A stretch of DNA of 64,000 nucleotides, taken from Tulasnella sp. 424. Lineage: Eukaryota; Basidiomycota; Agaricomycetes; Cantharellales; Tulasnellaceae. Positions 1 to 64,000 of this stretch are shown in pieces. The number at the start of each line of letters is the position of its first letter. Position 1 is the stretch's first letter. The DNA lies in NCBI GenBank assembly GCA_019633425.1, contig WSUB01000055.1, positions 62,001 to 126,000 on the forward strand, read 5' to 3'. The position numbers and the translations under genes are program-made. A model generated the notes under the pieces. It saw only the letters and a program-made list of their open reading frames with translations. It was not told the origin of the DNA and did not search any database.

Positions 1-3000
1 TTTCGACGCAGTAGAAGATGAGGGTGCGGAGGCAGAGAAGGAGATGTGGGTCAGTAGCCCTGTTCAGTCGTAATTACAACCTTCCTCTCGGACGCACGCT
101 CACAGGCCGCTCAACCTCAACAGACCCCCTACCCACTCATATCGCTGGTAACACGCTTGCCACAAACTCTACATGGCTTCGCTCCTTTGGCCTTTCGCAC
201 AAGAACCTTTGAAACCTTTACCCTGACCTTTGCGCGGGATCGCGACGCTGCCGATGTATTCGATAGCGTCAAGGAACTTACCGTGATAAGTACGCAACCC
301 ACCCCTAAATTTCTAACCCCTTCTTTTCATATCAAATGTCTAACAGTTTATTTAGCCAGGGTGGATCAGTTGTACGCTTTCGACTATGTTCCTAATCCCC
401 CATTTGACACCTCCGACGGTTGGAACATATACAACCCACGGGAGGAGTTCGCTAGAATGGGAATTGGCTCAAGAAGCAAAGCATGGCGCTTCACTGACGT
501 GAATAAGGACTATTCGGTTCGTAAATGATTTGAATTCAACGAAGTACGGTTGAACTTGACCGCAACACACACGCTAACCTTCTCTCCTTCCACTCTTTTT
601 CTTTCTTTCTTCATCTGAATTAGTTCTGTCCCACGTACCCTGCACGTTTAGTAGTGCCAGCACGTATTAGCGACGCGACCTTGACCTACGCGGGTAAATA
701 TCGCAGTAAAACTCGCATCCCCGCACTCGTTTACTTGCATTGGGCAAATTATGTGAGTTGCCACTCTGAAAGGCAAATCCTGTATTTCGATTACTTAAAA
801 GAAAGCTCTATCTAGGCATCCATCACTCGCTCGAGCCAGCCGATGGTTGGGTTGACCAACAACAGGTCGATCCAAGACGAGAAGCTCATTGAAGCAATCT
901 TCCAATCCCACTGGGCCGCCGATTCCGCTTTTGCCCCCGTGGTCGACTCCCCTCGGTCTCGTGGCCCATCCGTCTATGGCGCCACTGCCACGAACCTCAT
1001 TATTGACGCTAGGCCTACGACCAACGCAATGGTCATGTCGGTCAAGGGAGCTGGCACCGAGAACATGGAATACTACAAGGACGGGAAAAAGGCGTATCTT
1101 GGGGTCGACAACATTCATGTCATGCGTGAATCGCTGTCTAAAGTGGCCGATGCTCTTCGGGATGCAGACCAATTGGCGTCGCTCCATGGGAAGGAAGCCG
1201 CTGTCGAAGGGACCTCCTTTCTGGACCGCCAGGCTTTGCGCAAATCGGGTTGGCTCAAGCACATCTCGGCGATTCTCGACGGCACGCTTATCATCATCAA
1301 GAACATCCACATCAATTCATCACATGTCCTCATTCACTGCTCCGATGGATGGGATCGTACAGCCCAGCTGTCGTCGTTGTCTCAGATCTGCCTCGACCCA
1401 TTCTACCGCACGTTGCGAGGCTTCCAAGTCCTCGTTGAAAAGGACTGGCTCTCGTTTGGCCACCGATTCGCGGATCGGTGCGGTCACTTGTCCTCGGAGA
1501 AATTCTTCACGACCGCGACTGGTGACGGTCAGGCGGGCAGTGGGAATGCGGACGCTGCAACTGCCTTCCTCGCCTCAATGCAGAACAAATTTACACCCCA
1601 ATCTCACCTCAAGGAGACAAGTCCTGTCTTCCATCAGTTCCTCGAATGCGTGCGGCAGATCCAACGCCAGTTTCCAGCTCGCTTCGAATTCAACGAGGAG
1701 TTCCTTAGGCGCCTGCACTACCATCTGTATTCCAGTCAATTCGGCACATTCCTTTGGAACAACGAACGCGAAAGACGGACAGCAGAACCAGGTGTTGGCA
1801 TGCCGATGGAGAGGACACGTAGCGTTTGGGATTATCTCAACTCATCGCATGAAAGGCCAAAGTTTATCAACCCTGAATACGATCCAGCACTTGACGATCG
1901 GGAGAGCCGGTCGCCAGGAGCAGATATGGGTGTGCTCCTGTTTGACCCCAAGGACGTCAGGTTCTGGCACGAGCTGTACGGGAGAACAGATGAAGACATG
2001 AATGGGCGCCTGGTGACGTCGCAAGCGGTTGGTGTAGAAGTTATCGGCCCTGTCGACACGGCAGAAGGAGACCCAGTGCAGGAGATTGTAGCCAATGTCG
2101 CCAATATTCTACTTCCCCCGTCGCCGGCTCCGTCCCCTGCACCAGGGGACGCGACAAAGCAGACGAGCCTACCCTACCAACCCCGCTCCATGTCGTCACT
2201 CCGTACTCCGTCCCTGACAATTCCTCCGAGCACGGGCGGAAGCACTTCGGCGGCACCGTTGTCTGCTGCAGCGGAGGTTCCAGGGCAGCCTCCTCTCTCC
2301 CGGCCAGATAGCTTCCGACCAATGGAAGCCTCCGGATCGGCGTTCTCCTTGAAGGCCGCTTCGGTCGGACAGGCCCCGTCTTCAGCTTCAACCGTGCCGC
2401 AGCCCCGTTCCCCGACGCCAAAACGGACGACGGTTGCGGAGAACCCGTCGGTCACGTCCATCGGGGTTGCGGGATTCAGGTCCTTGTGGGGTCAAGTTTC
2501 TACCAACGCGTCGGCGGCTTTAACAGCTGTGCAGGGAGCATACGAGGGTGCTCGAAAGGATATTAGAGTCCCCGCTTTCCAACTTCCGGGAGGATTTTCC
2601 GGTCCACCGTCTGCAGCCGCCGGAGGCGAAATGCAGGAGAAACTCGCATCTTCTTCCGCTGACCGGAAGTGGAGTGGGTTTGAAGATGAGCCTTCCCCGT
2701 GGGCCAGTAACACCCGATCTGTCCCTTCGCCGTTGTCGGAAAATCCTTGGGCGACAAGTAGTGCACCGTTACCCTCCAGTTCCCTCTCCCAGCGCCCTCC
2801 GGAGTCATCCTCATCGTACATCAGACAGTCGACTTCGGAAAATTCGAAGCCGCTTGGATCGGGATCGGTAACCCAATCTCGGGTTTCGGATTTTCCGGGC
2901 CTGGAGGACCCTCTCTTTTCGCGGCGTCCGGTCTCTTCCTCACCTCTCGCCTCAGACAGTCATAAGATATCCGTTGGCCCATTGACAAATGATCTCGAGT

Positions 3001-3170
3001 CCATGACTCTTTCGCATTCCTCTTCATCCATTACATCCTCGCAACCCGCTTCGGCTACGCCAAGCCTTGCCCCACCTGCGACCCCCTCGCGGCAGCCATT
3101 ACCTCAAAACCCGCCATCGGCACCAGACTCTGGGCAAGCCTCTGACCCATTAGGAGTAGGATTCTTATGA
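1..3170 (+). CDS. Myotubularin-family phosphoinositide 3-phosphatase (5' end outside window)
   Basis: Dephosphorylates PI3P and PI(3,5)P2 on endosomal membranes (family knowledge: myotubularin, yeast YMR1). The diagnostic CX5R loop HCSDGWDRTAQLS is encoded near 1335-1375 and carries the catalytic Cys, Asp and Arg. Upstream are LYAFDYVPNPPFDTSDGWNI and KAWRFTDVNKDYS, also typical of the family. Phase-consistent exons: a fragment at the left edge (reading FDAVEDEG), an exon ending at 289, 356-516, 624-752 (FCPTYPARLVVPARIS) and 816-3170. The acceptor of the exon ending at 289 is unclear. After about position 2100 the protein is a long Ser/Pro-rich, probably disordered tail of some 350 residues. 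The start codon and PH-GRAM domain must lie left of the window. The family call is secure; the first two exon edges are not. Confidence 0.93.
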
Positions 3171-3399
3171 TGACCTCCGTTTGAACTTTCTTGGTGTTGG
3201 ATTTGACGTCTTAGTTAGAAATCTGCAAAATGGTGTCGTAGTTGTCGTACCATCTTTCAATGAATTGCGTGATGCGGCGTTCCTTGCTTCGGACGAACCA
3301 AGCCTACAAAAAATCTCATCAGTCTGCGACCACTTTTTTTCTCAACACACCCAGTCACCTCCCATCCCCCTTCAATCGTCTACTTTCTTAGAGATAGAA

Positions 3400-4962
3400 A
3401 TGACCTCTCACTCTGTTCTTCCTGCTGGACACTTCCTCTTCACTTCCGAGAGTGTTGGCGAGGGTCACCCTGGTCAGTGTTGATTCGCCAGCACGACGTC
3501 TCGTTCCGCGTTGTTGACGCGTTTTTCTCGACGATTTCCTTTTTTTCATCCACTAGACAAGATCTGTGACCAGGTTTCTGATGCTATTGTGAGTCTTTCT
3601 CGTGTTTTACGACGCGATTTCGATGGGCGCTCATTGAATTTCAATTTCGACTGACTGGTAGCTCGACGCCTGCCTCGCTCAAGACCCCGGCAGCAAGGTC
3701 GCTTGCGAGACTGCAGCCAAGACCGGCATGATCATGGTCTTTGGTGAGATTACCACCAAGGCCCAGGTCGACTACCAAAAGGTCATTCGCGAGACCATCA
3801 AGCAAATCGGTTATGATGACTCTGAGAAGGGATTCGACTACAAGACTTGCAACATTCTTGTCGCCATTGAACAACAATCTCCCGACATTGCGCAAGGTCT
3901 CGACAAAGGTTCTCTTGAGGACCACGGTGCCGGTGACCAGGGTATCATGTTCGGCTATGCCACCGACGAGACTGAAGAGTACATGCCTCTTACCGTCGTC
4001 TTGGCCCACAAGTTGAACAAGGCCATGTCCGTCGCTCGCCGTACCGGTACTCTTCCTTGGCTTCGTCCCGACTCGAAGACCCAGGTTACCATCGAGTACA
4101 AGCGCGATGGTGGCGCTGTCATCCCTCTCCGCGTCGACACCGTCGTTATTTCCACTCAACACGCCGATAGCATCTCGACCGAAGAACTCCGCAAAGAGAT
4201 TCTCGAGAAGATCGTCAAGGGTGTCATTCCTGCTAAGCTTCTCGACGAAAAGACCATCTACCACGTAAGGACTCCCTTGAGTGGATGCTTATGACGAATG
4301 CAATTGACGATTAAACGTGTTTCGTTCAGATCCAACCTTCAGGTCGCTTCGTCATTGGCGGTCCTCAAGGTGATGCCGGTTTGACTGGTCGCAAGATCAT
4401 TGTCGACACCTACGGTGGCTGGGGTGCTCACGGTGGAGGTGCTTTCTCCGGAAAGGACTTCTCCAAGGTTGATCGCTCTGCAGCTTACACTGCTCGCTGG
4501 ATCGGTTCGTCACTCTTGCATCTTTACGTTTCGTTCACCGTATTGAAACTTATCGACCTCTAGCCAAGTCTTTGGTCGCCGCTGGTCTCGCTCGTCGTGC
4601 CCTCGTCCAGCTCTCCTACGCCATCGGTGGTACGTATCTAGTGGCATCTTAGCGTGAACTTCTTGACTCACTTATTTTATCACCAGTCGCCGAGCCTCTT
4701 TCCATCTTCGTCGATACCTACGGCACTGGCAAGAAGACCGATGAGGAGCTCGTCGAAATCATTAGGAAGAACTGGGATCTTCGTCCTGGTGTCATTGGTA
4801 AGTCTACTGAAGCAGATACTGTTACCAGGCTAACGAGGGTGTCGCTGTTATATAGTCCAGGAACTCGACCTCACCCGCCCTCAGTACCTCAAGACCGCCT
4901 CCTACGGCCACTTTGGCAACCCCGAGTACAACTGGGAGAAGCCCAAGAAGCTCAGGTTGTAA
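3400..4962 (+). CDS. S-adenosylmethionine synthetase
   Basis: Makes S-adenosylmethionine from methionine and ATP in the cytosol, feeding all methylation and polyamine synthesis. Seven exons (3400-3472, 3557-3588, 3662-4264, 4330-4504, 4564-4629, 4687-4797, 4856-4962) join in phase to 388 aa, the usual length. Family motifs: [20 protein letters not shown] (the GHPDK signature is split by intron 1), the ATP-binding [12 protein letters not shown], and the glycine-rich GGGAFSGKD loop. ATG at 3400 follows a pyrimidine-rich stretch with no competing upstream ATG in frame, and starts [18 protein letters not shown]. It lies 229 bp downstream of the phosphatase on the same strand. Long open frames on the opposite strand over exon 3 are codon-bias shadows. 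Yeast homologues are SAM1/SAM2. Confidence 0.97.
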
Positions 4963-7647
4963 TTCAGCACATCGTCACCGCAGCTCTTTGCATAGGAAGT
5001 TCATCCTTCCTCCCGTTATCCCTATTTATCCACTTGCTTTTGGGGAAGTTTTACCGCATTCTCCTCTTCGCTGCCTCGGCTTGCATCCAACCACTCATTC
5101 GACCCGCATTGTAAAACGGCATTTAAGATCCTAGTCATCGCGCTTCTTTCTACCTAGTCTCCTGGGACTTCTTGTCGCTGGCTTGCTTTTCCCTAATGGT
5201 CCACACGTCCTGTTCTGTCTGCATATTGTTGTTTAGAAAAAGGTTTAAAATAGATGGAACGCGCTCAACCGCGAAACTGATATCACGATTCGTGTGGAAG
5301 GACTTTTGTTTGCAATCAATGCTGCCTGTTGCGTGGTTGTGGCACACGTTGCAACTCCGCAACCTTCTCACCACTTGACGGTGACCTCACGCTTCACTCA
5401 TGGTTTGGGCACGGTGCTCTCTCGCGGCTCACTCTATTTGGTTTTTCTTCGGCTTCCGACGGTAAATACCGATGAGACTTGATTTAAACCGACATCATTC
5501 CATCGCGTCCACCTCAGTTGGTGGTCCCGCTGCCGGACCTCAGGCTCGCAATACAATATACCAATCTTCTCGCCGAAACAAACGGGTAGAGCCATTCCAG
5601 TGGTAATAATGGTATTTTTAAGTTGCCCGTCTCTTGGCCTTCGTCTCCAAATCAAAGGTATATGGAACCAGGACCACAAACAGAACTTGCGAAAAACTCA
5701 CTTCCGGAAATGAATTCAAGTGAATTTCAAGAGCTCGCCTTCACTCTTAGCACCTCCGTATCGCTCGGACTGTGTCCTGAAACTAATTTTTGGAGCCGTC
5801 ATGGGCACGGCGGCACCGCCAAACCCTCAACTCAGCGTCGCCAAGTCCATATGTGTCGATCCTGAATAATGACCTATAATAGAAACGGTACAGCATCTCA
5901 ATCTTCGGGTGCTTTTCCTTCGACCCTCACCCTCATCATTCTTATCGTGGAAGGGGCTGCGCAATGACCAGTCGTAGGGTAATTTCGAAAAGGCCGATAC
6001 GACACGAGGCTCTGGCCTTAGGCTCAGCCACGACAACCCTTCCTGAAATCCCGTACGCTGCCATTATATCGCATAATTCGATCGGTGCAATGGGAAGCAA
6101 GACCAGACGGGACTTCTCCCTTGCTAATTACTGGTACCCTGGCTTCGTCTCATCGGCCCGTGCCGGCCACGTGTATATCCCTTAAGCCTCTCAAAACAAC
6201 CATCATCCAATTCTCCAGCTTACGAGACGGTCGAGGCCCATTTCTAGGCTGTTCGTCGTAGCCGATTTGTCAAAATCGAAGGACGATAGTAATCCTTCCA
6301 ACTCCTTCTCAAGAGTGTTTTGAATTGAATCAATCGCTCTCTCCAACCTGAACGTGTCAAGTCATCATCGATCAGTCCGTTCTGTGGAGCCCATTCTCAA
6401 GGTCATACGAAATGTCCTGAACCGCCAAGCTCTCGAATTCGTCATATTATTCACCCGGATATTGGATTGGAATTATCTTTAAGACTATACGGTTGACTGG
6501 ATGGCTGTTCCCGAGCACATTTGCTGTGCGGATGGATGCAATCTTTGCGAGTTTGATGGACATTGAACTCAAGAAGGAGGCAGGCCCTCCGAGCACATCG
6601 GGGGTTCGAACACTACGTGCCCCAGCAACTTTTCAATCCTCGTTAACGCCATCCTCTCGCATATCTGTATTGAAAGGGACTTTGGTCATTGTGCTGGATT
6701 GCTTCCCCGTTGTCCTTGGACAACCTCCGGTGAACTGTTTCACGTGACACTTCCGCAGAACTAAGTTGCCGGACTGCCGGTGGCAAAAATTTTATGTTCC
6801 AGTGCTTCGAACGCTGGACGGGCATCCAAAAACGTAGCAATCCTTCACCTCGCTCCCTGTGACCCACTTCTTGAGGGTCAGAAGGCCCCACGGAAGCTTC
6901 AATGTCTAAGACAACCTTCTTTGTTTATTCGGGGCCAGTGCACACAGAACTGAAATTCGAGTCCGAATCCTCCAAACGCCCGAAATCACCAGTGCTAACG
7001 GGCGTTTTGAGAACGCTTACAGCGTACGGACAATTTTACACCGTCACACACACCCCATGCGGAGGTATTTCTGGAGCCAACGTCACAATCAACGTAACGT
7101 TTACCGATAAGTTTGACGCCGCAGTTGTCTAATCGATTTTGCTTTTGGTTCCGGTCACCTCCCCGTTCTCTCTAGCCGATAATCGAATGCGTCATTTGTA
7201 CTCCAAGATCTGAAAATCCAGATTGAACGAATAAACAATAGGGCGATCTGAACCATGCATCACTCCCGGAACAACAAATGCGAGGTCCCCACAACGACGT
7301 CAGGCAGATCAACGGGTTCCAACTCGGCAGCTCTATTTTATCATAGGGGCCAAACAATTCGTTATAGATCCGACCTCCTTTCGAGCAAAACAGGAGAACG
7401 AACTCACTCAAAATACCAATCGGTTAGGTCATGGGTTTTGATTACGACTTACGGCGACCCTCCGTTATCACGAAAACTTCCGCTTTGGGGTGCGGGGTGC
7501 CATTCAGACGATGACAGTCAACAAGTCAGATTCCGCTAGATCGGCTGGAGAACTGTTGGATACTTAACGCGTCCTTCAGCCTGACTTGGTCACAATCAGC
7601 GGTCTTTGAAATCCCTCCTCAAACAACCTACCACACACACGAGCCAA
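4963..7647. other. Intergenic region, no supported gene
   Basis: The first few hundred bases are probably the 3' UTR of the S-adenosylmethionine synthetase gene. The rest has only short open frames with no recognisable domain, no convincing splice-linked set and no tRNA-like A/B boxes that I could see. The last 100 or so bases before 7648 presumably hold the promoter of the next F-box gene. I see no tandem repeat or inverted-repeat element here. Confidence 0.5.
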
Positions 7648-9368
7648 ATGGAACGCGCCTCTCAGTTGGGTCAGGGAATCCCTAGACTGGAACTTGGAAA
7701 AGGTATTGACGTTGCGAGAACCTAGCCACATTAGGATTTAAGCTTACCTTGCGCCACCCTCTTCCCCAAACAGTCCATGCCACGACCATCGACAATCTAC
7801 CACCCGAGCTTCTCTCCATGATCTTACTCGTGACTCATGTCAACCACAGGGAGACCTGCCCCGATCCGCCGTGTCGCGGAGAATTGCTGCACCATCTCCT
7901 CACTTCGAGGAAATGGAGGAAATTGATTGAAGGCTGCGCTTTGTTTTGGACGACGGTGGACTACCACGACTCAACCAAGACCATCGCCCAAACCTTATAC
8001 CTCAATCCAGAGGGTCCGTTGGACCTAACCTGTCTGCTCCATCAATGGGAACTGGCCAGCTCAAACCGTGCAGAGCAAGTGGAAAGATTCTTCGAAAACC
8101 TCGCCCCAGTTCGACACCGATGGAGAAAGCTGGACCTCCATGGCCCGCTAACACCCTCGGCACTCGCTATCATCCAGACAACGGTAGCCGGAATGGAGGA
8201 GTGTCGCCTCAAAAGAACGGTCTCTCTTGGGGTCGCGGCTCTTCGCGTTGAGGGAGAAGATGTTCGACTGAAGCATCTGATCCTATACGGGGTCGATTTC
8301 GACTGGACCTCGACTGGCATCGTCGCGTTGGAGTCGTTAACGGTGGATGGCTCATACGCGGACATTCCGCCACCTGAAGTCCTTGCGGGAGCCCTCGCCT
8401 CTCTACCCAAACTTCAATGGCTCAGACTCGCAGTCTACGGCAGAACCCCAAGCTGGCCACCAGCAGGTTTACCCGATTACGGACCTGAACCTCACCCTTT
8501 GAAAACACTCATGCCCGCTCTCACCTGCCTCGTCTTCGACAGTCTCCCGATTCGAATCTTCCGCTTCCTTCTCGACATCATCGACGCACCAAATTGCAAA
8601 TACTTTGGCTGCGTGTCCACGGAGCCAAGCTATCACTGGCTTGAGCATCCTTCAGCCCCGATGAAGGTTCTCGCCAAGAGAGTAGTGGAAGCTGCGGGGA
8701 CGCCTGCACAAATTAGATACATAGAGATGGAAGCCAGGTTGCGCGTTCGGTCGGGTAGTTGGTCGCGAGAGTCCCTCCCAACCGATCGGGAGAGGTATGA
8801 AGGAGTCCAAGGGTTATTCGTCAGCGCACACCTTCCAGCAAACCACTTTGCCGGGAAAGGATTGATTGGGTTTGTAGCTTCTCTCCCTCTCCTTCCAGGA
8901 CAATGCTCTTTGGAGCTTGAGGCCTCCGGAGTCCCTGTTATCGAAGGGTTTCCGTACGGTGTTCTTTCCCACTTGGCGGGAGTCACATCGCTCTCTGTCA
9001 GTAATCGCTGGTATACCCCCAGGATACTGGAATACCTCTGGACCCCTCAAATAAGCGACGATGGTCAACAAACTTGGCCTCTCCCTCAACTCGAAACTCT
9101 AAACCTCGCGGGCGCCGAATGGACGAACAGAGCCGAAGTTGTGGAAAACCTCCGCACATTTGGGGAACGCAGATATGGAGGAAAATGGGGATTAATCTGT
9201 CAAGATGGACAGCTTAACGCGGGACATGAGGCACCAGTTCCACTGCGGGGAATCGTGGTGCCGAGCGCAGAGGAAGCCAGTGCAGTGCGTCCCATTGTCG
9301 GAGACATCGAGATATCTGTGATGAGTTGCAGCGAGGCGAACCTCAGGGGCGCACGATCGCGGAGATAG
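7648..9368 (+). CDS. F-box protein
   Basis: Predicted substrate receptor of an SCF ubiquitin ligase. Two exons, 7648-7702 and 7774-9368, give 549 aa. The start is inferred: the long frame has no early ATG, but a short exon starting MERASQLGQGIPRLELGK ends in a classic AAAG/GTATTG donor and joins in phase at CCCCAAACAG. The join gives V-HATTIDNLPPELLSMILL, an F-box helix 1. Helices 2 and 3 follow (LLHHLLTSRKWRKLIEGCALFWTTV), then an LRR-like region (KHLILYGVDFDW, LESLTVDGSYADI, LQWLRLAVYG). Fungal F-box proteins of this size are highly expanded and their substrates are unknown. Family call good; target unknown. Confidence 0.8.
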
Positions 9369-10423
9369 TCTATTGCGCTGTAGTGGAGATCATCTCGGGA
9401 ATCTGACGAGCGAGGAAAAGTTTGCAGGCAACAGATTAATAGAGTAAACATCTTGTCACTTGTACGCTTTAAGGCCGCACCCGTAATGAAATCATGTTAC
9501 CGTCAGCCCTAACATCTTTCCACACCTTCCCAGATTTGTCGTTGACTACACTAATTCCTTTTGGCTGCGGGAACTGAGCCGATTGGTCGTTGCACGTCGA
9601 GAGGTTAACGCCTGCAAGCTGCAACAACAGTCGTGTCATTCTTACATCGAAATCGCCCCTTTTCTATTGTTCTCTTGGTAGAAAGGTGGTTGGGTGGCGA
9701 TCAGACAATTTGCCAAATTGAGATAAAATGAGAGGCACAAATAAAGACAAGCATCAGGGCGGCAACCACCTCGGGAGTATCTGAGCTTTTTTGCAGGCGA
9801 AAACGCTTGCGGAAACAGTGTGTTTTCGCCAGTCTTTCAATCGGCAAAAAGTGCAGCGAAAGTGGGATGCCGTTTCGTCTCGTCGAAAACGTGGCGGTAA
9901 AGGGGTGGCGAAAACAACGTTGTAGCGCCATTTTCGCCTTTCACCTTTCGCACTGTTTCCGCCATTACGAAGACCTGGTTTAATTTTCGCTGCCCTTTCG
10001 AGCAATTGAACAAAGAGCGAAAGATGTCATAATATCAGCATTTTCGCCGCCATTTCCACCAGCGAAATTTGTGACATACTCCCCGTGCCAGTTTCACGCG
10101 TAAGCTTCAAGGGCTTTGTAATGGACATTAATAGGTCGTGGCCGGAGAGCGGTATAATCTCTTAGACACGCATTAATCGTGGTGTATGGAATGTGAGGAA
10201 AGATCTATGACACTTTGATCCTTGTTGACTCCCGGAGTGGCTTTGTGGAAACCTTACGATGCAAGTAACCGCGTGTTGCTCAACGGACAAAAGTCAAATG
10301 CATCGGAGCACGAAGCACAAGAAAATTAATCGAAGCATGCGAAATGAAGCTACAGTAAAACACGTGGATTATAACAGCCCTGCTGAGGCCGATGCCCGAA
10401 TGGACAGTAACCCCAGCAGCCAT
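9369..10423. other. Intergenic region with GCGAAA-rich patch
   Basis: This gap separates two convergent F-box genes and should contain both 3' ends. No coding region is supported. Its one notable feature is a dense cluster of GCGAAA/TTTCGC motifs between about 9790 and 10070, annotated separately. Confidence 0.6.
9795..10070. repeat. Cluster of GCGAAA/TTTCGC motifs in both orientations
   Basis: In about 280 bp, roughly ten copies of a CGAAA core occur, often as GGCGAAAA or its complement TTTTCGCC (near 9797, 9823, 9856, 9892, 9908, 9931, 9947, 9984, 10017, 10041, 10062). Chance would give about one or fewer. Orientations are mixed and spacing is irregular, so it is not a simple tandem array. 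The pattern resembles subterminal motif arrays of DNA transposons or a cluster of protein-binding sites. I found no clear terminal repeats around it. Confidence 0.55.
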
Positions 10424-12135
10424 TCACAATGCGGAGGTGACGCTAAACCTTTCAAGAATCGTAGAGGAGCACATATGTGCCAGCATCGAAGCGTATGGAA
10501 TAACCGAGCTGCCCCCTCCATCGAAGTACACGTCAACGTCCTCCAAATTCGCGAAGCTCTCAGCGGGGAATGACGAAGCTTCGAGTTCCTCCTTCACATT
10601 TAATCGTAATTTCAAGACGTTCAGTGAGGTCGCATGCCTCGCCAGTGTGACTAGAACGTCGGGTGTAAGCGCCTCTGCTCTCGTGGACGACCTCAGGCGG
10701 AGCTCCTTGATCTCTCCAAGCCATGAGGCAACTCTTGCGAAGTCGTCGTCGGCTAGTTGTTCTCTCCGCTCCAACTCCACGTTGAGCGGTTCTCCTCTCG
10801 TAGTTTCGGATTTGAAGTGACTGTAGAACTCCGATTTACTGATAACTTCTGGAAGAGACTGTGATTTTCCGTGTCCGCAATCGAGCTTTCGGAGTCGAGG
10901 GGCGTGATGCCTCAGGCCCTGTAGAAGGTTGACGAGGTGGATTCCGAGCGGTCTGGCTTCTTGGAGGAGGCACAGTGAGCGCAGTGATGGGAAGGTCGGC
11001 TGATCAACGGCTCCCCGAGATCTGGAGGGGAGAATGCGCGAGACCGCGAGATTGTCAACAGCTGTGGAAGGTTCAGGTGTCGGAATGGCTGTGGCGTTAC
11101 TGGTCCAGAGAATGAAGTCTTTGGCAGGAAGGGAAAGGAGTTGGAGCGCGGGGAATTGGAGGCAAGATGCTGGAACCGAGCCATCGGTTGACCTGATCTC
11201 GATCTCGCGGAGGCTCCTGCTCTCCGAGAGGTTCTCCCAAAAGCTACTTGCCCTCTCCACGTGCTCTGCCACTACCGTCTGCAGCATCTCCAGACTTGCG
11301 AAATCAATTTTTCTGTCCCTAGCTCTGTAGGTTAGATGCAAGTGTTTAATGCCTTTGAACTCGACGAATCCTGCGAGGACGCGGTCGCTCGGGTAGTGCA
11401 AGGCCATTTTGAGAAAGTTGATCGTGGGGCCTAAAAAGACGGGCGCTGCTTTGGTCCATTCGCCCTGGCTGTCCGCTTTCACCCTTCTCAAACGTGGGAG
11501 AAGTGGTATGTTTTCTGGAAACGTTCCTCGAAGCTGGAGGATTGCGTTCTCATCCACCCCCATAGAAAGGTAAAGGTTGACAGTTTTGGCGCAGTAGCGA
11601 AGGAACCTTTCCTTCGCCTCGTCCAACGCATGGATGAGACTCTCCTTGTATCCGACAAGCTATGGGAGAAGGAAACAGGGGTTGACAGACCCATCATCAA
11701 TTCAGTTTGGGCGGCGAAGGAGCGAACGGTTTCTTTTTCGCTTACAGTTCCCGCTTCGATTTCACCATGTACGATGCGGACAGTCATATAATAGCTGCAA
11801 GTGTGCAGAACCATCATCAGTTTCCGAACGTCGATCCAACATCGTTGCCAGTTTGCCGCTGTCGCCAATTCTCCCCATGTTTTGGATACGCATGCAGCTG
11901 GGACAAGGCTGGCATCCGGATGCATGTGCTCGAGTACCGCAGCCAGGAGCTCGGGGACATTCAAGAGTTGGCTTGCAGACTCGAGCGCTTGACCATTCAG
12001 TGGCGTCAGACTGACGTCTTCAGTATGCTGGTTCTTTTGGGGAGCTAATTGGCTTGTAGACTCGAGCGCTTGACCATTCAGTGGCGTCAGACCGACGTCT
12101 TCAGTATGCTGGTTCTGTTGGGGAGCTAGAGACAT
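10424..12135 (-). CDS. F-box protein with duplicated N-terminal segment
   Basis: Probable SCF substrate receptor. Two exons, 12135-11746 and 11659-10424, joined by an 86-bp intron (donor GTAAGC, acceptor CCCATAG), give 541 aa. The join EIEAGT-LVGYKESLIHALDEA is in phase. The F-box lies at about residues 55-100 (LLNVPELLAAVLEHM, then ACVSKTWGELATAANWQRCW). The rest is a degenerate leucine-rich region (LREIEIRSTDG, LQLLSLPAKDF, RLRKLDCGHGKS). Ahead of the F-box, residues 1-54 are two near-identical 27-residue units containing QNQHTEDV and LTPLNGQALES, encoded by an 81-bp tandem repeat. It is convergent with the F-box gene ending at 9368 but not closely similar in sequence. Confidence 0.75.
11971..12131 (-). 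repeat. 81-bp in-frame tandem duplication
   Basis: Two consecutive copies (11971-12051 and 12052-12131) differ at only a few positions and keep the reading frame. They encode two copies of a 27-aa unit at the N-terminus of the F-box protein. The near identity suggests a recent duplication. Confidence 0.9.
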
Positions 12136-12444
12136 GACTGTTTTTAGAGTAGATTAGCGGTCGTAACTGGTGTTAGAAGTTGGTGGGTGAGGTGGTGCAG
12201 GGAGGTGCAGGAAGCGAGTGGTTGAAAAGCAGCGAGGGAGCAGCGAGGGAGCAGTGTGCAAGGAGAGGCTTATCTATGGAGTGCTTACATATGCCACCAA
12301 GCTTTGGACACAAGCTTCCAACAAATATACATTTTTTTCCAGTCTTGGTACACTTTCATCCAAAACTACAACACGAATCAAGGCAAATGACACTTAAGAA
12401 AAGGAACGAAACAAAGGCAAATTTTAAGAAGCAGAGCATCTAAC
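12136..12444. other. Short intergenic region
   Basis: This is the promoter side of the minus-strand F-box gene and the 3' side of the minus-strand transcription factor gene. It has a small direct repeat of GCAGCGAGGGA near 12230-12255. No coding feature is supported. Confidence 0.5.
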
Positions 12445-15400
12445 CTAAACTTGAACTCCTTCCCCAGCATGGGCAAACTGTTTCGCCACATCCAACATGC
12501 CCCGATAATCCAACCCCTTAAACATATTGACCACGTCATCACTAGAAAAGTCTGCGGACATCTCATCTTCACCCAAATCGCCAAAGACGCCCACTCGAGG
12601 ACCGTTCAAACCGGCGAGCTTGGTTCGAAGCAAGTCCATCAAGACAGTTCCAAGCCAGAAATAAGGTGTGGCGTCGTGCATAAAGGTGCTGTCCCGGCAT
12701 GGTGATGGTTCCAGGATGGATGGGGATGGTATATTTGGATTCTCGTTAGGGTTGAACCCAGGCTGGATGTGACAAAGGCGATCAATGTCCCAACCAAGAC
12801 GCCACTGAAAGATTGACAACATAGAGTCAGGTCATTTGCAGCTGCAGAGAAGAGGCGCAAAGGCTATCAACTCACCCTATCAAACGCTCTCTTATACGAA
12901 GCCAAAATGTTCACTTCTAAAGTCTGATTCGGGTCCTTCTCCAACGCGTCAGGTCGAACAGCCCAAACCTGCGTCACCGGCCCTCCCTTTCTCTTCCCTT
13001 CACCAAACTCAATCAAGCCTCGCAAAAGCGTCAACACCGTGATCAACCTAGCAAAGGGTCCGATGACCAATCTCGTCCCCAAACAGTCTCGGATGACGCC
13101 ACCGTGCATGCTGTTGTGCCACGCGTCAGTCATGGTTTGGACGACGCTTGGGGCGATGTAGTCAACGTTGGGGGATCCATCGGGGTTGAACTGGAATGTA
13201 CGATCGGGTGTAGGCGGGGATGGAGTGCGCAAGTCAAAGGTCTTTTGCATGAGTCGGTCCATAGGGAAGTCAACCGGGTACTTGCGCATCGATGCAGCCC
13301 ATTCGTCTGCCGTCCGTGCGTTCCATACTGGTGCGGGTGCGGGGAGCGGGAAATGGCGAACGTCTCGGGGCGTCATTTGAGGGGTGATGCCGGCTTCGAC
13401 GGAGGCGATGGTGTCTAGAACGTATACCAACCACGTCGTTCTGTGCTTTCGGAGATTAGTCTCACGAACCTATAAGAGACGAGTACGACACCGGAAACGA
13501 ACCTTCGGACCGTCTCCCTTTGAATCCACTCCTTCCATCGGACTTCCAGGTCACCCTCCAATACCACAGGCTTCAACCACTCGGCTTCCGGCTTGAACAA
13601 TCCTACTTGCCTCGCAATCTGCACGATACTGCTGAGGAATAGCAAGCCCGTGATCCGATTCGAGTGCTCCGTGGATAAGAACGACGGAACGTGGAAAATG
13701 AGGAGCGCTTGGATGAGCGAGAACGACTCTGCGAAAGACATCATCCGACCACGCCTTGCGTAGTTCTTGACCAGCATTTCGGATTTCTAAGGAAAGTTCC
13801 GGCCACACAATGATTAGCTCACCCTGCACTTCAACCGACGGGTGTGCCTAGACATACCTCTTGACGAATGATCGCCGAAACCCACTTCCATGGGTCAGCA
13901 GGGCAATAGTCAGGATCTCCTCCAGGCGCGAAGGAACGGTTCTCATACGGGTCCTTCGTTCCAGTGGTGCACATGGAGAATGCAATAAACGCATGGGTAC
14001 GGTCCAATCTGAAGGTGGGCTCGTGAATGATGGACATTTGACTCGTAAGGATCCCGAGCGTATGAGAAGCGATTCGGCAGAGTTTGTACAGCGGTGGGAG
14101 CATCCAATGTGGGACGGTGTAACAGCCTGCGAAGACGCCTGGTGGAAGGCTGCCGTCGCGTTGATCCTGTTAGACCGGATAGTTTGGTCAAAGGACGAGC
14201 GACGTACTAGAATCGATCCGAGGGATCCAACGCTTGGAAGCGCTTTTTGAGAACGGGTTCCCATGTTGTTGCTTCAGCTTGGATCAACGACCTCTCAGGT
14301 TGGAAGATATTTAGGCCAAGTTCGTTCCCACTGGCTTCACCGGAGAGGTAAGCGAATAGCTCGGCATCAGTCAGAGGCGGTGGGGACGCGACTGATTGAT
14401 AGCCCTGTCGTATCACAGAGGTCAGAACTCGGCTCGACAGCGCGCGAGGGGTAGGACGTACCCAGACAGTACTCAAGCTTGGGTCAGAGCTTATTGGATC
14501 CAAAGCGCCCATGTTAAAGAAACCCGGCGAAAAGCCTCCTCCCCCAATAGACACATTAGTCGACATAGCACTGGCTGGATGTAAGTTGGCAAAGATATTC
14601 GAGGTACCATCCAATAACGACGAATTCTGATTTTGACTCTGGTTATTGTCCGCGTTTGCAGGAGTCGTTCCGAGCGGCATGAATAATGGCATTAGAGTAG
14701 GCGACATCGTAGGCATGCCTGCTGGAGGGGAACCGATTGTCCCCCCGAGAGACGCTGTACCTAACGATCCGAGAGTCGAGCCCGCTGGCAGAGGTAAACC
14801 AAAGTCGGCTGGAGTGGAAAGAGGGGGCTCTTGGGGAGTCGGAAGGGATTCGCGAGACGGGGAATCATCTCCTGATTGATCTTCAGGAGACGAAGCCGTG
14901 TTAATCGATGCCTACGGAACGCGATTAGTTGTTAGCGGCGAGTGCTGAAGTGCTCTAGGCGTAGTTGCACTCACCCGTCTGTCATGTCGTCCTTTCCCCG
15001 AGCCCTTTCGTGGTCTACCCTTCCCTCCGCTTTTGCCGGCAGTCGGGGAGTCTTTTGATGACGAGGCTACGGCTGCTGCAGCGGCGGCAGCTGCATCTTT
15101 TTCAACAGCCTCTGGGTGACACCTTCGGCGGTGCCTCAACAAAACGTCACTGCCGGCGGGACGGTGAAGGATAATTAGTCTAAATTGGAATCGACGGTGG
15201 TGGGAGGTGAGCGTGTAAGCCCAAGCGTACCTCCTAGCAAAGGTCTTCGCGCAGTCTGAGCAAGAAAACGGACGGTGTTCGGTGTGTTTTCGTTCATGTC
15301 GACGAAGATATTCGAGACGTGAGTACTGTGCGCCGCACGTTCTGGGAATAAGGTGACGCGGTGAGCAGGCCTAACTCTTGATTGAAATTTTGACTAGAAG

Positions 15401-15485
15401 GCGATAAAGCTTACGGGCAAGGGAATCGAGGCTTTTCGTGATCTGGAGAGTCTGGTGACGGAGGTGACTGGGTAAGCAGCGCCAT
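12445..15485 (-). CDS. C2H2 zinc-finger transcription factor with fungal-specific regulatory domain
   Basis: Predicted nuclear DNA-binding regulator. Exons (minus strand): 15485-15415, 15341-15231, 15149-14975, 14911-14208, 14149-13858, 13786-13503, 13440-12876, 12804-12445. Phases close throughout, giving 853 aa. Two tandem C2H2 fingers at residues 22-75 are each split by introns (FPCPTCGAQYSRLEYLRRH, then FSCSDCAKTFARSDVLLRH). A basic, alanine-rich linker with GRPRKGSGKGRHDRR is a likely nuclear signal. From about residue 355 the fungal_trans-type domain begins (CYTVPHWMLPPLYKLCRI, TSQMSIIHEPTFRL, SFAESFSLIQALLIFHVP, WKEWIQRETVRR). A 57-nt segment (14461-14405) has good splice sites and no stop, so it may be an optional intron, giving 834 aa. 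Target genes are unknown. Confidence 0.88.
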
Positions 15486-18400
15486 TAGATTACAGGTTGA
15501 GAGAGGGGGAGGGAGGGAGAGTGGAGGTTGGAGATTCGACTATTGAGTGCCGCGTCGTCCGGTGGAGGTGTCAGCTCTTATATCTGTTCTGAAAAGACGT
15601 CTCGCTACTTTCCCCGGTTATCTGCGTTCAGAACTCCCCCCCAAAAGAGATCAACAGACTCACACATTCCTTCGGATTCGGCACCGCTTTCCCGGCATTA
15701 AATATCCGTTCGCTCCGTCAGCATCGTCCTCGAAAGTCTCAACGGCAGCCTTGGACGTCAAGGCGTTCACGTCCACGTCGACGACGATGCCGACCGTGGC
15801 AGCAAAGATTGCGTTATGGCTTCGTCCGACGAGCCGCGAGACATTGCTCACGTCATGAATTCGGTCACTCCAACTGTTGCCCGGCATTAGATGGGCGCTC
15901 GAGATCAGCTTGACCTTACTCAGCCAGTTCCGATCTCGACGGCCCGGTGGAGGCTTATGTCATATAACATCACGTGCTGGGAAAGAATGTGGCGTTCTAG
16001 TCCTGCTCTCTTGATTGGCGAGGCATTGGACCCCGCTGTTGGGTCGGGAGGTCTCTGAAAACGCAACGCAGGCAATAGAGTCTTCAAGGACAGCTCTTAT
16101 AGTCAGCTTGGGCTCCTAGCCTCTAGCCAGGAACACCTTCAACTCGTAAACACAGCTGGGCGCCCCACTGCGCCAACCATTTGCCCGACTCTGCGGATGG
16201 CCCAGTCCCCGGACAAACCCGTTAAACGTCCTTGATCGCACCGCCATTCATAGATCTAAAACCAAAGCGCCGGCGGAATAGTCTCAAAGGAGAGAGCTCT
16301 CCTAGCCGTCTTCGGCTCCTCTGGCAGTCTTGAGCTGTCTCTGGTCCAGGAACATCGACTTTGCAAGTGACCTAGCGTCCCGGGAGGGACTCGTAAAGCG
16401 TTCTTGATTGCGTCCCGCTTGACAGATGGGAGTGCTGTGGTCGACAGCCAATGCGATAAGCTTCTGGATCGTTCCACTAGTTGATGAAAGCGCCACTTAA
16501 CCTTGCTTCCCTGATCCATCGTGCTTGTTCAACGACGGTCATGGCCGTGCCCATATCTTCCCGTCTGGGCTGCTCCAGAGAATGGGGCTTTGTTCGCTGT
16601 GGAAGCCCTAAGGAGGTCCTCGTGGTATTCGTGGCCATCGGTCACGTAATTGACGTGAGTACGGCGCCCTTCGATTCGAAACCGAACTGCAATGACGCTA
16701 AGCGCATTAGGAGCAACAAGATGGGTTTTTAAGCCAAGCTGTGACGGGTGTGAGACTGTCAGGCGACTGACAGCCTCGAGATTCCGGAGGGGGTATTTGC
16801 GGAGCCTCCAAGTCCACTCTATATGCTTCACTGCTTACTTTCCACCCAGGAATTGCTGCAAGGAGCACATTTCACAGTAGCGTAATTCCGCAGGTTGGGT
16901 TTCTACTGTGCCGGAAGAGTCCAAAGCGAGGGAGTGTACGGGTCAAGGTGAAGCAGCGGCCGGGTGTGTAGATGCGTGGTGGTGCTCCAAGCCTTACCCC
17001 CAGGATGATTTGCGGTACTTCAGTCGGACTGAGTATGTAAAATGAACCCCAAAACCAGATACCCATGATCCCTAGCTAAGTATATGTATTATTTTTTAAG
17101 GGATTTAGATTGTCCAAATTTTTTTGGTGTAGCGCTCCGTCAGTCCAACCTTTCATCGCCTTCACAGCAGCCAACAGTATCATCCCCACTTGCTAAAGCT
17201 CTTGGGGGCTCGAGCTATCGACCATCGACCTCTCCACACCTTCATTCTGACCTCTCCACCCCCCCCTAACCCTCACACTTCGTGCAACAATCCATGCCAC
17301 AGTTCCACTTCGGATTTTTAGGAAGTGTGATGAAAACTACTGAAGCAAGACTTTCACTTCCCCATATGGCTTTCACCGTTCTATCACTCCGAACCACGAC
17401 TTTGAAGCCAGATTCAGGTTATCCCACTTTTTGTTCTTATGTCTCGCACGTTTAGAAGTCGGCGCGAGCGTCTTCTGATAACGTGTCAGAGACGTTCCCG
17501 AGGGTCCCCGAGTCTCGGTAGGGTCCCCCCGAAGACATCGTCAAGGCTTGTTTCCCCGCACAGCGTGGCACGGAGCGGCCCGGGGAGGGGAAGGCGTGTG
17601 ATACATTTGTGCTAATCCATTTTTAGCCCAAACCCCGAACACATTTCCCCCCTGGGTAAATACGTCTTTAAGCGGACCACTTCGCGTTCGTTACCGGCGG
17701 CGGTCGACAACACACTCGTAGCCTATCGCAGCATCCCAACAAAATGTTTGGGCTTCCCTTTCATCTCAACATCGACTCTTTCGACGAATGACCCTTATTG
17801 CGTATATTGCAAATATTTCTGGAAGGCATCAGCCCTCTCCGAACAAGCTCGTGGTCCCCCCGCATGGACTTGGGGTCGGACATACGTTTACCGACCTTCT
17901 GCCAAGACCAAACGTTGAACCCGTTCTCCCGCTTCTACAAACTCTCACTAACTTGGTAATGCAAGACCGGGGCGTATCTCGGGAGATACTCGACCCTTCC
18001 AACAAGACTCCTCGGGTGCCGTGACCGACCTTCAAGGGGGCTCGTGGAGCGGGAAGTTCCTTACCCGAAGGTACACGGTACCCCGACCGTCAAATCGAGC
18101 TGGCTTCCGCTCAGCTTCTCGAGACCTGCTCTAGCATTTATAGCGCCTCCAAGCAAAAACTCTGTATCAAGAAGTCCTTCGTCAGCCTCGCGCGACGGAG
18201 AATCTACATCCGCGAAATTTCCAGGGTTTATCGTCGAATGAGCAGGGGCACCAGGTTCGGCTCGGGTAGTCCAAGCGTCCGAACTGGTGCAGGAGAGGCA
18301 CGTAAACAGCTCACCCGACCTGGATGATCTGCAAGATAGAAGCGCTTAATATGCGCGTAGACAGCGACACTCATCCGAGGATCAACACTCTGTCGAATCC

Positions 18401-18594
18401 AACAGCAACTCGACATCGGCACGACGGTTTTTCTGAATTCGATATCCCCTAAAGGAAAACGTTGACCATCGTCAGCAAGAGCGACAAATTAGCCGAGAGT
18501 GGGCCATGGTTCATCTATATAAATTTGTGGAAATGCCTTTTCGAAAGGATCATCGTCCTTCAGTCCAAGTCGGTTCAGAAAGCCCCCCCAAAAG
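15486..18594. other. 3.1-kb intergenic region, no supported gene
   Basis: The left end is the promoter side of the transcription factor gene and the right end precedes the secreted DUF1996 gene. Only short, unconnected open frames are present; none shows a domain I recognise or a matching splice set. The 17.4-17.6 kb part is rich in short G and C runs. I saw no terminal inverted repeats, but a decayed mobile element could be hidden here. Confidence 0.45.
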
Positions 18595-20912
18595 ATGTGG
18601 ACACCCATTCTCGCCACCATGGCCCTTGCCGCCCTCCAGGCCAATGCTCTCCTCCGCTTCCCATGCGCGCAGTTAACTGTGACGCGCTCTGATCCGTAGG
18701 CTTCTGCTCTCGTCCAAGGTGGCGGCATGACTGACACTCCGTTGACTCTAGGCTCATCAGCCCTGGCAAGGTTTCGGCACATCTTCATCAGGTACGTTGT
18801 GGCAGCTCTCACAGAACTATTAGACTACTGACCGACTCTCCTGCAGGTTGTTGGCGGGGTAAGTCCATCGTCTACTAGAAGGAGGCTCATCAGCGATGAC
18901 CATTCACGCCGGGCGATCCACATTTTAGAACTCGTAAGTACGATGATATTCGCCCGTCTCAACCACGCTCTAAAGTGCGGGCGTTAGTTTCGACTTCGGG
19001 ATGCCCAACAACACAGACTACCTCCAGAGCCAGTCCACTTGCAGTACTTGCAGCATCAAGGAGAACAAGTCCAACTACTGGTCTCCTACTCTGTACTTCC
19101 AGTCGCCCAAGAATGGCACTTTCAAGCGGGTGAGGCTCATCTTTGTGTTTCTGGCTCCCCTCCTTTATTTAGCTGACAGCGTACCTCCCTCTTGCTACAG
19201 GTCGCACAACGCCCAGGCCCTTTGACAGGCAGTCCCAACGCCGGAATGGTCGTCTACTACATTCAGATCGGAACCGTTACGTCGTTCCCTAAGGTAAGAG
19301 AAAACAAGCCCCAAAGTGCGCCTCTTAAGCTTACATACATCTTTTACCGCTGTCGTCATGATTGCGATGAACAGAACTTCCGCATGATTGCTGGCGACCC
19401 CTTCCTCCGCTCGTACAGCGACCAGGTCGACGACTCCCGCTCAATCACTTTCCGTTGCCTGCAAGACGCCACCTCCGGCAATGGCCCCGACACTCATGGC
19501 ATGCCAACCACGAAGTGCGCTGGCGGCATTCGCAGTCAGATCAATTTCCCCACCTGCTGGGACGGAAAGAACATTGACACGCCTAACCACAAGGTCCGTA
19601 CAAAGTGCCTATAGCCAGTCCTTCATGTGATCCACTAAATCAAATCCCGTTTAATAGGATCACGTCCATTATGCTACCGGTTCTAGCTTCGGTAACTTTG
19701 GTACTGGCTGCCCATCGACTCACCCTGTCACCATCCCTCTTCTTTTCTTCGAAACTGTTTGGGACACCACACCTTTTGATAACGAGTGGGTTAACGGCCA
19801 GTCACCCTTCGTCTGGAGCATGGGCGATCCGTGAGTCCTTGTCGCTATTGCCGTCCTTTCTACTTAATTGATCCGTAAACGATTAGTACCGGCTACGGGT
19901 ACCACGCCGACTACATGATGGGGTGGCCTGAGGATGTCTTGAAGCAGGCTATGGCTCAATGTAACGATCAAGGGGGCCAAGTTTCTTCTTGCCCAGTCAT
20001 CACTTCTCGTTCGGAGCAAGATATGAACGACTGTGCCCAACCTAACCGTGTTGACGAGCAAATCGACGGATGTGAGTTTCTGAGTACATTACTCGAACCT
20101 CTCGATCTCCTTTGCTCATCGGCTTTTCCACAGGGCTCCCCACGCTCCCAGGTTGTAACGCCGTCCAGCAAGGTCCTGCACGTGCAACTCAGGCCTCTGG
20201 ATGTGGTGCTCCTACCGAAACCCTTGCTCTGAGCGCCGTCAGCTTCCTCAGGAAAGACATTTCAGGATGGACCCCCGTCGGCTGCGCCAGCGAGAACACC
20301 GGCGAATCTCTACTCACGGGTCCCAAATACACTCCAGGTGCAATGACGGTCGAAAAGTGCCTCAATTACTGCGGTACCAACGGATACACCTACGCCGGTC
20401 TCAAGAACAAGAGCACCTGCTCATGCGGTAACAGTATCAACACGTCCAAGTTCTCTTCTAGCTATGCGTGCAATCTTGCTTGCGACGGTGACCCTGCTTG
20501 TAAGAGTATTTCATAACAGTTGCACGGATATCTCAGAGCCTAACCTCCACCGACCTGATCCAGCTTTCTGTGGCGCTGTCAATCGTATCGCCGTCTACAG
20601 CGGTTCTGGTCCAGTGTCCCTTCCAACCACTACGGCGGGCCCAACTTCCACGACAAACGCTCAACAAACCACAACAGCTCCAGCTTCCGGTCCTCAGCAG
20701 ACTCACTGGGGACAATGTGGAGGGAAAAGCGTAAGTTCAGTCCGATTGACGCTTCCGGTCGGCGTGCTAACCGTCCAATGCAGTATACCGGTCCCACTGT
20801 CTGCCAATCGCCCTGGACCTGCAAGTACTCCAACGATTAGTAAGTTCCAAGATACACGACGCATCTGGACGTATACTCATTATCTACCTCTAGCTACTCC
20901 CAATGTCTCTAA
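18595..20912 (+). CDS. Secreted DUF1996 - WSC - CBM1 protein
   Basis: Probably an extracellular carbohydrate-active or wall-binding protein. Thirteen exons (18595-18695, 18752-18791, 18847-18858, 18929-18933, 18988-19129, 19201-19293, 19375-19593, 19658-19830, 19887-20071, 20134-20499, 20564-20730, 20784-20839, 20894-20912) give 525 aa. A signal peptide (MWTPILATMALAALQANA) precedes DUF1996 at about residues 20-325 (LLRFPCAQL, SPGKVSAHLHQVVGGNSFDF, KCAGGIRSQINFPTCWDGKN, PSTHPVTIPLLFFETVWDT). A WSC domain follows at about 350-455 (GWTPVGCASENTGESLL, MTVEKCLNYCGTNGYTYAGL, CSCGNSI). After a Thr/Ser/Pro linker comes a C-terminal CBM1 cellulose-binding module (HWGQCGGKSYTGPTVCQSPW, ending YYSQCL). 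Exon 4 is only 5 nt. The catalytic role of DUF1996 is unknown. Confidence 0.93.
18929..18933 (+). other. 5-nucleotide microexon
   Basis: The five bases AACTC lie between an acceptor (TTTTAG) and a donor (GTAAGT). They supply N and most of S in VVGG-NS-FDFGMPNN. That matches the conserved VGGN-S/A-F motif of DUF1996 proteins, and neither flanking exon can join the other in phase without it. Confidence 0.85.
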
Positions 20913-21206
20913 TCGTAACCGCCCAACTGGATGGAAGGCGAAGCCAGTCGGCGTCCTCTTGGATACGACTTATTACAACGAGCTTGTTCTCATACAACCT
21001 TTTGAATTCACGTCTTTTTCACTGCCCTTCGGGATTTATGTACGAAAGGTTTCAGGTGTGTAATACTTTCTAAGTGAAGCACAGGTCAAATCGTAGATTC
21101 GAGCCAGCCTCCTTTGCTCAATGCATAAGTTACATGCTTTCGATTAAATCCATCCTCAAACTTCGAGTCATATACAATAGATCCTCGAGAAAGGTCCTGT
21201 TTGATA

Positions 21207-23698
<2,492 letters not shown>

Positions 23699-23920
23699 TC
23701 GATTACAGGTTTGGAAGAGAGGAGGTTCGTGCTCGGTTCGCACGTGTGTGAATTCGTCGAGGATTAGCACCTCCACTCCCACGTGGCCAACCGGCTGACG
23801 GGAGACCTCTCCGACAATTATCATCCAGAAACCTCCAAGTCCGATACACAGGCGCTATATACGATATTTACATGCTGATTCAGTACTATAGAAGGGCCTG
23901 GACCTATGGCTTAGCTACAT

Positions 23921-26566
23921 CTACACCCCGGAGGGGGAGCTGGACCCAGTCGGTAGCTTGAGGCTGGCCGTGACAAGTTGGGGTATCCGTCGCTGAAGCC
24001 GTCTTATATCGCACAATAAAGGCGAAGTGTGGCTGACGGAGGAATCTCGGGTCAAGACTTGTCTGACCTGTTTTCGACGTTCCCAACGTATGATGGTTTT
24101 CGGGATACCGCTTAGCTCGTCACGCACCCAACCAAGGTAATATCCATGCTCCGTACAAAGTGCCAGACACGCCTCGAAATGCAGTGCCGCCTCATCGTAT
24201 CGTTCCAACTCCACTAAGATATTACCCATGGTCTGCAGATGCCTTTGTATCCTCCGTGTATCCTGCAGCGCACGATGTTGGGTAATTGCATGGTCGTGCC
24301 AGACGAGTGCTTCGTCTAGTTTGCCTTGCTCTCTTTTCACCTCGGCAAGGCGTTCAGCAGCTCTTGCAGACTCGAAATCGGTCAGAGAGATTTCGTGGTA
24401 GACGGAACACGAGTCCTCCAATGCTGTCGTCGCCTCGTCCAGCCGTCCTTGTCTCTGAAGGCAATATCCCAGATCCGATAGACTCTGACCAAGTCTCCAC
24501 CATGCGTGAATGCGTCGAGCGACAGAAGCAGATTCTCGACACAGTTCCTCCGCCTCGCTGTAAGCGCCCTCCTGGCCCTTGACGAAGCCTAAGTGGGAGA
24601 GGGCGGTGCACACTCCGTGCTCCCATCCGATTCTCCTCGCTGTGTCGCAGGTTTCCGAGAGTGTCGAAGCTGCTCTTGTGTTGTCATTCTCATCGTAATA
24701 AAGTAACGCGAGAACCATCAGAGCCTTGGCTTCGCCCAGCTTATCCCCGCAACGACGAGCGATTTCCACGGCGTTCTCCAGTGTCGAGGCGGCCTCTTGA
24801 AATACACCGTCTCGCCTCTGAATCTCGCCGATCCTCTCGAGGCATTGCACAGCGCCTACGTCGTTGCCATTCCTTTGGAAGATTTCAAGGGCCTCCTTCA
24901 GGAAGGGCATCGCGTCGTTTTCCGCGACTTGGATGGTCAGGGAGCTACCCATGAGATATAGGACTTCAGCCGTTCCGAGAGGATCGTCGAGGTTTCTGAA
25001 TTTCTCAAGAGCAGCGACTCCAACCTTCAGAGCCTTGAGGTGGTAGGAATGGCGATAGTGGACGGCCGCTTGCTTTCGGAGAACGCTGGCGACGCCCTTT
25101 TCGTCGCCCTCCTCTTCATATACGTCCAGGGCTTGCTCGAGATATGAAAGGCCTTCCGTGTAGTTGCCTTTCCAGCTTTCGAGATCGCCAATGTTCTCTA
25201 GAAGCGCAGCAGAGCGGACACCACGGTCGATATTATCGGGGGTAGGAGGGCAGCGTGGCTATTCGTGAATCGTGTCAAAGGTGACCAAATATTCAAATAA
25301 ATCGGCCCCCAGAGTTACTCACGAGGTAGGCAATGGTCGTCCGGCACATACTAGCCGTCGGTCGCTCCTCGGGATCAGCCACCCAGCACCTTGTCATCAA
25401 CTCCCAAACCTGGAGAGAGTCACTGAGGCGAGACTCTCCGTCGATTTGTGGGCGGGGACTTTCGAATATTCTCCTGATGATAGAATAGTCGGCGAGAGTC
25501 CCTTCGTAAGGAAGTTCACCGGTCATGATCTGGAACAGTGGTATGTCATCACTATCGCGTTTAGAGGTTGAGATGGGAGAGGCACCAACCTCCCACACTA
25601 GCCAGGCCCATGCATACACATCGCTCCTTGGAGTTCTTGGATGGCCGTCAAGGATTTCAGGACTGCACCAACGGATAGACCCTTTGAAACCTGTCGACGT
25701 CTCCAACCTCCCGAAGCCACTGTCTTCAAACAGACGCGCTAGCCCAAAATCGCATAGAACCGCCCTGCAGCTAGAGTTGATGAGGACATTCGCCTTTAAT
25801 GATTGAGAGAATTGGGTATTAGGTTGGGAGCCAGGACAAAATTCCTCTCTTACCGATTTGATGTCTCCGTGGCACACTGGTGGCTCAAGTTGATGAAGAA
25901 ACGCTACAGCGTCGATGGTATCGTAGACCTAATGTAGTTACCTTCGTGAGAAATGAAGGAGAAGCAATATAGTCAGACCTACAAGAGATAGTTTTTCTGG
26001 TACTTCCAACTCCCGCTTGTGGACGAATTCCATGACGTTCCCATAGGGCTCCCATGGTGAAAGCAGCCACGCCTCCAGCCGCTCAAATTTCGCGTAGAAG
26101 CCGAGGAATTTGGCTATGCCTGGATGATCTTTAAGACCCGACCAGACTAACAGCTCCTTCGTAAACGCCTGGAAATGTTTCGGATTAGCTAGACCGAGCA
26201 GGGATCTAAGCGCGCAAGAGCTTACTCTCTTAGCATCTGATATACTCTCTACCTCTGATAGTTTTATCTGCTTGACAGCAACTTGCTGAGGGGGGCCATA
26301 TCGTCGTGAAGCCAACCACGTGGGTATGAATGAAGAGGAGTGAAGCTGGGCTTGCTGAACTACTCCATAACCCCCCGAGCGCCTCGAGTCATCGACAGAC
26401 AAAATAATCCTACGACGATCGACCTCGAATGTTCTTAATCGCTCGTATGCCTCGTCCTGCGAGCAAGGCGCAGATCGTCAGTGGGAATTGTTATTTGGAC
26501 TGAACTCCCACACACCACCGCCTGGCCTCTCGCTCGTCTTCGTGCTAGGTCCTCCGTGCTTGACAT
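23921..26566 (-). CDS. Protein kinase - TPR fusion protein, copy 1
   Basis: Seven exons (26566-26516, 26456-26226, 26168-25983, 25928-25854, 25793-25590, 25529-25323, 25258-23921) give 763 aa. Kinase domain (about residues 35-300): Gly-rich loop RRSGGYGVV, ATP-lysine VAVKQIKL, catalytic loop CHGDIKSANVLI (HGD instead of HRD), DFGLARL, SIRWCSPEIL, DVYAWAWLVWE; this is tyrosine-kinase-like (TKL) in style. Residues 320-740 form about ten tetratricopeptide repeats (SWKGNYTEGLSYLEQAL, VQCLERIGEIQRRDG, RQGRLDEATTALEDSCSVYH). The paralogue next door has the same exon plan, and its matching start MSSTE supports the ATG chosen here. An ATG 21 codons upstream is open here but not kept in the paralogue. 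Known partners: none; TPRs suggest a protein-binding sensor or scaffold. Confidence 0.85.
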
Positions 26567-26986
26567 GTGGACTTGGGAAGCCTTTTTCTGTTGTAGGCGT
26601 GGATCGCGGCTTTTGAGGGATTCGGACACAATCCTGTTGCTGGAGTGGTTGTTGAAGGAGAACGCCGGGCTGTTCAGGGTTCAGGCCGCTTCTCCCTTTC
26701 CCAGATTTTAATATAGGGTTCCGTCACCCTCACTCACTCTTCGTGTCAGCCCTTCTTCTCGGCCTTTTGAGTCGGGACGCGATAGTACTCTACCTATTCC
26801 CCAACCGACGCCCAGCGAGTTTCTAGAATGAAAATGTGACTTAAGAGGCTAATGACAGTCCATGGGTTGGCGTGAGGCTCTCAGACGAGGAGAATCCGAA
26901 GTCAGCAACATCAGCGGTATATACTTGAAACAAATGTGCTATTCGTCTATAAATCTGAATAATAAAAAATGGACGAAACTTCCGGA
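26567..26986. other. Intergenic spacer between kinase-TPR paralogues
   Basis: About 420 bp between the start of copy 1 and the stop of copy 2, both on the minus strand. It should hold the terminator of copy 2 and the promoter of copy 1. No gene is seen. Confidence 0.6.
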
Positions 26987-29622
26987 CTACGAGCTCCTTG
27001 GATCGCTGAGCTGGATCGGCAGCTTGAGGCTGGCCGTTGCAATTTGAGGGATCCGTCGCTGAAGCCGACTCAGATCGCAAAGTATAGGCGATGTTTGGCT
27101 GACCGAAAGAGTTTTGGTACGTGCTGAATTGCGTTGTCTTTGGCGTTCCCACCCTATGACAGTCTTCGGGATACGGCTGAGTTTCTTGCGCGTCGAACTG
27201 CGGGGATACCCATACCCCCTACGGACCACTTCCGATGCTTCGAAATGCAACGCCCCTTCGTCATAGCGTTCAACCTCCACCAAAATTGCCCCCTGCTCAA
27301 CCAAATACCTGGCTACCTCGAACATGTTCCCCAGGCTACGATATTGGGTAGTAGTCTGATCATACCAGAACAGAGCCTCGTCCAATCTACCTTGCTCCCT
27401 TTTAAGCTTCGCGAGATTGGAAGATGTACGTGCTGATTCAGGATCAGCGAGGGAGATTTTGTGGTAGACTGAACAAGACTCCTCCAATGCTTTTGCCGCC
27501 TCGTCGAGTCGCCCTTGCTTTCGAAGGCAATCTCCCAAACGGGCTAAGCCCTGAGCCAATCTCCACCACGTGTTGCTACGTCGAGCGACGACCACCGACT
27601 CTCGCCAAAGCTCTTCTGCTTCACTGTAGGCACCTTGACGGAATTTGATAACGCCCATGTGAATGAGAGAACTGCAAATTCCGTGTTCCCATCCAATTCT
27701 CCGCGCTAGGTCACAGGTCTCCGAGAGAATGGAGGCTCCATTGTCCCAGTCACCCCGAGAACTGGAAACCAACCCGATAACAAGGAAGACTTTGGCTTCG
27801 CCGAGCTTATCGCCGCACCGACGAGCAATTCCAATAGCGTTCTCCAGAGCCGAGGAAGCCTCGATGTATCGCTTTTCCCGCCTATGGATCTCCCCTATTC
27901 TCTCCAGACATTGCACAACGCCCACGTCATTGCCATTCGTTTGAAAGATTTCAAGGGCCTCTTTTAGGAAACCCATCGCCTCGCAATTCTTGGCTTGAAT
28001 GGTGAGGGAGCTACCCATAAGATATAAGACCTCGGCCGTCCCAAGCGAGTCTTGAAGGTTTCGGAATTTCTCGAGTGCCCCGATGGCGGCTTCCAGAGCC
28101 TTAAGGTGGTATGCGTGGCGATGGTAGACAACTGCTTGCTTTCGGAGAACGCTGGCGACTCCCGGTTCATCGCCTTCCTGTTCGTATGCACGCAGAGCTT
28201 GTTCGAGTCGCGAAAGGCCTTCCGTGTAGTTCCCTTTCCAGCTCTCAAGTTCGCCGGTGTTCTCCAAAAGCGCAGCGGAACGGACATGACGATCAATATT
28301 GTCGTGAGTCGGCGGGCAACGGGGCTGTGGGTGGCTTCTGTCAATATGGTTCTATAGCGAGGAAGATCGGCTTTGCTACTTACAAGGTATGCAATAGTCG
28401 TCCGACACATCGTGGCGGTCGGTCTTTGATCGGGATCGACCGCCCAACACCTCGTCATCAACTCCCAAACTTGCAGGCAGTCTTCAAGGCGGGACTCTCC
28501 ATCGATTTGGGGGAGGGGACTTTCGAATATCCGGCGGATGACAGCATACTCGGCGAGAGTCCCTCCGTATGGGAGCTCACCAGTCATAATCTTGAAGTGG
28601 GCATCGTCAGTATTTTGCTTAGAGGTCGCTGGAGGAGTGACTGACCTCCCAAACTAGCCAAGCCCATGCATACACGTCGCTTTTTGGAGTCCGTGGTTGG
28701 CCGTCAAGGATTTCAGGACTGCACCAACGGATAGACCCTTTGAAACCTGTTGACGTCTCCAACCTCTCGAAACCACTGTCTTCGTAGAGACGTGCTAAAC
28801 CAAAGTCGCATAGGACCGCCCTGCAGTTTGAGTTGATGAGGACATTCGCCTTGAATGATCGAGAGAAATGAATGTGAGGTTTCGTATCACCAAGGTCAGG
28901 ATCCCTTTCTTACTGATTTGATATCTCCATGACACACAGGCGGATCGAGTTGATGAAGGAACGCTAGAGCGTCGATGGTATCGTATACCTAAAGCAGTTA
29001 CCTCTGTGAGATATGAAGGAGAAGCACGGGGAAAGCATACTAGGGATAGTTTTTCGGGTACTTCCAACTCTCGCTTGTGAACAAATTCCATGACATTTCC
29101 ATGAGGCTCCCATGGTGAAAGCAACCAAGCTTCAGAGCTCTCAAACTTGGCGTAGAAGCCGAGGAACTTGGCTATGCCAGGATGGTCTCTGAGACCCGAC
29201 CAGACTAACAGCTCCTTTGTAAACGCCTGGAAATGGTCCTAATTAGTGAGGGAGACGGGTGTATAAGTACCTAAGAGCTTGCTCTTTTCGCGTCTAATAT
29301 ACTATCCATCTCCGATAACTTGATTTGCTTGACGGCCACATGTTGAGGGGGGCCGTATTGTCGCGAAGCCACCCATGTTGGTAGGTAGGATGAGGAGTGA
29401 AGTTGGCCTTGTCGTACTATTCCATATCCCCCTGAGCGTCTTAATTCATTCACGTCCAGAACGATCCTGCGACGGCCGACTTCAAACGTTCTCAGTTGGT
29501 CGTATGCCTCGTCCTGCGTGAAAGCGCAGATGGTGAACGTGAATTACTGTTTGGACCGACGGCCCACCCACCACCGCCCGGCCTCTCGCTCGTCTTCTTT
29601 CTGGTTCTTCGGTACTTGACAT
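26987..29622 (-). CDS. Protein kinase - TPR fusion protein, copy 2
   Basis: Tandem paralogue of the neighbouring kinase-TPR gene with the same seven-exon plan. The TPR exon (28324-26987) has exactly the same length, 446 codons. Kinase motifs: RRSGGYGIV, VAVKQIKLSEMDS, CHGDIKSANVLI split by an intron after the Ser, DFGLARLYEDSG, SIRWCSPEIL. TPR region: SWKGNYTEGLSRLEQALRAY, VQCLERIGEIHRREK, KQGRLDEAAKALEESCSVYH. No internal stop or frameshift was found, so both copies look functional. The first exon (29622 leftward, MSSTEEPERRRARGRAV) is followed by an intron ending CACGCAG. It is divergent from the F-box gene at 29864 across only 241 bp, a probable shared promoter region. As in copy 1, HGD replaces HRD in the catalytic loop, but the catalytic Asp is kept. 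Confidence 0.85.
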
Positions 29623-29863
29623 GTGGTTTTAAGAAGTTGACTGTCGCTGATGGCACGGATAGCGGCTTCCGGGGATTCGGATATGCTTTCAATGTAGTCA
29701 GGGGTTTATCGTTTCCCAGCATTAGGCGTCGTCTTGGACCCTGTGGCAACCTCCTACATAATCACCCCCAGCCAGGTCTCCGTCACCCGGTACCCCCCTT
29801 TGTTCTCTCACCCGACTCAAGTCATCAGCGAAACACATACCGACGCTGCCACCTCTCACATCA

Positions 29864-31483
29864 ATGGACAAACTCCCGATCGAAATATTAATCCACATAC
29901 TCTTATTCTATTCTCCCTCAAAACCCCAACGAAATATTCGCAGATCACTCTCACGTGTTTGTCACCTTTGGAGAACGGCAATCTACGGAGCTCCCTTATT
30001 TTGGACGGAGGTGGGGCTGCATAGAAAGACCGAGGAGTTGCGGGAGATTCTACGACGCAATCCATATGGACCGCTCGACGTCAGTTGGACTCCGTCCAAC
30101 CTCGGCAAAATCATGGACGAAGCCGCCAAGCAAAGAATGGCAATGATCTCCTCAGAGTCCCACCGTTGGAGAAGCTTCATTTTTGCCGGACAAATAACAG
30201 ACCAGATTCAAGCCCAGCTCATCAATGTACCAACTCCTCGATTGGTCAACTTCAACGTCGTTCGGGATTCCGTCCGGGTTCAGGAGATACACCTCGCGAC
30301 AGAGGGAGCTTCGTTGCGCGAGCTCACTCTCGCTTGTTGTGCGCTGGACTGGGAGAGTTCTCGACTTAGGGGGTTACAATGCCTTCGGTTGCATCGACAG
30401 GCCGAGAAAGCACCGTCCGTAAAGCAGCTTCATGCGATGCTCTCAGCCTCCCCGGGTCTCGAGATCCTCGACTTGGCCTACTGGAACCACGGATATCAAT
30501 ACCAGCTACCAGACGAGACACTAGGGACCGTCCTCCTCCCTTCCCTCACCACCCTCGCCGTCGAAGAAGTTCAGCCAATTGTCCTACGGACTCTTCTATA
30601 TTGCGTTCAATCACCAAAATGCAAGTACATCAGGCTCGTCTCAATCGATCAAATGGAATTCTTGGACAACTACCCGTTGGAAGGTTTGATGAACCTGTTG
30701 CAAGGTCCACTTTCCACAGTCTCTCGGCTTCACATATACTACGACCAAGCCTTCGGATCTTGTACTGTGACCCACCGTGAAACGGACCTTCCTCCCCAAC
30801 CCAACACTCGGGAGTCCTTAATCAAGCTTGCGAGACGTCGAGGGGTTTACCTGCAAACCATACCCTTGTTTACTCCAACTCTCGAAAAGGACACTATCCG
30901 ACTTCACGAAGTGAAGATAGGGAAGTTCATCCATGAGGTCATCCAGCCTGTACTACGCGGTGTGCAAGTTCGAATTCAACTAGAACTGCGCCGCAGGTGG
31001 TTTCACTGGCAAATCCCCGACAATTCCAGCAGCCCCTCCATATCGGTCCCCACAGAACTTCTGCTCAACATACCTTCCGTTACTCATCTCAGGATATGCT
31101 GGCGGCTTGATCCTATTGCAGTTATTCGCTTTCTTTCTGCGCCCCAACCGGTCCGAAGGATGGATGGTGAACCTGAAGAGGGCTTGGCTTGGCCAATTCC
31201 TCTTCTGGAGACCCTCACTGTGACATGCAGCGGACAGGACCAATCGGTAATCCTTAGAACGCTGGACGAGTTGATTTTGCAAAGGAGTTTGTGGGCCCAA
31301 CACAATGCTGGGGAATTGGAAGTTGCCTCTCACCCTGGGCATGCAGACACCCTCGGAAGCGGTCGCGACAACTCCCAACCTCCGAAGGGTTTGAAGCAGA
31401 TCTTCGTGGAAAACTCTCGGGAGCAGTTTTTCAAAACGTGGGATATTAAGAATGGATGGCAGGATGCAGAGGTGAATAAATAA
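29864..31483 (+). CDS. F-box/LRR-like protein, paralogue A
   Basis: Single-exon gene of 539 aa, a likely SCF ubiquitin-ligase substrate receptor. The F-box starts at residue 2 (DKLPIEILIHILLFYSP, then RRSLSRVCHLWRTAIYGAP, LFWTEVGL). The remainder is a long leucine-rich region with short LRR-like strands (LRELTLACCALDWESSRLRG, LEILDLAYWNHG, LTTLAVEEVQPIVLRTLL). A close paralogue follows at 32127 in the same orientation; large blocks such as TDQIQAQLINVPTPRLVNFN are identical between them. ATG at 29864 is the first in frame. Substrate unknown. Confidence 0.85.
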   Translation: MDKLPIEILIHILLFYSPSKPQRNIRRSLSRVCHLWRTAIYGAPLFWTEVGLHRKTEELREILRRNPYGPLDVSWTPSNLGKIMDEAAKQRMAMISSESHRWRSFIFAGQITDQIQAQLINVPTPRLVNFNVVRDSVRVQEIHLATEGASLRELTLACCALDWESSRLRGLQCLRLHRQAEKAPSVKQLHAMLSASPGLEILDLAYWNHGYQYQLPDETLGTVLLPSLTTLAVEEVQPIVLRTLLYCVQSPKCKYIRLVSIDQMEFLDNYPLEGLMNLLQGPLSTVSRLHIYYDQAFGSCTVTHRETDLPPQPNTRESLIKLARRRGVYLQTIPLFTPTLEKDTIRLHEVKIGKFIHEVIQPVLRGVQVRIQLELRRRWFHWQIPDNSSSPSISVPTELLLNIPSVTHLRICWRLDPIAVIRFLSAPQPVRRMDGEPEEGLAWPIPLLETLTVTCSGQDQSVILRTLDELILQRSLWAQHNAGELEVASHPGHADTLGSGRDNSQPPKGLKQIFVENSREQFFKTWDIKNGWQDAEVNK

Positions 31484-32126
31484 CGTCCGGAGGAGACTCT
31501 GAACATCCCCTAGATCAAGTCTCTGGATAGATTTGTGACATTCTAAAATCATGTATTAATGATATAACACCATAGAAACTACACTGGATGTAATTTAAAG
31601 GCATTAAGGAGCGCTAATCGGTCGACGAACGATCCTCTGGTTTCGTGTAAAAACACGCCTGCAGCGCACTTCGTTCACTTGCTTTGTACGCCACCCATTC
31701 CTAAGGAACCATTCTCTGAAATCGCTGATTCTTCCGCAAGAGACAAAGCAGCACGTTGTGAACCGAGCAAGGAAGACGGACACAGCAATCGTAGGGGGGA
31801 CCACGCGGCAGAGCGATCTTGCGACCAACTTAAACTACTAGATCTATCAACCATGCGAAAGTCGCGAATTTCAGCATTTCACGAATGAGAGGCTTTAACA
31901 CGATACTTAAAATCATATAAAGATCTTCATCGACCGATTTGCGCCAACATTGGCGTTGTTGAGGTGTCCTTGTAGGTATTTCGGCACGACCTCCACCAGG
32001 ACAGTGCGGCAACTTTCTGCATAATCACCTCGCTGATCGCAACGCCACGTCACCCCAGTCCCGACGTCCTCACCCCCGCCACGGGTGACTGACGAAGCGC
32101 GTACCTACCATACCATTTCTCCAAAA
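31484..32126. other. Intergenic spacer between F-box paralogues
   Basis: Holds the 3' end of paralogue A and the promoter of paralogue B. Only short open frames and no identifiable feature. Confidence 0.6.
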
Positions 32127-33725
32127 ATGGACCAACTTCCAGTCGAAATCCTAATTGACATACTCCTACTCTACTCTCTCTCTTCCTCAAAACCTCAGCG
32201 AAATGTTCGTCGATCACTTTCTCGTGTCTGTCAGCTTTGGCAAACGGTGATCGACGTAAGTCCCTTATTCTGGACAGAAGTGGGACTGCACAGATCTACC
32301 GAGGAGTTGCGGGAGATCTTATGGCATAATCCAAATGGACCACTTGATGTCAGTTGGACTCCGTGCAACCCGGGCAGATTCATGAACGAAGCAGCCGAGC
32401 AGAGAATGGCGATGATCTCCCCGGAGTCCCACCGCTGGAGAAGTTTCATCTTGGCCGGACGAATAACAGACCAGATTCAAGCCCAGCTAATCAACGTACC
32501 AACTCCTCGGTTAGTGAACTTCAACATCGTTCGGTCTTACGTCGCGGTCAGAGAGATGCCTCTCGCTTTAGAGGGAGCGTCTCTGCGCGAGCTCACTCTC
32601 GCTTGGTGTGCGGTGGACTGGGAGAGTTCTCGGCTGAGGGCCCTCCGATGTCTTCGGCTGCATCGACAGGAGACGAAAGCACCGACCGTAAAGCAACTCC
32701 ACGCGATCCTTTCGGCCTCCCCTAACCTCGAAATCCTCGACTTGGCCTACTGGGACTACGGGCATCTAGATCAACCACAAAACGAAACACTAGGGACAGT
32801 TTTTCTTCCCTCACTTGCCACTCTCGCAGTCGAAGCCGTTCCACCGATCGTCCTACGGACTCTCCTATCTTGCATACAATCACCGAACTACAAGTATATC
32901 AGGCTCACCTCAATCGACCAGGCGTGTTATCTGTCCAGTTACCAAAGGGAAGAGCTGGCAAATCTGTTGCCAGGTCCGCTTTCCACAGTCTCTCGGCTTC
33001 TCCTTTCCTACGACCAAGCCACGGGATCGTGCACTCTCACCCACCGTGAAACGGAACTTCCTCCCCAACCTAACATTCGGGAGTCTTCAATCAAGCTCGC
33101 AAGACGTCGAGGGGTTTATCTGAGGACTGCCCCCGTCTTCAACCCGTTCCTGAAACCGGAGGCTGCTCGCCTTTACGAAATGAGGTTACGGAAATTTATC
33201 CAGGAGATCATCCAGCCTGCATTATACGGCCTGCAGGTTCCAACTCAGTTAGAACTACACCATCGGTGGCCTCGAGTCACCGACACTCCTACCAGTCCCC
33301 CCATATCCGTCGCCAGAGATCTCCTGCTCAACCTGCCCCTCGTTACCCATCTCCGAATTCGTTGGTGCTTTGAACCGATTGAAATTATCCGCTTTCTTTC
33401 CGTGCGCCAACCGATACGGAAAATGGACGGCGAAGTTGAGCAAGGATTGGCATGGCCAGTTCCTCTCCTAGATACCCTCACGGTTGCATGCAGCGTGCTG
33501 ATAGCGGATCAACCTCCGATCCTTGAGGCGCTGAACGAGTTGATATCGAAGAGAAATTCCTACCCTCACCATGCTGGAGCATCAGGAGCAGCTTATGGGA
33601 AAGCGGACGACCCCGAATGCGAGGACTCCCATCCTCCTGGGGGTTTGAAGCGAATTGTCATGCATAGCGGTCTCGAAAAGCCCTTCAAAATGTGGGACAT
33701 TGAGAATGGGTGGCGAGAAGTGTGA
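32127..33725 (+). CDS. F-box/LRR-like protein, paralogue B
   Basis: Single-exon gene of 532 aa starting MDQLPVEILIDILLLYS. It aligns along its whole length with the upstream paralogue A. The F-box (residues 2-50: RRSLSRVCQLWQTVIDVSP, LFWTEVGLH) is well kept. The LRR-like region differs more, including small indels such as SLSSSKP against SPSKP near residue 18 and a varied C-terminus. The open frame extends upstream without ATG, so 32127 is the first usable start. Same-strand tandem arrangement indicates local duplication. Function beyond SCF receptor unknown. Confidence 0.85.
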   Translation: MDQLPVEILIDILLLYSLSSSKPQRNVRRSLSRVCQLWQTVIDVSPLFWTEVGLHRSTEELREILWHNPNGPLDVSWTPCNPGRFMNEAAEQRMAMISPESHRWRSFILAGRITDQIQAQLINVPTPRLVNFNIVRSYVAVREMPLALEGASLRELTLAWCAVDWESSRLRALRCLRLHRQETKAPTVKQLHAILSASPNLEILDLAYWDYGHLDQPQNETLGTVFLPSLATLAVEAVPPIVLRTLLSCIQSPNYKYIRLTSIDQACYLSSYQREELANLLPGPLSTVSRLLLSYDQATGSCTLTHRETELPPQPNIRESSIKLARRRGVYLRTAPVFNPFLKPEAARLYEMRLRKFIQEIIQPALYGLQVPTQLELHHRWPRVTDTPTSPPISVARDLLLNLPLVTHLRIRWCFEPIEIIRFLSVRQPIRKMDGEVEQGLAWPVPLLDTLTVACSVLIADQPPILEALNELISKRNSYPHHAGASGAAYGKADDPECEDSHPPGGLKRIVMHSGLEKPFKMWDIENGWREV

Positions 33726-33865
33726 TCGATAGATGCCGGACCACTACTGGTAGTTTAAGAAGGCTCCGAGTGCATTTCCATATTCATGTATTAAAGAAAC
33801 CATGTCATATAAAATCATACTGCGTATATCTTAAAAGGATTAAAGACGTCATGGAACAGAAATAA

Positions 33866-35858
33866 TCAAATCGTAAAGGACATAGCGCTCGGGGAAAACA
33901 TGCCAAGGAACGAAGCAGACGCAGGAGTCGGACAGGGTCGATACGATGCATGACTTGGAATTGACAACGTATTCTCGTCCTCAGGCTCTGTATCGACTCC
34001 TTCGTCTTCGTCTGGGATTCCTGGAGGCCTACAAGATTCTCGAACATCCTGTTGCCCCAAACCAGACAGGTCAATAAAGCTCTCAAAGGCCAAAGGGGAC
34101 ACTCACCAAGTCGGAATCGGACATCACCATGTCCTCCTCTGTATCGTTCACACCCATCGAACTGCTGTTGAGCGTGGCCACGACACCCTGAGGATAGTTT
34201 TCCATGGGACCAGACGCAAGTTGTGCCTTGATTTCGATGGGTTTAGACGTGGTGGGCGCAAAGGAGAACAGGCTTGCCGATGGAAGGCGAGTAGGTGGCT
34301 GCCAGACTGCGACTGGTGTTCCGACCCTACCGGCAGGCTCGAGAGGTCGAGAATGACTAGGTAAGTAGCCCTGATTTTTTAGCTCGAGCTTGAAGATGCG
34401 GAAGCCGTAACCGCCGAATCTTGGACCTTAAGCAGGGAGAATGTCAATTAAACACTAGGACGAGGCATTTCTGGAGCACCTTACCATGACTGAGTTTTGC
34501 CTTTGTCAGCTTGATGCAAGCCAACGCATCAGACGCGGGAGAATGAGACCCGTTCTGGAAGTCTTCCTCGCCTAAAAGGACATTTACGAGGTCTCGTAGC
34601 TTTGGCCGTTGCCACAGGGTGGGTGGGCCAGGCTTCCGGCCATACGGCGGATCGAATATTAAGCTGGTGTCGACCACGGCGGAATGAGAAAACTTGAGAA
34701 CTTTCAAGTCTGTGTGCAGTCCGTGCCCAACTAGGATAGTATTCGATTGCTGGATGAGACGGAGGAGATCCCTCTGGACTTGCTCGAGGGTCTTTGTAAC
34801 ACCGCAAAGCGTGGCTGGTGTGATGCCAGATTTCTCTGTCACGTAGTCGGTGATGACCTTGTGCGGTGGCGGAGCAACGTATTGAAAATAGACGATCCGC
34901 TCAGAGAACCAGTCCACTAAACAAACTTGGGCTAGGATCTGTTCATCACCGGCGAGGACCTAGGAAAGCAATAAGTGAGAAGCAGGCACTTGCTAGGGTT
35001 GTCGGTGACGTACCATTTCACAATCAATCGCAAGCACTCGTTTGACGTTGAGAGTAGCGAGTTCCTTAGCCTGTTTAACCTCGACCCATTTCTCGTCCCA
35101 GACCGGAGGCATTGCAAACGGACCCAAATCACCAACGTCCCCAACCTCGGATTCCATATAACTCGGCACTAAGAAGTCATTTTGCACCATTTCGGTCGCG
35201 CTGAGGATATACTGCCTCAGCGGTCTTGAAAATCCGCGCATTTCAACGTCTAAGAATTGTTTGGCAGGGCCCGAGGGGTTCAGCATCGTCGAAGTTGTTC
35301 TGACTTGGAAGAGAGCTGCAGGACACAAACCTCGTTTTCGTAAATGATCGTCGTACAGGAGAAAAGTGCGAACAGCTTCTAGAGACTCCTGGTCGACTGG
35401 GAATGGACTCCATCTATTGGTGCGCTGATCTTGAATGGGATTATGGTTGGCAGGGCGGGATAAGGCAGCCTCGAGCGCCTTTCGCTTTCCTGGAAACTCT
35501 TTGACAAAGGCTTCAAATTGGGCTTGCTGGTCTTGTGCAACTTGAGGTCCGCCTGGGATTATCTCTACAAGATTTTGGTGATACTACGCGGGCCTGGTCA
35601 GTTGCGGCTGATGAACGCATGAGGGGCTTCGCTCACCGCAATTGCCTCCGTCAAGGAGTGATCAACATTTCCCGAGAAACCACCATACTGTGGAATGGAC
35701 GACGGAGGGTGATTTTCCTCGCGGTCAGAGACATGCCTGTGGTGGGACGTTGGAGGTGCATAAGGCTTCGCATTTCGATTTAGTCGTGAGGCTGGACGAG
35801 GTTGTGCTTTGCCGCCGGAGTAGTTGGGAGGCAGAGGTACCGAGAAAGTGAAGTCCAT
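33866..35858 (-). CDS. REX1/RNH70-type 3'-5' RNA exonuclease (DEDDh)
   Basis: Likely trims 3' ends of structured RNAs such as 5S rRNA and tRNA precursors in the nucleus (role known for yeast Rex1/Rnh70). Five exons (35858-35637, 35583-35014, 34959-34485, 34426-34107, 34048-33866) give 589 aa. Exonuclease domain at about residues 255-420: ExoI VLAIDCEMVLAGDEQ, ITDYVTEKSGITPATL, ExoII ILVGHGLHTDLKVLKFSH, VVDTSLIFDPPYGRKP, ExoIII NGSHSPASDALACIKL with H-x4-D. The exon join EM-VLAG falls inside ExoI. The N-terminus is Pro/Asn-rich, and the C-terminus is an acidic and Ser/Pro-rich tail. Another ATG upstream is in a different frame and encodes only a short peptide. Divergent from the glutamyl-tRNA synthetase gene. 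Confidence 0.88.
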
Positions 35859-36235
35859 ATCGAGGGATCTTTGAGCGGGAGGAAATAAGGGTGTCCTTCC
35901 TTCTCATCCGTCCCGGTGGCCATTATATATGCTGCAGGGCGTGCCGGGCTGAACTGCTGAGCGGGACCAGGACAAATCCACTGTTGCCGTTTTGGTGAGG
36001 TTGGCCAAAGCGCGTCGCTGAGAGTCGCGACACGAAACAAAACGACCTCACAAAGAGTTTTGTCCCGTTGCTGAGCAAAATTTGGATTCTGGATCCATAG
36101 CCACTTGGTCGAAGTTCGGGGTGGCACTGTGATGATCGAGTTGGGGTTGGGAGACTGGTAGTCACGGTCTGTTTGTGGAAACAAGCGCCCTCGGTTCTGA
36201 TTGCAATTTCGACCATCTCAACTCCTACTGCAAGG
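35859..36235. promoter_or_regulatory. Divergent promoter region, exonuclease / GluRS
   Basis: These 377 bp separate the two start codons and must contain both 5' UTRs and promoters. The right end is also present upstream of the second GluRS copy near 49540-49570, so part of the promoter was duplicated with the gene. No specific element is identified. Confidence 0.5.
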
Positions 36236-39144
36236 ATGGCTGACCTCACTCTCACTCTCAACCCGACGACGACGCCATTCCCATGGGCAGCTCTGATCAC
36301 TGCTTACTACGTTTCTGCAAACGTCAAGTTTGATGTCGAGGCGACGACACCCACTCTCCAAACCAAGGCATCGACCGTGACGGACCTCGACGCCATCCTC
36401 AATGAACTTTCACCATTGGTAGCTCAAGGGGACAGTACTAAGGTAGGCTGCTCTATCTCTCCTCACAAGAGTATCACTTCTGACCGAACACTTCCAGCAA
36501 GCGAACTTCACGTCCCTCGCAAAGACGCTGCCGACCGTGACAGCCTACCCCGAGGTCGTCGGGGCACTGGACAACCTTGACGACCACTTAGCATATCGAA
36601 CTTTCCTAGTAGGTCACTCGATTACTGTCGCGGACATTTGGGTCTGGGGCTCCCTCAAAGGTGGGTCCCTCTCAAGAGAGCGAGTCAGTGCGTATGTCTG
36701 ATGAGCATGACTCTTCAGGGAACATTCAGGCCCTTGGCGTCCTCAAGCGCAATCAACATCTTCACCTCTCCCGATGGTACTCGTACATTGAGGGCCTCCC
36801 ATCTACTCAAGCTGCGACAACTGCCTTGAATGACGCCAAAGCGACCAAGGTGAGGAGGGGCGCGACTATGCGCGAGCATAGTAGCTGACTTTGAAAACGC
36901 GTGTAGGCGAAGACCTCGAAAGCTGCCTCCTCATTTGCCCTCGGTCTACCTGGTGCTATCGAGGGTCAGGTGGTGACGCGTTTCCCCCCGGAGCCAAGCG
37001 GGTACCTCCATATTGGGCATACCAAGGCTGCAATTTTGAATCAATATTTTGCTGCCATGTATAAGGGCAAACTCATCGTTCGATTCGATGATACCAATCC
37101 TGCGAAGGAAAAGGTTTGTCGTATGTCTGTTCATGGCATTTCCTACTTTGCTAAGATTGCGTCCCATAGGAAGAGTTCGAGACGACCATTCTGGAGGACC
37201 TGCAGCTACTCGACATCAAGGCCGACCGCCTCACGCATACGTCTGACTACTTCCAAGAGTTGCATGACTATTGCGTGCAACTCCTCAAGTCTGGCAAAGG
37301 CTATGCGGACGACACCGACCAGATGCAGATGCGTCAAGAGCGGATGGACGGCATTGCGTCGAAACGGCGTGACAGCTCGGTCGAGGACAACTTGAAGATT
37401 TTCGAGCAAATGACATCTGGAGATCCAGCCGCTCAAGGGTGGTGTATCCGCGCGAAAATTAGTGTCGATGATCCTAACAAGGCTCTTCGCGATCCCGTCG
37501 TATACCGCATGAACGTACTTCCGCATCATCGGACTGGGGATAAGTGGAAGGTCTATCCCACATACGACTTCGCCTGCCCAATCGTCGATTCGATGGAAGG
37601 CGTAACTCATGCTCTGAGGACTAACGAGTACCGGGACCGGAATCCACAATACGAGTGGATGCAGGAGGCGCTTGGGTTGAGGAAGACCACCGTTTGGGAC
37701 TTCAGGTGAAGCGCTCTTAGGCTCAGTGTATTAGAGGATGCATCTAACCTAATATTCCTTAGCCGGGTCAACTTCGTATACACCCTTCTATCCAAACGGA
37801 AGCTGCTTTGGTTTGTTCAACAAAGCCTGGTTCAAGGGTGGGATGATCCCAGATTCCCCACCGTGCGAGGTGTGTGACTACGACGCTTCGGCTTTTGAAT
37901 TGCTCTTGACAAGTTCTTCTGTCTCCCTTAGGCATTCGTCGCCGAGGATTGACCGTGGAGGCGTTGAAACAATACATGCTTTCGCAGGGCCCTTCGCAAG
38001 CGACCATCATGCTTGAGTGGGACGGCATCTGGGCCTTGAACAAGAAGATCATCGATCCGATTGCACCGCGGTATTGGGCAGTCGAGAAAAAGGATTTGTG
38101 AGCTTCAGACGCAAGTTGTAGTACATCCTAATTCTAAATCATATTGTCTTTAGGGTCAAAGTCACTGTTGAAGGGCAATCGGGTGTGGAGACCAAAGTTC
38201 AGCCACTACACAAGAAGAACCCGGATGTCGGCGAGAAGACCACCGTATATGGACCTGAAATCTATCTTGACCAAGAGGATGCCGCTTCGTTCGAAGATAA
38301 CGAGGAGGTGAGAGGCGGCATTCCTCATTAACACCGCCAGTGACTGAACCATGATAATTAATAGATCACTCTCATGGACTGGGGCAACGCCATCGTCAAG
38401 AGCAAGACCAAGTCGGCCTCTGGGACGATTGACAGTATCGTCATAACTCTTCATCTCGAAGGAGACTTCAAGAAGACAAAGAAGAAGATCACTTGGCTAG
38501 CGGCTTCCTCTGACGCTCATCCGCTCGTCCCCGTTACTTTGATCGACTACGACTACCTCATCTCAAAGAAGAAGCTTGAAGAAGACGACGACGTCAAGGA
38601 CTTTGTCACGCCGCAGACGGAATTCAGGACACCTTCGTTCTCCGATGCCAACATCCTCAAAGTCAAAAAGGGTGACATTATTCAGTTCGAGAGGAAAGGG
38701 TACTATATTTGTGACCAGGCTGCGGAGGAGGGAAAAGAAGCCGAGTTCGTCAAAATCCCGGATGGAAAAGCCGCGAGTCTTGCGTCCAAGGCTACTGGAG
38801 CTGGAGGAGCCGTACCTCCGGAGAAAGTAGACGTGGTTCCGAAGACCAAGGGTGGGGCTGGAAAAGGTGGATGGGGCAAGAGCGGTGCACAGTCTGCCGC
38901 GAAGTCACCGGCCAATGTCTTGACGCCGACGAAGGAGTCCGATTCCAAGTTGGAGACCAAGGCCGACTCGAATAATGGGGCGGTGAAGGAGGGTGACCGG
39001 GTATTCCTGTCCGACGGAACCAGCGGCTTCCCTATCCCAATATCGACGAAGATGTACGACGTCAAGCCCGTGGTTGGTGATGCTCAAACAGCTCCATCGG
39101 GCGAGTCCGCTATGTATCAAGTGAAAAGCGTATATGACGTATAA
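36236..39144 (+). CDS. Cytosolic glutamyl-tRNA synthetase (GluRS)
   Basis: Charges tRNA-Glu with glutamate in the cytosol (yeast GUS1 type). Nine exons (36236-36442, 36498-36660, 36719-36849, 36907-37113, 37170-37705, 37763-37869, 37932-38097, 38154-38307, 38365-39144) give 816 aa. An N-terminal GST-like domain ([18 protein letters not shown]) is followed by the class I core: [18 protein letters not shown] with the HIGH motif, [48 protein letters not shown] and LLSKRKL in the KMSKS position. The anticodon-binding part has [13 protein letters not shown] and [15 protein letters not shown]. An extra tail of roughly 130 residues (Gly/Lys-rich, then [19 protein letters not shown]) follows. This is the only intact copy of three in the window. 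Confidence 0.95.
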
Positions 39145-40479
39145 TGACGTTGTTAACTAAGTGTAGCTTGTTGGGTAGAAATTTTACTTGTTGAAGAGAA
39201 TTGAGACTGAAAGATTTGTCAGGAACTTGAAGTTGCCCATCGAACAGTTAACGGCAAATAACCCATGCATCCTTAGCACCGGGGTTTTAACTTTGACGTA
39301 ATAGCTTCCGTGCGGTTGGACACACGAATTGAACCTAAGCCGTATTCAGCAACTTCCACCAATCGTGCTTCCATCCCGGGCAACGATGCCCGCTGAGGGA
39401 CATCATCACGTGCACATTGTCGACAAAACTGGATGGATCATTCCTTCAGATACAAGTGAAACTCCCTACCGAGTATGTGCTGATGCCATTTTACGACGGG
39501 CGCTGACAAGACATCTCGTCGAGCTGCCTCTTCGTCCGATTTGGTACAATAAGTCATTGCATCGTGCGCGCGTGGGAGGTTAGATATTGGGGTTTTCATT
39601 GTAAATCACATATATTTCGTGAATCGATTTCTCCTTGGATTTTTGTGTGATAGACGCCTGAATAGTTCCGCGCCGCGAAGTGAGATCCTCACTCTCCTCC
39701 TCTGCAATACAGCTCGGTAAGAAGACCGAGAAAGCTTGCCAGAGGTAACACCAGTAAAAAAACTGAAAGGTGCCAGTGGTAAAAGCCGATAACATTACAG
39801 CTCGTCTTACCCCGCGGTGTCAAGGCTAGGCAGCTCTAGTTTGCAGGAATGCTCGACATGCTAAAATACTATAACCCGAGCTGTGACGTGAATAAACGAG
39901 TGGCATGTTAACACAAAGGTTAGGAGACGCCTAAAGAATGCCGGAAAAGCCCTCTCTGTCCGGGATGAGATCAGACTAAGACTCCGTCTGAGGGGTGCTC
40001 GGAAATGTAATCACAGGGTAACTTTATTAAAGCGTGCTTCCTCGGGGGATTTCTTCCATAGAATGTCAGCGCGCCGTGGGAGGCAAAAATAACGCAGCTA
40101 CGCCATGAAAGATAACTTTGGCGATGTACTGCTTATTGCGTTTTCCTGTGAAGCAAGATCGTCCCGGAGAGCGAGGGCTCGAGAGTAGGGAAGGCGTCCC
40201 AGGAAGCGCCCAGGATCGGGATTCAACGGCGGTCAGAGGGGCGATAGGGCGTGCGCCGTCACGTGATGGCAATGAGCGAAAGTTCAGGCCCTCCAAGCCC
40301 CTCACGCGTTATCCAACTCCGAACGACGCCAACGTGCCCAGGACACGATGTCTTCGAATCATTTGCACTGCGTTGAGCGCTTTCTGCTCTGGCTCTCAAG
40401 GACCACCTCCACTCGATAACCGTTTCAGTTCCCCTTGCTTCAATCTCTCTAAGCCGAGTCCCACAAGCAACGGCCCATC
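39145..40479. other. Intergenic region, GluRS to sacsin/BTB gene
   Basis: 1.3 kb with no supported gene. It contains the GluRS 3' UTR on the left and the sacsin/BTB promoter on the right. The matching gap in the duplicated block is only about 240 bp, so one copy has gained or lost about 1.1 kb here. Confidence 0.55.
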
Positions 40480-43400
40480 ATGCCACGCAATAAGGACCTG
40501 CTTGTCGACGTTGCCCAAAGGATCAGAGACATTCTCGACGATTATCCTGCCGGCCCTTCTATTCTTCGCGAAATATTGCAAAATACCGATGATGCTGGTG
40601 GACGCGTTCAGGTATATATGTCTGTCAGTGCTTATTCCGGTCGGCTGGCTAACTATAAAATACCTACAATGCAGCGTTTTATATTGGATACCCGCAAGCA
40701 TCCTTCGGAAGGACTATTTGACCCCATTCTCAAGGATTGCCAAGGACCAGCCATCATTGCTTGCAACGATTCCAATTTTCAAGAGAAAGATTGGCAAGCT
40801 ATTTGCAGTATCTCGAACTCTTCCAAGAAAGGAGATGAAAGGAGTACTGGAAAGTTTGGTCTAGGCTTTTGCACTACCTATCATGTACGTTGCGGCTGTT
40901 AAGTGGGCGTTGAGATCTGGACTGACAGGTCCTATCAAGGTCACCGACTACCCTCACGTTCTATCTGGCGACCAGTTAATCATTCTTGACCCACATAAAA
41001 ATCTCAAGCCCTCCACCGGCTGCATTACCTCCACCGGCTGCATTAGCTTCTCCACTCGGCGCTCGCCTAACGAGACTGATCGTGATACATACCCCGACCA
41101 CTTCAGCGCATTCAGCGGAATACTCAAACCTGAAGATGACGTCTTTGACGGAACAGCGATTCGGCTACCTTTACGCCTTCCAAACTCGACGAGTCGCATT
41201 AACCCCACCCCGATGGCGGTCGAGGCGGCTAGGGAGATATTCGATATCTTCGTGAAGGAAGACCTCCCCGAAGTGATGCTTTTCCTTAAGCACATAACCG
41301 CCATAGAAGTGTCCGAAATTTCACCGGATGGGAAGGAGATTCTCCGGGCGGCTGCTCGGATCGAGAATGCCGAAGAAATCGTTGCAGAGCGTTCGAAGAC
41401 GCGTGGTCGGAGTACCGGCGTAGAAAGGAGCCATTACAAGCTGAAGTTGACGGAAACCTACACGTCCGGCTCCGAGTCGGATACTAAGACGAAGGATTGG
41501 GTTGTTACACATTACGTCGATAGCTTCAAGATTGCCACAAGCGCCATGGCGAAGCGCCTTAATCGAATCGACGACCTCGAGGGAGTGGAGGAATCTATGA
41601 TTTCCGACAAGCTCTTCCCTCATGTTGCTCTTGCCTTTCCCTTGCTCGACAAAACGGCCGGTTCCAAGCCAAACTTTTCCGGTCGTCTCTTCACCTTACT
41701 CCCCCTCCCGATATTTACGCACTTTCCGCTGCACATTCATGCTACCCTCGCCCTGACCTCGAGTCGCCAGAATCTCCGAAATGCTCAAGAAACCGTTACT
41801 GATCCTAGATCACGGTACGTTTATCTGGTAATATCATATCCCAACACTCCAACTGAAATTATTGTCCAGGCTTCGCGTCGAATGGAATCGTGTTATCTTC
41901 TCTCGCTTCGTCCCGGAAGCATGGGTCGCACTTATGAAGCACCTGGTCTCCAAGCCCCAAGGGATTGACGTATTCGACACGTGGCCCAGCGCTGCGGCTA
42001 TCCGCGATGATGGCTATGGTTATTGGCCTTCTTTGCCCAATCTCCTCCTGAACGAAGCTGCTGTTCGAGATATCTGGCCTCTCCGGTCCGATCCATCATC
42101 CCACAAGCAGTTGACAGACGTTCTGGTCACACCACGGAACCGGGAACCTAGATTACTTACAGCTTTAGAATCCTGCAAAGTTCCGATAGTCGTCATCCCA
42201 TCCAACGTTCTCGATATCATTTTTACTTCGGTCGAGTTTAAGAGCAGAATCCTCGGACCAGCAGCAGCTGTATCCTTCTTACGAGTATGTGGCTACTCCT
42301 GGCTTGTGTCCTTACACCGAGTCTTATATTTACTGCGCGCAGGGTAACAGCAAGATATTGTCGCAGCTCGAGAAGGCCACCGTCAAAACGATCTGCGACT
42401 ACCTTGTATGGTCCAAAGATATCAACCTTATCTTCAAGCTCCCCATCATCCCTAATGTAGCAGGCAGACACACCTCGATTTCACCAGATGCCACATACAT
42501 CCTCGCCAAGGGCCCCGAAGTCAAAGTCTTTGGGGCCGTTGCTCCCGACCTGCTCGCCGCGGACGCAATGTCTCAGGAAACCGTGCAGCTCCTTCTGGAA
42601 AAGTCGAATGGCAAGGTACACTACCTCGGATCTAAAGACGTCGCTTCTTACCTGAAAAAAAAAGTTGGGGCGTATGGCGTATCTCGGGTACCAACCGTAT
42701 ATAACAACGTCACCCTGCCAGTGTCAGAGTGGTTGGTTGAGTTCTGGGCCTGGATGGATACATGGGACAAGTTCGATGCACTAGTTGAGGATAAAGAACA
42801 ATGGGACGCAATCCAAGCGTTGCACGCACTTCCCTTGCGCACTGCCAGTGCAAGCGGCCGACTCGCCCTTCGGCAGGTCAAGGGTTCGGCTATCCACCCC
42901 GCTCAAACCGATGGCGACGTCCTGTCGGCACTAGTCAGCCTCGAGGTTCCACTGTTACTCAACTCCATCAAGGACGGTCCGAGCATCAGGATGGTTTCAA
43001 AGAAACCCACCGACGTGGAGTTCATCCTCCAAAATTTACCAAAGACAACCAAGTCCTTCCAAAACCTCACCCAACTCTTACGAAAAGCTCTTCATGATTT
43101 CCTTTCCGACCAGCTCTCTCATCTCATTACATCATCACGCAACAAGTCCGACGGCGTGCTCAATTCGGCTTGTCAAAACTCCCTTAGAACCCTACCCATA
43201 TTTCCCCTGCTGCATCCTGGCGAAAGGAGTGCTAAGAGCTTATCGTTCGACGTCGCTCCTGAACGTTTCCGGTTCGTCTCGAAGTTAGTTCACGTGATCC
43301 CGAACATCAAAGGAATCGCGTTTTTCGACTTTGAGCAAGGGATGTCGTTGTGCCGCGCCTTGGGAGCCGAGGTGATTGATGAAATCACCGTTCTGGAGAT

Positions 43401-46400
43401 GTCCATCGAACCTGAGGCATGGAGGCACTTGCACCCCAAGGTCGTCCCCATTATTATCAGCAGACTCATCCATCATCTATCCGACTTCAAAGATGCCACC
43501 CGCCAAAAGATTTCAGAGCTAGAAATCGTTGATGTTAATCCTTCAGGCAAACGCAAAAGCCCCGAAAGCGTTATAGACCCACTCTCCCCGCTCGCTGGCT
43601 TGTTTGACCGAGAGGATGAAATCCTCCCCGTGGGCGAATTTGCCAAGGAAGGGCAAGGATCGTATCTCCAACACCTTCACAATCATCACATGATGCAAAC
43701 AGCGTTGACAAATGAAATCCTCGAGGAACGCATCGACTACATCGTAACAACCAGTCAGGAGCCCGACCCAGGCATGACAGCGAAGAAAGCTTTGCGCCTC
43801 CTGAGTCTTCTTGACAAGCGTTCGAAGGAGCATTCCTTGACGGATATGCCGTCCCACCTGGTCGACGCTCTTAGTCAGAAGGCATGGATTCCAGTAGGAG
43901 GAGAGTTTTATCCGTCGTCCGATTGTTGGGATAGCCGAGCTATGGACACCTTGCTCTGCGATTGGGTTCTGCCTCAGGTTCCGATTGAAGTCAGCTCCTC
44001 CAGCCTACGGATGTGCCTCGGGTGGAGTACGGTCCCATTTGATGTCCTTCGGCGCCAAATGTTGGCGTTAATGGATGCCTGTCCGGAATGTCAAGTGTCT
44101 GCGGCGGAGGATATTTCGGATCGGATCAAAGCCGTTCTAAGGACCCTGGCCTCGAGGCTGAGCGACGGAACATGCAGTCAAGGCGAGCTCGAAAGCCTTG
44201 CAGACGAGCTCGGGGATGCCGAATGGGTCCCCATCTCAGAAGGTCGCCGAATCAAAGCCCAACGCAGTTGGTTGCCTTCGGATCAGCTTGAGAGGGACTT
44301 GGGCTCTCGCTTCTTTCCCGTTGCTGCATCCTTGCTGAAGGAAGAGGGTATCAGGGATCTTCTAGCCTATATGAAACTCCCGGAACGGTTCGTCTGATTT
44401 CGAACATCTCGTTTAAACGTGATGCTGACGTGAAGGCCATACCTTTTCTAGTCCTTCAGTTGCGGATCTGCATTCCTGCCAGCTAGAGATCTCGGAGGAG
44501 CTTTCTCAGCTAGATTCAGATTCTCGGTTGCGCGAAGCTCTTATTCGAGCCTCGATCGACCTCGCCCTCGAGATCTGCCGCGGCCGTGATCCTTCTGAAT
44601 TGCGCCGACTCCCATTGTTAGTCCCTACCGAATCGGGGACGCTTGTCGATGCCGAAAACGTCCTTTACAATGATATGGATCTGGACCCTCAGCGTCTTCA
44701 GGATGGAATCCAGTTTACTCATCCGCTAATGTCGCAAGCTGATGCTAAAGACCTCGGACTGCCGACATTCCGGGAGCGACAACTCACCCAGTTGGAAAGC
44801 GCTGACGACGATAATGGCTTCTATATTGGAGAGGACATCACCACACGGATCAGATCTGTTCTTTTGGACTACGACATCGACCACTCAATTAACGAGTGGG
44901 TAGCCAATGCTGCGGACGCAGGCGCAAGTGTGCTCAAACTGCTAGTTGACGAAGCCAGCTTTGAGGGTAGTCAATGTGTCCCGACAACGCAGGAATTCCC
45001 CGCTGGACCGGCACTCGTGATTCACAATGATGCTCTCTTCAGCGACGAGGATTTTCAGGGAATTGGCAATATTGGAACGGGTGGAAAGAGCAACAAACCC
45101 AATTCCATCGGCCGCTTCGGGCTGGGAGCGCTGTCATTCTACCATTTTACCGAGGTACGTTCAACTCCATTTCCTTCCTCCCAGAGCTAACCCTGAATGA
45201 CCTGCGCAATAGCTCCCTATGATTATTTCCGGGAGCTCCGTCTTGCTCCTCGACCCATCACGCCAATACCTCCCCCTTAAGAGGAGCCGTGGAATACGCC
45301 TAACCTTGGATATCTGTTCTCAGTAAGTCAATTTCTATAGATTATGTACTAAGAGCCTTACTGGATAAATTACAAGGAATTATTCTGATCAACTGAAACC
45401 CCTTGAGGGAGTCTTTGGATTCTTTGCGGAAAAGGGCCATTACAAGGGTGTAAGTTCCTCATTTTCGTCTTTCAATGCGTGAAGGCGAATATTGAAGATA
45501 TCTTCTAGACGCTCTTCCGACTTCCCCTTCGGACAGCTGGGCAAGCCGACTCGAGCAACCTGTCGAAGAAGCACGTCACCACCGTCGATGTCTTCGACAT
45601 CATACGCCGTTTCTACACCTCCGCTAGCCGCTCCTTGTTCTTCACTCCGCTGCAGGCAATGTCCGCCGAGCGACGAACACCCGATTTGGCGCTGTCTGGT
45701 ATATGGCATACCACTGCGTCTCGAAAAATGGTGCGCCAAGATGAGGGGTTTAACTCGTTTGCTGCGAGCGAGGTTTCCGTCCAGCAGCGGGACTCAGAGG
45801 ACAACGTTGTCAGTCAGCGGTGGCTAGTCACTAGATCTACAACGTCTCATAAAGACTTCCCTCCGGAGTTCGAGACCTTGATCGATAAACACCGCCTGTT
45901 AAACAGAAAGCCCAACTTCGGCCTGGCATTGAACCTTTCTGCGGAGGAGTACACGCTCAAGTCGGCGCTTTTTACCTACCTTCCTCTCCCTGTTTCCATC
46001 GCCCTCCCGGTTCATCTCCATGCGACGTGGATTCTGGCGCCAGATCGACGTAGCATCCGCAATGACGCATCGATTCAAGGTGGAGATTCACCCTTAGACA
46101 GCAAATACAACAGGCACATCATGCAAAAGTTCATACCTGCCCTGTATCTCCAGACTCTGGAGTTGCTGAACGAGGAGTATCCGTTCGCGATGAAGTTGGC
46201 ATGGCCTCGTCGATCAGGTGCGGGTGGAGAGGCGATTGTCGCAAGGGAGCTGTACCGTCAACTTCCCAGCGTCCGGCGCCTCGTCCTTCGCACTGTGAAG
46301 GATGTACGGACCTCTCCCGGCAACGCGATCATTCACTTCAATCGAAACCCCAAAGCAGTGCAGAAAATCGTGGCAAGCCTCCCCGTTCCGAATTACGTGT

Positions 46401-49381
46401 CGGACCCCCATTTCGACACGGATTTCGTCAGGAATTGGAACACACTGCAGGACGACTCTCCCTCAATGGTCGCAAACTTGCTTCGAGAACATGCGGCGGA
46501 AGTGCGCGATCTCTGTCACGGCGATTCATCCCACATAACCCCAGGCGACATAGAAGACATCCTGAACTATCTACTCAGCGGAAACCAAAGTCTGGTCGGA
46601 ATCCCGTTACTTCCACTTGGCAATGGCAGCGTCGTTGCGTTTGGGTCTCACCAAGGTTCGATCGTCTTCGGGTCACATCTCGCCGTTGTGGAGAGATTCT
46701 TCGGGAATTCGCACGTGATCAGTTCCGAAATATCTTCTTCGCTCGCTAAGAAGCTTTGCGAGCGTCAATCCGGCCTCAACGTCAGAGACTTTAGCTACCT
46801 CCACCTCCACCAGTTCTTCAAGGATCTCGATGACCCAATTACAGCCATGGAACAGAAGCAAGTCAAGAATGCCAAACTCCAATGGCATAAAGGGCTCCTA
46901 GCTTTTCTTGTTCAGGAGTGGCAAGCGCCCGCAATGCAGCACCTAAACAATCTACCACTCATTCCGACGGAAAACGGAGATTTGTTGGTGTCTCTTGCGT
47001 ATGCAAGGGGTAAAAAAGTTTGGCGCAAGCATGGCTGGGAAAGCCAATGTTTGAGCCGCGTCTTTCTTCAACTTCAGGTTCCCGTTGTCAACGTTCAACT
47101 CCTCCCGGAAATATTATTCCCGGCCAGGGAAGCCAACGCAGAGCAACAACTACTCGACGTGGTCGAGATACTTCAACAAGTCCCTACTATGGCTACTTCG
47201 ATCTCCAAACGGGTGAAGAAAGATGATTGGGCCGAATTCGCGAACATCCTTCGATCTTGGATCCGTAGCTATAGCGATCACCGCGTCTCTGCCAAGCCGA
47301 AGTGGTCTCCTTTCCTCTCCTCATACTACGGTCGGCAAACTGGGTCGAATCCCTCGGCTCGCGTGCCCTCCGAGTCGGCGGAGCCAGCGTTGCCTGCTGT
47401 CCTCGCGAACCTTCCCTTGTTCCACGCTTGGCAAGGCTCAACCTTCTTGACCCATGTGCCCCCAACTAGTCTCGTAATGCTGCCCATCACGGAAGACCTA
47501 GAACTCATCGTCCAATTTCTCCCTGAAAACAAGATCTTCGCCCCGAAGAGTCCAGAATTGGAGGCCCTTCTGAAACAACATAGCCGCAACCGGATTCTAT
47601 CATTCGACGAATTCTTCGGACAGCTCAAATTACCTCGTTCCCAGATACCGGAGTCGCTCCATATTCCCCTCAAAGCCGTCATAAACTCTGCGATAAACAA
47701 TCACCAAGGCCCGTACTGTTATCCTTTGATTCCCGATGGAAATGGACTCTTAAAGAAACCAGGAGACCTGGTTGATCACCGGGTCGAGGCATATGCACTC
47801 CGCTTCGAAGGTCGCTCGGACCAATTCGTTCACCCCGCATTCAGGGACATGATCGATGGAATGCGAAATATTGGCGTCCGGCATGAATTCACTCCCCCGG
47901 AATTGCTGGATTTCATTCGTTTGTTGGACGGAGAAGCGAGAGAAGGAGGAGAAGCGAGAGAAGGAGGAGAAGCGAGAGAAGGAGGAGAAGCGAGAGAAGG
48001 AGGAGATGTGATGGCTCGCGTCGAGTGGGTTTGGAACTACATCAACGGATATCCTCTACGCATGGGAGCGATTGAATACAACCAAATTCGAGGAATGCGA
48101 TTTATTCCTCGCGGCCATCGGAATTACCGGCTCGATTCGATGCTTCCAGAATGCATCCCTAATTTACCTACGGTGGTCTCGCCCGACGAAGTCTATCTGG
48201 ACGAAAACGCAGCAATTTTGTGGACCCAACGAGCCCCTTTCGCCTCTTCCCCGACGCCACGCTTGAGTCGTGTATATCCGGAGTTAGGGCAGCCCACAGC
48301 GGAGCATGTAGTAAGTCATCAGACGTAGCGACTAAGTTTCTGGTCTTCTTACCACGATTGTTCAAGGTTCAACATCTTGTCACTCTTACCGACGCCGTTG
48401 CCGCGAAGAACGCGAAGTCGAACAATTTATTCCAGGACATTCAAAACATTTACGATTGGCTCAAAAGAAACCAAAAACAGGCTCAGCAGCTGCTCGAAGG
48501 CGTCTCCTCCCGTCCGATCTGGCTGAATATCGACTCGTCGAAAGACGATCCTTGGGTCTGGAAAGCTGCGAATCAACTAGTCTTCGACTTACCGCATGAC
48601 GGGAAGGGGTCTTACAGAGCGAAGGAGTTCCTGAATGAGTATAACGCTTTAGTCATCGCAGCCGGGGCCAAAAAACGTCGTTTCGCAGCCGTCCCTTCAC
48701 AGCAGCGTGAGGTTTCTCACTTGGAGAGGATATTTGATGGATGCAGGGCGCTAAGAAAGCAGGAAATGCTTTTCGACATTTGCTTCAAAGCCGAGGGACG
48801 CATTATAGGTGCCCATCTCGTAATGATGGCTGCTGTGGTTCCGCACTTCGCTAAGGCCTTAGGGGGTGGTTCTCGCACGGCCGAGGTCGTCGAGTATCCA
48901 CTGCCTGGAGGAACTTCCGCTTTTGCTGCGACTGGCGTAGTTGGTACGTCATGCCCCATCGTAAAACATGTTAGGCCACAACACCAACTGATGAGACGCT
49001 GCAGACTATGTTTACGAGGGTCGCTTTGCGCGTCCCACGCCCACTACGACTGACGGTGCGTTTCAGTGTTGATGTTTTTGTGCATAGTCTCACTCACTTG
49101 ATACCATAGATGCGGATTTAGCGCTCGACCACTTGTTGGATTTGCTACGGCTCGCCGATACCTGGGAAATCGCGGACCTAAAAGGCCAGGTAGTCGATTG
49201 CATCTTTGAACTCAAGCTCATCGACGAGGAGAACTGCGACTTTAGTATGTCTTTTCTGTGGTCTCCTCAGGATGGCACTAACACTGGTGTTATTGCAGCT
49301 ATGGCAAAAGCCGAAGAGTACAATTCTGTAGCTCTGGCTGAGTACTGCATGAAGACGAAAAAAATCAATGGTTGGAAGTGA
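40480..49381 (+). CDS. Sacsin-like double HSP90-type ATPase protein with C-terminal BTB domain, copy 1
   Basis: Thirteen exons (40480-40611, 40675-40884, 40940-41814, 41870-42284, 42343-44387, 44452-45154, 45213-45322, 45377-45449, 45509-48310, 48367-48943, 49005-49055, 49110-49244, 49299-49381) give about 2,736 aa with all phases closing. Module 1 (residues 1-330) is a sacsin-type GHKL ATPase: ILREILQNTDDAG (N-box), STGKFGLGFCTTYH-VTDYPH (G-box), LDPHKN. Module 2 (from about residue 1350) repeats it in divergent form: INEWVANAADAGAS, IGRFGLGALSFYHFTE. Both are followed by long sacsin-repeat-like regions (ARDIWPL, LPIIPN, LPLIPTENGDLL). The last 160 or so residues form a BTB/POZ domain (FDICFKAEGRIIGAHLVMMA, LLDLLRLADTWEIADLKGQV). 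BTB domains recruit Cullin-3 ligases; sacsin modules are chaperone-like. Joint function is inferred. Confidence 0.85.
41011..41046 (+). repeat. 18-bp in-frame tandem duplication
   Basis: Two copies of CTCCACCGGCTGCATTA(C/G) repeat the residues STGCI within ATPase module 1 of sacsin/BTB copy 1. The paralogue lacks the repeat. Confidence 0.85.
47933..48004 (+). repeat. 18-bp minisatellite, four units, in frame
   Basis: Four exact or near-exact units of GAAGCGAGAGAAGGAGGA encode E-A-R-E-G-G four times inside exon 9 of sacsin/BTB copy 1. The paralogue has an unrelated acidic stretch there (IDEDTRRGQDT). Probably length-variable between strains. Confidence 0.92.
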
Positions 49382-49798
49382 CAAGTAAAATAACGTTAGC
49401 GAAGTTCGAATGACCCCTAAATCTGTAACCTCGACTGTTTTGATTGAATTGGAATTGTCTGGCGTACTGGATGGCCGTACTGTACTTTGAGAGCGTGAGC
49501 AGCCAGAGGTTAGAAATCCGACAAACAAACAACGCGTTGTGGAAAGAAGCGCCCGCGGTTCTGGTTGCAATTCCGACCAACACTCGAGTCCACTGTGCGG
49601 ATGGCTCCACAAGGACAAAACCCCCCAAAGCCTTCGTGCCCGCCCCAACCTTTCCGCATCTCTTAGAGTGCAATGTCTCCCCCTCCGTTTACCTTACCCT
49701 ACCCCAGTGTAATGGGTCTCCGCGCCGGTCAGAACTGGACCTCGCGATCGGCGTCCTTAAGACAGTCTCAATACAAAGAATTCACGCACACGGTGCGA
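49382..49798. other. Spacer with duplicated GluRS upstream sequence
   Basis: The first part is the 3' end of sacsin/BTB copy 1. From about 49535 the sequence matches the region just upstream of the intact GluRS gene (GCAATTCCGACCA against GCAATTTCGACCA). Roughly 200 bp of extra sequence interrupts the match before the pseudogene ATG. Confidence 0.65.
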
Positions 49799-52655
49799 AT
49801 GGCTGATCTCACTCTCAGTCTCAATGTGACGACGACGCCATTTCCATGGGCAACTCTAGTCACTGCTTACTCCGTTTCTGCGAACGTCGAGTTTGATGTC
49901 GACGCGACCGCACCCAGTCTCCAAACCAGGCCGCAACAGATTTCGATGCCATCCTCGGTGAACTTTCGCCTGGTGGTTCGAGGCGACAGCACCAAGGTAC
50001 GCAAGATTACGTTTCCTCACCAGATTATTATTTCTAACCGAACCCTTCCAGTCAGCAAACTTCATCTCTACCGCAACGACGCTACCGACCGTGACAACCT
50101 GCCCCGGTGTCGTCGCGGTGTTGGACAACCTTGATGACCACTCGGCATATCGAACATTTCTCGTCGGTCATTCTATCGCTGTCGCAGACATCTGGGTCTA
50201 GAGTTTCCTTTTAAGGTGGGTCCATCTCAGGAGAGCGAGTCGGCGCAGGCGTCTGATTATCGTGGCTCTTCCGGGAACATTCAGGCGCTCGGCGTCCTCA
50301 AGCGCAATCATCACGTTCATGATCACCTCTCTCGATCATATTCGTACACTGAAAGCCTCCCATCTACTCAAACTGCGACAACTGCCTTGAATGATGCCAA
50401 AGCGACCAAGGTGAGGAGTGGCGTGACTTTGCGCGATCATGGCAGCTGACTTTGAAAACGCGTCTAGGCGAAGTCCTCGAAAGCTACCTCCTCATTTGCC
50501 CTCGGTCTACCTGGTGCTGCCGAAGGTCAGGTGGTGACGCGTTTCCCCCCGGAGCCAAGCGGGTACCTCCATATTGGGCATACCAAGGCTGCAATTTTGG
50601 ATAAGTATTTTTGCTGCTATGTACAAGGGCAAACCCATCGTTCGATTCGATAACACCAACCCTGCGAAGGAAAGGCACGTCATATGTCTGCTCATGGCAT
50701 TTCCTACTTTGCTAAGATTTCGTCCACCAGGAAGAGTTCGACGACCATTCTGGGGGACCTGCAGCCACTCGACGTCAAGGCCGACCGCATCACGTAAACG
50801 TCTGACTATTTCTAAGAGTTGCATGACTATTGCGTGCAAGTTCTCAAGTCTGGGAAAGGTTGCGCAGACGACACCGACCAAATCCAAAGGCGTCAAGAGC
50901 GGATGGACGGCATTGCGTCGAAACGGCGCGACAGCTTGGTCGAGGACACCTTGAAGCTTCTCAAGCAAATGACATTTAAAGATCCAGCCTCTCAAGGCTG
51001 ACGTATCCGCGGGCAAATCAGCGTTGACGATCCTAACAAAGCCCTTCGCGATCCCCTCGTACCGCATCATCGGACTAGGGATAAGTGGAAGGTGTATCCG
51101 ACATACGACTTCGCCTGCCCGATGGTCGATTCGATGGAAGGCGTAACTCATGCCCTGAGGACCAATGAGTACCGGGACCGGAATCCACAATACGAGTGGA
51201 TGCAGGATGCGCTTGGGTTGAGGAAGACCACCGTTTGGGACTTCAGGTGAAGGGCTCTTAGGCTCAGCGTATTAGAGGATGCATCTAACCTGATACTCCT
51301 TAGCCGGGTCAGCTTCGTCTACACCCTTCTATCCAAACGGAAGCTGCTTTGGTTTGTTCAACAAAACCTGGTTCAAGGGTGGGATGATCCCCGATTCCCC
51401 ACCGTGCGAGGTGTGTGACTACGACGCTGCGGCTTCTGAATTGTTCTTGACAAGTTCTTCTGTCTCCCTTAGGCATTCGTCGTCGAGGATTGACCGTGGA
51501 GGCGTGGAAACAATACATACTTGAGTGGGACGGCATCTGGGCCTTGAACAAGAAGATCATCGATCCGATTGCGCCGCGGTATTGGGCAGTCAAGAAGAAG
51601 GATCTGTAGGATTCAGACCCAAGTTGTAGTACATCCTGATTCTAAATCATTTTGTCTTTAGGGTCAAAGTCACTGTTGAAGGCAATCGGGTGTTGAGACC
51701 AGAGTTCAGCCACTACACAAGAAGAATCCGGATGTCGGCGAGGAGACCACCATATATGGACCTGAAATCTAGCTTGACCAAGAGGATGCCGCTTCGTTCG
51801 AAGATAACGAGGAGGTGAGAGGCAGCATTCCTCATTGACGCCGCCAGTGACTGAACCATGATTATTAATAGATCACTCTCATGGACTGGGGCAACGCCAT
51901 CGTCAAGAGCAAGACCAAGTCGGCCTCTGGGACGATTGACGGTATCGTCACAACTCTTCATCTCGAAGGAGACTTCAAGAAGACAAAGAAGAAGATCACT
52001 TGGCTTGCGGCTTCATCCGCTCGTCCCCGTTACCCGAATCGACTACGACTACCTCATCTCAAAGAAGAAGCCTGAAGAAGAAGACGATGTCAAGGACTTT
52101 GTCACACCGCAGACGGAATTCAGGACTCCTTCATTCTCCGATGCCAACATCCTCAAAGTCAAGAAGGATGACATTATTCAGTTCGAGAGGAAAGGGTACT
52201 ATATTTGTGACCAGGCTGCGGAAGAAGGAAAAGAGGCCGAGTTCGTCAAAATCCCGGATGGAAAAGCCGCGAGTCTTGCGTCCAAGGCTGTTGGAGCTGG
52301 AGGAGCCGTACCTCCGGAGAAAGTCGACGTGGTCCCCAAGACCAAGGGTGGGGCTGGAAAAGGTGGATGGGGCAAGAGCGGTGCACCATCTGCCGCGAAG
52401 TCACCGGCCAATGTCTTGACGCCGACGAAGGAGTCCGATTCCAAGTTGGAGACCAAGGCCGACTCGAATAATGGGGCGGTGAAGGAGGGTGACCGGGTAT
52501 TCCTGTCCGATGGAACCAGCGGCTTCCCCATCCCAATATCGACGAAGATGTACGACGTCAAGCCCGTGGTTGTTCATGCTCAAACAGCTCCATCGGGCGA
52601 GTCTGCTATGTACCAAGTCAAAAGTGTATATGAAGTGTCATGTTGGCTATGTTAG
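49799..52655 (+). pseudogene. Glutamyl-tRNA synthetase pseudogene (second copy)
   Basis: Full-length decayed duplicate of the GluRS gene at 36236, with introns at the same places, so it arose by DNA duplication and not retrotransposition. It begins [20 protein letters not shown] and is soon frameshifted near 49935. Lesions seen against the intact copy: TAG replacing a Trp codon near 50199, a 1-nt insertion near 50605, TAA replacing Gln near 50813, TGA replacing Trp near 50999, a deletion of about 17 bp near 51060, a 1-nt deletion near 51685, TAG replacing Tyr near 51770, and a deletion near 52015. The last 600 bases encoding the anticodon-binding end and C-terminal tail stay open. It cannot make a working synthetase. 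Confidence 0.93.
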
Positions 52656-55600
52656 AATCTGGATAGAATTGTCAAGTCGTGATTCAACACCGTGAGGGAC
52701 ACTGGGGCGCCTTCCGCAAGTTTCTCACGTCGACCACGCCCCTGAACACGCTTGGACAATTCGCCCATCGCCCCCTATGCATACACATACCTAAATTGGC
52801 GATTTTTTGGCCCTCCGGGGCCTTTAAAGGCACAAAAGGCACCTCGACGACGCTTGACAACCCCTCCCAATATTCACTTCCTCAACACCAACGATGCCAG
52901 CCTTCGGACACTATTCTGTGGACATCGCTGACAAGATTAAAGACATTCTCGACGAATATCCTGCAGGGTCAGCTACTCTCCGGGAGATATTACAAAATAC
53001 GGACGATGCTGGAGGTACGATACAGGTAAGAACTCCTGGAAGATGATGTTGCACTAAGATATAGTCACTAAAAATATCAACAGAGATTCATCCTAGATAC
53101 CCGCGACGATCGCATCTGTCAAGGCCTGGTCGACGATGCTCTCCAAGGGTGCAACGGGCCCGCCATTATCGCGGCTAATGACTCAATGCTCTCCAAAAGC
53201 GATTGGGAGGCAATTACTCGCATTTCTAAATCATCGAAGAAGGAAGACGAACGCAGCACTGGAAAGTACGGCCAGGGATTTTGCACGGTCTATCATGTAA
53301 GAGCATTTCCTCGCAACGGCAGAAGATGTAGTTCTGACTAAGGTGTTCGAGAAGATCACCGACCATCCGCACGTCCTATCCGGAACAAAGCTGCTCATTC
53401 TCGACCCCAACGAGTTCTTACACGGTTCATCTGGTTTGATCTGGCCTTCTGACGACGAATCTTCCACCGACTACGATCGAAATACATATCCTGGGCACTT
53501 GGAAGGATTTAACTGCGTCCCCGGTGCAGACCACGTCGACTATCAAGGCACAGCCATTAGGCTACCTCTACGTCGCGCCGATTCCAATAGCCGCATTAAA
53601 TCGACACCAACTTCAACCCAGGACGTTGAATCCATGTTTGAAAACTTTATCATGAACGATCTTCCGGAAGTGATGTTGTTCCTCAAGAACATCGAGACCA
53701 TCGAGCTCTCGAAGCTCGCGTCGGGTACGGAACCTACCATCATCGCGAGGGCTCAAATCGCAAATATCGATACTGTCAGGGGTCAGCGCAGCAAGGACCG
53801 TGGTCAGGAGCGGCATGTCGACAATTACAAGCTCAGCATTTCCGTAGAACGCCACCCGGACGTCGGGACGTCGACTACCTCAAAATGGATCATCAGTCAC
53901 TTCTCAGAGAACTTTGAAGACGCTGCCAAAACCATTTCTGACCGCCTAGGCCGGGACTCGGACACTACGCATAACGCTATGAAAGAAGACAAGCTATTTC
54001 CACACGTTGCACTGGCTTTTCCCGCCCCAAACCAAGCCTTCGCTCCACCTAAGGAATTCATCGGACGACTATTCACTTTGCTCCCACTCCCAATCATCAC
54101 ACGCTTTCCTTTGCATATCCATGCGATTTTTGCCTTAACCTCCAGTCGACAAAATTTGCGCAACGCCCAAGAATTCGTAACCGATCCCAAAGCGAGGTGA
54201 GACCCGATGTTCTGCCCAGGAGCGCCTTGCATGGTATTAATAGGTACTATCAGACTTCGTACCGAGTGGATTCGCGCTATATTTTCCGACTTCGTTCCAA
54301 AAGCCTGGGCAGCTCTCCTTGAGTTCCTCGTTGAGAAACAACCAGACTTTGACGTTTTCAACGCGTGGCCGAACGGCGTGTCATCCCGCAATGGGGATGA
54401 AGGGTATTGGTACAACTTGCCCCTTCACCTCATAGAAGAAACCGCTCGCAAAGCAGTCTGGCCAACCCAACTTGGAAAACCCCATTACCGGGAGTTGACC
54501 AGGGTCCTTGTGGCTTCAAGAGATGACAAGGACGCACCAATCGCAGACTTTAAAACTTTCGAAATTCCTTTGGCATCTGCGCCCTCGGCAATCGTACAAC
54601 TGGTTCAGGAGTCCAAATTTGCCTCGAGAGCACTCAGTCCGAAAACGTTGAAAGGATTCATTCGAGTAGGCACCACAATTAGGCTTCGTCGCATTGCAAA
54701 ATGGCTCACCTCTTTTTTACTTCTAGGAAAACAAGATACTTAAATCAGGCACCCATGATCGTCATGCCAGCAAGAACATCTGCGATTACCTTGCGTCCTC
54801 TGGCGACATCGAGGTGATCCTGGACCTCCCTCTCCTCTCCACCGTGGCAGGCAGTCTCGTCTCCCTTTCATCCGGCTCCGAATACATTATGCCCACTCCC
54901 GAAGAAGCCACCGTCTTCCGTGCCGTCCAGCAACGCTCGCATTGGATCGCTCGAGACTCGATTTCTTCTCTCACCCACCAGCTCCTTCTCAGTAGCTCCG
55001 TGGGACGCCACGTCGAGCCTCGAGATGTGATCTTGTTCCTAAAGGAGCAATTGGGTGGGTCTGATGGATCCCCAAACTCTCAAGCTACGAAACCTGTCAA
55101 CGGGGCAACATTCCAGTGGTGCATCGAATTCTGGACTTGGCTCGGGCAATGGAGCGGGCGCGAGGAGCTTCTAAAAGACGAGGCAGCTCGCCAACTTTAC
55201 GCCTTGCCATTACGTACGACTAGAAGAAAACTCCTTCGGCTCGTCGAAGGGTTGGCCATCCGGGAAACCGAGTCCGATACCGAGGTTCGGGACGCGTTAA
55301 CGGCGCTTGACCTTCCTGTTCTCCACGACTCCGTTTCCAACATCCCTGGAATAAAAAAAGTATCCAGGCCATCCACAGACGTACTTTTCATTCTCAAAAC
55401 CGTACCACGGTCGAAATCGTTCGAGGACATGAATCAAGAAACTTGCAAAACACTCCACGACTTCTTCACCACTCAGTTGTCCGATTTCCTCGAACCTTCG
55501 GACCGACGAAAGGAACGTCCAAAACTTACAATGAATCAAAGAGACGTCCTTCGAAATCTTCCCATATTTCCCGTGCTCCAGAGGGGGCAACGCACCGAGG

Positions 55601-58190
55601 GTGGGATTTTCTTTGGGGTCGCTACATCCGAGGTGCAATTCGTGGACGAGTCTGTCCGGGTTATCCCCAACATCGGCACAAAGAAATTCATCGACCATGT
55701 ACAGGGGAGAATTCTTCACAATGCATTAAAAGAAGCTCCCGTTTCCTCGGAAATTTCCGTATTGGAGATGGTAGTCGAGCCTGATGTCTGGGTGCAGCAA
55801 GACCACGATTCGCTCCCATCCATCATTGACCGGCTGATTCGGCGGCTTCCGGACTTCCCAGAGGACGCCCATAGAAAAATAGCCGAGCTGGATATCGTGA
55901 ATGTCGGGTCACGTTATGCTCGCAAGGCTCCAAACCAAGTTGTTGATCCCTCCTCCACTCTCGCCGGTTTATTTGGCCCGGAAGACGGGGTTCTTCCCGT
56001 CGACGAATTTGCTTGTGACGAGCCAGGGTCATACTTACAAACCCTTCGAGCTTATGGAATGCTGCAAACGTCGATTACCAGCGAGATTGTAGATGGAGTC
56101 ATCGCCACAATCATGGATCGAAGGCGTCGGCTATCTTACGAGGACAGGGAGCGTAGGGCGTTGGGGCTACTTTCTCTTTTGGACAAGCAATCGGGTGCCT
56201 TCTTCGATGAACTGGCCACCGGTACCGTCAACTCGCTCCAGGGAAAGGCGTGGTTACCCGTGAGTGGACAGCTTCGGCGTCCCCTAGACTGCTGGGATGC
56301 CAAGGAAGAAGACGCCGTTCTGTGTGATAGGGTACTCCCCAGAGTTCCAATCACGATCACATCGGCCCGACTCCGAACCTTGCTAAGATGGGAGTCTGTC
56401 CCCAGCGAAACTCTACGGCGCCAATTCCTCGAGGTCCTGGATAACAACGATGAATCGCCAGATGAAGTCCAGGAAAGGGTCAGGGGGATATTGGAGGCGC
56501 TGGCGCGCCGATTTGAGAGCGGAGAACTTACTGAAGAGCTCTTGGAGGATTTAGTAGCCGACCTGCGGGATGGGGGGCTCGATTGGGTTCCTGTGACTGG
56601 AGATCGCTTAGCGCGCCCTGAGCGAAGCACATTGGAACCGGTCGATCTCGGTTCCCAGTTCCTCTCTGTGTCAACGTCCTTGCTAAGGTTCAATGGAATG
56701 GAGACTCTTCTTACCCGTATGGGAGTACTTCCACGGTGAGCTGCTTTTGTTCTCTAGTGTTGAAGCCCGGTCTTTCTGATGCTCGAACTGCAGGCCGTCG
56801 CTTAAGGAGCTACGTGAAGTCCTACGAGAGATCTCATCGGAACTTTCTGGTGCTGAGATGAGCACAGCCTCTAGAGAACCTCTTATTCGTGTTTCAATCG
56901 CCATCGCGGAGGAAATGTGGCACTGTCGAGCGCACCCAGACTTCGATCGGACCTTTATTATGATTCCTACGGACACAGCCTTACTAGCGGAAGTCACAAC
57001 GATCATAGTCAATGATATGGGACTAGAATATCAGCGTCCTCCTGAAAGTATGCATTTTGCTCATCCCCTTCTGTCGACCGCAACAGCCAGAAAGTTCGGT
57101 ATACCGACCTTCCGGGAGACTCGACTTCAAGAGCTTGAAGACCCTGAAGGTCTAGAATTCCCCATCGAAGAGCACATCACAACCCGCATTGCTGGAGTTA
57201 TCGCCCAATACGACATCGAATACTCGATCAACGAATGGACGGCAAATGCTCAGGATGCTGGGGCGAGTCGGCTGACCCTACTGGTCGACGAGGCTTCTTT
57301 CGATGATCTCGAAGGCGTTCCAATCAAGCAGGATCCCCTCCTCACGGAGAAGAAAAAGGATTCCATCCTCGGACCTGCTCTTGTGGTGTTCAATAACAGC
57401 GTATTTACCGAGGCGGATTTCAAAGGTATTAGCGAAATCGGGACTAGGGGGAAAGTCGACAAGTCCGATGCGATCGGACGTTTTGGACTAGGAGCACTTA
57501 CCTTCTATCACTTTACAGAGGTCGGTTCTCGGAATTGTAATTCTTTGTATGGTTTCAGCTAATGACGTGATATGTCTAGGTCCCAATGATTGTCTCTGGA
57601 AGTTGGGTGGTGCTTTTAGATCCCTCTGGACGCCTTCCCCTGGCAAAAAGCAGAGGCATTCGCATGCGGTTACAAGAATGTTTCAGGTACAGTGACTATA
57701 ACGAATCAAAATCTAAGGTCATTCTAACTTCCTGTCCATTAAAGCCGATTTCATGACCAATTACTACCACTTCACGGATTGTTTGATTTCTCAATGGATC
57801 AAGAGAGCTATCCTGGTGTACGTCGGGTCCCATTGCGTGTAGCTCTCTTTAATAACAAACCGCGCTCCAGACTATTTTCCGGCTCCCCCTTCGCACGAGT
57901 GTACAAGCAAAGAGCAGTAAATTGTCAAAAACACCCTTTACAACCGTCGACTTGTTCAATATTGTGCAGCGGTTTTATAAGACTGCCTGCAGCTCTTTGT
58001 TTTTCACTTCGCTTGTCGAAATATCGGCCAAACGACGACTCGGAGGTCAAGACCGCACTCCGTCAACGATCTGGTCCGTGAAGGTCAAGGGGGATAGAGA
58101 CGTATTGTCTCAGGGTGGCGACGCTGGAACTCAGTTCTCCGCAACCGAGCTACAGCTTATCTGCAAGAACGATGAAAGCACGGATCTTCA

Positions 58191-58199
58191 ACATGATGG
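58191..58199 (+). repeat. Target-site duplication, left copy
   Basis: ACATGATGG, repeated exactly at 60055-60063. Nine bp is the usual duplication length of Mutator-like transposons. Confidence 0.93.
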
Positions 58200-58291
58200 T
58201 AGCCTCCCAGTCTCAGGCGTAATCGTGGGGGTCACGTGTGCTCAATTTGCACCCGTGAGAACCAAACAAGTTGGTGGGTGCAGAGCAAACC
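58200..58291 (+). repeat. Left terminal inverted repeat (92 bp)
   Basis: Identical over 92 bp to the reverse complement of 59963-60054; identity ends abruptly at 58292. It carries no stop in the host gene's reading frame. Confidence 0.95.
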
Positions 58292-59484
58292 GACCCAAAG
58301 ACGTGTTTGACGACCTCTACGATGAATCTCTGGAACGCGTCACAATCAAATGTCAAGAGCTCCTTCAGAAAACACCCTTCACGTGGCAGGCCCACGCGTC
58401 TGCTGCGATTCTGAGTGGTGTAGACTGCTTGGTTGTAGCGCCAACAGGGGGAGGCAAGAGTTTGCCAATAATCCTTCCGATGCTTCTGAAGCAGCAAGGC
58501 TTCGCGCTTGTACTTTCACCGCTGAACGGGCTCCAAATCAGTCAGGTATAGGAATAGTTATCCATGAGAGATCATATAGCTTCGCTTACCAGGCTTTGTA
58601 GGCAAATGCATTCAACAAGATGGGTCTGAAGGCGGTGGCGGTCAACGGGCAAACGGCCTCCACGTCAATTTTCGCCGTAAGTTTGTTTTGCTCTTTTTGG
58701 TAGCACAGAACAGTGACAGGAAGTTATTCAGAGAATCAAGGCCGGAGAATATCAAGTTGTCTTAACGTCCCCGGAGATGATCCTTTCGAACGAGGGCTGG
58801 GCTCAGGTTCTCGGCGACAACAAGTCGATAGGGCTAATCGAGTACCTCGTTGTCGATGAGGTACATTGTATCTCGACCTGGGGAGCTGATTTCCGGCCCG
58901 ACTATGGTAGAGTTTCGACCATCAGATCCTTTCTCAATCGGAAACTTCCCGTACTTGCGTTGTCGGCAACTCTTACTGCTGACGTGAGGGCAGACGTCCG
59001 ACGACACCTCGGCTTCAAGGAACGACGCACCATGTTCATCAACCTAGGCAACAATAGACCCAATATCTGCTGGGAGGTTGTTCAGATGACTGGGAAGAAG
59101 AATGATCTCTCTTCAGACCTGGCATTCATGATCCCCCAAGACTTGGGTCAAGACGCCGTCCTCGAGAAGGGTATCGTATTCGCGCAGTCGCTTGATCAAT
59201 GCGAACGGCTATTCTACACCTTTTTAGACATGATTCCAAATCATCTTCATCCTCAGGTCGAGTGTTACCATTCGCTTCGTGGCGAGGAGACGAAGGCGCG
59301 CATCCTCACCGAATATATGAAGGCCGAGAGCAAGATCAAAGCGGTGTTTGCTTCCGAAGCCTTGGCCATGGTATTCCTCTCACTTGCAACGCCGTCAAGG
59401 AGACTCCACAGCGTCGGCAACCCTTCCTCGGACCGAGCCCATTCCATCAGCTCAACAAAGCTAAAGGCCTTGAGCATAGCATGA
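58292..59484 (+). CDS. RecQ-type DNA helicase core fragment inside the transposon
   Basis: Superfamily 2 ATPase of RecQ style in three exons (to 58545, 58602-58676, 58732-59484) with GT-AG introns. Motif I LVVAPTGGGKSLPIILPML, motif Ia-like LSPLNGLQ, motif II VVDEVHCISTWGADFRPDY, motif III LALSATLTADVRADV, and helicase domain 2 GIVFAQSLDQCERLF and ESKIKAVFASEALAM. It ends in unrelated sequence just where motif V (GMGVD-like) is expected, so it lacks motifs V-VI, the RQC and HRDC domains. No ATG precedes motif I in frame inside the element; the frame is open leftward through the terminal repeat into the sacsin exon. Telomere-linked fungal RecQ helicases are possible relatives. Unlikely to be a working helicase alone. 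Confidence 0.85.
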
Positions 59485-59858
59485 TTAGTGGGTATATTCG
59501 TCATTCTTTTATCGAAGCGTAGCATTTCCTGATCGCAGGTTCTGAGGAGCTCTTCCGTAGCGAGTTCAAGCATTTTCTTTCTCGGACCGTTCATGTTGGG
59601 AGGGTGTCGATACCAGCGACGGATAAGGTTCGTGAAGTGAGAGCTTGAGTAGAGCTTTGATCGTGCCATAGAGAAGCGGCGCTCCTTCTGACATCTTGGG
59701 TTGTCGATCCCGGCGAGAGCAGTGAGGAACTCACCCAGTTCGAGATTTTCCGCCTCTAAAGCGTCTAAGATAGCTGAAACCCTGCCAGCTATGTCTTTCT
59801 GATGTTCAGACTCATTCTCATATAGCTCTCCTATGATTCCAGTCTGCTGTGAGGCCAT
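59265..59858 (-). CDS. Unknown ORF on the opposite strand of the transposon
   Basis: An ATG-started frame of 197 aa (MASQQTGIIGELYENESEHQ) lies next to the right terminal repeat. The part LDALEAENLELGEFLTALAG, then FTNLIRRWYRHPPNMNGPRK and LLRTCDQEMLRF, resembles from memory the N-terminal region of large Agaricomycete proteins often labelled DUF6589. That is a weak, unverified resemblance. The last 40 or so codons overlap the helicase antisense and are probably not real protein, so the true fragment likely stops near 59380. This looks like a second captured piece joined tail-to-tail to the helicase piece. Confidence 0.4.
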   Translation of the reverse strand: MASQQTGIIGELYENESEHQKDIAGRVSAILDALEAENLELGEFLTALAGIDNPRCQKERRFSMARSKLYSSSHFTNLIRRWYRHPPNMNGPRKKMLELATEELLRTCDQEMLRFDKRMTNIPTNHAMLKAFSFVELMEWARSEEGLPTLWSLLDGVASERNTMAKASEANTALILLSAFIYSVRMRAFVSSPRSEW

Positions 59859-59962
59859 GATCTGAGGGTGGGTGGTTTGAACGGGGGTCGTTATTGGGGT
59901 ACGGTACTGTATGGCGCGCGTTTCGGCGATGGCACCCCACGAAGTACGTCAGGCGTTCTGGG

Positions 59963-60054
59963 GGTTTGCTCTGCACCCACCAACTTGTTTGGTTCTCACG
60001 GGTGCAAATTGAGCACACGTGACCCCCACGATTACGCCTGAGACTGGGAGGCTA
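59963..60054 (-). repeat. Right terminal inverted repeat (92 bp)
   Basis: Reverse complement of 58200-58291 with no mismatch over 92 bp. Confidence 0.95.
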
Positions 60055-60063
60055 ACATGATGG
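60055..60063 (+). repeat. Target-site duplication, right copy
   Basis: ACATGATGG, identical to 58191-58199. The sacsin/BTB exon resumes at 60064 and reads GQPQRWLVTRSSNSHE once the element and one copy are removed. Confidence 0.93.
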
Positions 60064-63000
60064 TCAACCCCAGCGATGGTTGGTCACGCGGTCCTCCAAT
60101 TCTCACGAGTCATTTCCCCCGGACTTTCGTCATGCATCTTTCCTGGAAAAGCACCGGTTATCGAATCGAAGTGTTCACGTGGGGCTCGCATTCAATTTAT
60201 CTTCCAATGGACCCATACAGCAATCGGGGCTCTTTGCTTCCGTCCCTCTCCCTGTTTCCACATCCCTTCCAGTCCATCTTCATGCTTCATGGATACCAGC
60301 TCAAGACCGACGAACAATCCGCAGCGACGCCGCAGTTCCGGGATGCGATCTTCCATTGGATACTCAATACAATCAAATCATTATGCAACAACTAGTCCCT
60401 CCGCTTTATCTCGAAAGCTTGGAATTCATCAACCTGGAGTTCCCTGACCAAATCTCCCGATTTTGGCCCCGCCGACTGGCAAAGCAGGAGGAAGAACTGG
60501 TAGCAATATCTCTCTATCAAAAGCTCCCAGCTACCGAACATCGAGTGCTTCGTGCTTGGGACGATACACTTCTTTCACCAAGAGCTGCATTGGTGCACCT
60601 CCATCGGCACCCAGAAGCTGTCAAAAAACTCCTTACTGCCCTCCAGCTCAGGCTGCCTACATATGTCCCTGAACCATCATTTGATACGGATTTCTTCGAT
60701 GAGTGGCCTACGCTTCGCCATGACAGCGCTTCAGAGGTTGCAGCTTTGCTTCGACAGCATTCAGAAGCAGTAATGGAGATTTGTAACCAAGCTGCGCCTT
60801 CGATCGAGCCCGGGGACATAGGATTGGTTCTCGAGCATCTTGTTGATGGAGGGGAAAGCGTAGTGGGAATGCCGTTGCTTCCATTGGGAAATGGGAATAT
60901 TGTCCAGTTCCAGGATGGCAGTCATCCACATGTCTTTGCTTCCCACACCGAACATATCATCCGCCTCTTTGGGCCTGACGACATCATCAGCGACGGAATT
61001 CCAGGAGACGTTGTCCAACGTTTGATCGACCTTCCTGTGAACGTTGGAGCCCTCGACTCTAAAGGCATACAGGATTTGCTTCAAAGGAGGTGTCTAGAGC
61101 CAATTATTCCCGGAGTACGGATGGAGATCGACGGGCAGAAGCTCAAATGGCACCAAGACCTTCTTGAATGGATCGCTTCTTCCGATTCCCCAGTTCTCCT
61201 GGAGGAATTAGCGAGCCTTCCTCTAATCCCGACAATAGACGGACGGCAGCTCATCTCTCTGGAACACGCCTGCGATGGAACTGTCTGGTGTCGCGAGTCT
61301 TCCGAAGACGCTCGCATACAGCCCATCCTCCTCCAGTTGAACATAACCGTCGTGGACCTACAAACTCTCCCGGGCCCGTTACGGAGATCCAACAAGGCAG
61401 ATGTCGCGGGAGTTCTGGAAATTCTGTCGCAATCAAGATCGAACCTTTCTGACCTCCACAAGTCTGTGAGAGTGGAAGATTGGGCCAGGTTTGCTGCCCT
61501 GATCAAATCCTGGTTGCAACCGGGGAGCCTTTCCAGCGTCGCTATAAACTCCAAAACACACGCTGCCCTGGCCAGTTTACCGCTGTTCAGCGGTCAGCAC
61601 GGCAACACCTCCATCCCGTTCGTGTCCTCCTCTGATCTTCATATGCTACCACATCCCGTTGATCCTGTTTCACTCGCGAGATATCTCCCCCCACACCTCA
61701 CTTTCGCACCATTCTCCGCGGAGTTGTCGACAATACTTCAGAAATATGACCAAAGCCGGATCATGTCGTTTGATGCATTGTTTGATAAACTCAATCTCCA
61801 ACATCGCAGACTGCCCGAATCCGAGGATGTTTCGCTCCGCGCCCTGCTGGAGCTCTTTAGGAATCATCACCCTAGACGGTACTATCAGCCCCTGATCCCG
61901 GACGGTAACAGATACCTGCGAGTTCCGAATCAGCTCAACGATCACACGGTCGAGTTGTTTTCAACATGCTTCCATGATCGGCAGCACATGTTTGTCCATC
62001 CAGCATTCCGAGATCTCATCGATGATTTCCGTCGGCTTGGCGTGCACCATGAAATTCGCCCAGCCGGAATGCTCAAGTGCATTGAGGCTATTGATGAAGA
62101 TACTCGCAGGGGTCAAGACACTCGACTACGGGCCGCGTGGCTCTGGGACTTCATCAACCGTGACCCAAGTAAAATGCATGAAATTGCATATACTCGGGTT
62201 CGGGGACTACGTTTCATCCCTCGTCACATTCAACGGTACCAGTCCGACGAAACTCTCGATACATATGCGTCGGATCTACCCTCGGTAAACTCGCCGGATG
62301 ATATGTGTCTTCCAAAGCACGCCCTCATATTATGGACGCAACGAGCATCATTCGCAACCCCTCCGAGACCCGTTGTCGAGGCCATATACCCCTCATTAGG
62401 AGCGCCCACGATCGACCATGTAGTAAGTTTGCTGTATTGATCTAGATGATGTCTAAATTGACGTCTTCATTCAGGTGGACCATCTACTGGTGCTTGCAAC
62501 AACTGTGGCAGCGGTGCGGCCAGCATCCAATGCCTTCTTTTTGGAAATCAGTCAAGTCTACGAGTGGCTTCAGGAGAACTTGGAAGACGCTCTTGATCGA
62601 TTGGGGCAGCTCTCTGAAGAGCCGATCTGGCTTAATATTGATGGGCCGGAAGACGTCTGGACGTGGAGACCAGCCGCACGACTAGTTTTTGATGCGCTGT
62701 GGGACGGGGATGACTATTACCGGGCAAGGCGATCTCTCGAAACGTATAAAGAGCTTATAAGGTCGGCCGGTGCCTCTCAAGTTATCTTCCCCGAGTTGCC
62801 TTCTCCAGACGTCGAGCATGCGCCTCATCCTGACTGGGCAATGTCGGAGTGCCTGAGGCTTCGATTGGCTGGTCTCTTGTGCGATGTCCGTTTTGAGGCA
62901 GAAGAAGAGGAGGTCCTCGCTCATAGGGTCATCCTTGCAGCTGTCATACCTTATTTTGCTACAGCATTTGCAGGAGATTTTGCTGAAGGGGGGCTGACTG

Positions 63001-63764
63001 CTGGACCCGCAAATATCCCGACGTACCCCCTTCCCGAGGACACACTAATAATCTCGGTTAGATCAGTTGTCGGTGAGTGCTTATGTATACTTTGCGTAAC
63101 CGCGCCGCATTCAGACTAAGGCCTATCGGAAGATTACGCGTACACCGGACAATTTGTGTTTGATATCCCTGACACGCCTGATGGTGAGTATATCAATTAT
63201 CAAGAGCAATCCACTTTCTGAAGTTATTGATAGGTGCAACTATCGGTCTTGAGAGATTACTGGATCTCATCAAGCTATGCAATTTCTGGATGATCGACGA
63301 GCTAAAGGGAAAGATCGTCAGAGCCATCGCCGAGCGTCAGCTAGTTAATCAAGAGAATTGGAATGCTGGTGTGTCTGGCTCTCAAGTGGTCTTCATTTTG
63401 AAGTATAGCTGACCCTTCCTTGGATATCCAGTTCATGAACACGCTGTAACATGGAATGCGGAGGATCTGGCACACTATGCCGAAGGCGCGGCCGCTATGA
63501 ATGGTTGGACCTGAGAGATGATGAAGTAGCACGATAGGAGTGTACAGTAATAAGACGATTTTGGTAGCTTCTCTCTTTTTGAACAAAAATCATACCTAAC
63601 CATCGCAGGCGGAAAAGATTCGTCTGGGAACTGAGACTTGGGCTGAATGACAAGCTTCGTACGTTCCTGATCTAGCGAACAATTAGCGGCAAATTATTCA
63701 GGCCTCTCGAGCGCCAAGGTATAACTGTGTCACATATAGGCCCTGTTCCCCTAGTTTTCGGCTT

Positions 63765-63952
63765 GACTCGAATAATGGAGCGGTGAAGGAGGGTGATCGC
63801 GTGTTCCTGTCCGACGCACCGAGCAGCTTCCCGATCCCGATATCGACGAAGATGTACGACGCGCGTACGTCATGTCTGTGGTTGGTGATGCTCAAAGTGC
63901 TCCATCGGGCGAGTCTATTATGTATCAAATCCAAAGCGTATATGACGTGTAA
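63765..63952 (+). pseudogene. 3' remnant of a third glutamyl-tRNA synthetase copy
   Basis: About 190 bp match the very end of the GluRS gene, from the codons for [17 protein letters not shown] through a stop at 63950-63952. Differences include AP for GT after LSD and a frame-changing insertion near 63862. Everything upstream of this end is missing. It lies 250 bp after sacsin/BTB copy 2, just as the pseudogene follows copy 1, so it marks the start of a third duplicated unit or its remnant. Confidence 0.88.
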
Positions 63953-64000
63953 TATTGGGTTGCTCGGCAACCCTGCTCTCCAGACCGATAAATGTAAATC

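Follow-up and report, generated by a model that had tools for sequence, protein, structure and literature searches.

A further AcademH-type candidate among fungal transposons: an internally deleted, non-autonomous element within a sacsin-like gene of Tulasnella sp. 424

Long terminal inverted repeats (TIRs) and 9-bp target duplications are usual features of Mutator-like elements (MULEs), and the plant Pack-MULEs add to these a gene fragment inside and have no transposase of their own. Kolobok elements target TTAA and leave 4-bp duplications. The AcademH group was reportedly defined by Kojima in 2020 (Mobile DNA 11:15). AcademH elements are described as having a transposase and a helicase in one element. 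The available part of PMC10045372 gives their duplications as 9 or 10 bp versus 3 or 4 bp for AcademX, and the accessible text of PMC10799480 gives their range as Basidiomycota, Ascomycota and Mucoromycota. According to the portion at hand of PMC9587614, KolobokH elements carry a RecQ helicase within a fungal DNA transposon and are reported only from fungi. Putative non-autonomous Academ copies are described for the agaricomycete Marasmius oreades, whose non-autonomous elements are mostly shorter than 1,000 bp and devoid of transposition domains, as far as the excerpt of PMC8290104 goes. No paper on Academ in Tulasnella was found in the literature searched, and the available text of PMC12730594 does not mention Academ. 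The element described here is very probably a further example of a kind already known, namely a non-autonomous, internally deleted cut-and-paste transposon of the AcademH type, Academ being known here by published description only.

The element occupies positions 58200-60054 (1,855 bp) of the window, as we call the whole stretch of 64,000 nucleotides analysed, which lies on contig C400 of Tulasnella sp. 424, whose genus belongs to the Cantharellales within the Basidiomycota. It starts with TAGCC and ends with GGCTA; its two ends are identical over 92 bp when one of them is inverted, and the wider arms (58187-58291 and 59963-60067, 105 nt) are 96% complementary. The same 9-mer (ACATGATGG) stands at both borders, and when lengths of 2 to 15 bp were compared the flanks matched exactly at 9 bp alone. 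A first-pass annotation of this DNA had proposed a young, non-autonomous TIR transposon with perfect 92-bp inverted ends and an exact 9-bp target duplication; comparison of its two ends confirmed the TIRs, the border 9-mers confirmed the duplication, and the element is indeed young-looking. The intron-bearing RecQ-type ATPase core that it had described was also recovered, with its introns and the motifs APTGGGKS and DEVH (Walker A and the DEVH box); QRAGRAGR is absent. The view that the body has no visible transposase has to be amended, given that part of the first transposase exon lies on the minus strand (Table 1).

Table 1. Features of the element and of the interrupted exon (window coordinates).
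Feature	Position	Strand	Basis
Interrupted sacsin-like exon, left part, in the frame of the right part	57856..58199	+	frame and paralogue comparison
Target duplication, left copy ACATGATGG	58191..58199	.	flank comparison
Left TIR, 92 bp, start TAGCCTCCCAGTCTCAGGC	58200..58291	+	inverted-end comparison
Site of the smaller deletion (about 0.2 kb present in the full-length relative)	58291..58292	.	C37 colinearity
Helicase exon 2 remnant, Walker A APTGGGKS about 58438-58461	58292..58545	+	C37 comparison
Helicase intron, GT...AG	58546..58601	+	colinearity with C37
Helicase exon 3	58602..58676	+	colinearity with C37
Helicase intron, GT...AG	58677..58719	+	own reading; public C37 model four residues different here
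Helicase exon 4, DEVH box VDEVHCISTWGADFRPDY	58720..59370	+	Pfam DEAD match on reading 58777-59388
Junction of the larger, internal deletion (3,818 bp lost)	59386..59386	.	C37 alignment
Transposase (DUF6589 gene) exon 1 remnant, start codon 59858-59856	59386..59858	-	C37 comparison
Right TIR, 92 bp, end GGGAGGCTA	59963..60054	-	inverted-end comparison
Target duplication, right copy	60055..60063	.	flank comparison
Interrupted sacsin-like exon, right part	60064..62440	+	frame and paralogue comparison

The genome searched comprises 46.8 Mb in 448 contigs. A DNA search listed 50 matches, the window copy among them. When two mismatches at most were allowed, the 19-bp terminus was found at 22 places versus one for the reversed control; therefore, the TIR recurs beyond chance. 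Six copies were complete, that is, had both ends within 10 kb: the window copy (1,855 bp) and those on contigs C37 (7,239 bp), C240 (1,311 bp), C129 (964 bp), C34 (192 bp) and C16 (196 bp). The 9-bp duplication is exact in five of these six and agrees at eight of nine positions in C240; of the lengths from 2 to 15 bp, 9 was the only one to give exact matches, and the duplicated sequence varied across copies. The flanks of a pair of ends on C193, 22 kb apart, were compared and did not match, and the ends on C17, C44, C197, C323 and C112, which are single or partial, fall outside the duplication count. It had been predicted that other loci would share the TIR, that one of them would be a full-length partner, and that the duplications would always be of 9 bp; the first two were borne out, the partner being the C37 copy with a transposase of the DUF6589 type, and the third holds exactly for five complete copies, at eight of nine positions for C240, and not for the C193 pair.

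The C37 element has the TIR of the window copy, an exact 9-bp duplication, and two genes that face each other on opposite strands, one for a DUF6589 protein and the other for a RecQ-type helicase; their NCBI locus numbers are adjacent (FRC04_002015 and FRC04_002016). The transposase reads through four exons and 924 residues with no stop, and the spliced product is identical to the annotated FRC04_002015 of Tulasnella sp. 424. Against Pfam it matched DUF6589 (E 1.6e-91), and at E<=0.1 nothing else, and hence no MULE domain. The helicase was read as six exons and 691 residues with DEAD and Helicase_C domains, and the public model, of 685 residues, departs from this reading in one splice site and the C-terminal tail. 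The RecQ-type core is present in this parent gene: the best PDB matches by phmmer were RecQ5, RecQ1, BLM and WRN chains (residues 35-368 aligned to RecQ5), and TIGR00614 was matched with E 1.5e-51, yet with 175.7 bits, under the curated cut-off of 219.8. A stretch of 1,355 bp adjoining the transposase start (C37:107933-109287; L009:1934-3288), which the window copy does not have, was considered as sequence of the parent element and rejected, as it is repeated in full on C317 (89%), nearly in full on C142 and C447, and partially at many other sites (41 listed matches, counting its own). Therefore it was taken as a nested insertion, and without it the C37 unit would measure about 5.9 kb.

A KolobokH-type element, which pairs a Kolobok transposase with a RecQ helicase, would also account for such a helicase in a DNA transposon of a fungus. 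This reading is very unlikely: the duplications are of 9 bp, exact in most complete copies and varied in sequence, in contrast with the 4-bp TTAA generally known for Kolobok, and the helicase here has a gene of its own, encoded on the opposite strand.

Alignment to C37 shows the window copy to be colinear with its full-length relative and to have lost two stretches. Positions 93-1187 of the element correspond to C37 297-1391 (97.3% identity) and positions 1187-1706 to C37 5210-5729 (98.3%), both with no gaps, and the final 159 bp are about 92% identical to the end of the C37 element. The 3,818 bp missing between C37 1391 and 5210 held the C-terminal helicase motifs, QRAGRAGR among them, and the transposase beyond part of exon 1. 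The second loss, some 0.2 kb next to the left TIR, removed the helicase start exon and the first intron; this stretch is kept in other copies (L011 over C37 53-436, L013 over 2-460 and L016 over 2-459), and therefore the loss took place in the window copy. The helicase exons that were left are still open. With 1.86 kb and about half of the helicase core retained, the window copy differs from the elements of M. oreades, and in being internally deleted and non-autonomous it differs from AcademH elements as these have been described.

The origin of the helicase fragment decides against another explanation, i.e., that of a Pack-MULE, a Mutator-like element with a captured fragment of a host RecQ gene, which the first-pass annotation had favoured on account of the long TIRs and 9-bp duplications. 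MULE transposase domains do occur in this genome; nevertheless, PF10551 was found genome-wide at four places (six scored candidates) on C194, C113, C324 and C108, and none of the 22 TIR places lies on these contigs. The full-length relative with this TIR encodes instead DUF6589 and a helicase of its own. A protein search of the genome, queried with a single exon of the C37 helicase, scored nine candidates and listed six matches, on C37, C400 (the window copy), C427, C280 and C436. Apart from C37 itself, the window copy stood out with 97% identity, and all other listed places had 63% or less. No ordinary host RecQ gene was among the matches listed for this single exon, which is no census of RecQ genes, and hence the host donor that had been expected did not appear as a closer relative there. 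Since the fragment is colinear with the C37 helicase at 97% identity, a host donor is not needed, and the fragment was thus inherited from the parent transposon and not captured from the host. Neither the capture nor the Mutator-like identity was therefore upheld, and a Pack-MULE is extremely improbable; the window copy shares with plant Pack-MULEs their general features, and differs in that its fragment comes from a parent transposon and in its type of transposase.

The same two-gene plan is found in divergent families of this genome. An element of 6,650 bp on C427 (L023:2213-8862) has perfect TIRs of 206 bp (start TAGTCTCTCGGG), an exact 9-bp duplication (GTTCGAATC), and a DUF6589 gene facing a helicase, with protein identities to C37 of about 38-40% for pieces of the transposase and 41% for the helicase. 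A third DUF6589 and helicase pair, on C280, is about 31-32% and 43% identical to that of C37; there, a script that looked for exact 9- or 10-bp duplications beside inverted ends returned nothing, and the one inverted repeat seen was imperfect. Partial DUF6589 matches exist on C414 and C322, where the search with the C37 helicase exon gave no helicase match and the inverted-repeat script found no ends. The occurrence of a RecQ-type helicase near DUF6589 in three divergent lineages of one genome (C37, C427 and C280) favours inheritance over a single event of capture.

Pfam gives no function for DUF6589, and no paper that names it was found in the literature searched. An AlphaFold model of the protein has a predicted RNase H-like order with a candidate triad D256/D401/E709, and its structural alignment ranked, within the families compared, the P element, Hermes, ISCth4 and RAG1. 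Foldseek against PDB returned 61 matches at E<=10 and none at E<=0.001; the best had an E of 0.019, and the top 11 rows were all DDE transposases. With moderate confidence, these data place DUF6589 near the DDE transposases (P element, Hermes and RAG1). In a separate profile search of PDB sequences, 13 sequences of AP complexes matched the DUF6589 alignment (E>=0.02, profile positions about 24-176), which were taken as chance. That P element and Hermes are the best structural matches, and that DUF6589 is without a Pfam function and not named in the literature searched, would suit a superfamily not yet described, closer to the P or hAT transposases, that gained a RecQ helicase independently of Academ. 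No Academ structure is known in PDB, however, and the top places of P and hAT could simply follow from this. This possibility is unlikely, given that helicase plus 9-bp duplications in fungi is the combination published for AcademH, as far as the available descriptions go. The AcademH assignment agrees with the duplications (9 bp in the complete copies, with the exceptions given above, and in C427), with a helicase near DUF6589 on C37, C427 and C280, and, at moderate strength, with a putative DDD/E transposase; together, the helicase, the DDE-like transposase and the 9-bp duplications match AcademH.

A history of the window copy can be proposed on this basis. Full-length members of about 6-7 kb have long TIRs beginning with TAG and a putative DDE transposase (DUF6589) facing the RecQ-type helicase, and the window copy arose from one of them by the loss of an interior stretch of about 3.8 kb and of some 0.2 kb next to the left TIR. 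Interrupted gap repair following excision, which typically leaves internal losses, is a likely cause here. Most likely, the transposase of a full-length copy would then recognise the intact TIRs in trans, and the element would have entered the sacsin-like gene through a 9-bp staggered cut; the helicase may unwind or help to resolve the cut DNA ends, and could be needed for so wide a stagger. A broader proposal is speculative and rather doubtful: that DUF6589 is the DDE transposase of a basidiomycete lineage with a facing RecQ helicase, that this helicase is a required partner tied to the 9-bp cut, and that deletion derivatives may still produce a truncated helicase with a dampening effect on the full-length elements. 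What looked like a gene capture is recast as an ordinary internal deletion, and a domain annotated as of unknown function is linked with a transposon that carries a helicase and leaves 9-bp duplications, so that basidiomycete hypothetical proteins with DUF6589 could be recognised as transposases. With two young-looking copies (perfect TIRs of 92 and 206 bp), Tulasnella is a possible place to test the helicase in transposition.

When the element and one copy of the duplication were removed in a script, an open frame of 906 codons spanned the site. In all five paralogous places tested, from 12 other matches listed, both parts share one reading frame, their alignments stand 3 to 108 bp apart, and no gap of 1.9 kb intervenes; the left neighbouring ORF has a Sacsin domain. 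The open frame, the unbroken paralogues and this neighbour thus indicate that the element breaks one member of a sacsin-like family.

Some additional observations concern these contigs. In C193, an insertion of 17 kb (C193:8743-25848) lies inside an apparent further copy of the element, with CATCA...TGATG ends that resemble those of PlavakaB as given in the available part of PMC12730594, and with AA at both borders; another of 3.7 kb (C193 about 4275-7981, L011 about 1276-4982) has the ends TATGGCGCGCC...GGCGCGCCATA and CCCGTG at both borders. An annotated protein of Tulasnella sp. 425 closely matches the C427 element (P0002). Sacsin-like genes are clustered, at 45824-48316 and 60080-62437 of the window, at C400:140163-142517, and on C418, where several copies stand about 10 kb apart (13 matches listed, including the window's own). 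Directly past the interrupted exon, at 62475-63119, there is a BTB/POZ ORF that possibly forms one gene with it.
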